Assembly (NCBI RefSeq): GCF_001011115.1
Contig: NZ_CP008874.1
Span: 1,688,440 to 1,752,439, forward strand
DNA length: 64,000 nucleotides
Source of the DNA: Halanaeroarchaeum sulfurireducens
Lineage (GTDB): Archaea; Halobacteriota; Halobacteria; Halobacteriales; Halobacteriaceae
Direction: 5' to 3'
Position 1 is the first letter of the stretch. Every line of letters starts with the position of its first letter. Both the position numbers and the translations under genes were made by a program. Of this stretch, positions 1 to 64,000 are shown one piece after another. A model generated the notes under the pieces. That model saw only the letters and a list, made by a program, of their open reading frames with translations, was not told the DNA's origin and ran no database searches.

Positions 1-198
1 GATATTCCGGTGGACAGTGTGGACGGAAGTGGCATGGTCGCCGGAAGGCACAATGGATTCGGCGGCGTCCGAAACCAGAAACGATGACCCGGGTCGGGGA
101 GGATCCGTCCCTGCGGTTTATGCTATAGGCCCTCCAAGGGTTACCTGGACGACGGACGGTCGCATCGACCGGCCGACCGACAGAAACGATCACCACCC

Positions 199-1416
199 AT
201 GGACATCACAGACATCGTCTCCCAGGACTACGTGGAATTTTCACCCGACACGCAGGTATCGAAACTCGTCGGCGCGTTCGACGACCCCGGCGTAAAGGGT
301 GTCGTCGTCGTCCGCGACGGCGTCTTCGAAGGGGTCATCACGCGCAAACAGCTCGCCGGATCGCATCACCAGCCGGACCAGAAGGTCGGCTCGCTGGTCT
401 GGCAGGTTCCTCGTCTGGCACCCGACGAGGACGTGCGAAAGGTCGCCCAGTTGATGATCGACGGGGACTCACAGCTCCTGCCGGTCTTCGAAGGGGAGAA
501 CCTCATCGGCGTCGTCACGGCGGACGACATCATCGAGGCGGTGCAGTCGTTCCTCGATGCTGCGACGGTTCGAGAGGCCTACAGCCGTGATCTGGTCTCC
601 GTCACGCCGGAGACCACCTTCGGCGACGCACTCAACCTCTTCCGCGATCAGTCCATTACCCACCTGCCGGTCGTCGAGAACGACGAGCCGGTCGGCATTC
701 TGAGCCTGTACGACGTGACCAATTTCACCGTCCGCTCCGTCCAGCGAAGCAGCGGTGGCGACGCGGGCGGGGTCGACACGTTCGGCGGTGAAATATCCGA
801 CAGCACCGGACGGACCCGGCGTGGTGGGTTTGGTTCCCGCGAGGGAGAACTCGACAGATTGCTGGACCTTCCTGTGAACAATCTGATGGTCTCGCCGGTC
901 CGAACCATCGAGCCGGACGCGACTCTCCAGGCGGCCGCCGAGACGATGTTCGAGATCGGGGGGTCCTCCCTGGTCGTGTACCGTGACGACAGCCCCGACG
1001 GAATCCTCACGAAGACGGATATCCTCGATGCGCTCACCTGGGAAGCGGGGGGCAACCGGAGCGTCCAGCTCTACGGTTCGAGTCTGCTAGACGACATGAG
1101 TTACGACGAGGTGGTCGCGATGGTCGACAACTTCGACGACAAGGACGGCGACATGGCAGTCCTCGACGCGAAGATCCACCTCCACGAACACGACGAGACG
1201 CTGCGCGGGCGCCCGCTGCTCCTCGCACGGATACGACTGCACACCGATCGGGGGCTTTTCATCGCCTCCGGCGAAGGGTACGGCGCGAGCCACGCCATCA
1301 AGGAGGCCCGGGACGTCCTCGAACGACGGATCCGGGACGCAAAGACGGCGGGACAGTCGAAAAAGCCCCCCTCCGAGGAGTACTGGGAGAAACGCTTCGG
1401 CTGGATGCTCGAGTGA
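199..1416 (+). CDS. CBS-domain protein with HPF/RaiA-like C-terminal domain
   Basis: The 405-residue cytosolic protein has four CBS motifs, at about residues 1-60, 65-125, 125-185 and 215-280, each with the hydrophobic-G-[IV]-hydrophobic-T pattern (for example GVITRKQL, GVVTADDI, GILSLYDV, GILTKTDI). CBS pairs normally bind adenine nucleotides. Residues 290-405 form a separate domain whose last part (LLARIRL, then GASHAIKEARDVLERRI) resembles the dimer-side helix and strand of ribosome hibernation factors of the HPF/RaiA family; this is inference. The ATG at 199 is the first in frame, and an AT-rich TTTATGCTATAGG stretch lies at about 117-129. No function is proven. A ligand-controlled hibernation or stress factor is the most attractive reading. 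Confidence 0.85.
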   Translation: MDITDIVSQDYVEFSPDTQVSKLVGAFDDPGVKGVVVVRDGVFEGVITRKQLAGSHHQPDQKVGSLVWQVPRLAPDEDVRKVAQLMIDGDSQLLPVFEGENLIGVVTADDIIEAVQSFLDAATVREAYSRDLVSVTPETTFGDALNLFRDQSITHLPVVENDEPVGILSLYDVTNFTVRSVQRSSGGDAGGVDTFGGEISDSTGRTRRGGFGSREGELDRLLDLPVNNLMVSPVRTIEPDATLQAAAETMFEIGGSSLVVYRDDSPDGILTKTDILDALTWEAGGNRSVQLYGSSLLDDMSYDEVVAMVDNFDDKDGDMAVLDAKIHLHEHDETLRGRPLLLARIRLHTDRGLFIASGEGYGASHAIKEARDVLERRIRDAKTAGQSKKPPSEEYWEKRFGWMLE

Positions 1417-1428
1417 CGAGACAGCAGA

Positions 1429-1452
1429 GATTCCGAAACGCGGCATCTCTGA
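1429..1452 (+). repeat. imperfect hairpin, copy 1 of an inverted pair
   Basis: Just after the CBS gene, the sequence GAGATTCCGAAACGCGGCAT and the following CTC folds as an imperfect stem (GAGAT/ATCTC and CCG/CGG). A nearly identical copy in opposite orientation lies at about 8491-8515, after tRNA-Pro. It could be a transcript-end structure or a short dispersed repeat. Confidence 0.45.
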
Positions 1453-1511
1453 CTTATCTTACCTTCGTTCGTCAACAATGGGACTGGGGGAACGACATTT
1501 TCACGGGTGAA

Positions 1512-1524
1512 AGGTTAAGAACCT
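1512..1524 (+). promoter_or_regulatory. promoter element of the BtrH-like gene
   Basis: AGGTTAAGAACCT has 5-bp inverted arms and a TTAA core, and its centre is about 26 bp upstream of the ATG at 1543, so it probably acts as the TATA/BRE region of a leaderless message. The same motif in reverse orientation (AGGTTCTTAACC, 5746-5757) sits at the same distance upstream of the DUF106 gene. Confidence 0.5.
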
Positions 1525-1542
1525 GTCAATCGAGTATCCGAT

Positions 1543-2565
1543 ATGGAGCTCATTGACAGTTTCGACCATCAGACGGGCGTTCACTGCGGAGCGGCCGCGA
1601 TCCGAAACCTCACGCGCCATTACGGCTGGCAATACTCCGAAGCGGCGAGTTTCGGCATCGGCGGGGGACCGGCGTTCCTCCAGTACACGACCCCTGAGAG
1701 CGCCTGGGCGCGCGTGCGGACCAGCCCAATCTGGCTCGTGCGCGCCTTCTTCGAGCGGACCGGGATCCCACACCTGTCGCGATCGGGCGACGACTTCACC
1801 GTCGCCTGGGAGAACGTCGCCGCCAGGATCGAGCACGACGACCCGGTGGTCGTGTTTCTCGATCCGGAGCGACTGGGGTATCTGTCCGCTGAACCGGCCC
1901 ACCTACCGCCCCACGTAGCCGTCGCCATCGGCTACGACGACGATTCCGTGATCCTCTCCGATGCCGCCGTCGAAGAGCGCCAAGAGGTCGCCCTGGAAAC
2001 GTTGCAGGAGGCCTGGTCGCAGGACGGGATCGTCCCAATGGAGAACGAATATCTTGTCGTGACCCGGTCGTCGATCACAGAGGACGGCACCGACGCAGTC
2101 GCCGCCGGACTCCGGCAGACGGCGACGTACATGGTCGACCCGGTCCAGGTCGAACGGAACGCCCGCGGGGCGGCCAATGAGGGAATCGCCGCCCTCCACG
2201 GCTTCGCCGACACCCTCGGCGCGTGGGCGGATCTGGCCGACCCGGAGATGCCCGTCCGGGCTGCGAGGCGAGCCATCGACGAACACGGGGAGGGTGCGGC
2301 GTTTCGTGGACTCTACGCGGACTCGCTCGAGGAGCTGGGTCGGCGCACCGATCTGTCCCCCGAACTCGCGGGCCGGATGAACAGCGTCGCGGGGGAGTGG
2401 CGCCGCGTCGCGGACATGCTCGACGACATCCTGACGGAAGAGGGGCGCCGGCCCGCCACCTTCGAGGAAACGGCGAGTCTCGTCGTGAGCATTGCGGACA
2501 GCGAGGCTGCCATCTTCGATGACCTCGCGACGGAACTCGGAAAGTCAGGTACCCTGGAGGGGTGA
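1543..2565 (+). CDS. BtrH N-terminal domain protein (papain-like fold, acyltransferase-like)
   Basis: This 340-residue protein starts with an FDHQTGVHCGAAAIRNL motif, the conserved Cys region of the BtrH N-terminal family. It is followed by GIGGGPAF and by PHVAVAIGYDDDSVILSDA, a cysteine-peptidase-like His block. BtrH moves an acyl group from a carrier protein to an aminoglycoside in butirosin synthesis; relatives with a DUF4872-type helical tail are found in many genomes without a known substrate. Residues 190-340 are helical and resemble that tail. No carrier protein or biosynthetic gene is nearby, so the substrate is unknown. The ATG lies about 26 bp after a promoter-like element, which supports a leaderless start. 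Confidence 0.75.
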   Translation: MELIDSFDHQTGVHCGAAAIRNLTRHYGWQYSEAASFGIGGGPAFLQYTTPESAWARVRTSPIWLVRAFFERTGIPHLSRSGDDFTVAWENVAARIEHDDPVVVFLDPERLGYLSAEPAHLPPHVAVAIGYDDDSVILSDAAVEERQEVALETLQEAWSQDGIVPMENEYLVVTRSSITEDGTDAVAAGLRQTATYMVDPVQVERNARGAANEGIAALHGFADTLGAWADLADPEMPVRAARRAIDEHGEGAAFRGLYADSLEELGRRTDLSPELAGRMNSVAGEWRRVADMLDDILTEEGRRPATFEETASLVVSIADSEAAIFDDLATELGKSGTLEG

Positions 2566-2686
2566 GAGGCGGGGATCCGGCGACACCCACCGTACCAGAT
2601 GAATGGATATTCCCGTCTGGAGGGGCGATATCTTCAGCAATGGGACCATCGAATCCGCGGGCAAGCCGTCGCGAGGTGAGACGGCG

Positions 2687-3121
2687 ATGAATCCAAACCG
2701 AGTCGACTTCCTCGTCGATCTCGTGTACGGACTGACGATCTTCGTCGCGATCGGGCTGATCCTCTTCGTCGAAACGGGCGTGGGCATCGCGTTCGGGATG
2801 GGAGTCCTGATCTCGTACGTCATCCACATCGCCTGGAAGATGGCCCGGTTCGACCCCGACTGGATGACCCGGGAGGTCGCTGAGCGCGTCGAGGAGACGG
2901 TCAGCAAAGAAGTCGAGGAAACCGTGACCAGGGAGGTCGAGGAGACGGTCAGCGATACGGTCCACGACGAGATGGACGAAGTCGCCGAGAAGGTGGGCGA
3001 GACGGTCAAGGAGGAAGTTACCGAAGACGTCGAGCGGGCAGTCGGCGAGGAGGTAGAGAAAGTGGTCAGCGGGGACGAAAAGACCGCCACCCGATCCGAG
3101 GAGACGGACGAGGAGTCGTAA
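2687..3121 (+). CDS. membrane-anchored coiled-coil protein, haloarchaeal hypothetical
   Basis: The 144-residue protein has two hydrophobic segments (about residues 8-28 and 30-48). A long, very acidic amphipathic region follows, built of imperfect repeats of the form EEVEETV / VAERVEETVSKEVEE, and is probably a cytoplasmic coiled coil. An upstream ATG at 2603 is in frame, but MNPNRVDFL at 2687 directly precedes the first membrane helix and is the more likely start. The function is not recognised. It lies between the BtrH-like gene and trkA, with a separate promoter for trkA after it. Confidence 0.65.
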   Translation: MNPNRVDFLVDLVYGLTIFVAIGLILFVETGVGIAFGMGVLISYVIHIAWKMARFDPDWMTREVAERVEETVSKEVEETVTREVEETVSDTVHDEMDEVAEKVGETVKEEVTEDVERAVGEEVEKVVSGDEKTATRSEETDEES

Positions 3122-3163
3122 CTGGATCGGGTAGCCGAAACGCGAACGGGTGCGTGTCTAAAG

Positions 3164-3173
3164 TTTTTTATCC
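3164..3173 (+). promoter_or_regulatory. TATA box of trkA
   Basis: TTTTTTATCC lies about 45 bp upstream of the trkA ATG. This implies a transcription start near 3195 and a short leader, unlike the leaderless genes elsewhere in the window. Confidence 0.5.
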
Positions 3174-3214
3174 GCGAAGCATCAGCATTCAGTAGCGAAC
3201 CGAGAGGACACCGA

Positions 3215-4552
3215 ATGAGATTGCTCGTCATCGGCGCCGGAGATGTCGGTTCATCGATCGCCGCCAGCCTGTCCGACTCCCACGACGTGGTCGTCGTCGA
3301 CATCGACCGTGAGCGGGTGGACTCGCTCACGTACGAGTACGACGTGCTCCCGATCCACGGGGATGGGACCTCACTGGAGGTCCTCGACGAAGCGGAGGCG
3401 AGAGAGGCCGAGGTAGTCATCGCCAGTACGGACTCCGACGAGACGAACCTCGCCATCAGCGGAACCATCAAGACGATCTCCGATGCCTTCACCATCGCTC
3501 GTGTGGAGAAACCCACGTACTATCGGACCTGGCAACGGTCGAAGGGTGCCTTCGGAACCGATTTCATGGTCTGTTCGGACCTGCTCACGGCACAGGCCAT
3601 CGGCCGTCTCATCGGTCTCCCGACCGCCCGGGACGTGGACCTGTTCGCCGGGGGAACCGTCCAGATGGCCGAGTTCGAGGTGCCTCCGACGAGTGCGCTT
3701 ACCGACTGGAGCATCCAGGAGGCGGACCGCTTCGACGGGCTGACCTTCGCAGCGATCGTCCGCGACGGCGAGGTGATCCTTCCGAGCGGCGAAGACGTCT
3801 TCGAACCCGCCGATCGGGTAGTCGTCATCGGTCCAACGGACAGCGTCCGCAAGTTCGGCAGTGCCGTGACCGATGGGAAAACCATCGAGGGGTCCGAGAA
3901 TGTGGTCATCGTCGGCGGGAGTTCCATCGGAGAGCAGGTGGCCAAGCTACTCGAAGAGCGGGACATCACCCCCCGACTGTTCGAGGCCGACTCCGACCGG
4001 GCACGGTCGCTGGCGGAGGAGTTGCCGTCGACGACAGTCATGGAACACGACGCGACCGACCTCAATTTTCTCGAGCGAGAACACGTCGCGGAGGCCGACC
4101 TCCTCGTGGCCACCCTCGACAGTGACGAGAAGACGTTGCTCACGGCGCTCGTCGCGAGACGGGTCGGCGTCGAGCGAACGGTCGCAGTCGTCGAGGAATC
4201 CCAGTACGTCGAGCTGTTCGAGGCCGTCGGCGTTGACGTGGCCGTGAATCCCCGGCAGGTAACGGGCGAAGAGATTATCCGCTTCACTCGCGACCGACGC
4301 GCCGAGAACGTGGCGATCATCGAATCCGGGGCCGCGGAGGTCATCGAACTCGAGATCGACACCGAGAGTATCCTGATCGACCGACCCATCAAAGAGGGCA
4401 TAAGTGACCTCCCAGACGGGGTAATCATTGGCGCGATCACGCGTGGCGGGGAATTCGTCGTGCCGCGGGGCGATACGGTCATCGAGGAGGGCGACCACGT
4501 CGTGGTATTCGCCCGAGAAGCCGTCGTCGATGACGTTCTTCACGCCATGTGA
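3215..4552 (+). CDS. trkA: Trk potassium uptake system NAD-binding subunit TrkA
   Basis: This 445-residue protein carries two RCK modules in tandem. The first Rossmann domain begins MRLLVIGAGDVGSSIA, with the acidic VVVDIDRERV strand end and the HGDGTSLEVL motif typical of TrkA_N. A TrkA_C domain spans about 140-220. A second, weaker Rossmann domain starts at about residue 230 (VVIVGGSSIGEQVAKLL) and a second TrkA_C domain ends the protein. TrkA is the cytoplasmic NAD(H)/nucleotide-binding gate of the TrkH potassium channel, important for the high internal K+ of haloarchaea. No trkH is next to it here. Confidence 0.95.
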   Translation: MRLLVIGAGDVGSSIAASLSDSHDVVVVDIDRERVDSLTYEYDVLPIHGDGTSLEVLDEAEAREAEVVIASTDSDETNLAISGTIKTISDAFTIARVEKPTYYRTWQRSKGAFGTDFMVCSDLLTAQAIGRLIGLPTARDVDLFAGGTVQMAEFEVPPTSALTDWSIQEADRFDGLTFAAIVRDGEVILPSGEDVFEPADRVVVIGPTDSVRKFGSAVTDGKTIEGSENVVIVGGSSIGEQVAKLLEERDITPRLFEADSDRARSLAEELPSTTVMEHDATDLNFLEREHVAEADLLVATLDSDEKTLLTALVARRVGVERTVAVVEESQYVELFEAVGVDVAVNPRQVTGEEIIRFTRDRRAENVAIIESGAAEVIELEIDTESILIDRPIKEGISDLPDGVIIGAITRGGEFVVPRGDTVIEEGDHVVVFAREAVVDDVLHAM

Positions 4553-4627
4553 GATGACCCACCACGTGTACGTCGACAGGCGATCGGGCCGCTCCACCGT
4601 CGGTCGCGTTCTGCAGTTCCGCGTCGA

Positions 4628-5032
4628 CTAGAGCTCCGTCACCCAGAGTCGATAGTCTGCCGGCCGTTCGTACACCTCGCGGAAACATCGCTCGATCAGC
4701 TGTGCGACCCGAGCGTCGTCCACGCGAGCGCGGATTCTGACGTTCGTCCCGTCTGCGTCCTCCGGCGCGGTTCGCTCGTGGATCGTGCAGCCGCCGAATT
4801 CGCGGAGGAGGTCCTCGAGCCGGTCCAGTTCGTCGTCGGTGCAGTCCAGATTCACGACTGCAGTCTCGGCGTCGAACTGGATCCAGGGGGCGGGCTCGTC
4901 CGGGGCGTCGGCAGGCGTCTGTAGCGTGATGAACGCACTCCCCCGATCGCGGTGGGCGCGAATCGCGTCCGTCACGAGGTCGAGACGGTCGGCGTCGGTG
5001 TCCGCGTCGAATCTGCCCATGAGATGACCCAT
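4628..5032 (-). CDS. haloarchaeal conserved hypothetical protein
   Basis: A small acidic protein of about 134 residues ending VYERPADYRLWVTEL. It is predicted alpha/beta with no membrane segment and no motif I recognise. MGHLMGRFDADTDADRL gives two possible starts (5032 or 5020); an upstream ATG at 5110 would run through the divergent adk promoter and is less likely. It is divergent from adk and shares that promoter region, where CCTATAA can serve as a minus-strand TATA box. Confidence 0.65.
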   Translation of the reverse strand: MGHLMGRFDADTDADRLDLVTDAIRAHRDRGSAFITLQTPADAPDEPAPWIQFDAETAVVNLDCTDDELDRLEDLLREFGGCTIHERTAPEDADGTNVRIRARVDDARVAQLIERCFREVYERPADYRLWVTEL

Positions 5033-5068
5033 GGTACCGCCGGGCAAAAGCGAATGGTTCCTGTACTT

Positions 5069-5077
5069 CCTTATAGG
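5069..5077. promoter_or_regulatory. bidirectional TATA box between adk and the 4628-5032 gene
   Basis: CCTTATAGG reads as TTATA on the plus strand and CCTATAA on the minus strand. It is 25 bp upstream of the adk ATG at 5098, as expected for a leaderless transcript, and about 40 bp upstream of the divergent start. Confidence 0.5.
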
Positions 5078-5097
5078 TGGACGCGATTGGTTCATCC

Positions 5098-5736
5098 ATG
5101 GGAGCACCACGAGTGTTGCTTCTCGGCGCCCCCGGTGCCGGGAAAGGGACCCAGTCGCGACGGCTCGTCGATGAGTTCGATATCGAACACGTCACCACCG
5201 GCGACGCCCTCAGGGCGAACAAGGACATGGAGACGGAGTACGGGACGCCGCGCGAATACATGGATGCCGGTGACCTGGTGCCGGATCCCGTCGTGAACGA
5301 GATCGTGGAGGCTGCACTCTCCGACGCCGAGGGATTCGTCCTGGACGGCTATCCGCGCAACGAATCCCAGACGGAGTACCTCGACGACATTACCGACCTC
5401 GACGCCGTTCTCTACCTGGAGGTCGCCGAAGCGGAACTCGTCGAACGAATCACCGGCCGCCGCGTGTGTGAGGACTGCGGGGCGAACTACCACGTCGAGT
5501 TCAATCCGCCCGAAGAACCCGGCGTCTGTGACGAGTGTGGGGGCGACCTCTACCAGCGCGACGACGACACCGAGGAGGTGGCCCGCGATCGCATCGATAC
5601 CTATCGGGAGAACACCGAACCCGTCGTGGAGTACTTCCGCGAGAAGGGGACGCTCGTCGAGATCGACGGCGAACAGACGCCCGAAGAGGTCTGGGAGGAC
5701 GTCCGGGCCGCCGTCGCCGACCGCACCGATCCGTAG
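5098..5736 (+). CDS. adk: adenylate kinase, zinc-lid type
   Basis: The 212-residue enzyme interconverts ATP + AMP and 2 ADP. The P-loop [10 protein letters not shown] is at residues 9-18, followed by the NMP-binding region (HVTTGDALR) and the [12 protein letters not shown] core. The LID holds two Cys-x2-Cys pairs (CEDCGANYH and CDECGGD), which bind zinc. [10 protein letters not shown] at 5098 is chosen over an in-frame ATG at 5077 because the TATA box ends only two bases before 5077 and lies 25 bp before 5098. In most haloarchaea adk follows secY; here it opens a separate cluster of adk, DUF106, cmk and truB. Confidence 0.96.
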
Positions 5737-5745
5737 GATTGTAAA

Positions 5746-5757
5746 AGGTTCTTAACC
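5746..5757 (+). promoter_or_regulatory. promoter element of the DUF106 gene
   Basis: AGGTTCTTAACC, with the TTAA core about 26 bp before the ATG at 5780. It is the reverse complement of the element upstream of the BtrH-like gene at 1512-1524. Confidence 0.45.
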
Positions 5758-5779
5758 ACCGCCCGCAGAACACTAGCCG

Positions 5780-6688
5780 ATGGCACGAACCGCGGAGAAA
5801 GTACGCGAACTCGTCGGAGAGGACCCCGACCTCCGGGACGTGCTCGCGGATCTGGTCGAATCCGAAGACGAACTGCGCTGGAGGGACGTCAAAGGGGACC
5901 TCACCAGCGGACAGTGGGGACGCCTCCTCCAGAAGGACATCCTCGTGGAGGGCGACGACGGGTTCCGGTTCGCCGATCCGTCAGGCGTTCGCGAGGGTCT
6001 GGAGTCTGCCTCGGGGGAGGAGTTGTCCACCGCCCCGGAGGATGTCGACGACGAAGAAACGTCCTGGAGCACCTACGACAAAGCTGCGGCCGTGGCGACG
6101 GTCGGGCTGTTCGCGGGCTACTCGTTCGGCCCCGTCCGCAACATCATCGGTTCGGTGATGGACGTCTTCCTCGGCCCACTCGACGCAATATTACCGTTCT
6201 ACGCGGTCATCGTGCTTCTCGCCGTGTTGACAGGGTTGTACTCGACGATCCTGCAGGGCAACCTGATGAACATGGACAAGATGGGGGCCTATCAGGAGCG
6301 CATGAAAGACATCCAGGATCGCCAGAAGGCAGCCAAGGAACGGGGCGACGACGAGGCCCTCGATCGCATCCGCGAGGAGCAGATGGACGCGATGGGCGAT
6401 CAGCTCGGGATGTTCAAAGAGCAGTTCCGCCCGATGGTCTGGATCATGCTCATCACCATTCCCGTATTCCTCTGGATGTACTGGAAGATCCTGCCCGGCG
6501 CCGCAGGCCAGATCGTGGGGACCGAACCCGACCGGATCGTTATGCCCATCCTGGGCTCGGTCGAGTCGTGGCGGACAGGAGTCATCGGACCACTCCAGGC
6601 GTGGATCCTCTGGTATATCCTCGCCTCCATCAGCTTCTCCCAGATCATCAGGAAGGCCCTGAACATACAGACCACACCCACGTCCTGA
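5780..6688 (+). CDS. DUF106 / EMC3-TMCO1-family membrane protein
   Basis: The 302-residue protein has a charged N-terminal domain (1-95) that looks like a small winged helix. A hydrophobic core follows: one segment at about 100-120, then [23 protein letters not shown], a cytosolic coiled coil (residues about 170-215, rich in [20 protein letters not shown]), and two more membrane segments. DUF106 proteins are the archaeal relatives of YidC/Oxa1, EMC3 and TMCO1, which help insert membrane proteins. The position between adk and cmk, normally downstream of secY, fits a link with the Sec system. Confidence 0.88.
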
Positions 6689-6731
6689 TCCGGGTCACAA
6701 TTCCTTTAGCTCGCCCCCTCCGACATCGACT

Positions 6732-7310
6732 ATGTTGATCACCATTTCCGGTCCCATCGGCAGCGGAAAGAGTACCGCCGCCAGGGCGCTCGCCGAGGAG
6801 CTCGACTACGACCACGTCTCCGGCGGCGACATCTTCCGCTCGCTGGCCGAGGAACGAGGCTATACCCCCCTCGAGTTCAACAAACTCGCCGAGGAGGACG
6901 ACCAGATCGACCGGGACCTGGACCGTCGACTCCGCCAAACCGCCCGCGAAGAAGACGATCTCGTCCTGGAGTCGCGCCTGTCTGGCTGGATGGCCGGGGA
7001 GTACGCCGACATCCGCGTCTGGCTCGACGCCCCGGAGTCGGTCCGGGCAGGTCGCGTCGCAGAGCGCGAAGGAACGGCATTAGAGGAGGCGAAACGAACC
7101 CTGCACGCACGCGCGGAAAGCGAGGTCGTCCGGTACCGCCGGTACTACGACATCGACTTCTCCGACCGCTCGATCTACGACCTGTCGGTGAACACGGCCC
7201 GCTGGGGGCCGGAGGGCGTCAGGGAGATCGTGCGGACCGCCGTCGCCGAGTACGAACAGGGCGACGATGAGGGAGCGTTCCCCATCGAAGGCGTCAACTA
7301 CGAGTTCTGA
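6732..7310 (+). CDS. cmk: cytidylate kinase, archaeal type
   Basis: The 192-residue enzyme phosphorylates CMP/dCMP with ATP. The P-loop [11 protein letters not shown] is at residues 7-17, then the [12 protein letters not shown] substrate region and an [10 protein letters not shown] core with VWLDAPE. The length matches the compact archaeal form. The next gene starts two bases after its stop codon, so cmk and truB are probably co-transcribed and translationally coupled. Confidence 0.94.
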
Positions 7311-7311
7311 G

Positions 7312-8187
7312 ATGTCCGAGCTTCGCGCACCGCCAGACGACAGGGACCCGGACGCTCTCATCGAGTTCGGGGTACTCAACCTGGACAAACCACCCGGCCC
7401 CTCTGCCCACCAGGTTTCTGCGTGGGTCCGAGACCTGACGGGCGTCGAGAAGGCCGCCCACGCGGGGACACTCGATCCGAAGGTCACGGGATGTCTCCCG
7501 GAGTTACTCGGATCGGCCACCCGGCTCGCACCGGCCCTGCTCGAGGGCGCGAAGTCCTACGTGGCCGTCCTCGAACTCCACGACGATCCGCCGACGGAGC
7601 TGGAATCGATCGTCGGCGAGTTCGAGGGTGAGATCTACCAGAAACCGCCGAAAAAGAGCGCCGTCGCACGTCGCCTGCGCACGCGCACCGTGTACGACCT
7701 CGACGTCCTCGAAATCGAGGGGCGACAGGTGCTCCTGAACATACGCTGTGAGAGCGGCACGTACGTGCGAAAGCTCTGTCACGACATCGGCCTCGCTCTC
7801 GGCACCGGCGCGCACATGGGTGACCTCCGGCGGACCGGTACCGATCCCTTCGACGACACCGATCTGGCCACACTGTACGACCTCGCCGACGCCCTGGCCG
7901 TCTGGAGAGAAGACGGGGACGCCTCGTGGCTCCGCGAGGTGGTTCACCCCGCGGAGCGTGCCCTCACCCACCTTCCGAGAGTCACCATCGCCCGGACCGC
8001 CGCCACGTCGGTCGCAGAGGGAGCACCCGTCTATGCCCCGGGCGTGATCGACGCCGAGAACGCCACTGAGGACGAACTCATCGCCTGCTACACGCCGAAC
8101 GGTGCCGCCATCTGTCTCGGTCGGCTGGTGGGGGATCCGGACGCGGCGAAGGGCGAGGTCGTGAACCTGGAACGCGTCCTGGTGTAG
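7312..8187 (+). CDS. truB: RNA-guided pseudouridylate synthase Cbf5/TruB
   Basis: The 291-residue protein contains GVLNLDKPPGPSAHQVSAWVR followed by AAHAGTLDPKVTG, in which the Asp of GTLDP is the catalytic residue. RCESGTYVRKLCHDIG follows, and a PUA domain occupies about residues 210-290. Archaeal Cbf5 makes pseudouridine in rRNA (with Nop10, Gar1, L7Ae and H/ACA guides) and position 55 of tRNA. The start ATG at 7312 is set by the cmk stop at 7310. Confidence 0.93.
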   Translation: MSELRAPPDDRDPDALIEFGVLNLDKPPGPSAHQVSAWVRDLTGVEKAAHAGTLDPKVTGCLPELLGSATRLAPALLEGAKSYVAVLELHDDPPTELESIVGEFEGEIYQKPPKKSAVARRLRTRTVYDLDVLEIEGRQVLLNIRCESGTYVRKLCHDIGLALGTGAHMGDLRRTGTDPFDDTDLATLYDLADALAVWREDGDASWLREVVHPAERALTHLPRVTIARTAATSVAEGAPVYAPGVIDAENATEDELIACYTPNGAAICLGRLVGDPDAAKGEVVNLERVLV

Positions 8188-8382
8188 CGAACAGGCGGCA
8201 CGTCAATGGCCCGGACGCCATCGACACGATTCCGGGTGGGTGTGCCGCACTCCCGCCTTTGCCCGACCCGGGCGACCGTTGGTGGAATGCGCAGAAATGG
8301 TCTGGGTCTCGTTGATAAACCCTGGCACGTGGCCGGGTCGGAACGAAGCCCTTAATGCGGGCTCTCCCTTCGATCCGAACGC

Positions 8383-8455
8383 GGGACCGTGGGGTAGCTT
8401 GGTATCCTCGGCGCATGGGGTGCGTCGGACTCGAGTTCGAATCTCGACGGTCCCA
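8383..8455 (+). tRNA. tRNA-Pro (anticodon GGG)
   Basis: The acceptor stem is GGGACCG/CGGTCCC. The anticodon stem GGCGC/GCGTC closes the loop ATGGGGT, giving anticodon GGG, and the T arm is TCGAG-TTCGAAT-CTCGA. The discriminator is A and no CCA is encoded. A run of T follows at 8456-8460 as a likely terminator. No intron is seen. Confidence 0.93.
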
Positions 8456-8460
8456 TTTTT
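8456..8460 (+). terminator. oligo-T terminator after tRNA-Pro
   Basis: Five T residues follow the discriminator base directly, the usual archaeal end signal for a short RNA gene. Confidence 0.5.
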
Positions 8461-8490
8461 GACGAACGAAGTGAGGAGAAAATGGGAGCC

Positions 8491-8515
8491 AGGGATGCCG
8501 CGTTTCGGTATCTCT
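8491..8515 (-). repeat. imperfect hairpin, copy 2 of an inverted pair
   Basis: The core GATGCCGCGTTTCGGTATCTC is the reverse complement of the hairpin at 1429-1452 with about two mismatches. It lies 36 bases after tRNA-Pro. Confidence 0.45.
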
Positions 8516-8626
8516 ACGGCCCCGTTTGGTTTTATTAGGCCGTTCAACGACTGGCAATAGAATACCTGACGCCGTCGGTCGATGTATCCCGGACGACGTG
8601 TCGACCCCGATGAATGGAATTTTGGG

Positions 8627-8761
8627 TCAGGGTTCGAGGCACTCGTTATGGTAGTACTCGCCATCGCCGGCTTCGACGTCGGCGCCGGGGAGCCCGCAGT
8701 AATTGCAGATATCCACGCCGGGGTCGACGACATCGCCGTTTCGCATGACTACCCGTTTCAT
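8627..8761 (-). CDS. 44-residue zinc-binding microprotein
   Basis: The product starts MKRVVMRNGDVVDPGVDICN and contains CNYCGLPG and HNEC, so one Cys-x2-Cys pair and a His/Cys pair could bind one zinc ion. Very short zinc-finger proteins of this sort are common in haloarchaea and mostly lack a known role. The start is preferred over the ATG at 8827 because a TTTTTACTA box lies about 25 bp upstream at 8785-8793 (minus strand), which predicts a leaderless message. Confidence 0.7.
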   Translation of the reverse strand: MKRVVMRNGDVVDPGVDICNYCGLPGADVEAGDGEYYHNECLEP

Positions 8762-8898
8762 ACTCGGGGGTACGGTCCGAGGTAGTAAAAATGTGTGGGG
8801 CGCACCCACATGCAATCGTGATCGCATTGCCGCAATCGGCGAGGGTCAGCGGACGGACGCGGCCCGGTTTTTTTGCCGCCAGAAATGCCACAGTCACC

Positions 8899-9411
8899 AT
8901 GGCCTCGAATTCCCGACTCTGGTCGCTACCGAACCGCCGCCCGTGGCTCTCGTTACTGTTTGCCATCATCGGCACAGAACTCGTCGGCGCGTCGGGATCG
9001 ATCTTCACCTCGATGGGGCTGTCGACGTGGTACCCCACGCTCACGCGTCCCGCTATCGCCCCACCGGACTGGATCTTTGCCCCGGTATGGACGGTGCTGT
9101 TCGCCCTGATGGGAGTCGCCGTATGGCTCGTGTGGCGAAAGGCAAGCGGGGAACGGGCCCACGCGGCCCGCCTCGCACTGGCCCTCTTCGCCGGTCACTT
9201 CGTGGTCAATATCGCGTGGTCGGCCGTGTACTTCGGGCTTCAGTCGCTTCGTGGCGGACTGGTCGTCATCGTGGTGCTGTGGGCGCTCATCGTCGCGACC
9301 ATCGGCGCGTTCGCCCGGGTCGACCGGCGCGCTGGACTCCTGCTCGTCCCCTATCTCGCGTGGGTGAGTTTCGCCGCATACCTGAACTACGCCTTCTGGG
9401 CAGTCAATTGA
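8899..9411 (+). CDS. TspO/MBR family membrane protein
   Basis: The 170-residue protein has five predicted transmembrane helices. Family marks are the W-x-P region after helix 1 (STWYPTLTRPAIAPPDWIFAPVWTVLF split over the first loop and helix 2), then NIAWSAVYFG and the C-terminal AYLNYAFWAVN with the conserved N-x-x-x-W type end. TspO proteins bind porphyrins or tryptophan-like ligands and act in stress or light regulation. MASNSRLW at 8899 is chosen because a T-rich box lies at about 8870-8877. Confidence 0.88.
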   Translation: MASNSRLWSLPNRRPWLSLLFAIIGTELVGASGSIFTSMGLSTWYPTLTRPAIAPPDWIFAPVWTVLFALMGVAVWLVWRKASGERAHAARLALALFAGHFVVNIAWSAVYFGLQSLRGGLVVIVVLWALIVATIGAFARVDRRAGLLLVPYLAWVSFAAYLNYAFWAVN

Positions 9412-9432
9412 GGGATCGGCGGTGGGCCCGTC

Positions 9433-10275
9433 TTACAGCTGCCGAATCCGCTCGTTCGGGACGACCTTGTACCGATCCGATCGGTCCTCGATGGTCGACA
9501 GCGTCGACGGATCGAAGGGAGCGTCGATGGGGTCGCTCGAAACGGGATCACCGTCGCGACGTTCGACGTCGAACTGCAACCGCTTCGGATCGTCTCGCAC
9601 CTCGCTCCGAATCAGCGTGTCAGCGAGCGATTCCAGAGCGGCCGCTCGCTCCGCCACCATCGATGTCGAGACACAGAACAGCCACGTGATCGCCGTCGAT
9701 CCGAACAGGTCCCCGACGGTATCGAGGAGGTCGTCCGCGTGCGTGGGCGAGAACAGTGGGAGGTTCAACGCAGTCGAGAACCAGAGCACACCCGGTCCCC
9801 CGGTGTCCTCCCGCAGTCCGGTCTCCTCGATTACCGCCGTCCAGGATTCTGGCTGTACGAGATTCGCGCGCAACTGCCCGTCGGGCCCCGCCACGACACC
9901 ATCGGCGTCCGGATCGAAGCGGACGTGGACGACGTCGTCTTCGTAGTCCGCGATGTCGAGGTCGTAGAGGTCACGCAGGGTCTTCGAGACGAATGTCGGG
10001 TTGGGGAACTGCAGCGGTGCAACGATCACACGTCCCCCCGCTCGCAACCACGATGCGACGACGCCGAGCGCGATGAGCGGCTTGCCGGCGCCTCCCGGAC
10101 CAGAAATAACGATCGAAGACGGGACGGCAATCCCCTCCGGAAACGCTTCGTTCAGCCACTCGTATTCCGTCACGAACCTGGTCGACGATCGACCCGTCGC
10201 CCCCATCGGTCCCGGTCGATATCCTTCACTCGGCCGTCGCCCCGCCGTGGGGCGGTCAGTTGCATCGTCCATCAT
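9433..10275 (-). CDS. RecA/KaiC-like ATPase (HTR-like), altered P-loop
   Basis: The 280-residue protein has the RAD55/KaiC-type fold. The nucleotide-binding loop reads SGPGGAGKPLIALGV, with Pro where a Ser or Thr should coordinate magnesium. Further on are GGRVIVAPLQFP and a Walker-B-like strand, WLFCVST. Haloarchaea carry families of such RecA-like proteins, often called HTR-like because some lie beside transducer genes. They are presumed regulators rather than recombinases. It is divergent from the BMP lipoprotein gene, with a 260-bp intergenic region. MMDD at 10275 or the next ATG is the start. Confidence 0.7.
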   Translation of the reverse strand: MMDDATDRPTAGRRPSEGYRPGPMGATGRSSTRFVTEYEWLNEAFPEGIAVPSSIVISGPGGAGKPLIALGVVASWLRAGGRVIVAPLQFPNPTFVSKTLRDLYDLDIADYEDDVVHVRFDPDADGVVAGPDGQLRANLVQPESWTAVIEETGLREDTGGPGVLWFSTALNLPLFSPTHADDLLDTVGDLFGSTAITWLFCVSTSMVAERAAALESLADTLIRSEVRDDPKRLQFDVERRDGDPVSSDPIDAPFDPSTLSTIEDRSDRYKVVPNERIRQL

Positions 10276-10537
10276 CGAACACCGCTTTAGGCAGACCTAG
10301 ACAATCTCGCAGCAAAAAGCTGACGACACCAGGGAGTACACAGCAGGCGATCCGGGTGACGATCGAATAACCCACCGTAAGCCGACCACAGATCGAACGC
10401 CGGCGGACGTTTTCCAAACGGCCGATAAGAGTGCCAACGGGCCGACAAAATCTTTATTGGAGGGGGTGTCATGCAATTAATCATCCTATTGATGGCGAAT
10501 ATATGCCAATCGTGACGAGCGCTACGGAGAGATTATT
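10276..10537. promoter_or_regulatory. divergent promoter region between the KaiC-like and BMP lipoprotein genes
   Basis: This AT-richer 262 bp includes a small inverted repeat (CAGCAAAAAGCTG near 10310), TCTTTATTGG near 10450, and GCGAATATATGCC near 10495-10507, about 37 bp before the ATG at 10538. No gene is seen. Confidence 0.45.
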
Positions 10538-11653
10538 ATGACTTTTTCACGTCGGGATACATTGAGATCTATTGGTACGGCAGGAGCGCTCGGAGCGGCT
10601 GGCTGTCTTGGAGACGGTGCGGGTGACGAAAAAGAGACTTCCGAGATGCCGGAAGCCACTGGAAGCGGAGCGGAAGAGGACGGTGAGACTGATGTCAGAG
10701 CGGCGTTCGTCTACCACGATGTCGTCGGAGATTTCGGCTGGCAGTGGGCGCACGATCAGGCTCGACGGAGAGTCGAACGCGAGTTCGACTGGCTCGAGAC
10801 GCGAATTTTCGACAACCTCCAGCCGAAGAACTCTCAGCCGGAATTTCGGCAATACGCCGAACGTGGATTCGACGTCATCTTCGGGACGTCGTACGGTTAC
10901 ATGGACCCGATGTACGATGTCGCACCCGAGTATCCCAACGTGGCGTTCGAACAGTGTTCGGGATACAAGCAGCGCGAGAACATGGGCCGGTACTTCGGTC
11001 GGATGTACCAGCCCCGGTACCTGGCCGGGGTGGCCGCGGGACTGCTGACCGAAGAAGGGACACTGGGATACGTCGCGGCCTTCCCGAATTCCGAGGTCGT
11101 CCGAGGGATCAACGCGTTCGCGCTCGGTGCGTCGTCGGTCAACGACGACGTGACTGTGCGGGTACGATACACGGACACGTGGAACGACACGGAAACCGAG
11201 CGGCGGACCGCAAAGCAGCTCATCGACACGGGTGTCGACGTGATGGGCCAGCATCAGAACTTCCCAGCGGCCGCGGAAACGGCGGCCGAGGCAGGTATCT
11301 GGGCGATAGGGTATAACTCGCCGATGGGCGATTACGTCGGCGAGAACTACGTCACCTCGCCCATCTGGCACTGGGACGTGTTCTACCGGCAGGCCGTCCA
11401 GGACGTCCGCAATGGAACCTGGAAAGCGGACTCCTACTGGAAGGGTCTCAACGCCGGTATCGTCGACCTATCCGATTGGGGGCCAAAAGTTCCTGACGAG
11501 GTGATAGCGACGGTCGAACAAAAGCGAACCCAGATCGAGACGGGTGAACTCGATGTATGGGCCGACACCCGGTTTGGGAGTTTCGACGACGAGGAGCTCT
11601 TCATGGGCGTGGAAAGCTACGTCGACTCCGTTGCCGGAAGCGTCCCCGAGTAG
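10538..11653 (+). CDS. BMP-family substrate-binding lipoprotein (Tat-exported)
   Basis: The 371-residue protein begins MTFSRRDTLRSIGTAGALGA followed by AGCLG. That is a twin-arginine signal with a lipobox, so it is probably exported folded and lipid-anchored outside the cell. After an acidic linker the mature part (about residue 50 onward) has the BMP/PnrA/Med fold: a VRAAFVYHDVVGDFGW start, DVIFGTSYGYMDP, and GTLGYVAAFPNSEVVRGINAF. Relatives bind nucleosides or basic amino acids for ABC transport. No permease or ATPase follows. Instead a sensor kinase starts 55 bp downstream, so it may serve as a receptor for that kinase. Confidence 0.88.
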   Translation: MTFSRRDTLRSIGTAGALGAAGCLGDGAGDEKETSEMPEATGSGAEEDGETDVRAAFVYHDVVGDFGWQWAHDQARRRVEREFDWLETRIFDNLQPKNSQPEFRQYAERGFDVIFGTSYGYMDPMYDVAPEYPNVAFEQCSGYKQRENMGRYFGRMYQPRYLAGVAAGLLTEEGTLGYVAAFPNSEVVRGINAFALGASSVNDDVTVRVRYTDTWNDTETERRTAKQLIDTGVDVMGQHQNFPAAAETAAEAGIWAIGYNSPMGDYVGENYVTSPIWHWDVFYRQAVQDVRNGTWKADSYWKGLNAGIVDLSDWGPKVPDEVIATVEQKRTQIETGELDVWADTRFGSFDDEELFMGVESYVDSVAGSVPE

Positions 11654-11708
11654 TCCTGACACATGAACGATAGGCACTCAGACGGATCGAACGTCTCAGG
11701 GGACACGG

Positions 11709-13976
11709 ATGACGACTGACGACGGCGGGAACTCTCCGTCCGGTCGGCAGCAGAATTCGACGATCAGGCGTCGGCTCGGCCGGTTATTGCCGGATGTCGT
11801 CAGGGAAAACCTGACCGCGAAATTGCTGATACTGTTATTGCTCGGGACGGTTATCAGCGGAGCGGTCGTCGTCGTGTCGTACTCCACGATCAACGACGAA
11901 ATCACAGAGCAGGTCCGAGCGCAAGTAACCGCCGATACGACGACGCAGGCAACGGTCTACGAGAACTGGCTGACTGAGCGCTGGACGACGTTGAACGCGA
12001 TGGCCGAATCGGGGGAAATGCAACACGACTCCAGTACGGTCCTGCACCAGTGGTTGGTCGCAGAACAGACCCGCGTTTCGAATGACGTCCACTCTCTTTA
12101 CGTCGCCGATTCCGATTCTGGGGCGATTCTCGGGAGCACGCACACCGAATTTCACGGAGCCGATTTATACGAAGTGGGACTCGATAAGTCGAATGCCAAA
12201 AATATGATTTTTATTTCGCAAAAACCAGTCGTACTCGACGAAGAACTGCCGAAAATGACGCTGATCGGTACGCACTCCGGCGATCGGATGCTCCTGGCGG
12301 CGGTCCCCACGAATACGCCACTCGTGAGCTCTAAGTTGTTCGAGGGTGCGGAGAGTTCGTTGTACTCCCTCGAAGGGAATCGAATACTCGGCGACCAGAC
12401 GACCGCGACGATGGAGTTACCGGCCGACGCCCGTGACGAAACGGTTGTCATGAACGAGCACGACACCATTCTCGGCGTTCGGGTCATCGGACACGACGTG
12501 CTCAACGCACAGCCCGTCGATGAATTCAGCGAGGGGACCCGCTGGAGCGTCGACGCACAGGCCGACGAAGAAGGCGGCGTGGAGACGACTGTCAAAATGG
12601 CCGTCGTAACTCGCGCTCCGACCGCCGAGGCGTTCGCCATTCGTGATCAAGTCTCCCAGGTCATTGCCATTTCGTTTGGACTGCTTCTCACGCTGCTCAT
12701 CGGGACGGCCGCCGTGTCGATGCGATCGGTCACCGTGGACGTCAATCGACTCTCGAAGAAGGCCCGACGCATCAGCGAGGGATCGTTCGACGTGGACATG
12801 TCACATCACCGCATTGACGAGATTGGCACACTCTATCAGTCGGTCGGGGAAATGCGTGATTCGTTGCGCACGCGAATCGAGCAAGCAGAACGACGTGAAC
12901 AAGAGATGACGCAGGCCCGGGAAGAAACCGAACAGGCTCGGAAAAAACTCCGTCAGATAATCGACCTCGTCCCGGACTTGATCTTTGCAAAAAATCAGGG
13001 CGGGGAATACCTCATCGCGAACGAGGCCACCGCTGAAGCCTACGGACTATCGCCAGAAGAGGTCGAGGGGCGCAACGAGTCTGAAGTCATTCCAAGCGTC
13101 GAGGATTCGGAAGGGTTCCGGGAAGACGATCTCGCAGTCATCGAATCCGGGGAGTCGAAATTTATCCCGGACGAGGAGATAACGACCGCAGACGGCGAGA
13201 CACGAATTCTGCAGACGACGAAGATCCCCTACGACGTTCCCGGGAGCGACGAAGACGCAGTCCTGGGATACAGCCGAGACGTGACCGAGCTCAAACGGTA
13301 CGAGCAAACCCTCGAAACCCAGCGGGACAACCTCCAGGTGCTCAATCAGGTCGTCCGGCACGATATCCGGAACAAGCTCCAGCTCGTGTCGGCGTACGCC
13401 CAGATGTGTCAAGAACAACTCGAGGACGGCAGCGAAGAAAACGTCGAGAACGTCCTCGAGGCGACACGGGACGCCATCGACATAACCGAGACGGCCCGAG
13501 ACGTCACAGAGGTAATGCTGCAGTCCGAGGTGGATCGGTCCCCTGTCGGGCTTCGAAACGTCCTGGAAGAGGAAATCGATGACATCCGCTCGGGGTTCGA
13601 CACGGTTCGTATCACTGTGGAGGGCTCGATCCCGGACGTCGACGTGATCGCCGACGACATGCTGGAATCGATGTTTCGAAACCTCTTGCACAACGCGGTC
13701 CAGCACAACGACAAAGACGTTCCCGAGATTGCCGTATCGGCCAGGCTGACAAACGACCACGTCGTCGTCCGGATCGCAGATAACGGCCCCGGGATCCCCG
13801 ACGGGCAAAAGGAGCTCATCTTTCAGGAAGGCAAGGTGGGAATCGACAGCGACGGAACGGGTCTAGGACTGTATCTCGTCGACACGCTCGTCGATCGATA
13901 CGGTGGCGACGTCCGGGTCAAGGACAACGAGCCCACCGGGTCGGTGTTCATCGTTACATTGCTGATATCGAGGTGA
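11709..13976 (+). CDS. membrane sensor histidine kinase with HAMP and PAS domains
   Basis: The 755-residue kinase has TM1 at about residues 35-59, an extracellular sensor of about 250 residues, TM2 at about 312-337, HAMP at 338-390, a coiled coil, and PAS at about 415-535 (IIDLVPDLIFAKNQGGEYL). The phospho-acceptor motif VVRHDIRNKLQLVSAYAQM has its His near residue 550. The HATPase domain has the N box MFRNLLHNAVQHND and the G boxes IADNGPGIPDG and GTGLGLYLVDTL. All catalytic features look intact. It follows the BMP lipoprotein gene in the same direction, so the two probably form a ligand-binding and signalling pair. No receiver protein is nearby. Confidence 0.9.
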   Translation: MTTDDGGNSPSGRQQNSTIRRRLGRLLPDVVRENLTAKLLILLLLGTVISGAVVVVSYSTINDEITEQVRAQVTADTTTQATVYENWLTERWTTLNAMAESGEMQHDSSTVLHQWLVAEQTRVSNDVHSLYVADSDSGAILGSTHTEFHGADLYEVGLDKSNAKNMIFISQKPVVLDEELPKMTLIGTHSGDRMLLAAVPTNTPLVSSKLFEGAESSLYSLEGNRILGDQTTATMELPADARDETVVMNEHDTILGVRVIGHDVLNAQPVDEFSEGTRWSVDAQADEEGGVETTVKMAVVTRAPTAEAFAIRDQVSQVIAISFGLLLTLLIGTAAVSMRSVTVDVNRLSKKARRISEGSFDVDMSHHRIDEIGTLYQSVGEMRDSLRTRIEQAERREQEMTQAREETEQARKKLRQIIDLVPDLIFAKNQGGEYLIANEATAEAYGLSPEEVEGRNESEVIPSVEDSEGFREDDLAVIESGESKFIPDEEITTADGETRILQTTKIPYDVPGSDEDAVLGYSRDVTELKRYEQTLETQRDNLQVLNQVVRHDIRNKLQLVSAYAQMCQEQLEDGSEENVENVLEATRDAIDITETARDVTEVMLQSEVDRSPVGLRNVLEEEIDDIRSGFDTVRITVEGSIPDVDVIADDMLESMFRNLLHNAVQHNDKDVPEIAVSARLTNDHVVVRIADNGPGIPDGQKELIFQEGKVGIDSDGTGLGLYLVDTLVDRYGGDVRVKDNEPTGSVFIVTLLISR

Positions 13977-14462
13977 TACCTGATCCGACCTGCGATGAGC
14001 GAATTAGCTCTCCGTCGTCTCCGCGATATCGTTGCCGTCGAAACCCCAGGAGGGCCATCGAAACGGGAGCGACCAGGTCTGCCGGTCGGACATCGCATGC
14101 ATCGATGAATGCACGCGTATCTCTCGTTTACACGAGCGACAACGGATTCCCTGTCACCGCTGCATCAATTGACGGGTGCCATATATTTGGGGCGGAGAGC
14201 TTCTACCGCCAGAAAATCAGTGTCAGACTCCCGAGGACCCACGTTTTGCTGTGCCTCCATGAACTGAATTTTGGACGGTGTTTCTGACAATATTCGAATG
14301 AATGGGATCTGTCGATGCTAACCAGAACGCACAAATTCATCAGGGGATTTCTCCGACAGTCGGATGGTCGAGGCACGTTCAGCGATTTGTCTCAACCATG
14401 ATCGATAAATGCCTGTCTGCTCATCCCCCATTTCTTTTATATTGGGTCTCCAAGATGTGCAT
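13977..14462. other. intergenic region between two kinase genes, no supported gene
   Basis: This 486-bp stretch is more AT-rich than its neighbours. Short open frames exist (for example about 13973-14287), but they lack haloarchaeal acidic codon use or any motif. It holds the promoter of the PAS kinase at its right end. Confidence 0.5.
14435..14442 (+). promoter_or_regulatory. TATA box of the multi-PAS kinase gene
   Basis: TTTTATAT is centred about 25 bp before the ATG at 14463. This implies a leaderless transcript and rules against the upstream in-frame ATG at 14409. Confidence 0.55.
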
Positions 14463-16610
14463 ATGGCCAATAATTCGAATGCGGATTCGAATCCGACTAC
14501 CCCATCCTCATCTAAGGGATCTCTCCGGGATTTTGTCCCTCATCCGTATCACTCGCTCAATAGTGACGGGGAGATTCTCTCCGTCAACGACGCCTGGATT
14601 GATCTATTAGGGTATGAACGAGATGAGGTGGAGGGTCGCTGGTTCGGCGAGTTCCTCGCAAATGACTCCGTCGAAGAGTTCGAGTCTCGATTTTCAGAGT
14701 TGCAATCGACTGACGGTGTCTCGAACGTCGAATTCGAAATGCAGTGTGCAGACGGTGATACGATAATCGTCTCCTGCGACGGAATACCCGAATACGACGA
14801 CGGTGATTTCGTCCGAGGACATTGTCAATTTGCAGATATTACTGAACTAAAGGAACGAGCACGGGAATTGCGGCAGTTCGAACGGCTGACGAACTCGATG
14901 CTTGAATCTGCCGTCATCTATGACGACGCTGGGCGATTTGTAACCGTTAATACGCACCTGGCTAACTGGTATGAGACGACACCAGACGATCTCGAAGGGA
15001 CAGATAGCAACCTCATTCCACTCATCCAAGAGCAATATGATGGTGATCCGTATCAGGAATTACTTGACGGTGAGCGGGAGGAACTACAAGGCAGAGTTGA
15101 AGCCAATTTTCCTGGACATGGCCACGCTGTCTTGGAATTTCGACTTACTCCACTGAAAGTAGATGGATCTATCGAAGGGGTCGTCGGTGTCACGCGGGAC
15201 ATTACAAAGCGCGCGGAGCGCGAACGCGAAATTCGTCGAGCCCGGGAAGAATATCAGGAATTGGTTAACGGGATGAACGATACGGCATGGGTTATAGATC
15301 ACACCGGTGATTTTCTCGCCGTGAATGACGCTGCTGTGGAAAAGTTGGGATATACGAGAGAGGAGTTGACCGCCATGTCGGCGTACGAAATCGATGCAAG
15401 TCTCGACGATGGTGAGATCGCGGACCTTATCGAGAGTATGCCGGAAGACGAGGTGCAGGTGTTCGAAACCGTGCATCGAGCGAAAAACGGCGAGGAGATT
15501 CCGGTCGAGATCAGTTCGACCCTGATTTCCTACCGGGGTGAGTCAGCGATACTGAGCATTGCCCGTGATATAACTCAGCGAAAACGACAGGAGCGTGATT
15601 TGCAGCGGCAAAAACGCCGTTATGAATCGCTGTTTAACAGCATTCGAGACGCAATTCTGGTCGCCGACACGAATAGACGTATCATCAACTGCAATCCAGC
15701 GTTTACAGACCTCTTCGGGTACGAACTTCAAGAGATTGAGGAAAAACCCACCCAGTACGTGTACGAAAGCGGGAAGCAGTTTGAGGCAATGGGCGAGGCG
15801 CTGGAGGGCCACATTGACGATCCAGAGTTCACGCAAACGATCTCGTACGAAAAGAAATCCGGACAGACGTTCCCAGGCGAGACGAACGCGTCCTATTTCC
15901 GAGATGCAGACGGCGAGATCATCGGCTTCATCGGTATCATCCGGGACATTACGGGGCGAATCGAACGTCTCAGACAATTACAGATGGTGGATCGAATTCT
16001 CCAACACAACTTCAATAATGACATGAACGTCATCGAGGGCTATGCGGAGAATATTGAAGATGTCACAACTGGTGAGATAGCGACCTACGCCGAGAAAATC
16101 CTCGAAAGTAGCCAGAAATTGCTACAAACCGTCGAGAAAGAACACGACGTGACTGAGTTCCTCGCCAGTCAACAGGAAACGACGACACTCGTGATCGGGT
16201 CGGAAGTAAAGACACTCGTTTCCGACATGCGAGAGAGGTACCCGGACGCAGAAATCTCCACGAAAATACGGAGCGAGGCCGCTGCTCGGGCAGTGCCAGA
16301 AATCACTCTCGCCATTAAAGAACTTCTTCAGAACGCAATCATCCATGCAAAAAGTGATACTCCCCAGATTCGGGTGCAGGTTGACGCAGATGACGAAGCC
16401 CTCAAGATTAGCGTCTCCGATACGAACCCGCATATCCCGGAGATGGAGCGAAAGGTCCTCCTCGAGGGTGAAGAAGTGGCGCCACTGTATCACGGGAGTG
16501 GCATCGGCCTCTGGCTCGTCAATCTGGTGGTCACTCATTCAGATGGGATAGTAGAAGTGGAGGCGACCGAGCCACAGGGGAACGAGGTTATCATTCGACT
16601 CCCAAACTGA
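14463..16610 (+). CDS. soluble multi-PAS sensor histidine kinase
   Basis: The 715-residue protein has no clear membrane segment. Four PAS-like units follow one another: around 25-130 (SLNSDGEILSVNDAWIDLLGY), 140-255, 265-385 (DHTGDFLAVNDAAVEKLGY) and 390-510 (DTNRRIINCNPAFTDLFGY). The His motif ILQHNFNNDMNVIEGYAENI comes near residue 512, then HATPase with EITLAIKELLQNAIIHA and SGIGLWLVNLVV. The G1 box reads VSDTNPHIPEME, losing the usual DNGPGIP sequence, as is common in haloarchaeal kinases. Codon use is more AT-rich than in the genes around it, so it may be a later arrival. Its partner response regulator is not in the window. Confidence 0.88.
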   Translation: MANNSNADSNPTTPSSSKGSLRDFVPHPYHSLNSDGEILSVNDAWIDLLGYERDEVEGRWFGEFLANDSVEEFESRFSELQSTDGVSNVEFEMQCADGDTIIVSCDGIPEYDDGDFVRGHCQFADITELKERARELRQFERLTNSMLESAVIYDDAGRFVTVNTHLANWYETTPDDLEGTDSNLIPLIQEQYDGDPYQELLDGEREELQGRVEANFPGHGHAVLEFRLTPLKVDGSIEGVVGVTRDITKRAEREREIRRAREEYQELVNGMNDTAWVIDHTGDFLAVNDAAVEKLGYTREELTAMSAYEIDASLDDGEIADLIESMPEDEVQVFETVHRAKNGEEIPVEISSTLISYRGESAILSIARDITQRKRQERDLQRQKRRYESLFNSIRDAILVADTNRRIINCNPAFTDLFGYELQEIEEKPTQYVYESGKQFEAMGEALEGHIDDPEFTQTISYEKKSGQTFPGETNASYFRDADGEIIGFIGIIRDITGRIERLRQLQMVDRILQHNFNNDMNVIEGYAENIEDVTTGEIATYAEKILESSQKLLQTVEKEHDVTEFLASQQETTTLVIGSEVKTLVSDMRERYPDAEISTKIRSEAAARAVPEITLAIKELLQNAIIHAKSDTPQIRVQVDADDEALKISVSDTNPHIPEMERKVLLEGEEVAPLYHGSGIGLWLVNLVVTHSDGIVEVEATEPQGNEVIIRLPN

Positions 16611-16695
16611 TATCAAATCAGTCAGACAGTGTGACTACGTGTGAATGCTTGTTTTCAACTCCATCAGCTGGTGCGGACCCGTATACTCCAGAACG

Positions 16696-17535
16696 CTACC
16701 GGGGAAGCTCCCCAATTTCCAGCCTGGCCTCACGGGGGACGGCGTTGACCGCGCCGCCGAGCAGGACGACGATACTGGAGAAGTACAGCCACGTGACAAA
16801 CAGGAAGGCGGCGCCGATCATCCCGTAAGCCCCGTAGCGTGCGCCGTTTGCCGCGTACAGCCGGAACGCGTTCTGTAGAAGCACCCACCCGCCAGCGCCG
16901 ACGGCTGCCCCAGGAGACACCTCATGTATCGACAGGTCAACTGGCGGGAGCACGTAGTATATTGGCAAGAACGCGAGTCCAGGAACGGCCATCAGCCACA
17001 GCGAACCGAGAACGTTGACAAAGGGAACTTCGAGCGACAGGACCGAGAGAGCGAGGCCGACAGCGACGACCAGTCCGACGGCGAGCGCAATCCCGACCAC
17101 CACGACGAAGCCGTTCATGACCTGTTTTAGAAATGACGTATCCGCGTCGTTGAGGTACAACTCGTCGAACGCCTGTTCGAGGCCGCGAAAGAACTTCAGA
17201 GCGCTCCAGACCAACCCGAGGAACCCGACGACGGACGCGGCCCCTCGACCGGAGGTCCTCGTGAACGCCTGCGTCATATTATCCTGGCCCGCGAACGAGA
17301 GATGGTGGCTGAGCATGCCCGTAACGCGGCCAGCAAGTTCTTCGCCACCGACGAAGGACGCGACCGCCACAGCGAGCAGTATCACCGGAATTATCGCGAC
17401 GAAGGCGTAGAAGGCGACACCGGCCGCCAGGTACGTAAGATTGCGGACTGCGAGGGCGACGACACCGCGGCTGGTCGAGACAGCACCCCCTAAGGGAGCG
17501 GGAACGTACCGGCCGATCTGGGTATCTCGGCTCAT
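16696..17535 (-). CDS. YihY/BrkB-family membrane protein
   Basis: The 279-residue protein has six predicted transmembrane helices. The YihY family marks are the helix-1 motif NLTYLAAGVAFYAFVAIIPV, the middle GFLGLVWSALKFFRGLEQAFDELY, and the pore-like end GAAFLFVTWLYFSSIVVLLGGAVNA. The function of this family (once called ribonuclease BN by mistake) is not settled. MSRDTQIGRYVP at 17535 is chosen as start because the longer frame to 17742 is basic and unrelated to the family. Confidence 0.88.
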   Translation of the reverse strand: MSRDTQIGRYVPAPLGGAVSTSRGVVALAVRNLTYLAAGVAFYAFVAIIPVILLAVAVASFVGGEELAGRVTGMLSHHLSFAGQDNMTQAFTRTSGRGAASVVGFLGLVWSALKFFRGLEQAFDELYLNDADTSFLKQVMNGFVVVVGIALAVGLVVAVGLALSVLSLEVPFVNVLGSLWLMAVPGLAFLPIYYVLPPVDLSIHEVSPGAAVGAGGWVLLQNAFRLYAANGARYGAYGMIGAAFLFVTWLYFSSIVVLLGGAVNAVPREARLEIGELPR

Positions 17536-17798
17536 CGTATTCTTCCTGTACAGATACTCAGCGCTCCAGGGTGGCAAATATCCGATGCGTATCGTCGCGG
17601 GACGACGAACCCGGAGGTGGGTGAGTGGTATATCGAGGCGGCGGAACACTAGGCCGAATGGCGGGCTTCCCCTGACTCCGGTGGGTCGGGAAATTCGCCC
17701 TTGAAACCTGTTCAGACCGACAGTCGCTATTGCAAGAAGCAAAAGTCTAACTCACTGCTGGTGCACTCATCGCCAAAACGGAAAGCAAACGCCCTAAA

Positions 17799-17814
17799 CG
17801 GCCCGATTGGGCCG
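17799..17814 (-). terminator. hairpin directly after secY
   Basis: CGGCCC-GATT-GGGCCG is a perfect 6-bp stem abutting the secY stop codon. The minus strand beyond it is T-rich (TTTGCTTTCCGTTTT). It probably marks the end of the S10/spc transcript. Confidence 0.45.
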
Positions 17815-19293
17815 CTACTGATTGAACATTTCGCGCATCATCGGATGCATCTCCATCATCTGCTCTTCGGCGATCTCCTCGTAGAGCTTGTAGGTGATGG
17901 AGATGGTGAGCAGGAGGCCGGTCCCGCTCACCTGCCCGATGGTGCCCATCATGTTCGCCAGGACGGCGAGTAGGCCCACGAGTGCCCCGCCGATGACCGT
18001 CACTTGCGGGATGTACCGCTCCATGACCTTCTCGATCACGCCGGCGTTCTGACGGAACCCGGGGATCTGCATCCCGGAGTTCTGAATCTGCCGGGCCGTC
18101 GCATCCGGGCCCATATCGGCGGTCTCCACCCAGAAGATGGCGAAAATCGCCCCGCCGACGATCATGAACGTGAGGTCGACGGAGACACGAAGCATGATCT
18201 GCCAGGACTCATTGGCGGTCTGTCCGAGCCACCACATCCAGTCCTGGGGACTGTAGATCGGCGCGAGATAGTAGAACAGGCCCCCAACGGGATAGGCCTG
18301 CCCGTTACTGACCGTGTACGCCCCGAGGATTGCCGGCATCGCGTCTCCTATCTGTGAATACAGAATACGGCCGAGGAACTGGATATTGGCCTGGAGCGCA
18401 CGAACGAGAATCATCGGCAGGACGCTGGCGTAGATGAGCTTCACGGGGAAGCGACCGCGAGCGCCCTTCACTCGAGCGTGGCTGAGTGGGATCTCGACGC
18501 GCACGCTCTCGGCGTAGACGACGACCACGTAGATGATGACCGTCGTGATAATGGCCAGAACGCTCGCGTCGAGTAACAGCCACGCGAGACCATCGGTCGT
18601 GAGCAACGGCGGGATGGTGCCGGCGTTGCCAAGGATGATGTCTATCCACTGCGGGATGATTCCCTGTTCGCCCCCTTCCCCACCCCAGTAGAAGAGGCCA
18701 CCGACCAGGCTCTGTGAGACGCCGGCAACGATGAACAGCCCGATACCGGAGCCGACACCCCACTTGGAAACGACCTCGTCCATGTAGAGGATGAGGACAC
18801 CGCCAATGAAGATCTGGAGAAAGATGATGAACTCGACGCCGGTGAGGCCGACGCCCAGATTCGCGGCGAGTTCTTTGCTGGCCGGAAGGAAATTGCCCAT
18901 GAAGACCATCGGTGCGGCTGTCAGGATCGTCATCACCACGACCAGTACCTTCTGGAGACCCTGGTAGAGCATCTGATCCCGCGGATCCTGGGTGTCGAGC
19001 CCCAGTAAGTTCGCCCCGCCGAGCAACTGGAGAACGATGCTCGCCGTGACGATGGGGCCGATGCCGACCTGCATCACGGTCCCCTGGCCTCCCGCGAGCA
19101 GCGAGCGGAACTGGCCGAAGAGGTCGGTCGTGTCGCCTCCGATACCCCAGAGGGTGACGTTCGTCAGGAAAAAGTACAGGAGCAGGACGGCGCCCGTCCA
19201 CATGAGTTTGCGACGGAACGGCACGTGTCCCTCCGGACGGGCCACGCCGGGCATCCGCGTGAGGACGGGTTCAGCGGTCTCCTTCCATCCCAT
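17815..19293 (-). CDS. secY: protein translocase subunit SecY
   Basis: The 492-residue integral membrane protein with ten predicted helices forms the protein-conducting channel with SecE and SecG/Sec61-beta. The N-terminal part is FRRKLMWTGAVLLLYFFLTN. The plug region follows (GGDTTDLFGQFRSLLAGG), then GIGPIVTASIVLQLLGGANLLGLDT and the long cytosolic loop with SHARVKGARGRFPVKLIYASVLP that contacts the ribosome. It starts 3 bp after the uL15 stop and ends the operon here. In many haloarchaea adk comes next, but here adk lies 12.7 kb away. Confidence 0.97.
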   Translation of the reverse strand: MGWKETAEPVLTRMPGVARPEGHVPFRRKLMWTGAVLLLYFFLTNVTLWGIGGDTTDLFGQFRSLLAGGQGTVMQVGIGPIVTASIVLQLLGGANLLGLDTQDPRDQMLYQGLQKVLVVVMTILTAAPMVFMGNFLPASKELAANLGVGLTGVEFIIFLQIFIGGVLILYMDEVVSKWGVGSGIGLFIVAGVSQSLVGGLFYWGGEGGEQGIIPQWIDIILGNAGTIPPLLTTDGLAWLLLDASVLAIITTVIIYVVVVYAESVRVEIPLSHARVKGARGRFPVKLIYASVLPMILVRALQANIQFLGRILYSQIGDAMPAILGAYTVSNGQAYPVGGLFYYLAPIYSPQDWMWWLGQTANESWQIMLRVSVDLTFMIVGGAIFAIFWVETADMGPDATARQIQNSGMQIPGFRQNAGVIEKVMERYIPQVTVIGGALVGLLAVLANMMGTIGQVSGTGLLLTISITYKLYEEIAEEQMMEMHPMMREMFNQ

Positions 19294-19296
19294 GGG

Positions 19297-19758
19297 TTAT
19301 TCCTCGGATTCCTCGCGTGCGCGCTCGGAGAGAGTCGCGTCTCCGCCGGCTTCCTCGATGAGAGCGGCTGCCGACTCGGTGAACGCGTCGGCAACCACAT
19401 CGAGCTGTGACCGCACCTGACCGCCACCGAGAACTTTCACGACGTCCGCGTCGTAGCCGTCCTCGGCGATGTCTCTGGCGTCGACCCGGTAGCCAAACTC
19501 CGTCTCCTCGGCGAGGCCGTCCTCGACGAGGAGCGCGATGTCCTCGTCGAGTTTCTGGAGTGTGACCTCGACGACGTCCGTCTGGACGCTCTCCGGGCGC
19601 TTGAAGCCGCTTTTTCCGAGCGGTTCGTAGTTGTGGAACTCGTGTTTGTCGCGTCCCGCACGACCGCGGCCGCCGCGATGGCCGGCACCGCGACGATTCT
19701 TGTGCGACCCGCCACCGTGCGTGCGTGACCCGCGCTGGCGTCGTTTCTTATCGGTCAT
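19297..19758 (-). CDS. rpl15: 50S ribosomal protein uL15
   Basis: The 153-residue protein begins MTDKKRRQRGSRTHGGGSHK, continues RRGAGHRGGRGRAG and carries an acidic C-terminal half, with GYDADVVKVLGGGQV typical of archaeal L15. It contacts 23S rRNA near the central protuberance. The upstream extension of the reading frame overlaps rpl30 and is not coding. It is 2 bp from the rpl30 stop. Confidence 0.96.
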   Translation of the reverse strand: MTDKKRRQRGSRTHGGGSHKNRRGAGHRGGRGRAGRDKHEFHNYEPLGKSGFKRPESVQTDVVEVTLQKLDEDIALLVEDGLAEETEFGYRVDARDIAEDGYDADVVKVLGGGQVRSQLDVVADAFTESAAALIEEAGGDATLSERAREESEE

Positions 19759-19760
19759 GG

Positions 19761-20228
19761 TTATCGCATGGCGGTGAGGAGTTCGTCGATCTCCTCGGTG
19801 GTGTGCGTTCCAAGCTGGCCCGACGTGGTGGCCGGCTGTTTGATTCCTTCGTGTCCGCCCCGCGGCGGATGCAACCGAAGCGTCGGCGAAAGGCCCTGCT
19901 CGTCGAGGGTCGTCTCCTCGTTCAAGAGCGCGTCGGCGAGGGCCGCAAAGTCGTCGTAATCCGTGTTCTCGGCGACCCATTCCTCGTCGACGTCGGCGGA
20001 CCGACCCGCTTTCGGTTCGGCCCGTCCCTCGAGGAGCGTGACGAGTACGTCCTCGCTGGGTTCGCCAACCGCCACGTAGTCGACGACCTTCGTGATCATG
20101 CCACGGTAGGTGTCGCGCTCCGGTATCAGCGCGCAGTGATTGACGCCGTGGATGTTGAGCATATCGAGGGTGTCCTCGACGGCCGCCGACATGTCGACCT
20201 CACCGCGAAGCTGGACGACGGCCTGCAT
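19761..20228 (-). CDS. rpl30: 50S ribosomal protein uL30
   Basis: The 155-residue archaeal L30, with [21 protein letters not shown] at its start and LRLHPPRGGHEGIKQP near the end, is longer than the bacterial form of about 60 residues, as expected. Its ATG overlaps the stop of rps5 (ATGA), so translation is probably coupled. Confidence 0.96.
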   Translation of the reverse strand: MQAVVQLRGEVDMSAAVEDTLDMLNIHGVNHCALIPERDTYRGMITKVVDYVAVGEPSEDVLVTLLEGRAEPKAGRSADVDEEWVAENTDYDDFAALADALLNEETTLDEQGLSPTLRLHPPRGGHEGIKQPATTSGQLGTHTTEEIDELLTAMR

Positions 20229-20863
20229 CACTCGATCACCTCTCGAACGTCGAGGGTGTGCTCGGGGACGCGAGCCTCGGTCGTGTGTTTCAGTGCGTTG
20301 AACGTCGCCTTCGCGAAGTTGACCGTGGTCCGGGTCTTCCCGGAGCTGCGCGTCCAGATGTCCTCGATACCGGCGAGGTCCAGGACGTGGCTCACGGTCT
20401 CCCCGGCCGCCAGGCCGAGACCGCGGGGGGCGGGGATCAGTTCGACCTCGACGCTCCCGGCCTTGCCGGTAGTGCGCAGTGCGACCGTGTGAGGGCGGCC
20501 ACACCCACACTCCCACGATCCGCAGCCGCGGGAAGCGTCGATGATGTTCAGTTTCGCGATGCCGATCGCCTTCTGGATCGCGCCGCCGACCTGATCGTCC
20601 CGTCCCTCTGCGTAGCCCACGAATCCGTCGTGGTTACCGACTGCGACTACACAGCGGAACTTCACCCGGCGTCCGGAGTCGGTCATGCGCTGGACCATGT
20701 TGATGTCCAGCACCTCGTCGTCCAGTCCCGGGAGGAGCGTGTCGACGATCTCCGGCTCCTTCAGCGGGAGACCGGAGTCGAGGGCGGCCGACATGTCGTC
20801 GATCTCGCCCTCCTGCACGAGGCGACCCAGGCGTGTCTTCGGTTCCCAGGTGTCGTGACTCAT
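20228..20863 (-). CDS. rps5: 30S ribosomal protein uS5
   Basis: The 211-residue protein has the double-stranded-RNA-like S5 domain ([21 protein letters not shown]) and the C-terminal domain with [20 protein letters not shown]5 lies at the mRNA entry channel and contributes to decoding accuracy. It follows rpl18 by 3 bp. Confidence 0.97.
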
Positions 20864-20866
20864 GTG

Positions 20867-21415
20867 TTAGTCCTCCTGTAGTGCTGCAAGCACGTCGTCG
20901 AAGTGCTCTGGCAGCGTCGTCGCGTCGAAGTCCCCGTAGAGAGGCTCTTCGAGCTGTTCTGCGTATTCTCTGATGTGTTCGCCACGGGTCCGCTCCCAGT
21001 CGGCGAACACCGATTCGTTGTGCGGGACGTCCAGGCCAGCGTCGATGGCGCCTTCCTGGAGCGCGAAGACCTTCGCGCCGGGCGTGGCGGAGTTGAGGCC
21101 GATATCGAGGACGGCCTCGTCCACGCCGGCGTCGAGCGCCCGTTGCCCAGCGAGAAAGCCTGTCAGGTACGCGCTCGGGAGATTCCCGGTGGGAGCCTCC
21201 CAGCCGTACTCGGCCAGGTCGCCGGAGTGGGCACTCGCGAGGGTTCTGTCGCCGTCCGGACCGGTACCAACCAGCTGCGCCCTGACGTGCCGGTTGCTCT
21301 TGCGAGCGACGAGCCGGGGCTTCCCGGATTTCAGCAGGCGCAACCTCTGATGGTAGTCAGTCCGAACCTCGCGGCGTCGCCGCATCGGTACGTTGTATCG
21401 TGGTCCGGTTGCCAT
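20867..21415 (-). CDS. rpl18: 50S ribosomal protein uL18
   Basis: The 182-residue protein, with [20 protein letters not shown] at its start and KPRLVARKSNRHVRAQLV, binds 5S rRNA with uL5. Its stop region and start are tightly packed with rps5 and rpl19e (one-base ATG/TAA overlap at 21415). Confidence 0.96.
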   Translation of the reverse strand: MATGPRYNVPMRRRREVRTDYHQRLRLLKSGKPRLVARKSNRHVRAQLVGTGPDGDRTLASAHSGDLAEYGWEAPTGNLPSAYLTGFLAGQRALDAGVDEAVLDIGLNSATPGAKVFALQEGAIDAGLDVPHNESVFADWERTRGEHIREYAEQLEEPLYGDFDATTLPEHFDDVLAALQED

Positions 21416-21879
21416 TAGCTGTCACCTCCAGTGGAGATGTCTTCGTGTTCTTCGATGTAGGTCTCCAGGCGGCGGACGCTGTCGAATTCGCCGCCGTTGA
21501 CCTTGTTGTAGAGTTCGCGGTACTGCGACGGCGAGAGCGTCCCGTCGTCGCGGAATTCGCGGAGCGTCCGGCGCTGGGCGCGAACGCGGCCCGCGTAGGC
21601 CTCCTTGTCGTCCTGTCGGGCGCCGGATTTGCCCTTGCGGGTGCCGGGGCCCTTGCGGTGGCCGTACGAACGCTTCTCGTCGCGCTCGCGGGCTCGGCCG
21701 CGGGAATTGCCCTTGGCGTCTTCGGCCTGAATGACGCCGTCCTGGACCAGGTCGCGAATGTCCTCGCGGGTGATCGCCTCGAGGATCTCGCTCTGGGAGT
21801 CGGGGTCGAACCAGACGCGGTTCTCGCCGACGTCCAGAACGTCCGCTGCCAGGCGTTTCTGTGCGCTCAGATCACTCAT
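21415..21879 (-). CDS. rpl19e: 50S ribosomal protein eL19
   Basis: The 154-residue archaeal/eukaryotic L19 has [20 protein letters not shown] at the start, the basic [15 protein letters not shown] stretch that enters rRNA, and a helical C-terminal end. It has no bacterial homologue and overlaps the 3' end of rpl32e by 8 bases. Confidence 0.96.
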
Positions 21880-22588
21880 CGTCGGTCACCTCGACTTCGA
21901 CGTAGGTGGGGTTGAGGACGCGGATACTGCGGTCTTCCGCGACCTCCTCGATACGTTCGCGCTTGCGCGCGCCGACCGAGGAGGCGATGCGAGCGGCCTC
22001 CGTGTCGGAATCGACGCCCTCGAGGTCGTCCACGTTGTGGACGCGGACCTCCTCGAAGCCGCTGGGGTGTTTGCCCCGAACGGCGGTCGGCGTCCGGAAC
22101 CCGGGTTTCACCACGTCGCCTTTGCCCTTGATCCGGCGGCGCTGTTTCGAGAGGTCGCCGCGCGGTCGGCGCCAGGACGTCGGCGTCCGCTTTTTCATGT
22201 GGTAATCCTGCCGATTGAACTGGGGCTTGCCCTCCCGCCGCCGCTGGCGGAGAAGCCGCTCTTCGTTCTCGGCAAGGTCGGGTGTCTTGTCGGCGAGGCC
22301 GCGGGGTTGGAGTTCCGTCTCGACGGTCTCCTCTTCGGGCTCCTCGGCCTCCTCGGCCTCGGCTTCCTCGACTGCAGCGGTGGTCTCTTCTTCGACCTCC
22401 AGGCCACCGACGTCGGCCTTGATCCGGGCTGCGAGGGCGTTCCCGATACCATCGAGTTCGCCCAGCTCGGATTGACTCGCTGCCTGTACGTCCTCGACCG
22501 TCTCGTAACCGGCCTCGCGGAGTGCGTCGGCCTTCGAGGGGCCGACCCCACTAATGTCTTCGAGTTCGGTAGGTTCGTCGTCGGACAT
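21872..22588 (-). CDS. rpl32e: 50S ribosomal protein eL32 with N-terminal helix-hairpin-helix extension
   Basis: The 238-residue protein has the eL32 core in its second half ([20 protein letters not shown], then [20 protein letters not shown]). The first 60 residues hold two helix-hairpin-helix motifs ([17 protein letters not shown] and [12 protein letters not shown]), followed by an acidic linker. This extension is found in haloarchaeal eL32 and may bind nucleic acid. It begins one base before the rpl6 stop. Confidence 0.95.
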
Positions 22589-23125
22589 CTAGGCACCTCC
22601 AACGCCGGGTTTTTCGACGATGTACACGCCGTCCTGGAAGACGCGCGTGTCCTTGTCCTTCACTCGCGTGAGCTGTTCGATGTCGCCGGCGGTCTGACCG
22701 ACGGCCTCCTTGTCGGGTCCGGTGAGAACGACGGTTTCGCCATCGACTTGGACTTCCGTGTCGCCGCGGATCGCCGCGCGTCGGGGCGCCTTCTCGCCCA
22801 GGAAGTTCTCGATGACGACCTCCTCGCCCTCGACGGAGACCTGCATCGGGAAGTGAGAGTAGTGGACCTGCAGTCTGTACTCCCATCCCTCGGTCACGCC
22901 GTGGATCATGTTCTCGACGTGACTCTCGAAGGATCCCATCGTCGCGGAGACCTTCTTCGTGTCCTCGTCGCTTTCGATGACAACGGCGTCCTCGGACGTA
23001 GAGACAGTCACGTCGGGAAACCAGAGCCGGCGCGTGACCGACCCGTTCGACCCCTCGACCGTGAGGTCGAAGCGGTCGACGGTGGCGTCCACGTCGTCCG
23101 GAAGTTCGCATTCTATTCGTGGCAT
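22589..23125 (-). CDS. rpl6: 50S ribosomal protein uL6
   Basis: The 178-residue protein starts MPRIECELPDDVDATVDRFD. It contains two repeated alpha/beta domains, with the archaeal pattern VENMIHGVTEGWEYRLQVHY and NFLGEKAPRRAAI. L6 lies near the sarcin-ricin loop. The longer upstream frame to 23158 overlaps the rps8 end and is not used. Confidence 0.96.
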   Translation of the reverse strand: MPRIECELPDDVDATVDRFDLTVEGSNGSVTRRLWFPDVTVSTSEDAVVIESDEDTKKVSATMGSFESHVENMIHGVTEGWEYRLQVHYSHFPMQVSVEGEEVVIENFLGEKAPRRAAIRGDTEVQVDGETVVLTGPDKEAVGQTAGDIEQLTRVKDKDTRVFQDGVYIVEKPGVGGA

Positions 23126-23129
23126 GATC

Positions 23130-23522
23130 TTAGTACACGTACGCGATGATCTGGCCACCGATGCCCTTCTCTCGGGCCTCGTAGTGGCTCATGATGCCGT
23201 GGCTGGTCGTCACCACGAGCGTCCCGTAGTCGCGGGCCGGGAGATAGCGCTTCTCCCAGTCCTCGAATTCGTCGACGCCCGCGGAGTACCGCGGCTTCAC
23301 CGGGCCACATTCGTTGATGGCCCCTTTCAGTTCGACCTCGAATTTCCCGGCCTTGCCGTCCTCCTGGTACTCGAATCCGCCGATGTACCCGCGGTCGTAG
23401 AAGACCTCGAGAACGGCCCCGATCTCGTTCGAGGCGGGCGTTACCGTATGGGTCAGTTGCCCGACGCTCTCGGCGTTGTTCACGCCGGAGAGCGCGTTCG
23501 CAAATGGGTCGTTTGCCGTCAT
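23130..23522 (-). CDS. rps8: 30S ribosomal protein uS8
   Basis: The 130-residue protein begins MTANDPFANALSGVNNAE and ends with the archaeal S8 C-terminal part VVTTSHGIMSHYEAREKGI. It binds the central domain of 16S rRNA. The start follows the rps14 stop by 2 bp. Confidence 0.96.
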   Translation of the reverse strand: MTANDPFANALSGVNNAESVGQLTHTVTPASNEIGAVLEVFYDRGYIGGFEYQEDGKAGKFEVELKGAINECGPVKPRYSAGVDEFEDWEKRYLPARDYGTLVVTTSHGIMSHYEAREKGIGGQIIAYVY

Positions 23523-23524
23523 GA

Positions 23525-23689
23525 TTAGCTGTACTTCTTGAATCCCATGTCGCGGGAGATCTCGCGGAAGCACTGTCGACACAGCCAGATGTCGTACTTC
23601 CCGACGAGTCCCTGCTCGCGTCCGCACCGGCGACACGCGTGAGACTGTCCGGTCGCTTCGTTGTCGTTGTCGTCGTCGACGTCGCTCAT
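23525..23689 (-). CDS. rps14: 30S ribosomal protein uS14, zinc type
   Basis: A very short gene of 54 codons lies in the gap between rpl5 and rps8. The product begins [19 protein letters not shown] and carries CRRCGREQG and [18 protein letters not shown], two Cys-x2-Cys pairs that bind zinc, as in archaeal S14. Its ATG overlaps the rpl5 stop as ATGA (23686-23689). The acidic N-terminal tail is a haloarchaeal feature. Confidence 0.95.
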
Positions 23690-24210
23690 TCGCTCACCTC
23701 CACGTCGTACGTTGACTCGAGGTACGCGATCGCGTCCTCGGGGTTCAGTCGGTGGTTCGACGGGATCTGGCGGGAGACCGTGGCGCGCTTGGCGACGCGG
23801 TAGCCCGGCCTGACGAGATTGACGGTGACGTCAAGCCCGTAGATTCCGATGTTCGGGTCGTACTCCTGGCTCGGGAAGTCGGTGTGCTCCTTGATGCCGA
23901 AGCTGACGTTGCCGGTGTCGTCGAACTGCGACCGGGAGAGGTCGGCGATCGGCAGGGCACGCGCGAGGAAGTCATCGGCCAGGTCGTGGCGGAGCGTGAC
24001 CTTCGCGCCGATTGGGTCACCCTCGCGAATTCCGAACTCGGGTTCGTTCCGCTTGGCCTGCGTCCTGACGGACTGCTGATCGGTGATCCCTTCGAGGATC
24101 TCCTCGGCGTTCTGGAGGTCGACACCGCCCTGTCCGACGCCCATGTGAACGACGACCTTCTCGACGCTCGGTTCGCGCATCTCGTGGAAATCGGCCGCTG
24201 TCTCGGACAT
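23686..24210 (-). CDS. rpl5: 50S ribosomal protein uL5
   Basis: The 174-residue protein, with [20 protein letters not shown] near the start and [20 protein letters not shown], binds 5S rRNA and contacts tRNA at the P site. It begins one base before the end of rps4e and ends overlapping the rps14 start. Confidence 0.97.
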
Positions 24211-24917
24211 CAGGTCTCAGCCTCCTCGTCGTCGACGAAGTTCTCGTCGATCACGACGACGTAATCCTCGATCGTCTCGAAGGATCCGTCGTCGGTCTCG
24301 ACGGCAACGGTGTTGTCGGTGCTGCCGGGGGTAACGTTGATTTCCGTGACGTTCCCGATGTCGCCGGCGTGTTGTCCGGCGACGGCAGTCACGAGTGCAC
24401 CCTCCTCGTAGACGAAGTGCGCGACGATGTCCTTGGTCTCGTTGTCGATGACGACGGAGTCGTTGCCGCTGTAGCCGTCCTCGTCGACGAGGACGTTCGA
24501 ACCGTCGTGCAGATTCAACTGGGCCTGCCCGCCGGGGACGAGGGTAACGTCGTCGATCTTTCCCAGACGACTGTCGGCGGCGTCCTCGTCGATGGGCGTG
24601 AGCCCGAGGCGACCGCCCTCGTCGGGGAAGACACGGTAGTACTCCTCGCGGTCCGGGAACGCCATGATGTCGAACATCCCGATCGGCCGGTTGATGTCGT
24701 TGACGGTGTCACCGTTGACGAGTACGCCCTCGTGATGGATGGCGTATTTCGCCTCTTTGGCGGTGTCGGCGTATTCCAGGACGTCCCGCAGGACCACGAC
24801 GAGCGGTACCCCGGCCTCACCGTGTGGGCCGGCACCGGCCTTCGCGGTGAAGGTCTCGGTCTTCCGCTCGACGGGCCAGGCTTTCGGAACGGAGAGTCGT
24901 TTCTGGTGTCGAGTCAT
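24210..24917 (-). CDS. rps4e: 30S ribosomal protein eS4
   Basis: The 235-residue archaeal/eukaryotic protein begins [20 protein letters not shown]. It has an S4-type RNA-binding region ([20 protein letters not shown]), a central domain and a KOW motif near the C-terminus ([20 protein letters not shown]). It overlaps rpl24 by four bases (ATGA). Confidence 0.97.
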
Positions 24918-25270
24918 TCTGTATCACCTTCGAGGCGCGTTTCCCGAACGGGATCGTCGAGGTCGAGGTCGGTGACGCGGAGGTTGCTCGCCTCGAGGGC
25001 GCGCGGAACCTCCTCGCCGTCGGCCGTCTCCAGGGTGACGTCTTCGACGAAGACGTCGGCGTCCTTGAGATCGACTTCGACGACTTCGCCCTCTTCGCCG
25101 GCGAAGTCGCCGCGCATGATCTCGACGGTGTCGCCCGCGTTGACGCGGACGTTGCGCTGTCCGTACTCCTCACGGAGCGACTCGGAGAGGTGCGCTCGCA
25201 CCTGGTCGTGTCGCTCGTGCAGCATTGCGCGATCTGTTCGGGTGCGCTGTTTGCGTGGTTGTTCTGACAT
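24914..25270 (-). CDS. rpl24: 50S ribosomal protein uL24
   Basis: The 118-residue protein starts [20 protein letters not shown] and has the KOW motif [20 protein letters not shown], an assembly-initiating fold of the large subunit. The start lies 2 bp after the rpl14 stop. Confidence 0.96.
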
Positions 25271-25272
25271 AT

Positions 25273-25671
25273 CTATACGATCATTGTCGCGGTGCTCGCG
25301 ATGCTTCCGTACCGCTCTGCGACTTCCCGCGAGATGGGACCCTTGATTTCAGTCCCACGCGGTTCGCCCATGTCGTCGATGAGGACGCCGGCGTTGTCTT
25401 CGAACTTCACGCGGGTCCCGTCGGGCCGACGAATCGGTTTGCGCTGACGGACCACGACGGCCTCCAGCACCTGTCGGCGCATCTCGGGGGTGCCCTTCGT
25501 GACGGACACCGTAACGGTGTCGCCAAGGCCCGCCTTCGGATGGCGGTTTTTCGTGCCCTGGTAGCCCGAAGCACTGATGATCTTGAGTTCGCGGGCGCCA
25601 CTGTTGTCGGCGCACGTGATGAGCGAACCCTTCTCGAGACCCGGCGTGACGTCTGCCTTGATGGCCTCCAT
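25273..25671 (-). CDS. rpl14: 50S ribosomal protein uL14
   Basis: The 132-residue protein carries [20 protein letters not shown] and [18 protein letters not shown], the strongly conserved L14 core that forms an intersubunit bridge. It overlaps the rps17 stop by one base. Confidence 0.97.
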
Positions 25672-26000
25672 CAGGCCTCACCTCCGTCGATGATCTCGAC
25701 GACGACATGTGATTTCGTCTTCGAGAGCGGTCGTGTCTCTGCGATGCGGACCGCGTCGCCTTCTTCGATATCGAAGCACTCCGGCGCGTGCGCCGGAACG
25801 CGGGACCGGCGTTTCATGTACCGGTCGTACTTCGGCACGAAGACGTCGTACTCGCGTTCGACGACGACGGTCTTCTCCATGGCCGTCGAGGCAACCGCTC
25901 CTTCGATGACCTGGCCGCGTACGGAAAGGGTTCCGTGGAACGGGCAGGTATCGTCCGAGCAGGTGCCTTCCGGCTCCTGTACGTTCAATCCTATTGCCAT
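25671..26000 (-). CDS. rps17: 30S ribosomal protein uS17
   Basis: The 109-residue protein has the archaeal N-terminal extension [20 protein letters not shown], followed by the OB fold [20 protein letters not shown]. It binds helix 11 of 16S rRNA. Its start overlaps the end of rnp1 by ten bases. Confidence 0.96.
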
Positions 26001-26356
26001 AGTGTGGTCACTCCGTTTTCGGTTCTGTAGGCGGGTCGTGAGAGCAGTCTGGCTCCATCCACCGTAACGTAGGTCACGTCGTCGCCGTCCGACCCAGCCA
26101 CGGTGTCGGACGGTTTCGGCGGTCCCCCGGTGCCCTCGCGGGCTCCGGCGGCTTCATCTGTGAGCGCGAATTCGAACGTGGTTCCCGCCTTGGGAACCTG
26201 CACGACGCCCGACTCCCGGCGTATCTCGAGGGTCCGCATGGTCTCGCCGACCACGCGTCCCTCGATGCCGACCCGTCCCGGGTCGGTCGACTCGACGACC
26301 CGCACGTGCAGGCCGACGAGTTCGTGTTTCACCAGGGTCTCGGGCGTCAGTGCCAT
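25991..26356 (-). CDS. rnp1: ribonuclease P protein component 1 (Rpp29/Pop4)
   Basis: The 121-residue protein begins [20 protein letters not shown] and has the Sm-like barrel with GIEGRVVGETMRTLEIRRES. It is one of the archaeal RNase P proteins, which assist the RNA in trimming pre-tRNA 5' ends. Its place between rpl29 and rps17 is the usual one. A Gly/Pro-rich insertion (around residues 75-90) is an extra loop. Confidence 0.94.
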   Translation of the reverse strand: MALTPETLVKHELVGLHVRVVESTDPGRVGIEGRVVGETMRTLEIRRESGVVQVPKAGTTFEFALTDEAAGAREGTGGPPKPSDTVAGSDGDDVTYVTVDGARLLSRPAYRTENGVTTLWQ

Positions 26357-26595
26357 TATACTTCGGTCTCCTCGGACTGCTCTGCTGTCGCTTCCGTGAC
26401 GTCGCCTTCCTCCGTCTGAATCGTCTTGATGCGGGCGATGGTCCGACGGAGTTCCCGGATCCGACCGGGGTTCTCCGGCGCGCCACCGGCCGCCTTGACG
26501 GCCCGGGTGTTCATCAGTTCCGTCTCGATCTCCTCGAGTTCGGACTGCCGCTCGGCCGGGGTCATGTCGCGGAGTTCCTCGGGATGGAGGATCAT
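26356..26595 (-). CDS. rpl29: 50S ribosomal protein uL29
   Basis: The 79-residue helical hairpin starts [20 protein letters not shown] and has an acidic C-terminal tail beyond the usual 65-70 residues. It lies at the polypeptide exit tunnel. It overlaps rps3 by four bases (ATGA) and rnp1 by one. Confidence 0.95.
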
Positions 26596-27494
26596 TGCTC
26601 ATCACCCTCCTCGGCGTCTTCGAGCAGGTCCTCGGCTTCCGCTTCGGCCTCCTCGTCGACGTCCTCGAAGTCCTCGTCGACAGCTTCGACGTCCTCCTCG
26701 ATTTCGTCGAGTTCCTCCTCGACGTCCTCGACGACGTCCGCTTCGATGACCTCCTCGTCGGCGGCCGGTTCGCCGGTCGGCGTCTCGACCTCCTCGAAGT
26801 CATCGGCGGCGGCTTCGGTCTGTTCCTCGTCCGGTTCGCCCTCGAGGAGTTCCTCGACGGACTCGCCTTCCTCCTCGACGACCAGGTCGGAGATGTCGGC
26901 GTCCTCCTCGATGCGGAAGTCGTCGGGGAGCTCGGCGTTGGGCGGGATGATCTTGACGTTCACACCGATGGTGCCGAGTTTCATCACCGCGACACCCTGG
27001 CCCTCGTCGACGATCTCCTCTGCGGGTTCACCGTTGTGCTTGATGTACCCGCGGTTGAACTTCTCGACACGGGACCGCGCACCGGTGACCTTGCCGGCCA
27101 GGATGATCTCGGCGCCGAGGGCGCCGGCTTCCATGATCCGGTCGATGGTCGTGTGACCGGCCTTCCGGAAGTACCACCCGCGCTCGAGTGCGTTCGCGAG
27201 GCGGTCCGCGACGATCTGTGCGTTCAGGTCGGGTTCGTCGACCTCCTGGACGTCGATCTGCGGGTCCTCGAGGTCGAAGCGTTCCTCGAGCTGGGTCGTG
27301 ATCTTCCGAATATTCTTCCCGCCCTTGCCGATGACCATCCCGGGCTTCTCCGCTTTCAGCACGATCTGGGTCCCCATCGGCGTGTGAGCGACATCCATGC
27401 CACCGTAGCCGGCGCGGGCGAGCTCTTCAGCGAAGAACTCGTCGATCTGTGAGCGCTGAAGCCCCTCTTCGATGAATTCGAGTTCGTCTGCCAT
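26592..27494 (-). CDS. rps3: 30S ribosomal protein uS3 with long acidic C-terminal tail
   Basis: The 300-residue protein has a KH domain with [20 protein letters not shown] and the S3 C-terminal domain ending near residue 200. The last 100 residues are almost all Asp, Glu, Val and Ala, far beyond the core family length. This is a haloarchaeal trait that helps solubility in high salt. S3 is at the mRNA entry site. Confidence 0.97.
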
Positions 27495-27973
27495 TAGGTA
27501 TCACCCTCCTCCGCTTCGCCGGGCTCGGCGACGACGAGTTCGACGTCCACCTCGGTGGTGTTCCACGGCGAGGCGCGGCCGAACGCCCGGGGCTTGCGAC
27601 CCTGGCGCTCGCCGACCTTGTGTGGTGCGACGTGGGCGATCTCCATCTCGTCGGCGTCGAAGCCCTGCTGTTCTGCGTTGTTCGAAACGTTGTCCAGCAG
27701 GGAGAGGAACTCCTTGCTGGCCTTCTCGGGATAGCGCCCGGCGTCCCAGCCGTCGATGTCGGAGCGGTGTCCGACGCCACTGTTGTGCTGGCGGAACGGG
27801 ACCGAGCGTTCCTCGTCGATGACTGCCTCGAGATACGACCTCGCGTCGGCGACCGTCGAGCCCTTGATCTCGCGGGCGATGGCCTTGCTGTGCTTCAAAC
27901 TCATGGGCCGCTCCCGAAGCATCGCTTTCGCGGTGGTTTCGGGATCGACGTCGATGCTGTAACTGATTCCCAT
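27494..27973 (-). CDS. rpl22: 50S ribosomal protein uL22
   Basis: The 159-residue protein begins MGISYSIDVDPETTAKAMLR and includes HSKAIAREIKGSTVADARSY and RKPRAFGRASPWNTTEVDVE, the loop reaching the exit tunnel. It shares one base with rps3 and starts 3 bp from the rps19 stop. Confidence 0.97.
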   Translation of the reverse strand: MGISYSIDVDPETTAKAMLRERPMSLKHSKAIAREIKGSTVADARSYLEAVIDEERSVPFRQHNSGVGHRSDIDGWDAGRYPEKASKEFLSLLDNVSNNAEQQGFDADEMEIAHVAPHKVGERQGRKPRAFGRASPWNTTEVDVELVVAEPGEAEEGDT

Positions 27974-27976
27974 GGT

Positions 27977-28402
27977 TTACTTGAGCGGCACGAACTTGGA
28001 GGAACGGGTCGCGCCAATGCCCGCCTGACCGTGTTCGACCGAGGTACGCGTCAACTGGAACTCGCCGAGGTAGTGCCCGATCATCTCGGGTTGTACCTCG
28101 ACGCGTTCGAACTCCTGTCCGGAGTAGACCGCGAAGGTCAGGTCGACGAATTCCGGGAGAATCGGCATGTCCCGGAGGTGTGTCCGGATCGGATCGTTGG
28201 CCGTCTCCTCAGGATCGGCGTCGCGTGCCTCCTCGAGCAGTTTCTGGTACTCGGGGCCGAGCCCTCGTGTAATGGTTCGCCGCTGTCGAGCGGGGAGCAG
28301 TTCCGCGACCTCCTCGAGACTCATCTCCTGCAACTCTTCGAGGTCGTGACCGCGGTAGGTAAAGGCACCTTCGCGGCCGGTTCGGTATTCCGAATCGCTC
28401 AT
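27977..28402 (-). CDS. rps19: 30S ribosomal protein uS19
   Basis: The 141-residue protein starts [20 protein letters not shown] and has the conserved end [20 protein letters not shown] then [14 protein letters not shown]. It sits in the head of the small subunit. The longer frame to 28519 overlaps rpl2 and is rejected. Confidence 0.96.
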
Positions 28403-28403
28403 G

Positions 28404-29126
28404 TTACTTGTTCCCTCCTCTGCCGGTGCGCCGTGATCCGAGGTCCCCGACCTTCCGTCCGGGCGGGGCGTTCTTCGAGACGGACTTCGGACGCCCGGGG
28501 TGCTGGCGGCCGCCGCCACCGAACGGGTGGTCGACGGCGTTCATCGCGACCCCGCGGACCCGCGGCCACTTCGTGCCCCGGGCTTTCATCTTGTGATGTT
28601 TCGTTCCAGCCTTGACGAACGGCTTCTCGGTCCGGCCGCCACCGGCGACCACGCCGATCGTGGCGCGGCACTCCGGCGAGAGGCGCTTGACCTCGCCGCT
28701 CGGAAGCTGGACGACGGCGACGTTCTGCTCGTGGGTGACGAGGTCCGCGTTGACCCCGCTCGCACGAGCGAACACGCCACCGTCGCCGGGGTGGCTCTCG
28801 ACGTTACAGACGGGGACGCCCTCGGGGATCTCGCCCAGCGGGAGGGTGTTGCCGGGTTCGATCTCGGCGGAAATGCCGACCTCGATGGCGTCACCGACGC
28901 CCACGCCCTCGGGTGCGAGGACCAGGCGTTCGTCGTCGTCCTCGAACTGGACGCGGGCGACCGGCGCGCTCCTGGCGGGGTCGTGTTCGACGTCGACGAC
29001 CTCACCGGCGAGCAGTTCGCCGTCTTCGTTGTCCTTGTGGCTGAGTTCTTGCTTGTAACGGTGTGACGGGGCGCGGAACGTCGGCGACCCGCGACCGCGT
29101 CGTTGTCCTTGTATGCGTCGTCCCAT
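28404..29126 (-). CDS. rpl2: 50S ribosomal protein uL2
   Basis: The 240-residue protein begins [20 protein letters not shown]. It has the OB and SH3-like domains and the C-terminal [20 protein letters not shown] segment with the conserved His near the peptidyl-transferase centre. It starts one base after the rpl23 stop. Confidence 0.97.
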
Positions 29127-29127
29127 G

Positions 29128-29382
29128 TCAGAACACCCCGATTCGCGAGGCGACGTCCTGGGCGTCGTCCTCCTCGGATAGCGTGACGATTGCTTTTTTC
29201 GTTCCCTGCATCGTGACCATCGTGTTCACGTCGACGACCGAGACATCGTAACTGTCCTCGACCTCGTCGCGAATCTCCGGTTTCGCGGCGTCGAGGTCCA
29301 CGACGAACTGGAGTTTGTTGTGGAAGTCCATCGCGTTCATCGCTTTCTCGGTGACCAGCGGATAGTCGATAACCGAAGTCAT
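29128..29382 (-). CDS. rpl23: 50S ribosomal protein uL23
   Basis: The 84-residue archaeal L23, with VIDYPLVTEKAMNAMDFHNK and VVDVNTMVTMQGTKKAIVTL, forms the docking site for SRP and nascent-chain factors at the tunnel exit. Its ATG overlaps the stop of a 21-codon open frame (ATGA) that separates it from rpl4. Confidence 0.96.
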   Translation of the reverse strand: MTSVIDYPLVTEKAMNAMDFHNKLQFVVDLDAAKPEIRDEVEDSYDVSVVDVNTMVTMQGTKKAIVTLSEEDDAQDVASRIGVF

Positions 29383-29444
29383 CGGCTCTCACCCCCGGTG
29401 AGAACGATGACGTCGTCGCGCGCGCTGCGTGCGACGGGAGTCAT
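29379..29444 (-). CDS. 21-residue micro-ORF between rpl4 and rpl23
   Basis: The frame encodes MTPVARSARDDVIVLTGGES plus a final Arg. Its ATG overlaps the rpl4 stop as ATGA (29441-29444) and its own TGA overlaps the rpl23 ATG as ATGA (29379-29382). This double coupling is the same arrangement used by true genes in this operon. The product resembles no protein I know. It may be a real microprotein, or a bridging frame that keeps ribosomes moving from rpl4 to rpl23; a chance frame of 22 codons in a GC-rich gap is also possible. Confidence 0.4.
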   Translation of the reverse strand: MTPVARSARDDVIVLTGGESR

Positions 29445-30193
29445 CGCTCGGCCACCTCCGCGATGGCGCTCTCGGTCCAGATCGTCAGCCGGCCCGGTTC
29501 GCCACCTGGCGCGAGGTCCTCTGCGTTCACTTCGGCGCCCGTGGCGACGTCGGCACCCGCAAGGTTGCGGGCGGCCTTCGACGGCCCGGAGTCACTCGAC
29601 GTGACGAAGAGGATCGATGTGGGGCGGCGGTACTTGCGGCCGCGAAGTTTGCCCTGACCCGCCCGAACCGTCTTGCCGTCGTCGGCGCGCTCGATGTCGG
29701 CGTGAACGCCGAGCGTCTCGAGCAGCGAGACGACGTCTTTGGTCTTCACGAGGTCCTCGAACTCGTCGATGACGACCAGCGGCAGTTCGAGGTCGTCCTC
29801 GAACTGGTGACCGCGGTCGGCCACGAGGTCGGCGTCGGTGGTCGCCGCGATGGCGCTTCGGACGGCCGACTTCCGCTCTTTGTCGTTGACGGACAGCGAC
29901 TGGTCTTTCTCGGTTTTCGGCGGATGGGCCTTGCGGCCACCGACGGCCTGGGGCACGCGAGCGGCCCGCCCGTTCACTGTTGGAACGTGGGCCATACCGC
30001 GACCACTGCCGGGCGACTCTGCGGACGTTCGCATTCCCGCGAACTCGTCGGCGCCGTAATCCTGCTTCCGGTTTGCCTGGGCGGCGAGGACGGCCCGACG
30101 GGTCAGGTCGGGTCGAACCGGTGTTTCGAACACCGACGGTAGCTCCGTGCTACCTGCATCCTCGCCGTCCAGATCTCGTACTGTTGCCTGCAT
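29441..30193 (-). CDS. rpl4: 50S ribosomal protein uL4
   Basis: The 250-residue protein has the archaeal signature around GSGRGMAHVPTVNGRAARVP, which forms the tunnel-lining loop, and GKLRGRKYRRPTSILFVTSS. It starts 3 bp after rpl3. Unlike other junctions, its stop does not touch rpl23; 58 bp holding a micro-ORF lie between them. Confidence 0.96.
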   Translation of the reverse strand: MQATVRDLDGEDAGSTELPSVFETPVRPDLTRRAVLAAQANRKQDYGADEFAGMRTSAESPGSGRGMAHVPTVNGRAARVPQAVGGRKAHPPKTEKDQSLSVNDKERKSAVRSAIAATTDADLVADRGHQFEDDLELPLVVIDEFEDLVKTKDVVSLLETLGVHADIERADDGKTVRAGQGKLRGRKYRRPTSILFVTSSDSGPSKAARNLAGADVATGAEVNAEDLAPGGEPGRLTIWTESAIAEVAER

Positions 30194-30196
30194 GAT

Positions 30197-31210
30197 TTAT
30201 CCCTGGTTGGTTGCGGTACTGACGTAGCGCACCTCGGGGTCGAGGCGCGGCGATTCGCTCGGTCGGACGGCGGGTCGGAATCGGACCAGCCGACCCTCTG
30301 GACCCGGAAGCGACCCCTTGACGAGCGCGTAGTCGGACTCGACGTCCCCGTAGTTGGGGAAGCCGCCATCGACGGTCACGTCGTCCTCCGAGCCGAAGTC
30401 GAGGAGACGCTTGTTGAGTTCCGTTCGCTGGTGGTAGCCGGTCTGCCCCTGCTGTGGGACCGTCGAGCGAACGCGGCTCGGGTTCCACGGGCCGAGGTTG
30501 CCGATGCGGCGTCGCCAGCCCTGGCGGGCGTGCTTGCCCTTGCGCTTCTGGACGCCCCAGCGCTTGACCGGGCCCTGGGTGCCCTTGCCTTTCGTGACGC
30601 CCGCCACGTCGAGGAACTCCCCGGCGCGGAAGACGTCGCCGAACTCGTAGGTGCCCTCCTCGTCGAGGAGATCGAGGGCGTAGTCGACGCGGTCGGCAAC
30701 GCTGCCGCCGCCGACGCGGTTCTCCATTACGTCCGGACGTTTCTTCGGGACGCTCAGTACGGCACTGGGTACCGTATGCGAGATGACGCGAACGTCGGCA
30801 ACGTCGCCCGCCTCGAACGCCTCGGTCAATGCTTCGCGATTCTCACTCTGCTCTCCGTTGGGGACGGAGAGCACGCGGGAGAGGTCCGGATCGAGGTCCT
30901 CTGCCCACACTTCTGTCAGTGGCTTCTGGCCGTACGGCGTGTCTTCGTACACGCGAACGGCGGCCGCCCGCATGGGCGGCACTTCGACGACGGTAACGGG
31001 GACGGACTGCTCCATCCCTTCGCTCGGCGAATTGGCCTGGTCGTCGACCATGACGACGTGGGACATGCCGGCCTTGAAACCGGCAAACCCCTGCAGACCA
31101 ACCTGCCCGTCGTCGTCGGGCCACGTGTTGAAGCGCGGAACCTCACTCTCCGCGCGCTTACGGGGACTGAACCCCATCGAGCCTTTTCGTGGTCGGTTTG
31201 GTTGTGGCAT
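30197..31210 (-). CDS. rpl3: 50S ribosomal protein uL3
   Basis: The 337-residue archaeal L3 begins MPQPNRPRKGSMGFSPRKRA and has the conserved loop DVAGVTKGKGTQGPVKRWGV, which points to the peptidyl-transferase centre, and GQTGYHQRTELNKRLLDFGS. It is the first ribosomal gene of the cluster and starts 4 bp after the methyltransferase gene. Confidence 0.97.
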   Translation of the reverse strand: MPQPNRPRKGSMGFSPRKRAESEVPRFNTWPDDDGQVGLQGFAGFKAGMSHVVMVDDQANSPSEGMEQSVPVTVVEVPPMRAAAVRVYEDTPYGQKPLTEVWAEDLDPDLSRVLSVPNGEQSENREALTEAFEAGDVADVRVISHTVPSAVLSVPKKRPDVMENRVGGGSVADRVDYALDLLDEEGTYEFGDVFRAGEFLDVAGVTKGKGTQGPVKRWGVQKRKGKHARQGWRRRIGNLGPWNPSRVRSTVPQQGQTGYHQRTELNKRLLDFGSEDDVTVDGGFPNYGDVESDYALVKGSLPGPEGRLVRFRPAVRPSESPRLDPEVRYVSTATNQG

Positions 31211-31214
31211 CGTA

Positions 31215-32087
31215 TCACTCCGTGAGCGTCAGGCAGCCAAGTGATGCGAACATCGCTTCCTCAGTTCGCACCGTCTCGCTCCCCTGATCTGGGATCGTGT
31301 TCAGCCAGGCGTCGAATCCCGCTGGGGCGTCGGTAGTCGGGGCACCCTCGCCGACCGTCGTGGAGCCGGTCGCGGCCCCGATTTCCTGGACGTCGACGTC
31401 CAAGATGTCGGGGAGGCCACGACCCGGCGCTCCGAAGGCGACGGTCAGTCCGTCGGCGGCGACGCGTTCTTTGATTCCCGACAGTCCGGACACCGTAACC
31501 GGTGTCCCGTGTCGGGAGGTGGCAACGCGATAGCCTGCGTCGGGGCGATCGAGGGCATCCCGGAGGTTCGTCCGAGTGACGACGAACCCCGGAAGGGGCT
31601 CGTCGACCAGCTTCGCACGAACCGGTCGTCGCGAAGAGACCCTGATGGTCACGCGTTCCCCCTCCGCGACCGCCATCGAGGGCGGGACGTGGAGGGAGAT
31701 TGGGTGTTGCAATCCGCAATTGACCCGAACGCGCCCGTCAGATCCGACCTGGGTCACTATTCCCTGTCGTAACGACCCCGAACCGCTCGATTCGGAGCCG
31801 GTCCATGCTGAAACGCGAAGCGGCGGCAGGATGCCGGCGTACTCCAGTTCGTCCCGCGTGCCGAAGGCCTCCTTTCGAAGGTATGGCGGCGTCGCGGCGT
31901 ACCGCAGCACCGTCTCGACGAACCCATCGCCCCATTTGCGCTCGCCGTCGGGATCGGCGAAGATCCCGAGGCGATCGGCCCGGAACACCGCGGCCGCACG
32001 GGCCACGTAGCCGAGCTTGCGAGTTGCCTCGCGTTTGTCCTCGGCTTCCCGGACGAGGGACGATGGCACGAGCACACTGCGCGTCAT
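31215..32087 (-). CDS. putative RNA methyltransferase, SPOUT class (COG2106-like)
   Basis: The 290-residue protein opens the S10 operon. MTRSVLVPSSLVREAEDKRE is followed by RAAAVFRADRLGIFADPDGE, an OB-like insertion (about 95-160), and the C-terminal knot region with VAFGAPGRGLPDIL and WLNTIPDQGSETVRTEEAMF, which matches the trefoil-knot SAM site of SPOUT enzymes. Archaeal relatives of this group are annotated as RNA uridine-N3 methyltransferases. Placement before rpl3 suggests it modifies rRNA; the target base is inference. Confidence 0.85.
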   Translation of the reverse strand: MTRSVLVPSSLVREAEDKREATRKLGYVARAAAVFRADRLGIFADPDGERKWGDGFVETVLRYAATPPYLRKEAFGTRDELEYAGILPPLRVSAWTGSESSGSGSLRQGIVTQVGSDGRVRVNCGLQHPISLHVPPSMAVAEGERVTIRVSSRRPVRAKLVDEPLPGFVVTRTNLRDALDRPDAGYRVATSRHGTPVTVSGLSGIKERVAADGLTVAFGAPGRGLPDILDVDVQEIGAATGSTTVGEGAPTTDAPAGFDAWLNTIPDQGSETVRTEEAMFASLGCLTLTE

Positions 32088-32146
32088 GCCGTGTCGCGTC
32101 CGCGTCTCACCATGAGACTGTACCTCAGCTACAAATCATATCCATA

Positions 32147-32155
32147 AAAGGGTGG
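32147..32155 (-). promoter_or_regulatory. likely promoter of the S10/spc operon
   Basis: On the minus strand CCTTTTATGG lies about 60 bp before the methyltransferase ATG at 32087, implying a leader of some 35 bases. Nothing similar is seen before rpl3. Confidence 0.4.
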
Positions 32156-32287
32156 CGCTTCGGTTTGTGGCTGTGAGGCGCTCGCACGGCGGTTGAGCGG
32201 GATCTGTGCGGGGCCGTATCGGATCGTGCCCCCGTCCATTTCGAAAGGGTTATTCATACCCGCCGGTTGAGTATCCATTGCAAGAAA

Positions 32288-32358
32288 GCGCTGGTAGTGT
32301 AGTGGTATCACGTGACCTTGCCATGGTCACAACCTGGGTTCAAATCCCAGCCAGCGCA
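32288..32358 (+). tRNA. tRNA-Gly (anticodon GCC)
   Basis: The acceptor stem is GCGCTGG/CCAGCGC. The anticodon stem TGACC/GGTCA closes the loop TTGCCAT (anticodon GCC), and the T arm is CTGGG-TTCAAAT-CCCAG. The discriminator is A and no CCA is encoded. Its 3' end is repeated three times downstream, the mark of an integration site. Confidence 0.95.
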
Positions 32359-32363
32359 CTTCT
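32338..32363 (+). repeat. tRNA-Gly 3'-end repeat, copy A (in the tRNA gene)
   Basis: The sequence from GGTTCAAATCCCAGCCAGCG to ACTTC at the tRNA end is the reference copy for three partial copies downstream at 32498-32523, 33344-33358 and 34665-34686. Confidence 0.75.
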
Positions 32364-32497
32364 CCGAACCCCCTCACCGTGAGCGACGGCCCCGCCGTCG
32401 CGAACGTGCGGGTGAGGAGGATGCGTTGGGATTTGAGCCCTGCAAGTCGCAGCCCGCGCAGCCGAACGGAGTGAGGCGAGCAGGACCGTCTTGCTCC

Positions 32498-32523
32498 GGT
32501 TCAAATCCCCGCCAGCGCACTTC
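32498..32523 (+). repeat. tRNA-Gly 3'-end repeat, copy B
   Basis: GGTTCAAATCCCCGCCAGCG then CACTTC matches copy A with one substitution. It is a probable att footprint left of the first toxin-antitoxin pair. Confidence 0.75.
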
Positions 32524-32602
32524 TTCGACGATTATCCCGCGAGACAGACCGGTAGGTCGATCGAGCGGTCGGAGGAGAAGAATGCGTTTTCCCCCCTTGC
32601 AG

Positions 32603-32618
32603 CCACGTCCAGACGTGG
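32603..32618 (+). promoter_or_regulatory. operator-like palindrome before the MarR/MazF pair
   Basis: CCACGTC-CA-GACGTGG is a perfect 7-2-7 inverted repeat. It lies directly upstream of the TTATTG box (32625-32630), itself 26 bp before the ATG at 32654. A regulator bound here would cover the BRE region, which fits autorepression by the downstream HTH protein. Confidence 0.55.
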
Positions 32619-32653
32619 ACAGACTTATTGCGTTTTGATTCGTTCTATTACAT

Positions 32654-32968
32654 ATGCCAATTAGCGTCGATCGGCTGGAGGACGAACCGGAGGAGGCCCT
32701 CGCCCTTGAGGAGGGGACCCAGCCGTATCGCATCCTCCAGTTCCTCGCGGAGCATCCGGATCTGGCCTTCACCCAGTCCGAACTCGCCGAGGAGACCGAT
32801 ATCAATCGGGGAAGTGTCGGGGCGGTCCTCTCCCGCCTCGAAGACCGAGATCTCGTCCGGCACAAGGGACGATACTGGGCGATCGCAGAGGACGACCGTC
32901 TCGCCGCGTTCGCCGCACAGCACACTGCGAGCGCAGCGTCGACCGACGACGACTATTACGAGAGCTGA
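32654..32968 (+). CDS. winged-helix antitoxin-like regulator (MarR-type)
   Basis: The 104-residue acidic protein has a clear winged helix at about residues 25-85: YRILQFLAEHPDLAFTQSEL, NRGSVGAVLSRLEDRDLVRH and the wing KGRYWAI. The C-terminal 20 residues are Ala/Asp-rich and could wrap a partner. Its stop overlaps the next ATG (TGATG), so the two products are made together. With a PemK/MazF-like protein next in line, the likely role is antitoxin and autorepressor. Confidence 0.75.
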   Translation: MPISVDRLEDEPEEALALEEGTQPYRILQFLAEHPDLAFTQSELAEETDINRGSVGAVLSRLEDRDLVRHKGRYWAIAEDDRLAAFAAQHTASAASTDDDYYES

Positions 32969-33303
32969 TGGCAGGGTACGAGCGTGGCGACGTCGTCAAA
33001 GGTCCGGATTTCTTTGGAGCCTCTCCCTTCCGTCCATGGGTTTGTATCCAGAGCGGCGCCCACCCATTTGATGATCAGGAAGGAATCTTCGTGGCTGTGA
33101 CGACGACACGACGGACCGAGGCAATTCCACTCACCAATGGTGACTTCAAATCGGGCGGTCTCCCGAAGACGAGTTTCGTCAATCCCTGGACGGTGACGAC
33201 GATCAAACACGCCGACATCCAATCGCGCGAAGGCGTCATCGTTGAAAACACGATCGAAGCGATTACCCAGAACCTCTGTGACTTCGTCGGGTTCGACGGT
33301 TGA
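32968..33303 (+). CDS. PemK/MazF-family toxin-like protein
   Basis: The 111-residue protein shows the SH3-like barrel of MazF/PemK. It starts YERGDVVKGPDFFGASPFRP, then WVCIQSG and IFVAVTTTRRTEAIPLTNGD, and continues KTSFVNPWTVTTIKHADIQS. Family members cut mRNA or other RNA at short motifs. The early basic G-D-V-V-x-x-P-D strand and the P-[WF] element are kept, but I cannot confirm catalytic residues. It is translationally coupled to the HTH protein and bounded downstream by tRNA-Gly repeat copy C. Confidence 0.75.
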   Translation: MAGYERGDVVKGPDFFGASPFRPWVCIQSGAHPFDDQEGIFVAVTTTRRTEAIPLTNGDFKSGGLPKTSFVNPWTVTTIKHADIQSREGVIVENTIEAITQNLCDFVGFDG

Positions 33304-33343
33304 ACGCGTAGCTCCGACGATCCGAGTACCCGTTGCATGAGAC

Positions 33344-33358
33344 TCCCAGCCAGCGCAC
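33344..33358 (+). repeat. tRNA-Gly 3'-end repeat, copy C
   Basis: TCCCAGCCAGCGCAC is an exact 15-bp match to the tRNA-Gly end. It lies between the two toxin-antitoxin-like pairs. Confidence 0.65.
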
Positions 33359-33433
33359 GTCGTCGATTTTCTGCCGTGTCAACCCCCAAGACCGACCCTC
33401 ATACAGCCCGAACGGATTATCACGTGTAGAAAA

Positions 33434-33441
33434 GATATATT
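33434..33441 (+). promoter_or_regulatory. TATA box of the DUF7342/TumE-like pair
   Basis: GATATATT is centred 27 bp before the ATG at 33465, indicating a leaderless transcript. Confidence 0.55.
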
Positions 33442-33451
33442 CCGTTGCAGG

Positions 33452-33468
33452 CCATACGTCACGTATGG
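33452..33468 (+). promoter_or_regulatory. operator-like palindrome over the start codon of the TumE-like pair
   Basis: CCATACGT-C-ACGTATGG is a perfect 8-1-8 inverted repeat that contains the ATG (33465-33467) and the predicted transcription start. A bound protein would block initiation directly. Confidence 0.6.
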
Positions 33469-34037
33469 AAGAGCCACGTCCCGGCCTCAAAGCAGACAGC
33501 GAGCGTGAACGGGCGCCAGATTTTGATGCGTTACCGTCTCCAGAAGAGTTTGTCCGTGGCGAGCGTACACGCGACGACTTTTTCGACGCAGTCCTCTCAC
33601 TCGACACCCCCGGGACGGCAAAGGACGTCGCCGAACTCGCGGGCCATGGCGTCGATGCCGCACGCGAGTACCTAGACTGGTTCGAGCGGATGGGGATCGT
33701 GACCCAGATCACGGAGTCACCGGCCACCTATGAACGGAATCAGGAGTATCTGAACTGGCGTCGGGCGCAAAAACTCCGAGAAGACTACGACACTGCGGAG
33801 CTGCTCGAATTCCTGAAGACGGAGTCGGAGCGTGTTGATGCGCTCCAAACGGAGTTTGGGGTCGAGTCGCCGGAGCAGATCGTAATTTCACGCTACGCGG
33901 CCTCGAGTGACCAATCCATCGAGAAGGTCTGGGAACGCCTCGCTGCATGGAAGACAGCCCGACGCCGGGTATCCCTGCTCGAGCGTGCTCTCAGTATCGA
34001 GTCCGGCGATGGTGCCGATCTACAGTCTGTTGCATGA
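33465..34037 (+). CDS. HTH regulator of the haloarchaeal DUF7342 type, antitoxin-like
   Basis: The 190-residue protein has a winged helix at about 40-95 (DDFFDAVLSLDTPGTAKDVA, EYLDWFERMGIV) and the family's ESPATYERNQEYLNWRRAQ stretch. A helical second half follows that could dimerise. Proteins of this group are common in haloarchaea and often precede a small toxin-like gene. MEEPRPGLK at 33465 is chosen for its TATA spacing. The stop overlaps the next ATG (ATGA at 34034-34037). The antitoxin role is inference from the gene pairing. Confidence 0.7.
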   Translation: MEEPRPGLKADSERERAPDFDALPSPEEFVRGERTRDDFFDAVLSLDTPGTAKDVAELAGHGVDAAREYLDWFERMGIVTQITESPATYERNQEYLNWRRAQKLREDYDTAELLEFLKTESERVDALQTEFGVESPEQIVISRYAASSDQSIEKVWERLAAWKTARRRVSLLERALSIESGDGADLQSVA

Positions 34038-34474
34038 CTGGCGAGGACGAGAATGGCTCTTTCCCTCTTTCGGGTGCCCCGGTGGATTTCGACCGACTCG
34101 ATGAAATTCGGGAACGCTTGGGGAGTGATTCCAGGTTCAGCCAGATCACTGAACGGCCCGAATTTGCTCCAGAGCGCCTGATTTGCGTGTACGATCACCG
34201 ATTCTATCCCAAGCGTGTTCGTGACGCCAGTCTGGAAGTGGCGTGGTTCGAGAACGGGGACTTCTCAGTTCACTACCACGAGGACCACGTTGACGGTGAG
34301 TTCGATCACCGCTGGGATAGACATCCGTCTGCGCACAATTCTCGCGATCACATCCATCCAGGACCTGACGCACCGACACCCGGTGACGATACGACACATC
34401 CGGTAGATTGGCGGGACGTCCTCTCGATGGTGATTTCGGAGATCGATGGGCGCCAGCGTGGTTTCTGGGATTGA
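34034..34474 (+). CDS. TumE-like (DUF6516-type) small protein, candidate toxin
   Basis: The 146-residue protein begins MTGEDENGSFPLSGAPVDFD. The core has YDHRFYPKRVRDASLEVAWF, FSVHYHEDHVDGEFDHRWDR, the His-rich HPSAHNSRDHIHPGPDAP and a final DWRDVLSMVISEI. This layout, and its coupling to an HTH gene, match the TumE group of type II toxins; assignment is by recall of the pattern, so moderately sure. The cluster of His residues could form a metal or nuclease site. Confidence 0.6.
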   Translation: MTGEDENGSFPLSGAPVDFDRLDEIRERLGSDSRFSQITERPEFAPERLICVYDHRFYPKRVRDASLEVAWFENGDFSVHYHEDHVDGEFDHRWDRHPSAHNSRDHIHPGPDAPTPGDDTTHPVDWRDVLSMVISEIDGRQRGFWD

Positions 34475-34725
34475 AAAATCTCTCAGTCCGAGGACGTATG
34501 CCATTTTGAATACCCGGTCACCTTCATCCAATATATTTAGAGCATGTCGTCGGTTGTTTCCGCATTCCGTAGGTCGCCTACCGTTGTGTACCGAAGACCC
34601 TGTGGGTATTTTGTTTCGTATGGTACTGGATCTTCGAGTTCGTAACGTAGTTTATACGACCCCGAAATCCCAACCAGCGCACTTCTGTCGAACCCAAACC
34701 CGTAAGCTCCGATTGCACCAAGCAC
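34475..34725. other. intergenic remnant with tRNA-Gly repeat
   Basis: The region is AT-richer than its neighbours, without a supported gene. It contains repeat copy D near its right end and probably marks the outer edge of the integrated segment. Confidence 0.5.
34665..34686 (+). repeat. tRNA-Gly 3'-end repeat, copy D
   Basis: AAATCCCAACCAGCGCACTT followed by CT matches copy A over 22 bp with one mismatch. It is the likely outer att site, 2.3 kb from the tRNA. Confidence 0.7.
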
Positions 34726-35466
34726 TCACTCGATCCGAAGCGGTCGCATGGCGTCGTTGATCATCCCGACACCGCCCTCCGCGATGACCGTCCCGATCGT
34801 GACCGGGTTCGTCTCCTGAATCCACGCTTTGTACTCCTCAGAGGCGTCGTAGTACTCCAGCATGTTCGGGTGGAAGAGCAACGCGGCTCCCGGGCGGGTC
34901 TGCTCGCGGATCCGATCGAAGGCCGCGTCCGGGTCGGCCCCCTCGTTGAGGAATATCAGGTCGTAGGGATGGGCCGGTTCGAGAAAGTCGATATCGGGCG
35001 GGACCTCGGCCTCGGTGCGGCCCAGGACCCAGTCCATGCCGAGATCCCGGACCGCCCGGAGCGTCGCGGCGTTGACGTCCTGTCCCGGCGAAATGAATCC
35101 GGGGGGCGTGACGCCGGCGGCGTCCTCGATCGCGTTCAGGCCTCGAGAGAGGTTCTCGTGGACGAGGTCGTACCCGATCTCGGAACAGGAGACGTGACGA
35201 TGACCGTGGAGAACGATCTCGTGGCCGGCGTCGTCCAGGAACTCGATCGTCTCGGCGTACCTGTCCGCGTCGCGGCCGAGAAACGAGAAGCTGCTCGTCG
35301 CGTTCGCGTCGCGAAGCGTCCCCGACAGTCGTTCGTAGTCGGCGGCCGCCCACTCCCCGAGATTGTGAAAGGACCGGGCACGAATCCGCCGGTCGGAGCC
35401 GCCGCGAGCGATCACGTCGAAGTACGTCTTCACTTCGCGCCGTCTGAGTTCGGAGACGTCGTCCAT
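34726..35466 (-). CDS. polysaccharide deacetylase family (NodB-like) protein
   Basis: The 246-residue protein has the NodB-type barrel. Motif 2 is clear (HEIVLHGHRHVSCSE, with the zinc-binding His-x3-His), and later strands include GFISPGQDVNAATLRAVRDL and GAALLFHPNM. The first motif, usually TFDDG, is replaced by SSFSFLGRDADRY, so one metal ligand is missing or shifted. It may remove acyl groups from a cell-surface sugar or act on another amide. MDDVSELRRR at 35466 is chosen; the longer frame is low-complexity. Confidence 0.78.
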   Translation of the reverse strand: MDDVSELRRREVKTYFDVIARGGSDRRIRARSFHNLGEWAAADYERLSGTLRDANATSSFSFLGRDADRYAETIEFLDDAGHEIVLHGHRHVSCSEIGYDLVHENLSRGLNAIEDAAGVTPPGFISPGQDVNAATLRAVRDLGMDWVLGRTEAEVPPDIDFLEPAHPYDLIFLNEGADPDAAFDRIREQTRPGAALLFHPNMLEYYDASEEYKAWIQETNPVTIGTVIAEGGVGMINDAMRPLRIE

Positions 35467-35634
35467 TGGCGAGGTGCTAGCGACACGCACCAAAAATGGT
35501 TCGGTCCCGAGGATGGGTGGCGTCAGCTCAGTGAGACCGTTGCGAGACGGAGACGGAGACGGAGAGGAAAGGGATGGCGAAACCGACGAGCGGAGAGGCA
35601 CACTTTACTCGGTCGGCGGCATTGAGCGGCGTAC

Positions 35635-36390
35635 ATGCGACGGTCGATCCCCATCGTCGTCACGGTCGTGGTCCTGCTGCTCGTCGCCGGCTGTACCGCC
35701 ACCGGTCCCACGATGGACTACGAGACCGGCCCGGAGGCGGACGATCTCTCCTCGGGCGGACCGGCGGATGGGAGGGCCTGGGAGGTGACCGTCACCCGAG
35801 TCGTCGACGGGGATACCGTCGAAGCGCGGTTCCCGAACGGCGAGGTCGACACGCTTCGGTTGCTCGGGGTCGACACGCCGGAGACGGACTACGATCGGGT
35901 GAGCCCGGAGGAATTCGACGGCATCCCGGCGACCGTCGCGGGGCGCGAGCACCTCCTCGCCTGGGGGGATCGCGCAAGCGCATTCGCGACGGACGAACTC
36001 GAGGGAGAGACGGTTCGGGTCGCCGTCGACAGCCGGGCCGACCGACGCGGAGGATACGGTCGGCTGCTGGTCTACGTGTATAACGACGGGGAGAACTTCA
36101 ACGAAGAACTGCTGACCGACGGGTACGCCCGGCTGTACGATAGTCCCTTCTCGCTGAGCGCGGAGTTCGAGGCCGCCGAGGCCGCGGCACAGTCGGATGA
36201 ACGCGGGGTGTGGTCGTTCGACGGGCCGGGAACCATCACGGACCTGGGGACCATGGCCCGGGATTCCGCGCCCCGATCTCACAGATCGATTGCGTCCGAG
36301 ACACCCAGTATCGCGCCACACTCGGGGCATTCGTACACGACGCCGCTCGTCACCTCGGTCTCGGACACCGCGACCGACGTGATTTCCTGA
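35635..36390 (+). CDS. staphylococcal-nuclease-like lipoprotein
   Basis: The 251-residue protein begins MRRSIPIVVTVVVLLLVAGC, a Sec signal with lipobox, so it is likely lipid-anchored outside. The SNase barrel spans about residues 50-200: VTRVVDGDTVEARFPNGEV, LRLLGVDTPETDY, VRVAVDSRADRRGGYGRLLV, then LLTDGYARLYD and ERGVWSFDGP. These include the Arg/Asp/Glu catalytic set of thermonuclease (R in LRLLGVDTPE, the D and E, and R in GRLL). The last 35 or so residues run beyond the fold and over a gene on the other strand, so the natural stop may have been lost. Confidence 0.85.
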   Translation: MRRSIPIVVTVVVLLLVAGCTATGPTMDYETGPEADDLSSGGPADGRAWEVTVTRVVDGDTVEARFPNGEVDTLRLLGVDTPETDYDRVSPEEFDGIPATVAGREHLLAWGDRASAFATDELEGETVRVAVDSRADRRGGYGRLLVYVYNDGENFNEELLTDGYARLYDSPFSLSAEFEAAEAAAQSDERGVWSFDGPGTITDLGTMARDSAPRSHRSIASETPSIAPHSGHSYTTPLVTSVSDTATDVIS

Positions 36391-36413
36391 TTGCAGTCCG
36401 GACAGTGACCCAT
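36279..36413 (-). CDS. 44-residue double-CxxC zinc microprotein
   Basis: The product begins MGHCPDCNQEITSVAVSETE and later has YECPECGAILGV, two Cys-x2-Cys pairs that should bind one zinc as a ribbon. It ends DAIDL. It is convergent with the nuclease gene and overlaps its last 112 bp. Such zinc-ribbon microproteins are common in haloarchaea, and the role is unknown. Confidence 0.7.
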   Translation of the reverse strand: MGHCPDCNQEITSVAVSETEVTSGVVYECPECGAILGVSDAIDL

Positions 36414-36550
36414 ACGGACAACTTGACCGGCAGACCGGTTAATTCCACTGGTGGTGAGAATGGGAGCCCGATTGCCGCCACCTTGTAGGCCCTTTAGGAA
36501 TCGGTATGATAACAGGAAGCCGTCGCGACAAGTTTTGCTTCACCAACGAT

Positions 36551-36560
36551 AATTATATAT
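36551..36560 (+). promoter_or_regulatory. TATA box before the 46-residue zinc-ribbon gene
   Basis: AATTATATAT is one of the strongest TATA-like stretches in the window. It lies 50 bp before the ATG at 36607, so a leader of about 20-25 bases is expected. Confidence 0.5.
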
Positions 36561-36606
36561 CATCGTCGTTAATGGGGTAATACCTGAAACCCAGGACTGA
36601 AAAACA

Positions 36607-36747
36607 ATGTACTGCCCAACCTGCGGATCGAGCGGATCGAGCGGATTCCCGACGGGATCGAGCGGGTTCCAGTGGGACCCGAACAGCAACAGCGGCGTTC
36701 GGTACTGTTCGAACTGCCAGTCGGTGCTGCAAACCTACTCCCGATAA
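36607..36747 (+). CDS. 46-residue zinc-ribbon microprotein with GSSG repeats
   Basis: The product begins MYCPTCGSSGSSGFPTGSSG and later has VRYCSNCQSVLQTYSR. Two Cys-x2-Cys pairs frame a flexible Gly/Ser loop built of three GSSG units, encoded by a near repeat of GGATCGAGC. Asn, Ser and Gly content is unlike the acidic proteins around it. The function is unknown. Confidence 0.65.
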   Translation: MYCPTCGSSGSSGFPTGSSGFQWDPNSNSGVRYCSNCQSVLQTYSR

Positions 36748-36860
36748 CGACGGTTCGCCGTTTTTCGACGATAGCCAGAGCGGACAGGTCCCGCCCCGTC
36801 ACTCGCCGTTCCGCCATCACGGTGAAAACGGCTTTCCCGAATGCGCCCCCATATTCGACC

Positions 36861-37172
36861 ATGACAGTAATCGCGTTTCTGACGGTGTCACCCGTTCGAA
36901 AGGGGAGTCTGGGCCCAGCAGTCGCGGACGCCATCGCGGCGCTCGAGGACTTCGACGTCGCATACGAGACGAATCCGATGGGGACGGTCATCGAGGCCGA
37001 CGACGTCGAGGAGTTGCTGGACGCCGTCGGCGCAGCCCATCAGGCGGTCGAGGCCGACCGCGTCAGCACCGTCCTGAAGATCGACGACAAACGGACCAGC
37101 GACGCGGACGCGGCCTCGAAGGTCGAGTCGGTCGAAGACGCGCTCGGTCGCGAGGCGCGCCGGGAGCGCTAA
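36861..37172 (+). CDS. MTH1187/YqgV-family thiamine-binding protein
   Basis: The 103-residue protein starts MTVIAFLTVSPVRKGSLGPA and continues YETNPMGTVIEADDVEELLD. This is the ferredoxin-like fold of the MTH1187 family, whose members bind thiamine or its precursors. The N-terminal pattern and the E-T-x-P-x-G-T motif are intact. It stands alone, 39 bp before mch. Confidence 0.85.
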   Translation: MTVIAFLTVSPVRKGSLGPAVADAIAALEDFDVAYETNPMGTVIEADDVEELLDAVGAAHQAVEADRVSTVLKIDDKRTSDADAASKVESVEDALGREARRER

Positions 37173-37211
37173 GGACGAAACCCTTTCACAGAGGGCGGCG
37201 AATCCGGCCGT

Positions 37212-38144
37212 ATGGACAGTCTCAATCGGATGGCCATCGAGCTGGCCGACGAGGCCCTCGACTTCGCCGAGGAACTCGGCGTCGGCGCGTTCGAACTCGA
37301 CGACGGCGCGACGGTCATCGACTTCGGCATCGACTTCCCCGGCGGAATCGAGGCCGGCCTGTTGCTCGCGGAACTGCAGACTGCCGGGTTGGCCACGGTG
37401 CAGACCCGCATGGATACGGTCGCCGGAGCGCCGATGCCCCACGTCGAACTTGCCACAGATCGTCCCGACCTTGCGCTGCTTGGCTCGCAGAAGGCGGGAT
37501 GGGAACTCGCAGTCGACGAATTCGAGGGGCTTGGAAGCGGGCCCGCGCGGGCGCTCGTCGCCGAGGAACCGGAGTTCCGGGCCATCGAGTACACCGACGC
37601 CTTCGATCTCACCGTGTTGGCCGTCGAGACGGATCGCCTTCCCACCGCTGCCGTCGCAGACGAGGTCGCCTCGCGCGCAGGCGTCAACCCCGAAGGGGTC
37701 TATCTCGCCGCGTTCCCCTCCGCGAGTCTCGCTGGCAGCGTGTCGATCGCGGCACGGGCCGCCGAGCTGGCCGTCTTCCGTCTCTTCGAACTCGGCTACA
37801 ATCCGACGAACGTCCTGACGGCGAGCGGGTCGGCACCGGTGGCACCCATCCCGGCCACCGAAGAGGCCGCCATGGCACGGACGAACGACGCCATCGCCTA
37901 CGGCGGGCAGGCCCACCTCACCGTTCGCGAGGACGCAGACGTCTTCGAGGACTTGCCCTCCACCGCCACGGACGAGTACGGCACGCCGTTCCTCGAGATC
38001 TTCGAGGAGGTCGACTGGGACATGCACGAAGTCGACCCGGGCGTCTTCGCCCCGGCCCAGGCCACCGTCGACGTCGTCGGCGGCCCGACCTACGCGCTGG
38101 GGGAGCGAAACGAGGAGCGACTTGCCGAGAGCTTCGGCCTGTAG
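37212..38144 (+). CDS. mch: methenyltetrahydromethanopterin cyclohydrolase
   Basis: The 310-residue protein matches Mch throughout: MDSLNRMAIELADEALDFAE, VIDFGIDFPGGIEAGLLLAE, VATDRP-like ELATDRPDLALLGSQKAGWE, and FELGYNPTNVLTASGSAPVAP with PATEEAAMARTNDAIAYGGQ. The enzyme closes or opens the ring between N5,N10-methenyl- and N5- or N10-formyl-H4MPT. Haloarchaea are not methanogens and use folate-type C1 carriers, so Mch here probably serves C1 metabolism on a folate-like or MPT-like cofactor. Confidence 0.94.
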   Translation: MDSLNRMAIELADEALDFAEELGVGAFELDDGATVIDFGIDFPGGIEAGLLLAELQTAGLATVQTRMDTVAGAPMPHVELATDRPDLALLGSQKAGWELAVDEFEGLGSGPARALVAEEPEFRAIEYTDAFDLTVLAVETDRLPTAAVADEVASRAGVNPEGVYLAAFPSASLAGSVSIAARAAELAVFRLFELGYNPTNVLTASGSAPVAPIPATEEAAMARTNDAIAYGGQAHLTVREDADVFEDLPSTATDEYGTPFLEIFEEVDWDMHEVDPGVFAPAQATVDVVGGPTYALGERNEERLAESFGL

Positions 38145-38166
38145 CCATATCCCCAACAGCGCGACG

Positions 38167-38172
38167 TTTATT
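38167..38172 (+). promoter_or_regulatory. TATA box of the HAD gene
   Basis: TTTATT is centred 27 bp before the ATG at 38197, indicating a leaderless message. Confidence 0.5.
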
Positions 38173-38196
38173 CGGGTCGACGGCCTATCCCGACAC

Positions 38197-38868
38197 ATGA
38201 CAGTCGACGCCGTCCTCTTCGACCTCGACGAGACGCTGGTAGAGTACGAACGACCGGCGTCGACAGTTCTCGGCGTCGCGTTCGACCAGCTCGATGTCGA
38301 GCCCTTCTTCCACGTCTCCGAATTCCGGGACCGCTACGACGACTTCTTGCCCCAGAGCGAATCGGTTGCTCACCTCAGAGAACTGGTCTTCGCGGACATC
38401 GCGGCGGACGCCGGTCACGATCCGGCCCTCGGCCGACGCCTCGCCCGTGGATATGCGGACGAGCGAGACCACTCCCGCGTCCGACTCCTCCCGGGCGCGC
38501 CCGACCTCCTCGACGCGCTCGAGGACCGACCAGTCGGACTGGTCACCAACGGGGGCCCGGAGATGCAACGCCCGAAACTCGAGACGACCGGCCTCGACAC
38601 ATACTTCGACACGATCGTCTACGCGGGCCACGACACGGCGTCGAAGCCGGAACCCGAACCGTTCGTCCGGGCCCTCGAGGATCTCGAGGTCGATCCACCC
38701 GCGGGCGCGTTCGTCGGCAACGACCCGGTCGCGGACGTCCACGGTTCCCAGTCCGTCGGAATGCGTTCGGTGTGGCTCAGAAACGGCGCAGAAGAGACGC
38801 CCACGGTCGAACCCGACGCCACCGTCGACTGCCTCGACGAACTCCTCGATACGGGGTTACTCCAGTAG
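38197..38868 (+). CDS. HAD-family hydrolase
   Basis: The 223-residue enzyme has HAD motif I FDLDETLVEY, a helical cap (about 20-95), motif II GLVTNGGPEMQ, the motif III Lys in DTASKPEPEPF and motif IV GAFVGNDPVADVHGSQSVG. All catalytic Asp residues are present. The substrate is not evident; phosphoglycolate or a small sugar phosphate is typical. Its end overlaps the convergent GTPase gene by 12 bases. Confidence 0.88.
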   Translation: MTVDAVLFDLDETLVEYERPASTVLGVAFDQLDVEPFFHVSEFRDRYDDFLPQSESVAHLRELVFADIAADAGHDPALGRRLARGYADERDHSRVRLLPGAPDLLDALEDRPVGLVTNGGPEMQRPKLETTGLDTYFDTIVYAGHDTASKPEPEPFVRALEDLEVDPPAGAFVGNDPVADVHGSQSVGMRSVWLRNGAEETPTVEPDATVDCLDELLDTGLLQ

Positions 38869-40455
38869 GTTCGTCACGGTTCCGACACCCTTGCTGCGTC
38901 CTTCCCGAAAGACGAATCGCTGCCCCTCCTGGACGTGGTACGGGCGAAATTTGAACCGGACCCTGGTGGTACCGCGATCCCCCGGGAGCAGTTGGCCGCC
39001 TTCGGGATCGAAGCGAGCGGCCTCGCTGACCGTCTCGAGGTGGACGACCGGTTCGTACCCCGCCTGAATCCGCGTCGGGTGATTGAGGACCATCACGTCC
39101 GCCTCGAAGGCCCGGACGGGCGTCGGGTCCGCTTCCTGTGAAAGCAGTACCATCCCTCTCTCGACATCCGCCGCGCGAACGCCTTTCAGCGCAATGCCGA
39201 CGATCCGACCAGCCTCGGCGTGATCGACGCGGTGGTAGTGCATTTCGATGGAACGGACCTCCACGTCTCGGTACGACCCGTCCGGAAACGGGCCGAGATA
39301 GAGGTGATCGCCGACGTCGACGGTTCCGGATTTGACCGTCCCCGAGGCGACGGCCCCCACACCGGTCACCTCGTAGGACCGATCGACGTAGAGTTCGAAG
39401 TCCCCGTCCGCCGTTGCGGTCTTCGGGAGTCGTTCGAAGAGCGTATCGAGGACCGGCAGTCCCTCCCGTGTGACCGCAGAGGTTCGGACGATGGGCACGA
39501 CGGAGTTGCCGATCTCCTCGATCGCCGCCTCGACGCCGTGGCGCGAGACCGGCAGGGGACTGCGGTCGGCGTTGCGCAACAGACGTTCGATCTCGCGTTC
39601 GACCGCATCGACTCGATCGTCCGCCACCAGGTCCGTCTTGGTGATGGCCACCACCGTCGGCGATTCCGTGGCGAGCAACACACCGAGGTGTTCGCGGGTG
39701 GTGGCCGTCGGCCCGTCGTCCGCGGCGACGGTCAACAGCCCGTAGTCGAGTTTCTGGCCGACCAGTCCCCTGATGGTGGTCGACAGCCAGGGCTCGTGGC
39801 CGACCGTGTCCACGAACGAGACGACCCGGTCTGCCTCCTCCACGACCGCCGCCCGGTCCGATTTTCGGTCGGGGTCGTCGACGTGGATCGGCCCGTCCTC
39901 GTCGAACCCGTAGACGCCGTAGGAGAGGTCCGCACTCAGGCCCCGCTCGACCTCGTGGGGCTGGACGTCGAGGTAGGAACGCAATCCGCCCTCCCCGTCG
40001 TCGGGACTCCCGGTGACAAGACTGCCGACTAACGTGCTCTTCCCGTGGTCGACGTGGCCGGCCGTCCCGACGATGAGGTGGTCGTCCGCGACATCCAGAG
40101 CCCCGCCGTCGGCGATGGTGGCCACACCGACGAGGCCGTCGTCATCGGTCCCCCAGGTTTCGACGTCTTCGATGTGGGCTCCCGCTTCCTCGGCGAGGAG
40201 GCTCAACACGTCCATCGTCTCCGAAAAGGCCGACTGTGAAATGCCGGCGATTCCGCCGGCGTCCGTGACGCCGACGACGTACATCGCCTCGCCGTCCCCG
40301 GAGAGGATGCGATGTTTGAGCTGCGCCGCGAGACTTTCCCGGCGACCACCCGACAGATGGAGTTCCCGGGTCAGCCGCTCTTTGAATTCGACGCTTCCGC
40401 CCTCCTGCTCGCCGCGAGACAGGGCCGCTTGCAGCAGGGCACGGTCGGCGGACAT
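38857..40455 (-). CDS. GTPBP1-type translational GTPase
   Basis: The 532-residue protein has an N-terminal domain of about 120 residues (SVEFKERLTRELHLSGGRRE). The G domain has G1 GTAGHVDHGKSTLVG, G3 DTVGHEPW and G4 TKTD, and two EF-Tu-like beta-barrels follow. The archaeal GTPBP1/GTPBP2 group is related to EF-1A and Hbs1; eukaryotic members act in ribosome rescue and mRNA decay. The ATG at 40455 is preferred over 40542 because the latter would overlap the divergent zinc-finger gene. Confidence 0.88.
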   Translation of the reverse strand: MSADRALLQAALSRGEQEGGSVEFKERLTRELHLSGGRRESLAAQLKHRILSGDGEAMYVVGVTDAGGIAGISQSAFSETMDVLSLLAEEAGAHIEDVETWGTDDDGLVGVATIADGGALDVADDHLIVGTAGHVDHGKSTLVGSLVTGSPDDGEGGLRSYLDVQPHEVERGLSADLSYGVYGFDEDGPIHVDDPDRKSDRAAVVEEADRVVSFVDTVGHEPWLSTTIRGLVGQKLDYGLLTVAADDGPTATTREHLGVLLATESPTVVAITKTDLVADDRVDAVEREIERLLRNADRSPLPVSRHGVEAAIEEIGNSVVPIVRTSAVTREGLPVLDTLFERLPKTATADGDFELYVDRSYEVTGVGAVASGTVKSGTVDVGDHLYLGPFPDGSYRDVEVRSIEMHYHRVDHAEAGRIVGIALKGVRAADVERGMVLLSQEADPTPVRAFEADVMVLNHPTRIQAGYEPVVHLETVSEAARFDPEGGQLLPGDRGTTRVRFKFRPYHVQEGQRFVFREGRSKGVGTVTNLLE

Positions 40456-40541
40456 GTGCGCGGATTGGTGGCAACCGAATAAAAACTTTCCTCGAGTGCG
40501 AGGCCCCAACGCCTTAGCGGCCGCGGCGATGATTGTCACCA

Positions 40542-40727
40542 ATGAGCGTCGAAGGACTGTGCCAGATCTGCGAGAGCGAACCGGCCAGACACGTCTGCGA
40601 GCGATGTGGCACGCTGGTCTGTGACGCCCACTACGACCGCCAGACCGGGCTCTGTGTGGACTGTGCCCGCTCGACGGGTCGGTCGCCAGATCGCGACGAC
40701 GGTCGATTCCCTACCGGAACGCGTTGA
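40542..40727 (+). CDS. HIT/B-box-like zinc-finger microprotein
   Basis: The 61-residue protein has CQICESEPARHVCERCGTLV, then CDAHYDRQTGLCVDCARSTG: seven Cys and one or two His in a cross-brace pattern that binds two zinc ions, like HIT or B-box fingers. It is divergent from the GTPase gene. The last residues (TGTR and the stop) are encoded by a duplicated copy of the pyrF 3' end, so its C-terminus may have been replaced by an integration event. Confidence 0.72.
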   Translation: MSVEGLCQICESEPARHVCERCGTLVCDAHYDRQTGLCVDCARSTGRSPDRDDGRFPTGTR

Positions 40728-40753
40728 GCCGGCGCTTGAGTTGTTTCGCGGCC
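40713..40753 (+). repeat. 41-bp copy of the pyrF 3' end (left boundary)
   Basis: Running from ACCGGAACGCGTTGAGCCGG to TTTCGCGGCC, this matches 42506-42546 at 40 of 41 bases. The latter is the true end of pyrF. The two direct copies bound a 1.75-kb island. Confidence 0.85.
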
Positions 40754-41176
40754 AAACCAAGGCCTCGACGATATCGTTGGTGTGAAGGCGCTGTGTGGGA
40801 GTTGTGCTGGCTGGCGGTTAACAAGCCGCGGTCGGAGTCGTCGCCCGTGTGGGCTAATCAATCAGTCGTTTTGTTGATATTCCGGGAGTGATATGCCAGG
40901 GTCGATGGCCCCAGCAACCGACGGCGCGCCGACCCTAACGGCACCTCTGGCTCGAATCGGCCTCGGTGTTGTCCCTACTCACCTGATCGCACACCATATT
41001 TGACTTCCTCCCCGCGCTAAAAGTGCGGGGCTTTCTCCTCTCACTTCCGTAAATACATCGTGACGACATCCCGTATGCTCGTCCCGTGAAAATCACGACA
41101 GTCCCGAGATCAAATTGGTTAATGAAAGCGAACCCGAGCGTTTTACTACACCGCCTGGAGACTATCCGGTAACAAG
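40754..41176. other. island left part, no supported gene
   Basis: The stretch holds the left repeat, an orphan IS605-type end (41001-41036) and a promoter-like CGTTTTACTAC (about 41137-41147) for the membrane protein gene. I see no gene in it. Confidence 0.5.
41001..41036 (-). mobile_element. orphan IS200/IS605-type right end
   Basis: On the minus strand GAAAGCCCCGCACTTTTAGC followed by GCGGGGAGGAAGTCA has the same plan as the right end of the complete element at 50184-50216 (AAGCC-stem-TTTA-stem-GGAGGA-GTCA). The stem CCCCGCGC/GTGCGGGG has 8 pairs. No transposase or tnpB gene adjoins it. It may be a remnant, a passive element or a terminator. Confidence 0.55.
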
Positions 41177-41869
41177 ATGGTCGATCTACCGGACGGCGAA
41201 CGGGAGGAGCGCGTTCGTCGGTCCCGGATCGTTCGGAAGGAGGGGCGTGCAACCGTCGAGAAGCAGATCGATACCCTCTCCGATATCGACGAGAAGGCCA
41301 TCCAGATTTTTCGCGGCAACCTGGTTCTCTCGGGCATCCTCGTCTCCGCGTTTTCTATCGTCGTCGACAGCGACCCAATGCCGTCCGAATTACTCACGAT
41401 TTACATCCAGACAGGCGGGTTTTTGTTGTTTCTCGGGACGGTAATCGCGGCAATCACGTATACCTCGACGACCGAGCAAATCGGCATCTCTGCCCCGGAC
41501 GTCAGTGAAATTCTGAACCAGGACTACGACTATCAATACATCGAGGAGGGTCTGGCGGAACAGTACGGCGAGTACATCGAACACAACTACGCGAAGAACG
41601 CCGCCAATGCCCTGCTGTTGAACCTGACACTCACCGCGACAGTCGGGGCAATCACCTACCTCTTCATCGGCGTACTCGACCTCTACTCGGGTTTCTCAAT
41701 CACACCGGAGGTTCATCTGGTCGTCCTCGGTTTCTTCGTCGTGTTCTGGAAGTTTGCGGGGATGTACAAGGTACTCCCAGAGTGGTATCACGAGACGGAA
41801 CCACTTTCACGGCTTCTCGCATGGCTGAAACGGCCGGTTTCGCGACTTCTACACGATGAGGAGACCTGA
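41177..41869 (+). CDS. four-helix membrane protein, unknown
   Basis: The 230-residue protein has a basic, charged N-terminal 45 residues. A hairpin of two membrane helices follows (around 50-65 and 72-100), then a cytosolic stretch with DYDYQYIEEGLAEQYGEYIE and a second hairpin (150-175 and 182-205). The even layout recalls SLATT-type effector proteins, but I see no firm match. It lies inside the pyrF-bounded island with two microproteins after it; the stop is 42 bp before the first. Confidence 0.65.
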   Translation: MVDLPDGEREERVRRSRIVRKEGRATVEKQIDTLSDIDEKAIQIFRGNLVLSGILVSAFSIVVDSDPMPSELLTIYIQTGGFLLFLGTVIAAITYTSTTEQIGISAPDVSEILNQDYDYQYIEEGLAEQYGEYIEHNYAKNAANALLLNLTLTATVGAITYLFIGVLDLYSGFSITPEVHLVVLGFFVVFWKFAGMYKVLPEWYHETEPLSRLLAWLKRPVSRLLHDEET

Positions 41870-41911
41870 AATGGCCAAAGACTCATTACAGCCACCGCCC
41901 AATCTGGTGGT

Positions 41912-42013
41912 ATGAGTGAAAGTGAGGACGAGGAGTCTCGGAAAAAGCCCACGTTCCACGCTCAGGTTGCATTCAAGGGCGGCCACACATCCCGCGATCC
42001 CGATGACGAGTGA
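41912..42013 (+). CDS. 33-residue microprotein, first of a tandem related pair
   Basis: The product begins MSESEDEESRKKPTFHAQVA, then FKGGHTSRDPDDE. It shares the order acidic-Ser start, KKPxFxxQxAxxGG core and S-R-D-x-D-D-E end with the next product. The stop region overlaps the next ATG by 11 bases (ATGACGAGTGA). The 42-bp gap to the membrane protein gene suggests one transcript. Confidence 0.5.
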   Translation: MSESEDEESRKKPTFHAQVAFKGGHTSRDPDDE

Positions 42014-42119
42014 CGGAGACGACTCGGAAAGTGAGTGGTCCAAAAAGCCTGAGTTCGAGGGGCAAAAAGCACTCGGGGGCAAACCTCCGGAGAAATCGCG
42101 GGACACGGACGACGAATAA
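42003..42119 (+). CDS. 38-residue microprotein, second of a tandem related pair
   Basis: The product begins MTSDGDDSESEWSKKPEFEG, then QKALGGKPPEKSRDTDDE. It aligns with the preceding microprotein in the SKKPxFxxQxAxxGG core and the SRDxDDE end, so the two look like a duplication. No Cys is present and no known family is recognised. Confidence 0.5.
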   Translation: MTSDGDDSESEWSKKPEFEGQKALGGKPPEKSRDTDDE

Positions 42120-42503
42120 CGAGCAGTCAATTTTCCCCTCGCCGGTATCTGCTATGGGCCGGAGACTCCCGCTGCACTATTCCGATTGATTTGTTCATTT
42201 ACGATACGAAGTCTGGCCGTCTTTCCTTATCCGTAGCTCCTCGGTACCATCGACGATTCCCGTTTCGGTGACCTCCGACCTCCGGATATCTGGATCACCG
42301 CCATCACTCTGGCACCTTCGGATCGAAGTTCGACAGTAACCGCCCCGTAGCGTCCTTTGCTTCCTGCAGTTCCGTTGTCGACGAACCGCGTTTCATCCTC
42401 TCGGATCACCGAACACAGGTCGCCAGGGTCTTCCAGCAATTATCCATGCGAAACGATCGCCCTGCCCCCGAGGTCACGGACCGCCTCCGGTAGCCCGCTA
42501 TTC
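42120..42503. other. island right part, no firm gene
   Basis: This 384-bp stretch contains only a weak minus-strand frame (about 42227-42439, 70 codons) without a motif. It ends at the pyrF stop and repeat. Confidence 0.45.
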
Positions 42504-43298
42504 TCACCGGAACGCGTTGAGCCGGCGCTTGAGTCGTTTCGCGGCCGTCCCCGCAGCCGCGGCCCAGCGGTCCTCGCCCTCCCCGGCGAAGATGATGCCC
42601 CGCGAGGAGTTCACGAGGCCGACCCCGTCGGCCAGCCCCGCCTCGACAGCGGCCTCGGCGTCGCCCCCCTGTGCGCCGACGCCCGGTACGAGGAACGGGA
42701 GCCCGGACACCCGGTCGCGGACTGCTTGCAGTTCCGCCGGCGCGGTCGCCCCGACCACCAGGCCGACGTTCCCATGTTCGTTCCAATCGGCCGCCAGGTC
42801 CGCGACCCGCTCGAACACCCGGTCGCCATCGGCAAGTTCGAGATCCTGAACGTCGCCACCGCCGGGGTTGGAGGTGCGCGCGAGGACGAAGACACCTTTC
42901 TCCGCCCGCGAGAGAAACGGCTGGAGCGAGTCGCGACCCAGATACGGGTTGACCGTGATGGCGTCGGCTTCGTCCAGCAGTCGGGCGTACTGGCGGGCCG
43001 TGTTCCCGATGTCGGCGCGCTTCGCGTCGAGGACGACCGGAACGTCCTTTCCGTGGGCGTAGGCCACGGTCTCGCGCAGGGCCCGCCAGCCGTCGGCGTC
43101 CTCGTAGAAGGCCACGTTGGGCTTGTACGCGGCCGCGTGCTCGTTCGTCGCGTCGATGATGCGGCGGTTGAACGCCCACCGTGGCAGGTCGGCGTCCCGG
43201 ACCGCGTCGGGAAGCCGGTCGGGGTCGGGATCCAGGCCGACGCTCACCACGCTATTCACGCGGTCGATACGCGCCGCCAGGTCCTCGAAGAAGCTCAT
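42504..43298 (-). CDS. pyrF: orotidine 5'-phosphate decarboxylase (type 2)
   Basis: The 264-residue enzyme converts OMP to UMP. Marks are SVVSVGLDPDPDRLPD, AYKPNVAFYEDADG, the catalytic VPVVLDAKRADIGNTA with Lys and Asp pair, and FLVPGVGAQGGDAEAAV. The start MSFFEDLAARIDRV fits the family length. Its last 13 codons coincide with the 41-bp repeat, so an element may have inserted at its 3' end while restoring the gene. Confidence 0.95.
   Translation of the reverse strand: MSFFEDLAARIDRVNSVVSVGLDPDPDRLPDAVRDADLPRWAFNRRIIDATNEHAAAYKPNVAFYEDADGWRALRETVAYAHGKDVPVVLDAKRADIGNTARQYARLLDEADAITVNPYLGRDSLQPFLSRAEKGVFVLARTSNPGGGDVQDLELADGDRVFERVADLAADWNEHGNVGLVVGATAPAELQAVRDRVSGLPFLVPGVGAQGGDAEAAVEAGLADGVGLVNSSRGIIFAGEGEDRWAAAAGTAAKRLKRRLNAFR
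42506..42546 (+). repeat. pyrF 3' end, right boundary of the island
   Basis: This is the second copy of the 41-bp direct repeat (40 of 41 identical to 40713-40753). It is part of the intact pyrF gene, as in attachment sites located in gene ends. Confidence 0.85.
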
Positions 43299-43394
43299 GG
43301 CTCGCCCTGTGCCGGGGCACAAGAAAAGCGTTCCTCCTCGTGACCGTTCACGTCTCGCCGGCCGTGGCCGCTTCGAGCACGCCAAAGACTGTCC

Positions 43395-43841
43395 TTACCG
43401 AACTACCGATTCGTGGGCCTTCGTCGCCGCCTCAGGTACGTCGACCCCTTCCGCCCGGGCGGTCAGCACCGCCGCCACCTCGGCGGTCACGCCGAGATCG
43501 CGCTGGCGCTCGTTGATCGCGGCGACGGCCGACTGACGGTCCATTCCGTCGTCGACGAGGGCGTCGAGGACCCGCTCGAAGGCCGAGCGTTCCTGGAATA
43601 TCGACGCGTCCGGTTCGAAGTCGTCCGGAATGGGGACCTCGTCGTAGGGGAACGTGGCGACCAGGTCATCCTCGTCGCGCTCGATGAGTCCGCTCCGCTC
43701 GGCCACCTCCACCAGGCGTTTGGCCTGATCGGGCGACACCCAGTCGCGATCGAGGGAGAGCGCCACGACGAACGCCTGTTCGCCCATCCGATCCCGTCCC
43801 GTTCCCTTGAACGGGGCGGCCACCACGACACGTAGGGTCAT
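43395..43841 (-). CDS. DUF2240 family protein
   Basis: The 148-residue protein begins MTLRVVVAAPFKGTGRDRMG, then AFVVALSLDRDWVSPDQAKR and a winged-helix-like middle. The C-terminal half is VLDALVDDGMDRQSAVAAIN. DUF2240 is an archaeal family without a proven function; the fold looks DNA- or RNA-binding. It is divergent from eS8. Confidence 0.8.
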   Translation of the reverse strand: MTLRVVVAAPFKGTGRDRMGEQAFVVALSLDRDWVSPDQAKRLVEVAERSGLIERDEDDLVATFPYDEVPIPDDFEPDASIFQERSAFERVLDALVDDGMDRQSAVAAINERQRDLGVTAEVAAVLTARAEGVDVPEAATKAHESVVR

Positions 43842-43928
43842 CGTCGAAGACAGGGCGTCGGAGCCCCTAACCGTTGTCATCTCGACCAAGCGAGGGATTC
43901 AAGTACGCGACGGGACTCTCTTTTTCGT

Positions 43929-44300
43929 ATGCAGTATCAGGGTCGCTCGAAGCGGTTGAAGACGGGTGCGCGCGCACGCCCACAGCACAAGAAGAAAAAA
44001 CACGAACTCGGCCGCTCGCCCACGGAGACGGAAATCGGCGAACCGCGGTTCCGCGTCGTGGAATCGCGGGGCGGCACCCGCAAAGTGCGGGCCCTCTCGA
44101 CCGACGTCGCGAACGTCACCGCCAACGGAGAGACGGTCCAAACGGAGATCCTCGACGTGGTCGAGAATACGGCGAACCCGAACTACGTCCGACGAAACAT
44201 CGTGACGAAGGGAGCAGTCATCGAGACCGAAGAGGGGACGGCTCGCGTCACCTCCCGTCCCGGACAGACTGGCCAGGTTAACGCTGTTCGCGTCGAGTAA
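43929..44300 (+). CDS. rps8e: 30S ribosomal protein eS8
   Basis: The 123-residue archaeal/eukaryotic S8e begins MQYQGRSKRLKTGARARPQH and has GRSPTETEIGEPRFRVVESR then GAVIETEEGTARVTSRPGQ. It binds 16S rRNA. It is a stand-alone gene, away from the S10 cluster. Confidence 0.95.
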   Translation: MQYQGRSKRLKTGARARPQHKKKKHELGRSPTETEIGEPRFRVVESRGGTRKVRALSTDVANVTANGETVQTEILDVVENTANPNYVRRNIVTKGAVIETEEGTARVTSRPGQTGQVNAVRVE

Positions 44301-44377
44301 TCGGACCGCGCTCGACCCGCGATGGCGTCTGCGACAGTCGGCGTAACTGGTAAGCATCGGGGACGTGAGGAGTCGGT

Positions 44378-45214
44378 ATGGACCGAATCCCGTTCGGTAT
44401 CGACCGCCTGGATTCCCGCATCGGCGGCGGTGTCCCCACCGGAAGCGTCGTCCTGCTCGCTGGGGAGGCGGGGGCCGGCGCGCGGGAATTCGTGTATACG
44501 AGTGCCGTCTTCAATGGCCTCGAGGTCGCCGACCCGGAACTATTCTCGTTGCACTATGGTGACCTGCACGGCGACGCCATCCCGCCGGACGGAATCAACT
44601 ACGTCTCCTTTACCGCCGACGCCAACGACCTGCGGGGCGAGATCGATTACGTCATGGACCGCGAACTGGTCGATGGGGGACTCGATCCCGTGGAATTCAC
44701 CACCTTCTCCTCGGAGTACTTCCAGTTGAGTCCCGTTCCCCAGGGCTGGTACGCCGAGAAGAATCGAACGATAAAGGATATCGGCCGGACCGGGGACAGT
44801 CGGGGCGTCCTGGAGGCATTCGCCGATTACCTCGACGAACGGGCGATGGGGAGTCTCGTACTCGTCGATGCACTCACCGACCTACTCGAAGCCGGACGGG
44901 AGGCGGTCCAGTTCAGCGACATCGTCCTCCTCCTCAAGGGCCTGCGCCACGTGTCCCGGGAGTGGGACGGCGTCGTCGTCTTCCTCCTCCAGAAGGACGC
45001 GGTGACCGATCGCCAACTCGGCAGTCTGATGACTGCCGTCGACGGGACGATCCAGTTCGAGTGGGAGACCGGCGGCAACGAGCGCGTCCGTACGATGTTC
45101 GTCAACGAGTTCCGTGGTGTCCTCTCGCGACTCGAGGCCGAGGACATCATCAGATTCGAAACCGAGATTCACGACGCTGGCTTCGACGTGAGCGGCGTCC
45201 GAAAGATCCGGTAG
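44378..45214 (+). CDS. RAD55/KaiC-like ATPase homologue (HTR-like), P-loop without Lys
   Basis: The 278-residue protein starts MDRIPFGIDRLDSRIGGGVP, the KaiC/RadA-type opening. The loop that should bind phosphate reads GEAGAGAREFVYTS, with Ala and Arg in place of the Lys-Thr pair, so ATP hydrolysis is doubtful. A Walker-B-like strand LVLVDALTDLL is kept. The related proteins of haloarchaea are regulators of unknown target. Confidence 0.75.
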   Translation: MDRIPFGIDRLDSRIGGGVPTGSVVLLAGEAGAGAREFVYTSAVFNGLEVADPELFSLHYGDLHGDAIPPDGINYVSFTADANDLRGEIDYVMDRELVDGGLDPVEFTTFSSEYFQLSPVPQGWYAEKNRTIKDIGRTGDSRGVLEAFADYLDERAMGSLVLVDALTDLLEAGREAVQFSDIVLLLKGLRHVSREWDGVVVFLLQKDAVTDRQLGSLMTAVDGTIQFEWETGGNERVRTMFVNEFRGVLSRLEAEDIIRFETEIHDAGFDVSGVRKIR

Positions 45215-45218
45215 GCGA

Positions 45219-46061
45219 TCACCCCAGGACGGCTCGCAGCGCGAACAGCATGTTCTCCTTGCGCTCGCGAGCGCGGCGATAGAAGTACGAGAACCACTTG
45301 GTGCCGTACGGTGCGTACTGGTAGACCTCGTGACCCTCGCGGGCCAGACGCTGTTGCTCGTCCTCGCGGACACCCATGAGCATCTGAAACTCGTAATCGT
45401 GGTCGTAGCGGTCCCCCAGTTCGACGGCAAAATCGATCATCTTCTGGTCGTGGGAGCCGATGGCGATGCCCGCCTGCGGTTCGAACTCCGAGAACATGTA
45501 CTCGAGGTCCGCCCGGAACCGTTCGTTGACGCGAGATTTCTTCTTGTACGAGAGGTCCGATGGTTCGTCGTAGGCGCCCTTGACCAGCCGTATCTTGCCG
45601 GGGACGTCCTTTACGCGCTCGAGGTCCTCACTCGTGCGTTTCAGGTTCGACTGGAGGCAGACACCGACGCCGCCCTCGTGCTCCCGGGCGAAGTCCTCGT
45701 ATGCGTCGAGGGTGACGTCGGTGGTCTCGTGATCTTCCATGTCCACCCACACGAAGATATCGCGGGGGTCGGCGATCGAGACGATGTCGAGGAGGTTCTC
45801 ACGGAACTCCGTCTCACTCACGTGGATCCCGATCTGTGAGGGTTTTACCGAGATCGTGGCGTCCACGTCCACCCGGTCGATCGTCCGGACCAGATCGAGG
45901 TACTGATCGCGGTCCTCGGCGGCCATCTCGGGATCGTCGTAGTGCTCGCCCAGCAGGTTGATGATCGCCATGATGCCGTGACGGTTCACCGTTCGCGCGT
46001 GTTCGATTGCCTCCGCTGCCGATTCGCCTGCGACGAAGTTGTTTGCGATTGGGGGTATCAT
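45219..46061 (-). CDS. proline dehydrogenase
   Basis: The 280-residue protein is the FAD barrel of proline oxidation: an IMAIINLLGEHYDDPEMAAE start region, ATISVKPSQIGIHVSETEFR, FVWVDMEDHETTDVTLDAYE, the flavin-binding IRLVKGAYDEPSDLSYKKKS, and AIGSHDQKMIDFAVELGDRY then YRRARERKENMLFALRAVLG. It oxidises proline to pyrroline-5-carboxylate. It lies 42 bp after the aldehyde:ferredoxin oxidoreductase gene on the same strand, so probably in one operon. No P5C dehydrogenase is in the window. Confidence 0.92.
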   Translation of the reverse strand: MIPPIANNFVAGESAAEAIEHARTVNRHGIMAIINLLGEHYDDPEMAAEDRDQYLDLVRTIDRVDVDATISVKPSQIGIHVSETEFRENLLDIVSIADPRDIFVWVDMEDHETTDVTLDAYEDFAREHEGGVGVCLQSNLKRTSEDLERVKDVPGKIRLVKGAYDEPSDLSYKKKSRVNERFRADLEYMFSEFEPQAGIAIGSHDQKMIDFAVELGDRYDHDYEFQMLMGVREDEQQRLAREGHEVYQYAPYGTKWFSYFYRRARERKENMLFALRAVLG

Positions 46062-46103
46062 TGTGGATCGGGTCCCGGCAGTGGTTTCACTGGATTCTGG
46101 CAG

Positions 46104-48032
46104 TCAGTCCTCGAGTTCGTTCGTGACGCCGACCTCCTCGGCGACATCGTCCAGGTCGAGTTCCTCGAGCGTCTCGGTCAGCGGCGTCCCCGAAACGGCC
46201 CAGCCCCGGGCGGTGTAGTACCGGTCCAGTTCGCGCTCGTACGCCGCCTCGTCGATGGACACGCCCTCGTTCGGACCGTCAGCCGCTTCCTCGGTGAGAC
46301 GGGGGATGAGACGGTCGTCCTCGCGTTTGAAGCCTTCCCGCACGTTGTACGCCTTCGAGAGGTTGTGTGTCCGCTCGCCCACGGTAAGCAGTTCCGAGGT
46401 CGCCAGGTCGAAGCCAGTCATGGCATTGACCAGTTCGCGGACGCCCTCCGCGAGGGTGATGCCGCGGGTGAACTTGCAGACGCCCGTGATGTCGTAGATC
46501 ATCATCAGGTCCTCGAGAGCCTTGAGCGCCAGCGCCTTTCCGTCCATGCGCTGTCGGTCGTAGTTCTCGAACTCCCAGAAGTCGCCACCCATCTCCAGGG
46601 CGTACAGACACGAGGTGAGGTGGTCGGCCCCGCGCGGTGCGACACCGAACGCCAGTGCCATGCCCTTGATCCCGCGCGGTTCGAAGCCGGCGGGCGCCTG
46701 GTTTTTGACGTGGATGGCGAACTCCTCGCCCGCGCCGAGTTCCGCCGCCGCGTGGGCGTGGCCGTTCATGAGGAGCTGGGCCAGCTCGCCCTCCGCGTGG
46801 GCCATCTTCTCCAGGAGTTCGAGGACGGCTTCGGCATTGCCGAACTCGAGGTCCGCGTCGATGGAGTCGAGATGTTCGTCGTCGAGCAGGCCCCGGTCGG
46901 CGGCCTCCATGGCCCACGAGATGGCGTTGCCTGCGTCGATAGTGTCGAGGCCTTCGTGGTCGCAGATCTCGTTCGCCTTCGCCACCGCCTCGACGTCGTC
47001 GACCTCCACGTTGCCGCCCAGCGCGTACTGGGTCTCGTACTCGGGGCCATCCACGGCGATGTCGCCGTACTTCGTGTCCTCGGCCTCGAAATACTGGCTA
47101 CACGGCTTCGTGCAGTACGGACAGGGGCGCTTGGTCTGGACGTACTCCTCGGTCCAGTATCGCGGGTCGATCGACACGCGGTCGTTCTCCGGGTCGTCCA
47201 GGCGATCGTACGCCTTTTTGAAATACCCCGACTGCCAGTTCCGCGTCGGATGGATGCCCAGTTCCGTGTTCTTCGCGTCGTACGCCTCACCGGTCCCGTA
47301 CTGGACGTCGATCGTGGCAGAGCCCGTCCCCGTGACGTCGATATCACCACGGCCGGTCGTCTCCAGGCGCCATTTCTTGTTCAGTTCCTCGAGTTCCTCT
47401 TCGCGGGCGACCGGCACGCCCTTCGTGCCGGTGACCGCGATCGCCTTGAGGTTTTTCGAACCCATGACCGCGCCCGGACCGCCACGACCGGCCTGGCGGT
47501 CCTCGCACTCGATCATGGACATCTTCGAGAGGTTCTCGCCAGCCGGCCCGATGACCGCCGTGCGGAATTGATCCCCGTATTGCTCCTTGAGTGCGTCGTC
47601 GGTCTCCCAGGTGTCCATCCCCCAGAGATCCGCGGCGCTTTCCAGGCGCACGTCGTCGTCCTCGATGACCAGCGTGGTGGGCGCGTCCGCCGCGCCCGTG
47701 ATCACCATCGCGTCGTAGCCCGCCCGCTTGAGCTGGTCGCCCATCTTCGCGCCGACCACCGATTTTCCGTACCCGCCGGTGAGCGGTGACTTGAACCCGA
47801 AGGTCGTCTTCGACCCGGTCGGTACCGACGGCCCGACCAGCAGTCCCGGTGCGACCGCCAGCACGTTCTCGGGGTCGAGCGGATCGACCGACGGGCCTAC
47901 CTCGTCGTAGAGGAGGCGTGTCGTAAACCCGGCACCACCGAGGTATCGCCGCAGGAACTCCTCGGAAAGGTCGCGGGTCTCGACCTCGCCCGTGGTCAGG
48001 TCCACCGTCAGCCGTCGCTTCCAGTAACCCAT
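46104..48032 (-). CDS. aldehyde:ferredoxin oxidoreductase, tungsten-pterin type
   Basis: The 642-residue enzyme has the N-terminal AOR domain ([60 protein letters not shown]). The iron-sulphur ligands CPYCTKPC are near residue 305 with the fourth Cys in GVCKFTRG near 519, and the GFEPRGIKGMALAFGVAPRG and RGADHL regions bind the pterin. It oxidises aldehydes to acids with ferredoxin as acceptor, typical for amino-acid breakdown. A CATTTACAC box lies about 26 bp before the ATG. It is followed by proline dehydrogenase. Confidence 0.94.
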   Translation of the reverse strand: MGYWKRRLTVDLTTGEVETRDLSEEFLRRYLGGAGFTTRLLYDEVGPSVDPLDPENVLAVAPGLLVGPSVPTGSKTTFGFKSPLTGGYGKSVVGAKMGDQLKRAGYDAMVITGAADAPTTLVIEDDDVRLESAADLWGMDTWETDDALKEQYGDQFRTAVIGPAGENLSKMSMIECEDRQAGRGGPGAVMGSKNLKAIAVTGTKGVPVAREEELEELNKKWRLETTGRGDIDVTGTGSATIDVQYGTGEAYDAKNTELGIHPTRNWQSGYFKKAYDRLDDPENDRVSIDPRYWTEEYVQTKRPCPYCTKPCSQYFEAEDTKYGDIAVDGPEYETQYALGGNVEVDDVEAVAKANEICDHEGLDTIDAGNAISWAMEAADRGLLDDEHLDSIDADLEFGNAEAVLELLEKMAHAEGELAQLLMNGHAHAAAELGAGEEFAIHVKNQAPAGFEPRGIKGMALAFGVAPRGADHLTSCLYALEMGGDFWEFENYDRQRMDGKALALKALEDLMMIYDITGVCKFTRGITLAEGVRELVNAMTGFDLATSELLTVGERTHNLSKAYNVREGFKREDDRLIPRLTEEAADGPNEGVSIDEAAYERELDRYYTARGWAVSGTPLTETLEELDLDDVAEEVGVTNELED

Positions 48033-48133
48033 GTGTTACAGTTGGGTGGCCGTGTAAATGGTTGTTACCCCTCATGACCGACCTACCAGTAGATATCTCC
48101 GGGGTGATCGACAACGCCCAGGTGGCGGTTCCC

Positions 48134-48148
48134 TCCCAGCGAGTCCAT
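48134..48148 (+). repeat. tRNA-Ala-like 3'-end fragment, left
   Basis: CTCCCAGCGAGTCCA resembles the end of haloarchaeal tRNA-Ala (T stem CCCAG then CGAGTCC). The same 13 bp (CTCCCAGCGAGTC) recurs at 50268-50280, on the other side of the IS605 element. No tRNA-Ala gene is in the window. Confidence 0.6.
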
Positions 48149-48448
48149 GGACTTTTTTACTCGTCGGGTTTCCTCGCTCGCTTCGCTCACTGCGGGAACC
48201 CTCCTCGCAAAAACCTCCACTAAAAACACGCAGCCGCGAGCCGAAGGCTCGCGGAACGCGAATCGGTGGACGACCGCACAGCTACGCGGGATTCGGGATC
48301 GTCTATCTTTTTTCAAGGCGAGAATCCCGCCCTTTAGGGCGGGCGTGAAGCCGACAACTCCTACACGTTCCACCGTCGGTTGCAGGCCGAATACCCCACG
48401 ACTGCAAACCTTTATTAGAATTGGGTGTATAGAAATCAGTACGGCCAA

Positions 48449-48841
48449 ATGAAGTACAACCTCGAAACCGGGTCGCACACGGTCTTCGCGCTCCAATATC
48501 ACTTCGTGACCGTTACGAAGTACCGCGCAGACCTCCTCACCGACGAAATCGCAGAGCGCGTCGGGGAGATTGCCAGCGACATCTCCGAGGACTTCGACGT
48601 GAACATCCAGAACGTCAACGGCGGTTCCGACCACGTTCACATTCTGTTCACGGCGAAGCCAACGACCGACCTCACCAAGTTCATCAACTCGCTCAAGGGC
48701 GTCACGTCCCGCAAAATCCGTGACGAGAACCCCGAGGTTCGGCAGGCGCTCGACAAGGCGTTCTGGCAACCGGGATACTTCCTCGCCACCACCGGCCAAG
48801 TGAGCATCGACGTTCTCATGAAGTACGTCGAGGAGCAGTAG
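48449..48841 (+). CDS. tnpA: IS200/IS605 transposase TnpA (Y1)
   Basis: The 130-residue HUH transposase starts MKYNLETGSHTVFALQYHFV. It has the metal-binding HVHILF motif in GGSDHVHILFTAKPTTDLTK and the catalytic Tyr in VLMKYVEEQ at the end. It cuts and rejoins single-stranded DNA at the element's hairpin ends. A T-rich box (about 48411-48417) precedes it. tnpB starts 2 bp after its stop. Confidence 0.93.
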   Translation: MKYNLETGSHTVFALQYHFVTVTKYRADLLTDEIAERVGEIASDISEDFDVNIQNVNGGSDHVHILFTAKPTTDLTKFINSLKGVTSRKIRDENPEVRQALDKAFWQPGYFLATTGQVSIDVLMKYVEEQ

Positions 48842-48843
48842 CG

Positions 48844-50163
48844 ATGTCCACGACCGTCACGAAGACGTTGCAGGCGACGTTCGCGCCACCCACCGCGCAC
48901 AAGCAGTCGAAACTCAACGACCTGCTCGACACGTATCGTGACGGTCTGCAAGAGGCGTTCGACGCCGGGGCGAGTACCATGTCGGCGGTGAGCGACATCG
49001 TGACGCCCAACGACCTGCCGTATCAGGCCAAAGCCGCGCTCTGCAACTACGTTCCGAAACTCCGTAAGACGTACAACGCCAAGGAGTTGGACGACGCCCA
49101 CCCGATACGGCTCACCAACCAAGCCGCCAAGTTCGACCACTCCGACGAACGCGACTACGAGTTCACGTGGTGGGTTCCGCGCCCCGGTCGGGGAACGAAC
49201 TTCTGGATACCGCTCCGTATCAACCCCGAACAGGAAGACCTCTGGCACGACCTCGTATCGGAGGACGCGAAGGCGGGCGAGATACGGCTTCAGAAACACC
49301 GGAAGAACTGGGTACTGCACGTCACCGTCGAGTACCCGGTCGAAGAACCAGCGACGGACGGTGACGCCACGCACATCGGCTTAGACATCGGAGAAACCGC
49401 CCTGATAACGGGCTGTGCCCTCAAGGACGGTTCTCCGACTGACCCGTTCGTGTGTAGCGGAAGTAGAGCGAAGCATCTCCGCAAAGAGATGCACACGACC
49501 CTGAAACGACTTCAAGAGCGTGACGCATCCGAGTGGCGGATTGAAGACCGCTTCTCGCACTACCAGAACGCGCTCACCGACATCGTGGAGAAGGCGTCTC
49601 GGCAAGCCGTCGAGTACGCCAAGCAGTACGAGAATCCGGTGTTGGTGATGGAGGACTTGACGTACATCCGCGAACGTCTCGACTACGGGAAGTACATGAA
49701 CCGTCGACTTCACTCGTGGGCGTTCGCCCGACTCCAAGGGCGCATCGAGGACAAGGCGACGGAAGAAGGCATCCCGGTCGAGTACGTGAATCCGGCGTAC
49801 ACCTCGCAAACGTGCCACTCGTGCCACCGTATCGGTCGGCGTGAGTCGCAGGCCGAATTTCGGTGTCCGAACGACGACTGCCACGTTTCGACGTATCAGG
49901 CCGACATCAACGCTACCGCGAATATCGCACGACGGGTTGACCCGTGGGGAGAGAGCGTCCCGCTTGACAAGGCGGAACGCGATGACTCGCCTCGGGATGG
50001 GAGCGGTAGTGACACCGCCACGACTCCGTCCGAGACGACTTCGTCGTCTCGGGGTCACGAGAGACGCGAAGCGTCTCTTGAACGACACCGTGAGAAGAGC
50101 CTACCAGCGCAGATGACGCTCACGGCCTACGAAGAGTCGGAACCCTCTGCCAGCGACGACTGA
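48844..50163 (+). CDS. tnpB: TnpB RNA-guided nuclease of IS605 type
   Basis: The 439-residue protein has a complete RuvC active site: Asp in THIGLDIGETALITG, Glu in VLVMEDLTYIRERLD and Asp in STYQADINATANIA. The zinc ribbon is SQTCHSCHRIGRRESQAEFR followed by CPNDDC. TnpB is guided by an RNA made from the element's right end and cuts DNA there, which helps the element persist. The acidic C-terminal 60 residues look like an extra tail. Confidence 0.93.
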   Translation: MSTTVTKTLQATFAPPTAHKQSKLNDLLDTYRDGLQEAFDAGASTMSAVSDIVTPNDLPYQAKAALCNYVPKLRKTYNAKELDDAHPIRLTNQAAKFDHSDERDYEFTWWVPRPGRGTNFWIPLRINPEQEDLWHDLVSEDAKAGEIRLQKHRKNWVLHVTVEYPVEEPATDGDATHIGLDIGETALITGCALKDGSPTDPFVCSGSRAKHLRKEMHTTLKRLQERDASEWRIEDRFSHYQNALTDIVEKASRQAVEYAKQYENPVLVMEDLTYIRERLDYGKYMNRRLHSWAFARLQGRIEDKATEEGIPVEYVNPAYTSQTCHSCHRIGRRESQAEFRCPNDDCHVSTYQADINATANIARRVDPWGESVPLDKAERDDSPRDGSGSDTATTPSETTSSSRGHERREASLERHREKSLPAQMTLTAYEESEPSASDD

Positions 50164-50216
50164 CTGGTATTCCCCATGTGTGGGAAGCCTCGCCGTTTAC
50201 GGCGAGGAGGATGTCA
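50164..50216 (+). ncRNA. putative guide-RNA scaffold (omega RNA 3' end) of TnpB
   Basis: Two adjacent hairpins right after tnpB and before GATGTCAC fit the 3' scaffold of omega RNAs, whose guide would be read from the DNA beyond 50216. The 5' limit, probably inside tnpB, cannot be set from sequence. Confidence 0.4.
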
Positions 50217-50220
50217 CAGA

Positions 50221-50361
50221 GTTGCAGCGCCGAGCGGAGCGAGGCGACCGTCTTCCTCCGGGTTCAACTCCCAGCGAGTCTTCATCGCTCGTTTCACCCC
50301 CAGGATAACGGACTGCTCCGTAACCAACTGTTAAGTACGATACGGGGATACGATAGGGTGA
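50221..50361 (+). other. degenerate tRNA-associated segment beyond the IS right end
   Basis: GCGCCGAGCGGAGCGAGGCG followed by ACCGTCTTCCTCCGG resembles the segment at 32470-32498 downstream of tRNA-Gly. It ends in a tRNA-like 3' fragment. The rest holds TTAAGTA (about 50330), the likely TATA box of the next gene. Confidence 0.45.
50261..50280 (+). repeat. tRNA-Ala-like 3'-end fragment, right
   Basis: GGTTCAACTCCCAGCGAGTC has a T loop (TTCAACT), a T-stem half CCCAG and acceptor half CGAGTC. It pairs with the fragment at 48134-48148 as a direct repeat of 13 bp. Confidence 0.6.
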
Positions 50362-51606
50362 ATGGTGAGCGACTCCGGTGACGAGACCGTCGACTCCCCC
50401 GATGAGCCAGGGGAAGGAGAGGGTCCGGATACGGGTGCGGGTGCGGATACGGATTCGAATTCGGGTGCGAGTCTGGATGCGAATGCGGGTGCGGGTGCAG
50501 ATGCAGAGGCGGAGGCGAAGGAGGATGCAGATGCGGAGGCGAAGGCGAAGGAGAATGCAGATGCGGAGGCGAAGGCGAAGGAGAATGCAGATGCGGAGGC
50601 GAAGGCGAAGGAGAATGCAGATGCGGAGGCGAAGGCGAAGGAGAATGCAGATGCGGAGGCGAAGGCGAAGGAGAATGCAGATGCGGAGGCGGAGGCGGGT
50701 GCGGATAAGAGTGCAGTCACCGTCGAAGGCTCGTCGGCGGACTGGTTGCGCCAGCGGGCTGACGAGGTTGGACTAGAGCCCGACGAATACGCAAACCGGG
50801 TGATCGCCACTCTGCGAGCCGTCGAATCCGGAGACGAACCGGCAACGGCGGACGACCTCGCCACCCTGGAGGAGCGCATCTCCTCCCTGGACGAGGATAT
50901 CGAATCGAAGATACAGGACGTCAGGGACCGCGTCATCCAGGTCAAACGGGAAACGGACGCGAAAGCCCCGGACGATCACGAACACCCGGGTCTGCGCGAA
51001 AACCTCGAGACCAATCAGGAACGGGTCGACCGGGCCGAGCAGACGGCCGAGTCCCTCGAAGAGACGGTCGATGCGATGGAGGAGCGATTCGAGCGTGGAT
51101 TCGAGAACTACGAGGAGATACTCCAGCACGTCGTCGACCGGACCGACGACCTCTCGGAGGAGGCGGGCGCGCTCCGCGAGGTGGCCAAGCAGCTCAAACG
51201 GAACCAAACGGCGCTTCGCGCGCGCGAACAGCGCCGGCAGCGGACCGACGCCGTAAAAGCCGACGCGAACAGGAAGGGCGTGACCGAGGCCCGCTGTGAA
51301 TCCTGTGGCAACGACGTGACCGTGGCGCTGCTGACCGAACCGGCCTGTCCGTTTTGCGGCACCGAAATCGCCGACGTGACGCCGAAGCCGGGCTTTTTCG
51401 GCACCGCGACACTCAATACGGGGGCGGCCCCGGCGCTCGAAGAGGCGGAGCCCCCCGCTGAGGACGCGTTCTCGGACCTGGACGAGCAGGCCGAGACGTC
51501 AGGGACCGACAGCACCGATCCGGCGGCTGTCTTGGACGAGGACGGATCGTTAATCAACGTGGGGGAGACGGAAACGGACCACGATGACCGAGGGGAACGC
51601 GGATGA
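50362..51606 (+). CDS. repeat-containing coiled-coil protein with zinc ribbon
   Basis: The 414-residue protein has a low-complexity N-terminal region (1-115) with a ten-residue unit of the type ENADAEAKAK repeated about six times. A short helical segment follows (SADWLRQRADEVGLEPDEYA), then a long coiled coil (about 165-300) with heptad-like RERVDRAEQTAESLEETVDA and LREVAKQLKRNQTALRAREQ. A zinc ribbon (CESCGNDVTVALLTEPACPF then CGTE, near 310-335) and an acidic tail close it. It overlaps the next gene by four bases (ATGA), so they form an operon. It is probably structural; the function is unknown. Confidence 0.72.
   Translation: MVSDSGDETVDSPDEPGEGEGPDTGAGADTDSNSGASLDANAGAGADAEAEAKEDADAEAKAKENADAEAKAKENADAEAKAKENADAEAKAKENADAEAKAKENADAEAEAGADKSAVTVEGSSADWLRQRADEVGLEPDEYANRVIATLRAVESGDEPATADDLATLEERISSLDEDIESKIQDVRDRVIQVKRETDAKAPDDHEHPGLRENLETNQERVDRAEQTAESLEETVDAMEERFERGFENYEEILQHVVDRTDDLSEEAGALREVAKQLKRNQTALRAREQRRQRTDAVKADANRKGVTEARCESCGNDVTVALLTEPACPFCGTEIADVTPKPGFFGTATLNTGAAPALEEAEPPAEDAFSDLDEQAETSGTDSTDPAAVLDEDGSLINVGETETDHDDRGERG
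50491..50700 (+). repeat. 30-bp tandem repeat inside the coiled-coil gene
   Basis: The unit GAGAATGCAGATGCGGAGGC plus GAAGGCGAAG is present in four perfect copies (50551-50670), one copy with a single change (50521-50550), and degenerate edge copies. The length is a multiple of three, so copy-number change keeps the frame. Confidence 0.9.
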
Positions 51607-52157
51607 GTGATGAGATCGACGAACCGCTCGACGACCTCCGTCGAGAGGTGGAATCGAGTGATGATCGCGAGGAGACGGACGAATCGGGTGACGACGGCGA
51701 TAAGACGGGGCGGTCGGATGCCGATGGCGACGAGACGGACGGGTCCGGAAAGACGGACGAGTCCGAAGAGACGGAAACTGAGGACATCCCCGAGGCCGAC
51801 GAGGGGCCGATGGGCGAGCTTCGCCGCGACGTCGAATCGAAAGCCGACGAGAGGAAGGCGACCGACGCCAGGGAGTACTTCGCGGAGATGGACGTCGGGG
51901 ACGTCGACACCGACGAGATCTGGGCAGACCTGCTCTTCGAAGACGGCGAGCCCACGGAAGGGCAATTCCCCGCCTCGGGCACCGACGAAAAGGCGGGCCA
52001 GGTCGTGACCCAGGGCCTCTGCCATCGCTGTGAATACTTCGGCGACCCGCCTCAGCTTCACTGCACCCACGAGGGGACCGAGATCCGGGAACTCGTCGAT
52101 ATGAGCCATTACCGGGTCACGAACTGTCCGATGGTGGACCAAGACGTCGAGGAGTGA
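51603..52157 (+). CDS. acidic Cys-cluster protein, partner of the coiled-coil gene
   Basis: The 184-residue protein begins MSDEIDEPLDDLRREVESSD and has an Asp/Glu/Ser/Thr-rich disordered 70 residues. A second copy of the opening motif follows (GPMGELRRDVESKADERKAT), then WADLLFEDGEPTE. The C-terminal metal site is CHRCEYFGDPPQLHCTHEGT and a later NCPMVD, with four Cys and one or two His. It overlaps the preceding gene by ATGA. Its role is unknown. Confidence 0.7.
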   Translation: MSDEIDEPLDDLRREVESSDDREETDESGDDGDKTGRSDADGDETDGSGKTDESEETETEDIPEADEGPMGELRRDVESKADERKATDAREYFAEMDVGDVDTDEIWADLLFEDGEPTEGQFPASGTDEKAGQVVTQGLCHRCEYFGDPPQLHCTHEGTEIRELVDMSHYRVTNCPMVDQDVEE

Positions 52158-52215
52158 GCGGAGGGCGGACGTCCCGGCCGCGTTCCTTTTGTCGCTCAGG
52201 CACCGAATCGAACGT

Positions 52216-52536
52216 ATGCAATTCTGCGAGGAGTGTGGCTCGATGATGCGGGCCGACGGGGACGTCATGCGGTGTGCGTCCTGCGGACACGAGGAGCCAA
52301 AGGACGAGGGGCTCGCGGCGTCGTTCGTCTCAACGGAATCCCAGGACGACAGCGACGTCATCGAGACGGAGGAGGACGCCAGCTTCGAGGGCAAGCCGAC
52401 CGCGAACGAGACGTGTCCCGAGTGCGGCAACGACGAGGCCTGGTACACCATCAAACAGACCGGTTCGGCTGACGAACCGCCGACGCGATTTTTCAAGTGT
52501 ACGGAGTGCGGGGCCCGCTGGCGTGGGTACAACTGA
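52216..52536 (+). CDS. tfs: transcription factor S (TFIIS/RPA12-like)
   Basis: The 106-residue protein begins MQFCEECGSMMRADGDVMRC with the N-terminal zinc ribbon, and ends with the second ribbon CPECGNDEAWYTIKQTGSAD-EPPTRFFKCTECG. The acidic D-E pair in GSADEPPTRF is the loop that enters the RNA polymerase secondary channel to stimulate cleavage of backtracked RNA. Both ribbons are intact, as in active TFS. Confidence 0.95.
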   Translation: MQFCEECGSMMRADGDVMRCASCGHEEPKDEGLAASFVSTESQDDSDVIETEEDASFEGKPTANETCPECGNDEAWYTIKQTGSADEPPTRFFKCTECGARWRGYN

Positions 52537-52631
52537 GTGGATTCGGCCCCCGTCCCGAGGGTCGACAGCGGATGTCGCGGCGGTGCACGATCACGTCCGG
52601 CGTTCGGCAATTCCCCGCCCTGACAACGGCG

Positions 52632-52645
52632 CCCCTCCAGAGGGG
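52632..52645 (+). terminator. small hairpin after tfs
   Basis: CCCCT-CCAG-AGGGG forms a 5-bp stem in the 159-bp gap between tfs and the HAD gene. It may mark the end of the tfs transcript. Confidence 0.35.
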
Positions 52646-52695
52646 TGTCGTCGGCGCGATATCCCTATCTGTCTCGAGCGCTGATTCACAGTCGA

Positions 52696-53361
52696 ATGCG
52701 ATACGACGCGGTCCTGTTCGACAACGACGGGGTGTTGACGACCATGACCGACCGGTCACTCATCCGCCGGTCGGTCGAGCGCGCCTTCGCGGACGTCGGC
52801 GTCCCCGACCCACCCGACGACCACGTCGAGGCGCTCACGATGGGCGTAACGCCGGGACGCCTCGAACGGGTCACCACCCACTACGATTTCGATCCAGAGA
52901 CACTCTGGCAACACCGGGACCGCTACGCCACGCGGGCCCAGCAGCGGGCGGTCGAGGCCGGGGACAAACCGCTGTACGGCGACTTCGATGAGATCCTCGA
53001 CGTGTCCCTCCCTCGGGGAATCGTCTCCTCGAATCAACACCCCACCGTCGAGCGCATCCTCGAGTACAACGACGTTACCGACCACTTCGAAACGTACTAC
53101 GGCCGGGAGATGTCCGTCGAGGGGCTCCGCCGCAAGAAGCCGGCAACGTACTACCTGGACCGGGCGGTTGAGGACGTCGGCGCCGACAATCCGGTCTACG
53201 TCGGTGACTCGGAATCCGACGTCGTGGCCGCCGAGAACGCGGGCATGGATTCGGTCTTCGTCAGACGCGAGCACCGATGGGATCACGAGCTGTCCGTCGA
53301 GCCCTTCGCAGAGATCGAGTCGCTGACCGAATTACCGGCGGTCCTTGAGGGCGAGCGATAG
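52696..53361 (+). CDS. HAD-family hydrolase, phosphoglycolate-phosphatase-like
   Basis: The 221-residue enzyme has motif I FDNDGVLTTMTDRS, a helical cap, the motif II Ser in GIVSSNQHPTVERILEYNDV, the motif III Lys in RRKKPATYYLDRAV, and motif IV YVGDSESDVVAAENAGMDSV. In motif I the pair is Asp-x-Asp with Asn between them, still compatible with catalysis. The substrate is unknown. Confidence 0.88.
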   Translation: MRYDAVLFDNDGVLTTMTDRSLIRRSVERAFADVGVPDPPDDHVEALTMGVTPGRLERVTTHYDFDPETLWQHRDRYATRAQQRAVEAGDKPLYGDFDEILDVSLPRGIVSSNQHPTVERILEYNDVTDHFETYYGREMSVEGLRRKKPATYYLDRAVEDVGADNPVYVGDSESDVVAAENAGMDSVFVRREHRWDHELSVEPFAEIESLTELPAVLEGER

Positions 53362-53375
53362 TCACTGCGCGGTAG

Positions 53376-53810
53376 TCACTGATAGCTCTGGTAGAGCAAC
53401 ACGACGACCGCGACGCTCGCGAACAGATCCGGTAGGAACGTGAACGGCCCGAGGCCGGTCCCGCCACGGAACCCGAACAACAGCTGCACCGCCGGGCTCG
53501 CCGAGAGCGCGTAGAAAAACAGCGCGAGCGAGAACAAAAGCAGGCTCCCGGTGAACCGAGTGGGCAGGTCGCGATACAGCCGGAGATAACTGGCCGTTAG
53601 CGCGAGGATGACCAGCACGTTGAACGTCGAGATGAACAGGCGGATTTGCACGAATACCGTCGACTCCGCCATTCCGGGCGCCATCCCCGGACCCATTCCC
53701 GGCCCCCGCATGTGGGGGTCGACGAAGATGGAAACGATGGCACTCGCCAGGAGTGCGCCGCCGACCACGAGGGCGACCCGGCGGGCGGCGACGGTCGAGC
53801 GCTCACTCAT
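53376..53810 (-). CDS. four-helix membrane protein, partner of the ArsR-type regulator
   Basis: The 144-residue protein has four predicted membrane helices. The first loop is a Met/Gly/Pro stretch (GPGMGPGMAPGM). No family is recognised. It begins 8 bases inside the regulator gene before it, so it is translated together with that regulator. Regulator plus small membrane protein pairs of this size are common in haloarchaea, and the signal is unknown. Confidence 0.65.
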   Translation of the reverse strand: MSERSTVAARRVALVVGGALLASAIVSIFVDPHMRGPGMGPGMAPGMAESTVFVQIRLFISTFNVLVILALTASYLRLYRDLPTRFTGSLLLFSLALFFYALSASPAVQLLFGFRGGTGLGPFTFLPDLFASVAVVVLLYQSYQ

Positions 53811-54096
53811 CGACGTCACCCAACCCGGCCGCGTCGGCGACCTCGTCCAGTACGTCCAGGTGCTGTTCCATTCGGTCCGAGAGGAAGTACATCGTGCCGT
53901 AGCCGTCGCCCATCGTCGTCAGGACGTCGTGCTCGCATAGCAGCTCGAGGTGATGGCGAACGGTCTTGTAATCGAGGTCGAGTGCCTCGGCGAGTTGGTT
54001 TGCGTTCATGGGTTCCCGATCGAGTGCCCTGATGATACGGAGGCGGTTCCGACCCCCGCGCGAACCGCCCAGTAACCACCAGAGCACTTTGCGCAT
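53803..54096 (-). CDS. ArsR-type winged-helix regulator
   Basis: The 97-residue protein begins MRKVLWWLLGGSRGGRNRLR. The winged helix follows: IIRALDREPMNANQLAEALD, LDYKTVRHHLELLCEHDVLT and a wing GDGYGTMYFLSDRMEQH. This is the haloarchaeal one-domain regulator type. It probably controls its own operon with the membrane protein. MRKVLWW at 54096 is the start, since longer frames are proline-rich. Confidence 0.8.
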   Translation of the reverse strand: MRKVLWWLLGGSRGGRNRLRIIRALDREPMNANQLAEALDLDYKTVRHHLELLCEHDVLTTMGDGYGTMYFLSDRMEQHLDVLDEVADAAGLGDVDE

Positions 54097-54346
54097 CGAC
54101 TGTCTCCGGGTTCGCTCCGGGGCCTCAATAACCGTACGGTTAGCGCAGAGAGGCCAGGCAGGCCCGTGAGGGCCAGCGCCGGCCTGTGAGAGACCGGTAC
54201 CGGTTCCCTCCGATCGTGGTGTACGCACAACAATCGGCTCTGGACCGACCTCACGTCGGCGTGAGTAATCAGCCGATCGAGACGAATCGGCGGTCCATCC
54301 CGGTGAGCCGTGGATTTATCTGGGGCTCCATCGTAGCTCCGACCGA

Positions 54347-54559
54347 ATGAAACGCGAGCCAGTCGAGTCGAGCATCATCGAGAGCGTCGGGTACGACGCC
54401 GAGGAGGAGATCCTCGAAATCGAGTTCAAGGAGGGCGGGATCTACCGGTACCACGAGGTCCCGGAATCGGTGTATGCCGGACTGATGGCCGTCGATTCGC
54501 ACGGCTCGTATCACGCCGAACACATCAAACACAGCTACCCCTTCGAGCGGGTCCGGTGA
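54347..54559 (+). CDS. KTSC domain protein
   Basis: The 70-residue protein shows the KTSC signature: SSIIESVGYDAEEEILEIEF, KEGGIYRYHEVPESVYAGLM and HIKHSYPFERV. KTSC is named after the motif Lys-Thr-Ser-Cys, which is absent here (the end has KHSYPF), and its role is unknown. A GATTTATC box lies about 32 bp upstream. Confidence 0.8.
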   Translation: MKREPVESSIIESVGYDAEEEILEIEFKEGGIYRYHEVPESVYAGLMAVDSHGSYHAEHIKHSYPFERVR

Positions 54560-55171
54560 TCAGACGAGGCGGGCGAACGCCAGGTTCCCGCTGACGTTCT
54601 CGATATAGATTCGGACCTCCTGTCCCTCGCCTGCCCCGGGGACGAAGATGGTGTAGTTGCCTTTTTCCGCCACGCCGTCACCTTTGCGGCCCGTTCCGGT
54701 GATCGTGACCTCGTAGGTCTGTCCTTCCTCGACGTCGTCCCGGGACCGGGTATGCGTGCCGCCGGATTTGGTCGAAACGGGACGGAACGCGCCGCAGGCC
54801 TGACAGCGAAGCATGTCGACCCCGTCCTCGTTGGCCAGGACGGTGTCCGGCAGTCCGCACTCCGAGCACGTGACGAACTCCGCGATATATTCGTCGATGG
54901 CGTCGGCGAAGTCCTGGACCGTAAACGAACCGTTGTACCGGGCACGTTGGCCGTCGAACTCTCCGTTGGTGCCCAGTTCCCGCTGGATGTTTCGATGGAC
55001 GTGAGCGGCGTCGCGGGAGAGGGCGCTGGCGATATCCGTGAGATTCGTCAGGCGAGTGAACGCGCCGTCGGTTTCCCCCTCGGGATCCGGAACCGAGAGG
55101 CGGTCACCGTCCGGCGAGGGTCGGTCCGGCATCGCGTCGAGCGCCCGAGTAAGTGCGTTGTCGTACTCCAT
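54560..55171 (-). CDS. translation initiation factor aIF2-beta fused to a TRAM domain
   Basis: The 203-residue protein begins MEYDNALTRALDAMPDRPSP. The N-terminal helix and the core (NRIDTA-like FTRLTNLTDIASALSRDAAH, GEFDGQRARYNGSFTVQDFA) are followed by a zinc ribbon (CSECGLPDTVL, LRCQACGAF) typical of aIF2-beta. The last 60 residues are a TRAM domain (VEEGQTYEVTITGTGRKGDG, AGEGQEVRIYIENVSGNLAF), an RNA-binding fold known to be attached to haloarchaeal aIF2-beta. aIF2 brings initiator tRNA to the small subunit. Confidence 0.94.
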   Translation of the reverse strand: MEYDNALTRALDAMPDRPSPDGDRLSVPDPEGETDGAFTRLTNLTDIASALSRDAAHVHRNIQRELGTNGEFDGQRARYNGSFTVQDFADAIDEYIAEFVTCSECGLPDTVLANEDGVDMLRCQACGAFRPVSTKSGGTHTRSRDDVEEGQTYEVTITGTGRKGDGVAEKGNYTIFVPGAGEGQEVRIYIENVSGNLAFARLV

Positions 55172-55268
55172 ACGCAACTGAGACGGTCGAGCCGCATATG
55201 GGCACCGGGTCAGGTCGATCGGGGGAGATGCCAAGCGATTTGCCGATCGGCGTCCAATCGGTCATCCG

Positions 55269-57080
55269 ATGAACGACGCCGATCGGTCGGAGGGAGAGAA
55301 CTCCGTTCGCGATGCCGTCGAGCGGTCGCGATCTGGTGCGCCCGCGGCAGGTCGCGTGCTCCGGGACCGCTTCTCGAGCGACGAGGTCTTCCAGCGGATC
55401 GTCGCGGCGGCCGACGAGGAGATCACCGCCGGGAGCCGCGAACTGTTCTTCAGCGGCCTGGCGGCGGGGTTCGCCATCACCATCACCTTCCTCCTCTACG
55501 TCTCGCTCACGGCGGCCACCGACGGCGCGCCCGTCCTGAGCGCCCTCCTGTACCCGATCGGATTCATATACATCATCATCGGCGGCTATCAGCTCTACAC
55601 CGAGAACACGCTGCCACCGGTCGCGTTGACCCTGGAACGACTCGCGAGCATCCCGGCCCTGTTGCGGAACTGGACGGTGGTATTGATCGCCAACTTCGTC
55701 GGTGGAATCGCCGGTGCGGCCGCCCTCGCCTGGGGCGGCATTCTCTCCCCGGAAACCGCGACGGTCGCGACACACATCGCGGAGAAGGGCATCCAGACGG
55801 GATCGCTGGCCCTGTTCTCCAAGGCGGCGTTCGCCGGGTTCATCGTCGCCGGCGTCGTCTGGGTCGAGTACGCCGCCCGGGACACCATCTCGCGTCTCGT
55901 GGTCGTCTACCTGGCCTTCCTCTCGATCCCGATTGGCGGGCTGTTCCACGTCGTCGTCTCCTTCACCGAGTTGATGTATCTCGTCTTCACCGGAACGGGC
56001 GCCCTCACGGTCGGTCTCGTGGAGTTCGTCCTGCCAGTCCTCCTGGGCAACACCGCGGGTGGGGTCTTTCTCGTCACCATCGTCAACTACTTCCAGACGA
56101 GCGAGACCCGCCTCGAGACGGCTCGGTTCGAGGGAGCCAAACGACAGCTCTCCCCCCGGGAGTGGCTCTTCGGGAGCCTCGTCGGTCGCTCGTACGTTCC
56201 CCTCGTCGACACGACCGCGTCCGCAGAGGCCACCGAGGGACCCTACCAGATCCTCGTCCCGGTTTCGGATCCGTCGCCCGACGCCGGTATCGTGACCCTC
56301 GCAGGAACCATCGCTGCGAACCGGCCTGAGGCCACGGTCACCCTGGTCCACGTGGTCCCCACCTACGACCGCCACTCGGGGTACCGGGGCAGCGACGGCG
56401 ACCAGATCGTCGCCGAGTCCACGGCCGAGCTCGAGGAGATGCGACGGGCCGTGGAGTCCCACGGCGTCACGTGCCGAACCTCGACCGTGGTCACACACCG
56501 TTCGTTCGAGGAGATCTTCGGCATCGCCGAGCGACGGGGGTCCGACCTGGTCGTCATGGAACGGTCGGACAACCGGCTGTGGGCCTCCGGGCGGGCCGAA
56601 CGCCACGTGAGCGAACTCACGAGTTCGATTCCCTGTGACGTTCTCGTCGTGGACGATCAGGACTTCGACGCGAGTCGAGTCGTCCTTCCCGTCGTCGACA
56701 ACCCCCACGCCGAACTCAACGCGATGGTCGCCCGCGCACTGCGCGACGAGCTGGCCACCGAGATCACCCTCCTCCACGTCGTCGACAACCCCGAGCGTCT
56801 CGACCGCGGCGAACAGTTCCTCGCGAACTGGGCCGTCGACAACGACCTCGAAGATGCCAACCGAATCGTCGACGACACCGGCGTCGTCGAGGACGCCATC
56901 GAACGCGTGGCACGGCGCCACTCCCTCGTGCTCATCGGCGCGACCGAGCGGGGCCTGCTCCCCCGACTGATCAAGGACTCGCTTCACTTCGACGTCATCA
57001 CCGAGGTGGACCGTACGGTCGTGCTGGCCGAACGGCCGACGAAACGGAGTCTACGGCAGCGCCTGTTCGGTCGCCTGTGA
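55269..57080 (+). CDS. formate/nitrite transporter fused to two UspA domains
   Basis: The 603-residue protein has an FNT channel domain at about residues 40-310 with six membrane helices (LFFSGLAAGFAITITFLLYV, NWTVVLIANFVGGIAGAAAL, GIQTGSLALFSKAAFAGFIV, LPVLLGNTAGGVFLVTIVNY). Two cytosolic UspA domains follow, about 320-450 (QILVPVSDPSPDAGIVTLAG) and 455-590 (RVVLPVVDNPHAELNAMVAR). The UspA parts lack a clear Walker-like G-x2-G-x9-G-S/T end. FNT members pass formate, nitrite or hydrosulphide. A Usp tail may gate it by nucleotide or stress; this is inference. Confidence 0.9.
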   Translation: MNDADRSEGENSVRDAVERSRSGAPAAGRVLRDRFSSDEVFQRIVAAADEEITAGSRELFFSGLAAGFAITITFLLYVSLTAATDGAPVLSALLYPIGFIYIIIGGYQLYTENTLPPVALTLERLASIPALLRNWTVVLIANFVGGIAGAAALAWGGILSPETATVATHIAEKGIQTGSLALFSKAAFAGFIVAGVVWVEYAARDTISRLVVVYLAFLSIPIGGLFHVVVSFTELMYLVFTGTGALTVGLVEFVLPVLLGNTAGGVFLVTIVNYFQTSETRLETARFEGAKRQLSPREWLFGSLVGRSYVPLVDTTASAEATEGPYQILVPVSDPSPDAGIVTLAGTIAANRPEATVTLVHVVPTYDRHSGYRGSDGDQIVAESTAELEEMRRAVESHGVTCRTSTVVTHRSFEEIFGIAERRGSDLVVMERSDNRLWASGRAERHVSELTSSIPCDVLVVDDQDFDASRVVLPVVDNPHAELNAMVARALRDELATEITLLHVVDNPERLDRGEQFLANWAVDNDLEDANRIVDDTGVVEDAIERVARRHSLVLIGATERGLLPRLIKDSLHFDVITEVDRTVVLAERPTKRSLRQRLFGRL

Positions 57081-57121
57081 GGTTCCCGGCCGTGTGGGCT
57101 GATAGCGTTCGACGCCGATAA

Positions 57122-57127
57122 TTTATC
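57122..57127 (+). promoter_or_regulatory. TATA box of the aIF1A gene
   Basis: TTTATC lies 24-29 bp before the GTG at 57151, indicating a leaderless message. Confidence 0.5.
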
Positions 57128-57150
57128 CGTTCCGACCCCGTAATCAAGAT

Positions 57151-57435
57151 GTGACAGAAGAAAGCGGGCGTCGGAACCTACGGATGCCCAACAACGACGA
57201 ACTGTTCGCCGTGGTGACCCAACACAACGGCGGAAACCACGTCCGGGTGCGATGCGAGGACGGGAAAAACCGAATGGGACGAATTCCCGGTCGGATGAAA
57301 TATCGGACCTGGATCAACGAGGGCGATGTCGTCCTCGTCGAACCCTGGGACTGGCAGGACGAGAAGGCCAACATCGAGTGGCGGTACTCTGGCAAGGACG
57401 CAGATCAGCTCCGGGCCGAAGGCCACATCGACTGA
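57151..57435 (+). CDS. eif1A: translation initiation factor aIF1A
   Basis: The 94-residue OB-fold protein starts at a GTG (57151; the ATG at 57149 is out of frame). It contains [40 protein letters not shown] and [18 protein letters not shown]. aIF1A helps scanning-free placement of initiator tRNA in the P site of the small subunit. Confidence 0.95.
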
Positions 57436-57482
57436 TCACCATCAAATTCTACGCTCGTACCGACGGATAGCCCCTGCCACGG

Positions 57483-58919
57483 TCACTCTGGCCTCTCCGG
57501 ACGATATCCACGGCTTATCGCCTTCCACTTCCCAGAGGCGAACCGGTGATAGTTGACGAGCGCCGGCACCAGCGTCTCGCCGAAAAAGGAGAGGTAGATG
57601 CCTACGATGCCCAGCGACGTGGTCCCGCCGAGGTAGATGAGCGGGATCGACACGCCGAACATCCCGAGGGCGCGGCTATAGAAGGGCCACCGCGTGTCGC
57701 CAGTCGCGTCGAGGGCCCCGGCGGTCGCTCCGGCCACGCCCTGTGGGATGATCGCCAGCGCGGAGGCGTACACCATCCCGACCGCGATGGGAATGGAGAG
57801 GTCCCCCGATCCGCCGACGAACAGCCCCACGATCTGTGGGGCAAACGCCACCACGATTCCGGCCGCGGCCATGTACGTCGCGACGGAGAAGATCGTAATC
57901 TCCCGCCCGAACGCCGCCGCGGTCTCCTCCTCGCCGCGACCCAGTTCCTGGCCGACCAGGCTGCTCGCCGCGAGGCCGAATCCCCAGCCGGGCGTGTTCA
58001 TCAGTCCCCAGATACGGCGCGTGATGATGTAGGCCGCGACGACCGTCGAACCGAACATGCCGACGAACGCGAGAGCCGGGAACCGCGCAACCATCCAGAC
58101 CGAGTTCCGTCCGACGACCGGCGTCCCGATCTCGACGACGTCGCGGATCGTTTCGCGGTGCACGTATCGACCCGTGGGTGAGACCGTGATCGGGAACGCC
58201 CCGACGCCGGGGAGCCGACCATTTGCGAGGCCGATCGCGATGCCCACGGTGACAAAGACGTTGGAGAGGACGGTGCCCAGGGCAGCACCGACGACGCCCA
58301 GTCCCAGCCCGAAAATGAGGACGGCGTTGAGCCCGACGTTGACGACGGCACCGGTGCCCCGGAGGACCATCGGCGTCCAGGCGTCGTCCACGCCGATGAG
58401 CGCCCGACTGCCGATCAGGTTCAGGGCTGCGAACGGCACACCGGGCCCCACGAGATGCAGGTAGGTCGCGCCGTACTCGATCGCTTGCGGGTCGTCGGTC
58501 AACAACGAGATCAGAGCGGTCGGAACCGTCCAGAACGCCGCCGCCAGGGGGAGAGTGATCGCGACCACCAGGACGGCACTCGACCGGATCGCCTGCCCGG
58601 CCTGCTCGATGCGCTCCGCCCCGAATCGCTGGGAGACGAGGGCGATGGTGCCGGCCGCCAGACCGCCCCCGATGCTGAACGCGACACCCCAGTACGGCCC
58701 CGCGAACCCGACGCCGGCGATGGCCGCCGGGCCGAGCGCGACGCCGACCATCGCCACGTCCGCCGCGTTCTTCGACATGCGCGCGATCCCGGTGAGAATC
58801 CGGGGCCACGCGAGGTCGACCGTCTGGCGGACGCGATCCTCGGAGATGAGGCCGAGGCGCACGAGCAGCCGACCGATGGTGAGGAGCAGTGCCTGAAGGG
58901 GATTCGGTACGCGGACCAC
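57483..58919 (-). CDS. MATE-family efflux transporter
   Basis: The 478-residue protein has twelve predicted membrane helices in two similar halves. DinF/NorM-type marks include WPRILTGIARMSKNAADVAM, GVDDAWTPMVLRGTGAVVNV, GTPVVGRNSVWMVARFPALA and ASSLVGQELGRGEEETAAAF. It exports cationic drugs or metabolites with Na+ or H+ antiport. Confidence 0.93.
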   Translation of the reverse strand: MVRVPNPLQALLLTIGRLLVRLGLISEDRVRQTVDLAWPRILTGIARMSKNAADVAMVGVALGPAAIAGVGFAGPYWGVAFSIGGGLAAGTIALVSQRFGAERIEQAGQAIRSSAVLVVAITLPLAAAFWTVPTALISLLTDDPQAIEYGATYLHLVGPGVPFAALNLIGSRALIGVDDAWTPMVLRGTGAVVNVGLNAVLIFGLGLGVVGAALGTVLSNVFVTVGIAIGLANGRLPGVGAFPITVSPTGRYVHRETIRDVVEIGTPVVGRNSVWMVARFPALAFVGMFGSTVVAAYIITRRIWGLMNTPGWGFGLAASSLVGQELGRGEEETAAAFGREITIFSVATYMAAAGIVVAFAPQIVGLFVGGSGDLSIPIAVGMVYASALAIIPQGVAGATAGALDATGDTRWPFYSRALGMFGVSIPLIYLGGTTSLGIVGIYLSFFGETLVPALVNYHRFASGKWKAISRGYRPERPE

Positions 58920-58964
58920 TTGTCCGTGTTTCGGCGACCGCGAGTAAAGGGATTCTGTCTTCGC

Positions 58965-59714
58965 TCAAGAGCCCTGGGAGTCGTCGTCCACCTCCTCGTC
59001 CGGTCGCTCGCGCTGCAGGACGAGCACCGGGCCGAGGAACCGATCCGCCACCTGCTGACTGTGGAGGCCAAAAACGAAGGAGACCACCGACGGATCACTC
59101 TCCCCCATGACGACTGCGTCGAAGTCCTCCGAAGACTCGACAATTGCCTCCACCGGATCCGGTTCGGTCGAGACACGTCTCTCGATTGCTGTAGCGGTGA
59201 CGCCATCCTCGACCAGTCGGTCAGCGATGGCGTCGAGCAGCGTTTGGGCGTCCTCCACGGTCTCGTCTTCCTCGCGGACGTGACAGAGCGTCAGATCGAC
59301 GTCAGAATCGGCGAACAGCCCACTGACGAGGCGGATGAGACGATCGACGCCGACCGTTCCGCGAACGGCGACGAGGACCTGCTCCGGTGGGCCGGTCGCC
59401 TTCGGGACCAACACGGCCAGGCAGTTGTGCTCGTAGATGGTTCGATCGATGGTTGCCTGGGCTTCGTGGGTGAACACGAGGCGGCGCTCGACGGTCGCGC
59501 CGGCGTCCAGGAACATCGATTCGAACTGGTCCAGACGGTCGTTGGCTCGCTCCTCGAACTGGCTGCGCGCCTGGTCGGTGGCGGTCTGATCGGGGACGAC
59601 GTGGTAGCCCAGCAGGACCACGTGTGCGTTCGCGAGGAGGTCAGGGATGCCTTCCGGGATCGATTCGCCTTCGAGGACGCGGACTGGAACGAGTATGTTC
59701 GGTCTGTCGGTCAT
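58965..59714 (-). CDS. double UspA stress protein
   Basis: The 250-residue cytosolic protein begins MTDRPNILVPVRVLEGESIP and carries two UspA-like halves (ILVPVRVLEG; QVLVAVRGTVGVDRLIRLVS). The second ends VVMGESDPSVVSFVFGLHSQ and GPVLVLQRE, keeping only part of the ATP-binding G-x2-G motif. It starts 2 bp after the permease stop, so it is the last gene of an AOR-permease-Usp operon, perhaps regulating the transporter. Confidence 0.87.
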   Translation of the reverse strand: MTDRPNILVPVRVLEGESIPEGIPDLLANAHVVLLGYHVVPDQTATDQARSQFEERANDRLDQFESMFLDAGATVERRLVFTHEAQATIDRTIYEHNCLAVLVPKATGPPEQVLVAVRGTVGVDRLIRLVSGLFADSDVDLTLCHVREEDETVEDAQTLLDAIADRLVEDGVTATAIERRVSTEPDPVEAIVESSEDFDAVVMGESDPSVVSFVFGLHSQQVADRFLGPVLVLQRERPDEEVDDDSQGS

Positions 59715-59716
59715 TG

Positions 59717-61138
59717 TCAGAAGTCCCCCTTGAGTCGAACGTCGCCGGCATAGTATCGATACCACACGTACGAGACCACCACCACGACCAGGCCGATCGC
59801 GATGGAGGCGGGTTGCATGAACGCGATCAGGCCGAAGCTCGCGAGCGCGCCGGCCGCCGGAAGCGCCGGAACGCCGGGCATGCGGTATTTCGGCTCGTAC
59901 CACGACGGGTTGCGCCGGCGCAACACGATGACTGCCACGCCGATCAGCCCGTACATGACGAGGTGGAGAAACGAGGCCACCTCCGCGAGCACCGCGACCC
60001 GGCCGGTGGCGACCAGGAGTAGTATCGGGCCGCCCGCCGACAGCAACGCAACGTGGGGCGTGCCGTAGCGGAGATTGATCTCGCTGGCCTTCTCCGGGAG
60101 CATGGCGTCACGGCTGAGCGCGTAGACCGTCCGGGAGGCGCTGAGGATGGATGCGTTGGCACTCGAGAACGTCGCGAGCAGGCCCGCAAAGAGGATGGCG
60201 ACGGCACCCGGCCAGCCGAGGTACTCTCGGGCGACCTCGACGATTGCCGTCTCGCCGAGCGTCGCGAGATGGGCTGCCCCGAAGGCACTCGTCACCACGA
60301 AGATCGTTCCCACGTACGAGATCGTCACCACGATCACGGAGCCGACCATCGCCAGCGGGAGGTTCCGACTCGGGTCTTTGATGTCCCCGGCGACCGTCGC
60401 GACCTGCGCGAATCCCAGATACGACGTGAACACCAGCGCGGCGGTGGTGAACACCGGGAGATACCCGCGTGGGAAGAACGCCTCGGGGATCGCCTCACGA
60501 CCGAACACCCCCAGCGCGTCGAGCGACCCGTAGGAGAGGAACAGCGTCAGGACGACGAGCAACACCCCGACGACGACGTTCTGGATGTTTGCCGTGTTCT
60601 CAGTGCCGGCGATACTCAGCCCCGTCAGCCCGACCGCGAAGAGCAGGGCGAGCGGGATCACCGGACTCACCGGGACCGCGATGCCGATTTCCGCGAGTAC
60701 CGCCCCGGCGTAGTGGCCCAGGCCAACCAGATAGAACGACGCCGCGAACACGAGTCCCAGCCAGAGGCCGAGTCCCACGACAGCCCCGTAGGCGGAGCCC
60801 ATACTGCGAGATACGAAGAAGTAACCGCCGCCACTCCTGGGCATGGCAGTCGCCAGTTCCGAGGCCGGAAGCGCGACCAGCATCGCGATCACGCCCCCGA
60901 TCAGGAACGAGAGCGCGGCCGCAGGCCCCGCGTTCCCGGCGGCCAGTCCGGGAAAGACGAAAATGCCCGCGCCGATCATCGTCCCGATACCGATGGCAAG
61001 CCCACCGGTCAGGCCGATGGTCCGCTCCAGTTCGACGTCGTCCTGGACGGTGACGCCGTCCACGACGGCGTCCGGTTCGGGGTCGGGCGACTCCCCGCTT
61101 ACGTTTTCGCCCCTGAAGGGAGGATCGTCGGTCGTCAC
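59717..61138 (-). CDS. APC-family amino-acid permease
   Basis: The protein has about 473 residues and twelve predicted membrane helices. Typical APC marks are [20 protein letters not shown] near the start, [20 protein letters not shown] and [24 protein letters not shown] at 61138 is taken as the start; an in-frame ATG at 61270 would overlap the preceding AOR gene by 61 bp and adds a basic, unrelated stretch. The position after an aldehyde oxidoreductase suggests amino-acid uptake for catabolism. Confidence 0.88.
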
Positions 61139-61209
61139 TAGCGGATCCGTCGGACAGATCGACGATAAATGTGTCGACGGCCGAAGATTTCGAACGGTCT
61201 CCGTTCCGG

Positions 61210-62889
61210 TCACCCTGACACATCGAGGTACGAGACGTCCTCTTCGGGCACAGTCCCGTCGTCGGCCCATCCCCGAAGGTCGTAATACTCGGAAAGTGCC
61301 GCGTCGATCCCGGGGACGTCGTACGGGAGCGCGTCGTCGTCACTCCGGTCCATCCCACGCTCGTTGTTGAAGTGGCGCTCCAGGTCGATCACGTTGGCGC
61401 CGACGTCGAGCAGCGCCTCGAAGTCGTCCTCGTACAGCGCCTCGAACCGATCGGCGTCCATCGACCCGCGGGAGAACCGACAGATCACGCCCAGATCCTC
61501 GACGGCCCGCTTGTTCTCCGCCCAGACGAGTTTCTCGGGTTTGCCCTCCAGTCCCGCCGGATCGAAGGCTTCGTCTTCGCCTACGAGGGGGTACTCGTAG
61601 GCGTAAAACGTGGAGTACAGATGGTCCGCACCGCGGTTGGCCGTCATATAGCCCAGCGCCTGCCCGTGGAGAAGCCGTCCCTCGTGGGCCGGGAATTCGA
61701 GGCCCTTCACCGACCAGTTTTTCACGCCGAGTTCGTCGTGGATCCGGTCGACCCCCTCCGCGAGCAGGTCACCCTCGTCCTCGCGATGTGCGATCTTCTC
61801 GATCAGCTCGTGGGCCAGCTCGGCGTTCCCGAACTCGTCCTCCGCGGCCAGGTAGGCGGCGATGACGTCGCCGGCGCTGATCGTATCGAGGCCGAGCTGA
61901 TCGCAGAGCTCGTTCGAGATCATCACGTCGACGATGTCGTCGACCGCCTGGTTGGAGCCAAAGGACATCGTGGTCTCGAACTCGGGGCCCTCGGTCTCGA
62001 CCCCGCGCTCGTCGTCCCGGGTCGGGAGCTTGCACGCGAACGCACACAGCGAACACGACCCAGTCTTGTACTTCTTCTCGGCGATCCGCGCGCCGTTGAT
62101 GCGATCGGCCGACTCGAAGGAGCGGTCTCGGAAGTACCGCGTCGGATAGCCCGCCATCTCGTTGGTGAGATCCACCAGGCTCGCCGTCCCCTGTTCTTTC
62201 ATGATGCTGTCGCTGGTGGCGGCGTCGCGATGGACGTCGGTCTGGACGTCGGAGACCTCGATATCCGGACGGGAGTCGCCGTCGAAGCTGACCGCCTTGA
62301 CGTTCTTCGAGCCCATGACCGCGCCGAGACCGCCGCGACCGAACGCCCGGCTCTCACTCGTCATGACGGCCGCAAATCTGACCCGATTCTCGCCCGCCGG
62401 CCCCACGATCGCGAGCTGGTCCGCGCCGAGGTCGTGCTCCCGGTCCATGTACGCTGTCGTCTCGTCAACGCGGGCCTCCCGCAGCGAGGGCACCGGCTCG
62501 AAGCTGACGCCCTCGTCGGTGACGTGGATCGCGAGGAGGTCGTCGCTCTGGCCGGTGATCTGTACCGCCGCGTACCCGGTGTCCGCGAAGTGCCGGGACA
62601 TGTACCCGCCCGCGTTCGACGAGAGCAGGCCATCGGTCAGCGGGGAGACGCCAGTGAGGTTCATCCGACCGGTGAAACTCATCTGCGAGATCTGGAGCGG
62701 CCCGGTCGTGAAGAACAGACTGTTCGCGTCGCCAAACGGGTCGACGTCGAAGGGTATCCGCTCGTGAGCGAGACGCGTCCCCACGCCTCGCCCTCCGACG
62801 TACGTTTCGAGAACGTCGTCGATCGGTTCGACTGACGTTTCTCGCGCGCCGACGTCGATCGTTAGCAGGTCCCCCGTCGCGTGGAGCAT
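61210..62889 (-). CDS. second aldehyde:ferredoxin oxidoreductase-like enzyme
   Basis: The 559-residue protein has AOR marks [60 protein letters not shown] and [20 protein letters not shown]. The Fe-S ligands CSLCAFAC lie near residue 276 with the fourth Cys in GVICRFSRG near 468. It is about 80 residues shorter than the paralogue at 46104-48032 and diverges in the middle. A CCTTTATTC box sits about 29 bp before the ATG. It heads an operon with the APC permease and UspA protein. Confidence 0.92.
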
Positions 62890-63184
62890 GGTACAAATTG
62901 GCCCATCGTGTCGAATAAAGGTTACCGAGCAATCGCTTTCGGGTCGTGTTTGCCAGACGCTAATCGGCCGGACCGCCCTAATCGACCGTCGAAGGCCGCC
63001 GGAACTCTCGACGCGGAATTTATCCGAGCGATCGTGACATTCCCCTCTTCGTTCACGACGGGATTCACGCGGCCCCAGTGTCTCCGTTCACGCCGACTCG
63101 TCCACCTGTACTCGATCGGCCACGGCTCCCGCTACCGCTCTGTGGATGGTCGGTCGGGGCCTGCCGTAGTGCCCGACCACCGTG
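62890..63184. other. intergenic region, promoter of the second AOR
   Basis: Apart from the CCTTTATTC box on the minus strand near 62914-62922, no gene or clear motif is seen. Confidence 0.4.
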
Positions 63185-63680
63185 TCACGGGGGTAGCTCG
63201 AACGAGGCACCACGCTCGACGTCGCCCGTGTGGAACAGTAGTCCGTCGTCGAACAGCAGGCGCGACGGGGCCGTGGCCTCCTTCGCGATGAACGTTAGCG
63301 TGGGTCCCTCGTCCCGGCGCTTCAACGCGATGTAGACGTCGTTGGTGGGTTCGTGCCCCGACAGGGGGACGACGCGGCCCTCTTCGACCTCGAAGCTGCG
63401 GGACGGCTCGTCCTCAGGTGGCTTATCGTCGTAGCTGTCGATCCAGTCGGCGAATACGGCGATATAGACGGGGCGCTCCAGTCCCTCGACCGTGGCGCCG
63501 TCGGTCAACCGCTCTCGGTAGAACCAGGCGTTGCTCACGGGTGCGCTGTCGTCCTGGGTCTCGAAGACGATCCTGTCGGCGTACGGCGGAGCATCCGGTT
63601 TTCCGGACTGCGAGCCGAGACATCCCGAGAAGACCGACGCCGACCGCCGCGCTCGAGGTGACGAACGTCCTTCGTTCCAT
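63185..63680 (-). pseudogene. Tat-signal lipoprotein gene with a frameshift
   Basis: The minus-strand ATG at 63680 encodes MERRTFVTSSAAVGVGLLGM, a twin-arginine signal, but that frame then loses the family pattern. The adjacent frame supplies the expected lipobox and mature protein: SGCLGSQSGKPDAPPYADRI, then the conserved body ending GDVERGASFELPP. One extra T in the run GGTCTTCTCGGG (near 63630) would explain the shift. The mature part has ADRIVFETQDDSAPVSNAWF and VYIAVFADWIDSYDDKP. It is either a recent pseudogene or an assembly error; the function is unknown. Confidence 0.65.
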
Positions 63681-64000
63681 GTGAAATGTTCGGGCACTAG
63701 TAACTTGAAACGAGCCAGGCGTTGCCACCGCGTGGGAATGATATAGTGGTATTTGTGCGAAAGGAGTCGCCCGCGTTCGTTCACGTCATCTCACAACGGT
63801 ATTGGATGGAACGCTGGCCTCGGCACTCGCTACCTGTCTTCTATCCACGGCCGTTAGAGGTATTCAGTGAGTTTGACCACTGCTCGATCGAGTGGATCCT
63901 TACAAACTCTACAAACGTAGTCGGTCATCAGTGTGGGTTTGAGTGAGGCAACGGCGTGTGGAACGATCGAACTATTCCGTGGAGCCGTTCGATGACGGTA
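63681..64000. other. window end, no supported gene
   Basis: This 320-bp stretch has lower GC. A plus-strand frame around 63722-63946 (74 codons) lacks acidic composition and any motif. A gene may begin outside the window. Confidence 0.35.

Follow-up and report, generated by a model that had tools for sequence, protein, structure and literature searches.

In the genome of Halanaeroarchaeum sulfurireducens, 58 bases separate rpl4 from rpl23, two ribosomal protein genes that are usually adjacent, and the locus raises the question of what these bases are and how the two genes are connected across them. Within the window, by which we mean the whole 64,000-nucleotide stretch of DNA that was analysed, the original prediction had singled out a 21-codon frame coupled to its neighbours at both ends, and had offered it as a microprotein, a relay cistron or the remnant of an extended rpl4 or rpl23. 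The double-coupled frame was confirmed by its minus-strand coordinates, by Pfam and by the boundaries of rpl4 and rpl23, which are the same as in relatives. The gene order on the minus strand is rpl3, rpl4, rpl23, rpl2, and the four neighbours matched the Pfam families L3, L4, L23 and L2. The spacer itself occupies positions 29383-29440 (minus strand), with an ATGA at both ends of the mini-frame. The features are as follows, nt numbers being those of the element.

29379-29444, minus strand: putative relay element, a 62-bp unit plus the shared ATGA; its 21-codon frame (29444-29379) translates to MTPVARSARDDVIVLTGGESR, then a stop.
29441-29444, minus strand: first ATGA, where the rpl4 stop TGA (29443-29441) overlaps the mini-frame ATG.
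29379-29382, minus strand: second ATGA, where the mini-frame stop TGA overlaps the rpl23 ATG (29382-29380).
29441-30193, minus strand: rpl4, the upstream gene (PF00573); its 3' end, GGAGGTGGCCGAGCGATGA, supplies the Shine-Dalgarno site for the mini-frame.
29128-29382, minus strand: rpl23, the downstream gene (PF00276).
29414-29436, minus strand: hairpin 1, nt 9-31, with a frequent A.C mismatch.
29407-29410, minus strand: TCAT, nt 35-38, complementary to both ATGAs and able to pair with nt 1-4 or nt 63-66.
29387-29403, minus strand: hairpin 2, nt 42-58, with the stem CTCACC/GGTGAG.
nt 35-40 with nt 61-66, minus strand: outer stem of hairpin 2, extending it over the rpl23 AUG.
29389-29396, minus strand: GGGGGTGA, the rpl23 Shine-Dalgarno site, within hairpin 2.

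The 3' end of the 16S rRNA, ...GGATCACCTCCT, occurs once in the genome. The gap is a copy of a dispersed haloarchaeal element, a point absent from the original prediction. The explanation that we favour, and hold with considerable confidence, is that the frame is part of a haloarchaeal element of 62 bp, similar in design to the mycobacterial interspersed repetitive units (MIRUs), which was inserted at an RTGA overlap and relays termination-reinitiation from one gene to the next.

Relatives supply the empty sites. In 24 of the 26 genomes of the family, including the congener (G001), rpl4 and rpl23 are directly joined by one ATGA. Only H. sulfurireducens and one other genome of the 26 (G025) have an insert at this junction; the congener of the latter (G024) is empty. 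At rpl4/rpl23 the inserted DNA amounts to precisely one unit, with an ATGA on either side. At 17 named haloarchaeal loci (L002-L018), some of which are from the same species as our family genomes, an insert was found only in a copy from a metagenome-assembled genome (MAG; L014), where it is 56 bp long and diverged. The etfB/etfA junction, likewise, is empty at 21 of 23 family loci and filled in two (G010 and G014). The proposed remnant of rpl4 or rpl23 was ruled out, as insert-free relatives have the same gene ends on one ATGA, and upstream extension of rpl23 is blocked by a stop in its own frame two codons ahead of the ATG. An archaeal intron-type excision, which would restore a single ATGA, was also considered, on the basis of the sequence only.

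A 23-nt pattern of hairpin 2, with up to two mismatches allowed, had 21 hits, spread over 20 of 392 Halobacteriales genomes, and the backward control matched in no row. Read from the DNA, these were 14 full elements, situated at rpl4/rpl23, etfB/etfA, rpl2/rps19 and trpB/trpA, and seven chance matches. Covariance models were then built from 13 copies (R1) and from 41 copies (R2). With a cut-off of E <= 1e-4, R2 gave 74 matches in 58 of the 392 genomes, representing 31 of 95 genera and 10 of 17 listed families; R1 matches at E up to 0.05 (183 of 392 genomes) were mostly chance and were excluded from the counts. The window copy, which was in both training sets, matched R1 and R2 at full length (E 1.5e-27 and 6.2e-21). 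In a phylum-wide search, 8 of 294 genomes matched, all of the same order (the share of the 294 outside this order is not stated).

Gene pairs were assigned by reading the flanks of 70 R1 matches (L014 included) and 19 further R2 matches, with Pfam support for one example of each pair where a family matched. The copies are oriented with the genes they separate and are spread over 20 or so kinds of gene pair. The tally covers 70 of the 74 R2 matches, four being without an assigned pair. Commonest were etfB/etfA (19), rpl4/rpl23 (13), rpl2/rps19 (8), argB/argD (4) and MoeA pairs (3). Two copies each were found at trpB/trpA, metE-type, ABC ATPase/permease, permease, secF/secD, leuC/leuD-type and thiolase/OB-fold pairs and in an RPA-type operon, and one each at gatC/gatA, nuoB/nuoCD-type, sucC/sucD, purQ, argC/argB, rpl24e/ndk and a TgpA-type gene. 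Identity between copies in different gene pairs reaches 91%, against an average of 67% for copies in the same pair in other families, which fits dispersal rather than one old insertion, and we infer that the element has spread by mobility. One copy lies between etfB and etfA on plasmid pAArc1-02 of Natrarchaeobaculum sulfurireducens, in a gap for which the gene table, itself incomplete, lists no feature.

In the genome of H. sulfurireducens, R2 found no second copy at E <= 1e-4. A looser pattern matched at five places there, against three for the backward control, and two of the five are leader frames that keep their frame and have no upstream gene: an 18-codon leader (L198; G000:C1:110946-111002, plus strand) and a 23-codon leader (L199; G000:C1:292675-292746, minus strand), coupled by RTGA to open frames of 193 and 333 codons, respectively, with no long frame upstream of either. 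These are possible single-sided relay leaders. Elsewhere in this genome, the first 6 kb of the 124-kb plasmid (G000:C2, L193) aligns with stretches of other haloarchaeal plasmids that carry BREX genes (BrxA/BrxB). A viral origin was considered and rejected: an exact 24-nt pattern had no match in IMG/VR, and blastn with the 66-nt sequence found none in 50,697 phage records. The best Rfam score for window positions 29300-29520 was 14.7 bits, where the gathering score is 69.

The copies conserve an RNA fold. In the alignment of 41 copies, both-side changes were seen in 8 of 9 pairs of hairpin 1 and in 5 of 13 pairs of hairpin 2 with its outer stem. The covariation score was 0.314, compared with 0.114 for shuffled and 0.051-0.104 for slid versions; none of 500 shuffles reached the observed value, a count that is not a probability because the copies are related. 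The window element has a predicted fold of -33.6 kcal/mol (z -3.26), which is predicted to hide both the rpl23 Shine-Dalgarno site and the AUG. It is possible, if unlikely, that the element is primarily a cis-acting RNA switch that sets the ratio of two subunits, in which TCAT pairs with the first or the second AUGA, the fold decides access to the downstream gene, and mobility is secondary or ancient. Consistent with such a switch, both of the mutually exclusive pairings covary. The first is seen at the column pair 5-34, with G-C in 17 and C-G in 16 of the 41 copies, and the second at the pairs 39-62 and 40-61, with both-side changes in 13 and 8 copies. The predicted minimum-energy fold had the second pairing in six of eight copies folded and the first in two, and many element-bearing pairs encode subunits of complexes. 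However, the element is distributed patchily, differing even between congeners, unrelated genes are served by near-identical copies, which are ill-suited to one regulatory input, and genes for complex subunits are, according to PMC10666635, enriched among overlapping gene pairs anyway.

The ends of the element were compared in 64 copies, namely the 74 R2 matches minus 11 (L113, L119, L126, L133, L134, L159 and L164-L168, whose ends are not RTGA on both sides, or which are doubtful or chain members) plus the MAG copy L014, which was outside the R2 search. The base after the first RTGA is the same as that after the second in 57 of the 64 (27.8 expected), and in 38 of 44 when compared within gene context (24.2 expected; reached in 0 of 2000 shuffles). 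The agreement also holds in 10 of 11 copies of 66 nt in which neither base pairs with column 34, and folding alone therefore does not tie the two bases together. At offsets -2 and -1 there is agreement in 41 and 35 of the 64 overall; within context only -2 agrees (30 of 44, p 0.011), and we thus limit the claim to RTGA plus one base, which looks like a short target duplication. Terminal inverted repeats were absent from the 41 copies (3.9 of 15 positions matched, against 4.6 when shuffled). The lack of such repeats sets the element apart from MITEs; of a target site duplication, another MITE trait, only the RTGA itself plus one base agrees.

These ends bear on whether the element could be of the IS200/IS605 or PATE type, transposed as a single strand, with hairpins at both ends and TCAT as the guide for ATGA cleavage sites. 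The near-terminal palindromes, the missing terminal inverted repeats and the guide-like TCAT before hairpin 2, with ATGA after it, would all suit this origin. To our knowledge, though, the IS200/IS605 family makes no target duplication. All eight exact matches to hairpin 2 in the 392 genomes lie within full elements, and hence no longer parent element showed up; nor was an autonomous partner or longer parent found among the 21 places matched by the hairpin-2 pattern, a search that diverged parents could escape. Hardly any copies lie outside coupled junctions. Very short PATEs (52 bp), perhaps mobile, are described from Haloquadratum (PMC3119063), and haloarchaeal elements derived from IS605 are, in that account, similarly small and palindromic, without transposase or inverted terminal repeats. 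Our element differs in being confined to coupled gene junctions and in its conserved frame, and no link to IS605 ends was found. We regard this origin as improbable.

Retention of the frame was assessed in the R2 matches, true coding frames being called by codon-position GC. Coupling at both ends was found in 69 of the 74 R2 matches, a count that includes one copy with a doubtful upstream gene (L126, codon bias 0.05), and in 29 of the 33 copies outside model building. Both models favour coupled copies, because the ATG and TGA ends are conserved positions in them; frames kept at other lengths are less biased evidence, and 22 of the 26 copies that are not 66 nt long are coupled at both ends, their indels keeping the frame. 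Besides 66 nt, double-coupled frames measure 63, 69, 75, 78, 84, 87, 90, 99 and 114 nt, and 60 nt in the MAG copy L014. An earlier pass scored 70 copies as double-coupled, of which 47 have a 21-codon frame and the rest 19-37 codons. The five exceptions among the 74 matches were two copies with a stop one codon early (L115 and L120; TGATG and TAATG), one with a start 3 nt past the upstream stop (L151), one chain of mini-frames (L166) and one chance match (L167). When relatives with the gap were checked for stops or a frame change inside it, the frame was found preserved, at other lengths too.

Several copies have departures of their own. At argB/argD in f14 genomes, copies of 114 nt (L133 and L134) contain one more palindrome, located after hairpin 1 and before the Shine-Dalgarno site, with the frame intact. 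Two or three mini-frames, each coupled to the next, precede the gene at three loci (L164/L195 in G061, L166/L194 in G052 and L143/L196 in G103). In G061 the copy is preceded by another mini-frame, in a chain of three successive coupled mini-frames, and in G103 two nearly identical 62-nt units stand in tandem at a metE-type junction. The window locus has no tandem.

The peptide, in contrast to the frame, showed no purifying selection. In the 41-row alignment, a chosen selection of gap-free 66-mers, pN/pS was 1.26 in the frame, as against 0.84 and 0.78 when the remaining two frames were read. Variability was equal at all three codon positions (1.03, 1.05 and 0.92 bits). A conserved functional microprotein, with its gene translationally coupled to both neighbours, was one option of the original prediction, and a peptide consensus, approximately MTSVARxARDDxIxLTGGESR, is indeed recognizable across gene pairs. 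Yet paired bases change together even when this alters residues, diverged copies have unrelated peptides, and the mini-frame peptide has no Pfam match; these findings leave the microprotein a very remote prospect. On this evidence, a reading frame can be maintained for its translation as such, whatever the peptide.

Finally, a chance open frame in a random 58-bp gap is scarcely credible: GC-rich DNA does favour long open frames, and the window holds 12 other loose candidates, but the element recurs, covaries and is doubly coupled elsewhere. The suspicion in the original prediction that the double coupling is not accidental was upheld: dozens of other genomes and gene pairs have this 66-nt pattern, again with coupling on either side. 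The 12 candidates come from a scan of the window for frames of 12-45 codons that are coupled on either side to an open frame of 75 codons or more, which found 13, the rpl4/rpl23 mini-frame being the only one with an ATG start and a Shine-Dalgarno-like site. The rest mostly begin with GTG and resemble frames that arise by chance in GC-rich DNA. One, a 42-codon GTG frame at 2562-2690 (plus strand), shares bases with an open frame on either side (348 codons upstream, 144 downstream), and GAGGTGA precedes its second ATGA; it has no R2 match and is possibly due to chance. As to composition, GC is 0.51 at window positions 14001-16000, compared with about 0.64 across most of the window.

We return to the inserted relay cistron, the option of the original prediction that is well supported. 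The target of the insertion would have been the 4-nt ATGA that rpl4 and rpl23 share. The element begins and ends with an ATGA overlap, and therefore couples rpl4 to the 21-codon cistron and this cistron to rpl23. We infer that the frame is translated. A ribosome would end rpl4 at the UGA, reinitiate at the overlapping AUG, translate 21 codons while melting first hairpin 1 and then hairpin 2, stop at the second UGA and reinitiate on rpl23. Without a passing ribosome, the rpl23 Shine-Dalgarno site and AUG would be held in hairpin 2. According to PMC10666635, reinitiation is lost with gaps of 22-23 nt in the three Haloferax volcanii gene pairs tested, and in two pairs of Escherichia coli the final 15 nt of the upstream gene are enough. 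Given the effect of such gaps in H. volcanii, a 58-nt insert with no frame should uncouple the genes; coupling should persist if the insert carries a 21-codon frame joined to each of them by an overlap. On this account, what purifying selection preserves is the two ends, the reading frame and the RNA structure, and not the peptide. Double reinitiation could lower the output of rpl23.

The direct gene-gene couplings of H. volcanii share the ATGA overlap with a Shine-Dalgarno site, and require an overlap or a very short distance (PMC6728339, PMC10666635); here, in contrast, an inserted cistron would pass the coupling on. Similarly, in the synthetic bicistronic design, or upstream nonsense ORF, a short meaningless ORF containing the ribosome-binding site of the next gene delivers ribosomes, as outlined in PMC13255528. 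The haloarchaeal element has the same arrangement, but occurs naturally, is dispersed and has a gene on either side. Rickettsia palindromic elements are palindromic and kept in frame with the coding sequence, and are located inside genes, whereas the haloarchaeal element is a separate cistron between genes.

The closest parallel is with the MIRUs (Supply et al. 1997, as cited in the review PMC12548453). The likeness lies in a small ORF joined to its neighbours by overlap of its start with the upstream stop and of its stop with the downstream start (here in the window copy and 69 of the 74 family copies), and in a short unit, 62 bp here compared with 53 and 77 bp for the MIRU units that stand several in a row in senX3-regX3 (PMC4213456). 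It extends to dispersal over many operon junctions in the orientation of the genes (here 20 or so kinds of gene pair in 10 families), to a position at start/stop overlaps, with empty sites in haloarchaeal relatives, and to tandem copies, as in the two units at L143. The differences are the haloarchaeal host and the two covarying hairpins of the element, with the Shine-Dalgarno site in the second. We know of no dyad symmetry in MIRUs. The host is a haloarchaeon and the likeness is one of architecture, and for these reasons we call the element MIRU-like, not a MIRU; as an analogy, an architectural counterpart of the mycobacterial MIRUs is the best reading. No archaeal relay element of MIRU type was found in searches of an open-access library, subscription papers and preprints being mostly outside its scope.

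A more speculative proposal, which we put forward only tentatively and think rather unlikely to hold in full, is that the element is a mobile bistable RNA gate. One TCAT would toggle between the two AUGAs and open the downstream gene only to ribosomes that come from the upstream one, and the same complementarity of TCAT to ATGA would guide insertion into start/stop overlaps. If this were true, a selfish element would have made translational coupling its integration niche, independently of the mycobacterial MIRUs.

If the relay reading is correct, the MIRU idea, that of a repeat surviving in operons by means of its own coupled cistron, would extend from mycobacteria to archaea, and would reach core operons such as those of ribosomal proteins, and the RNA covariation is clear. 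Pairs of close species, of which one has the relay at a given junction and the other lacks it, offer a natural test of termination-reinitiation. A frame conserved for the act of translation also matters wherever small ORFs are annotated as proteins.
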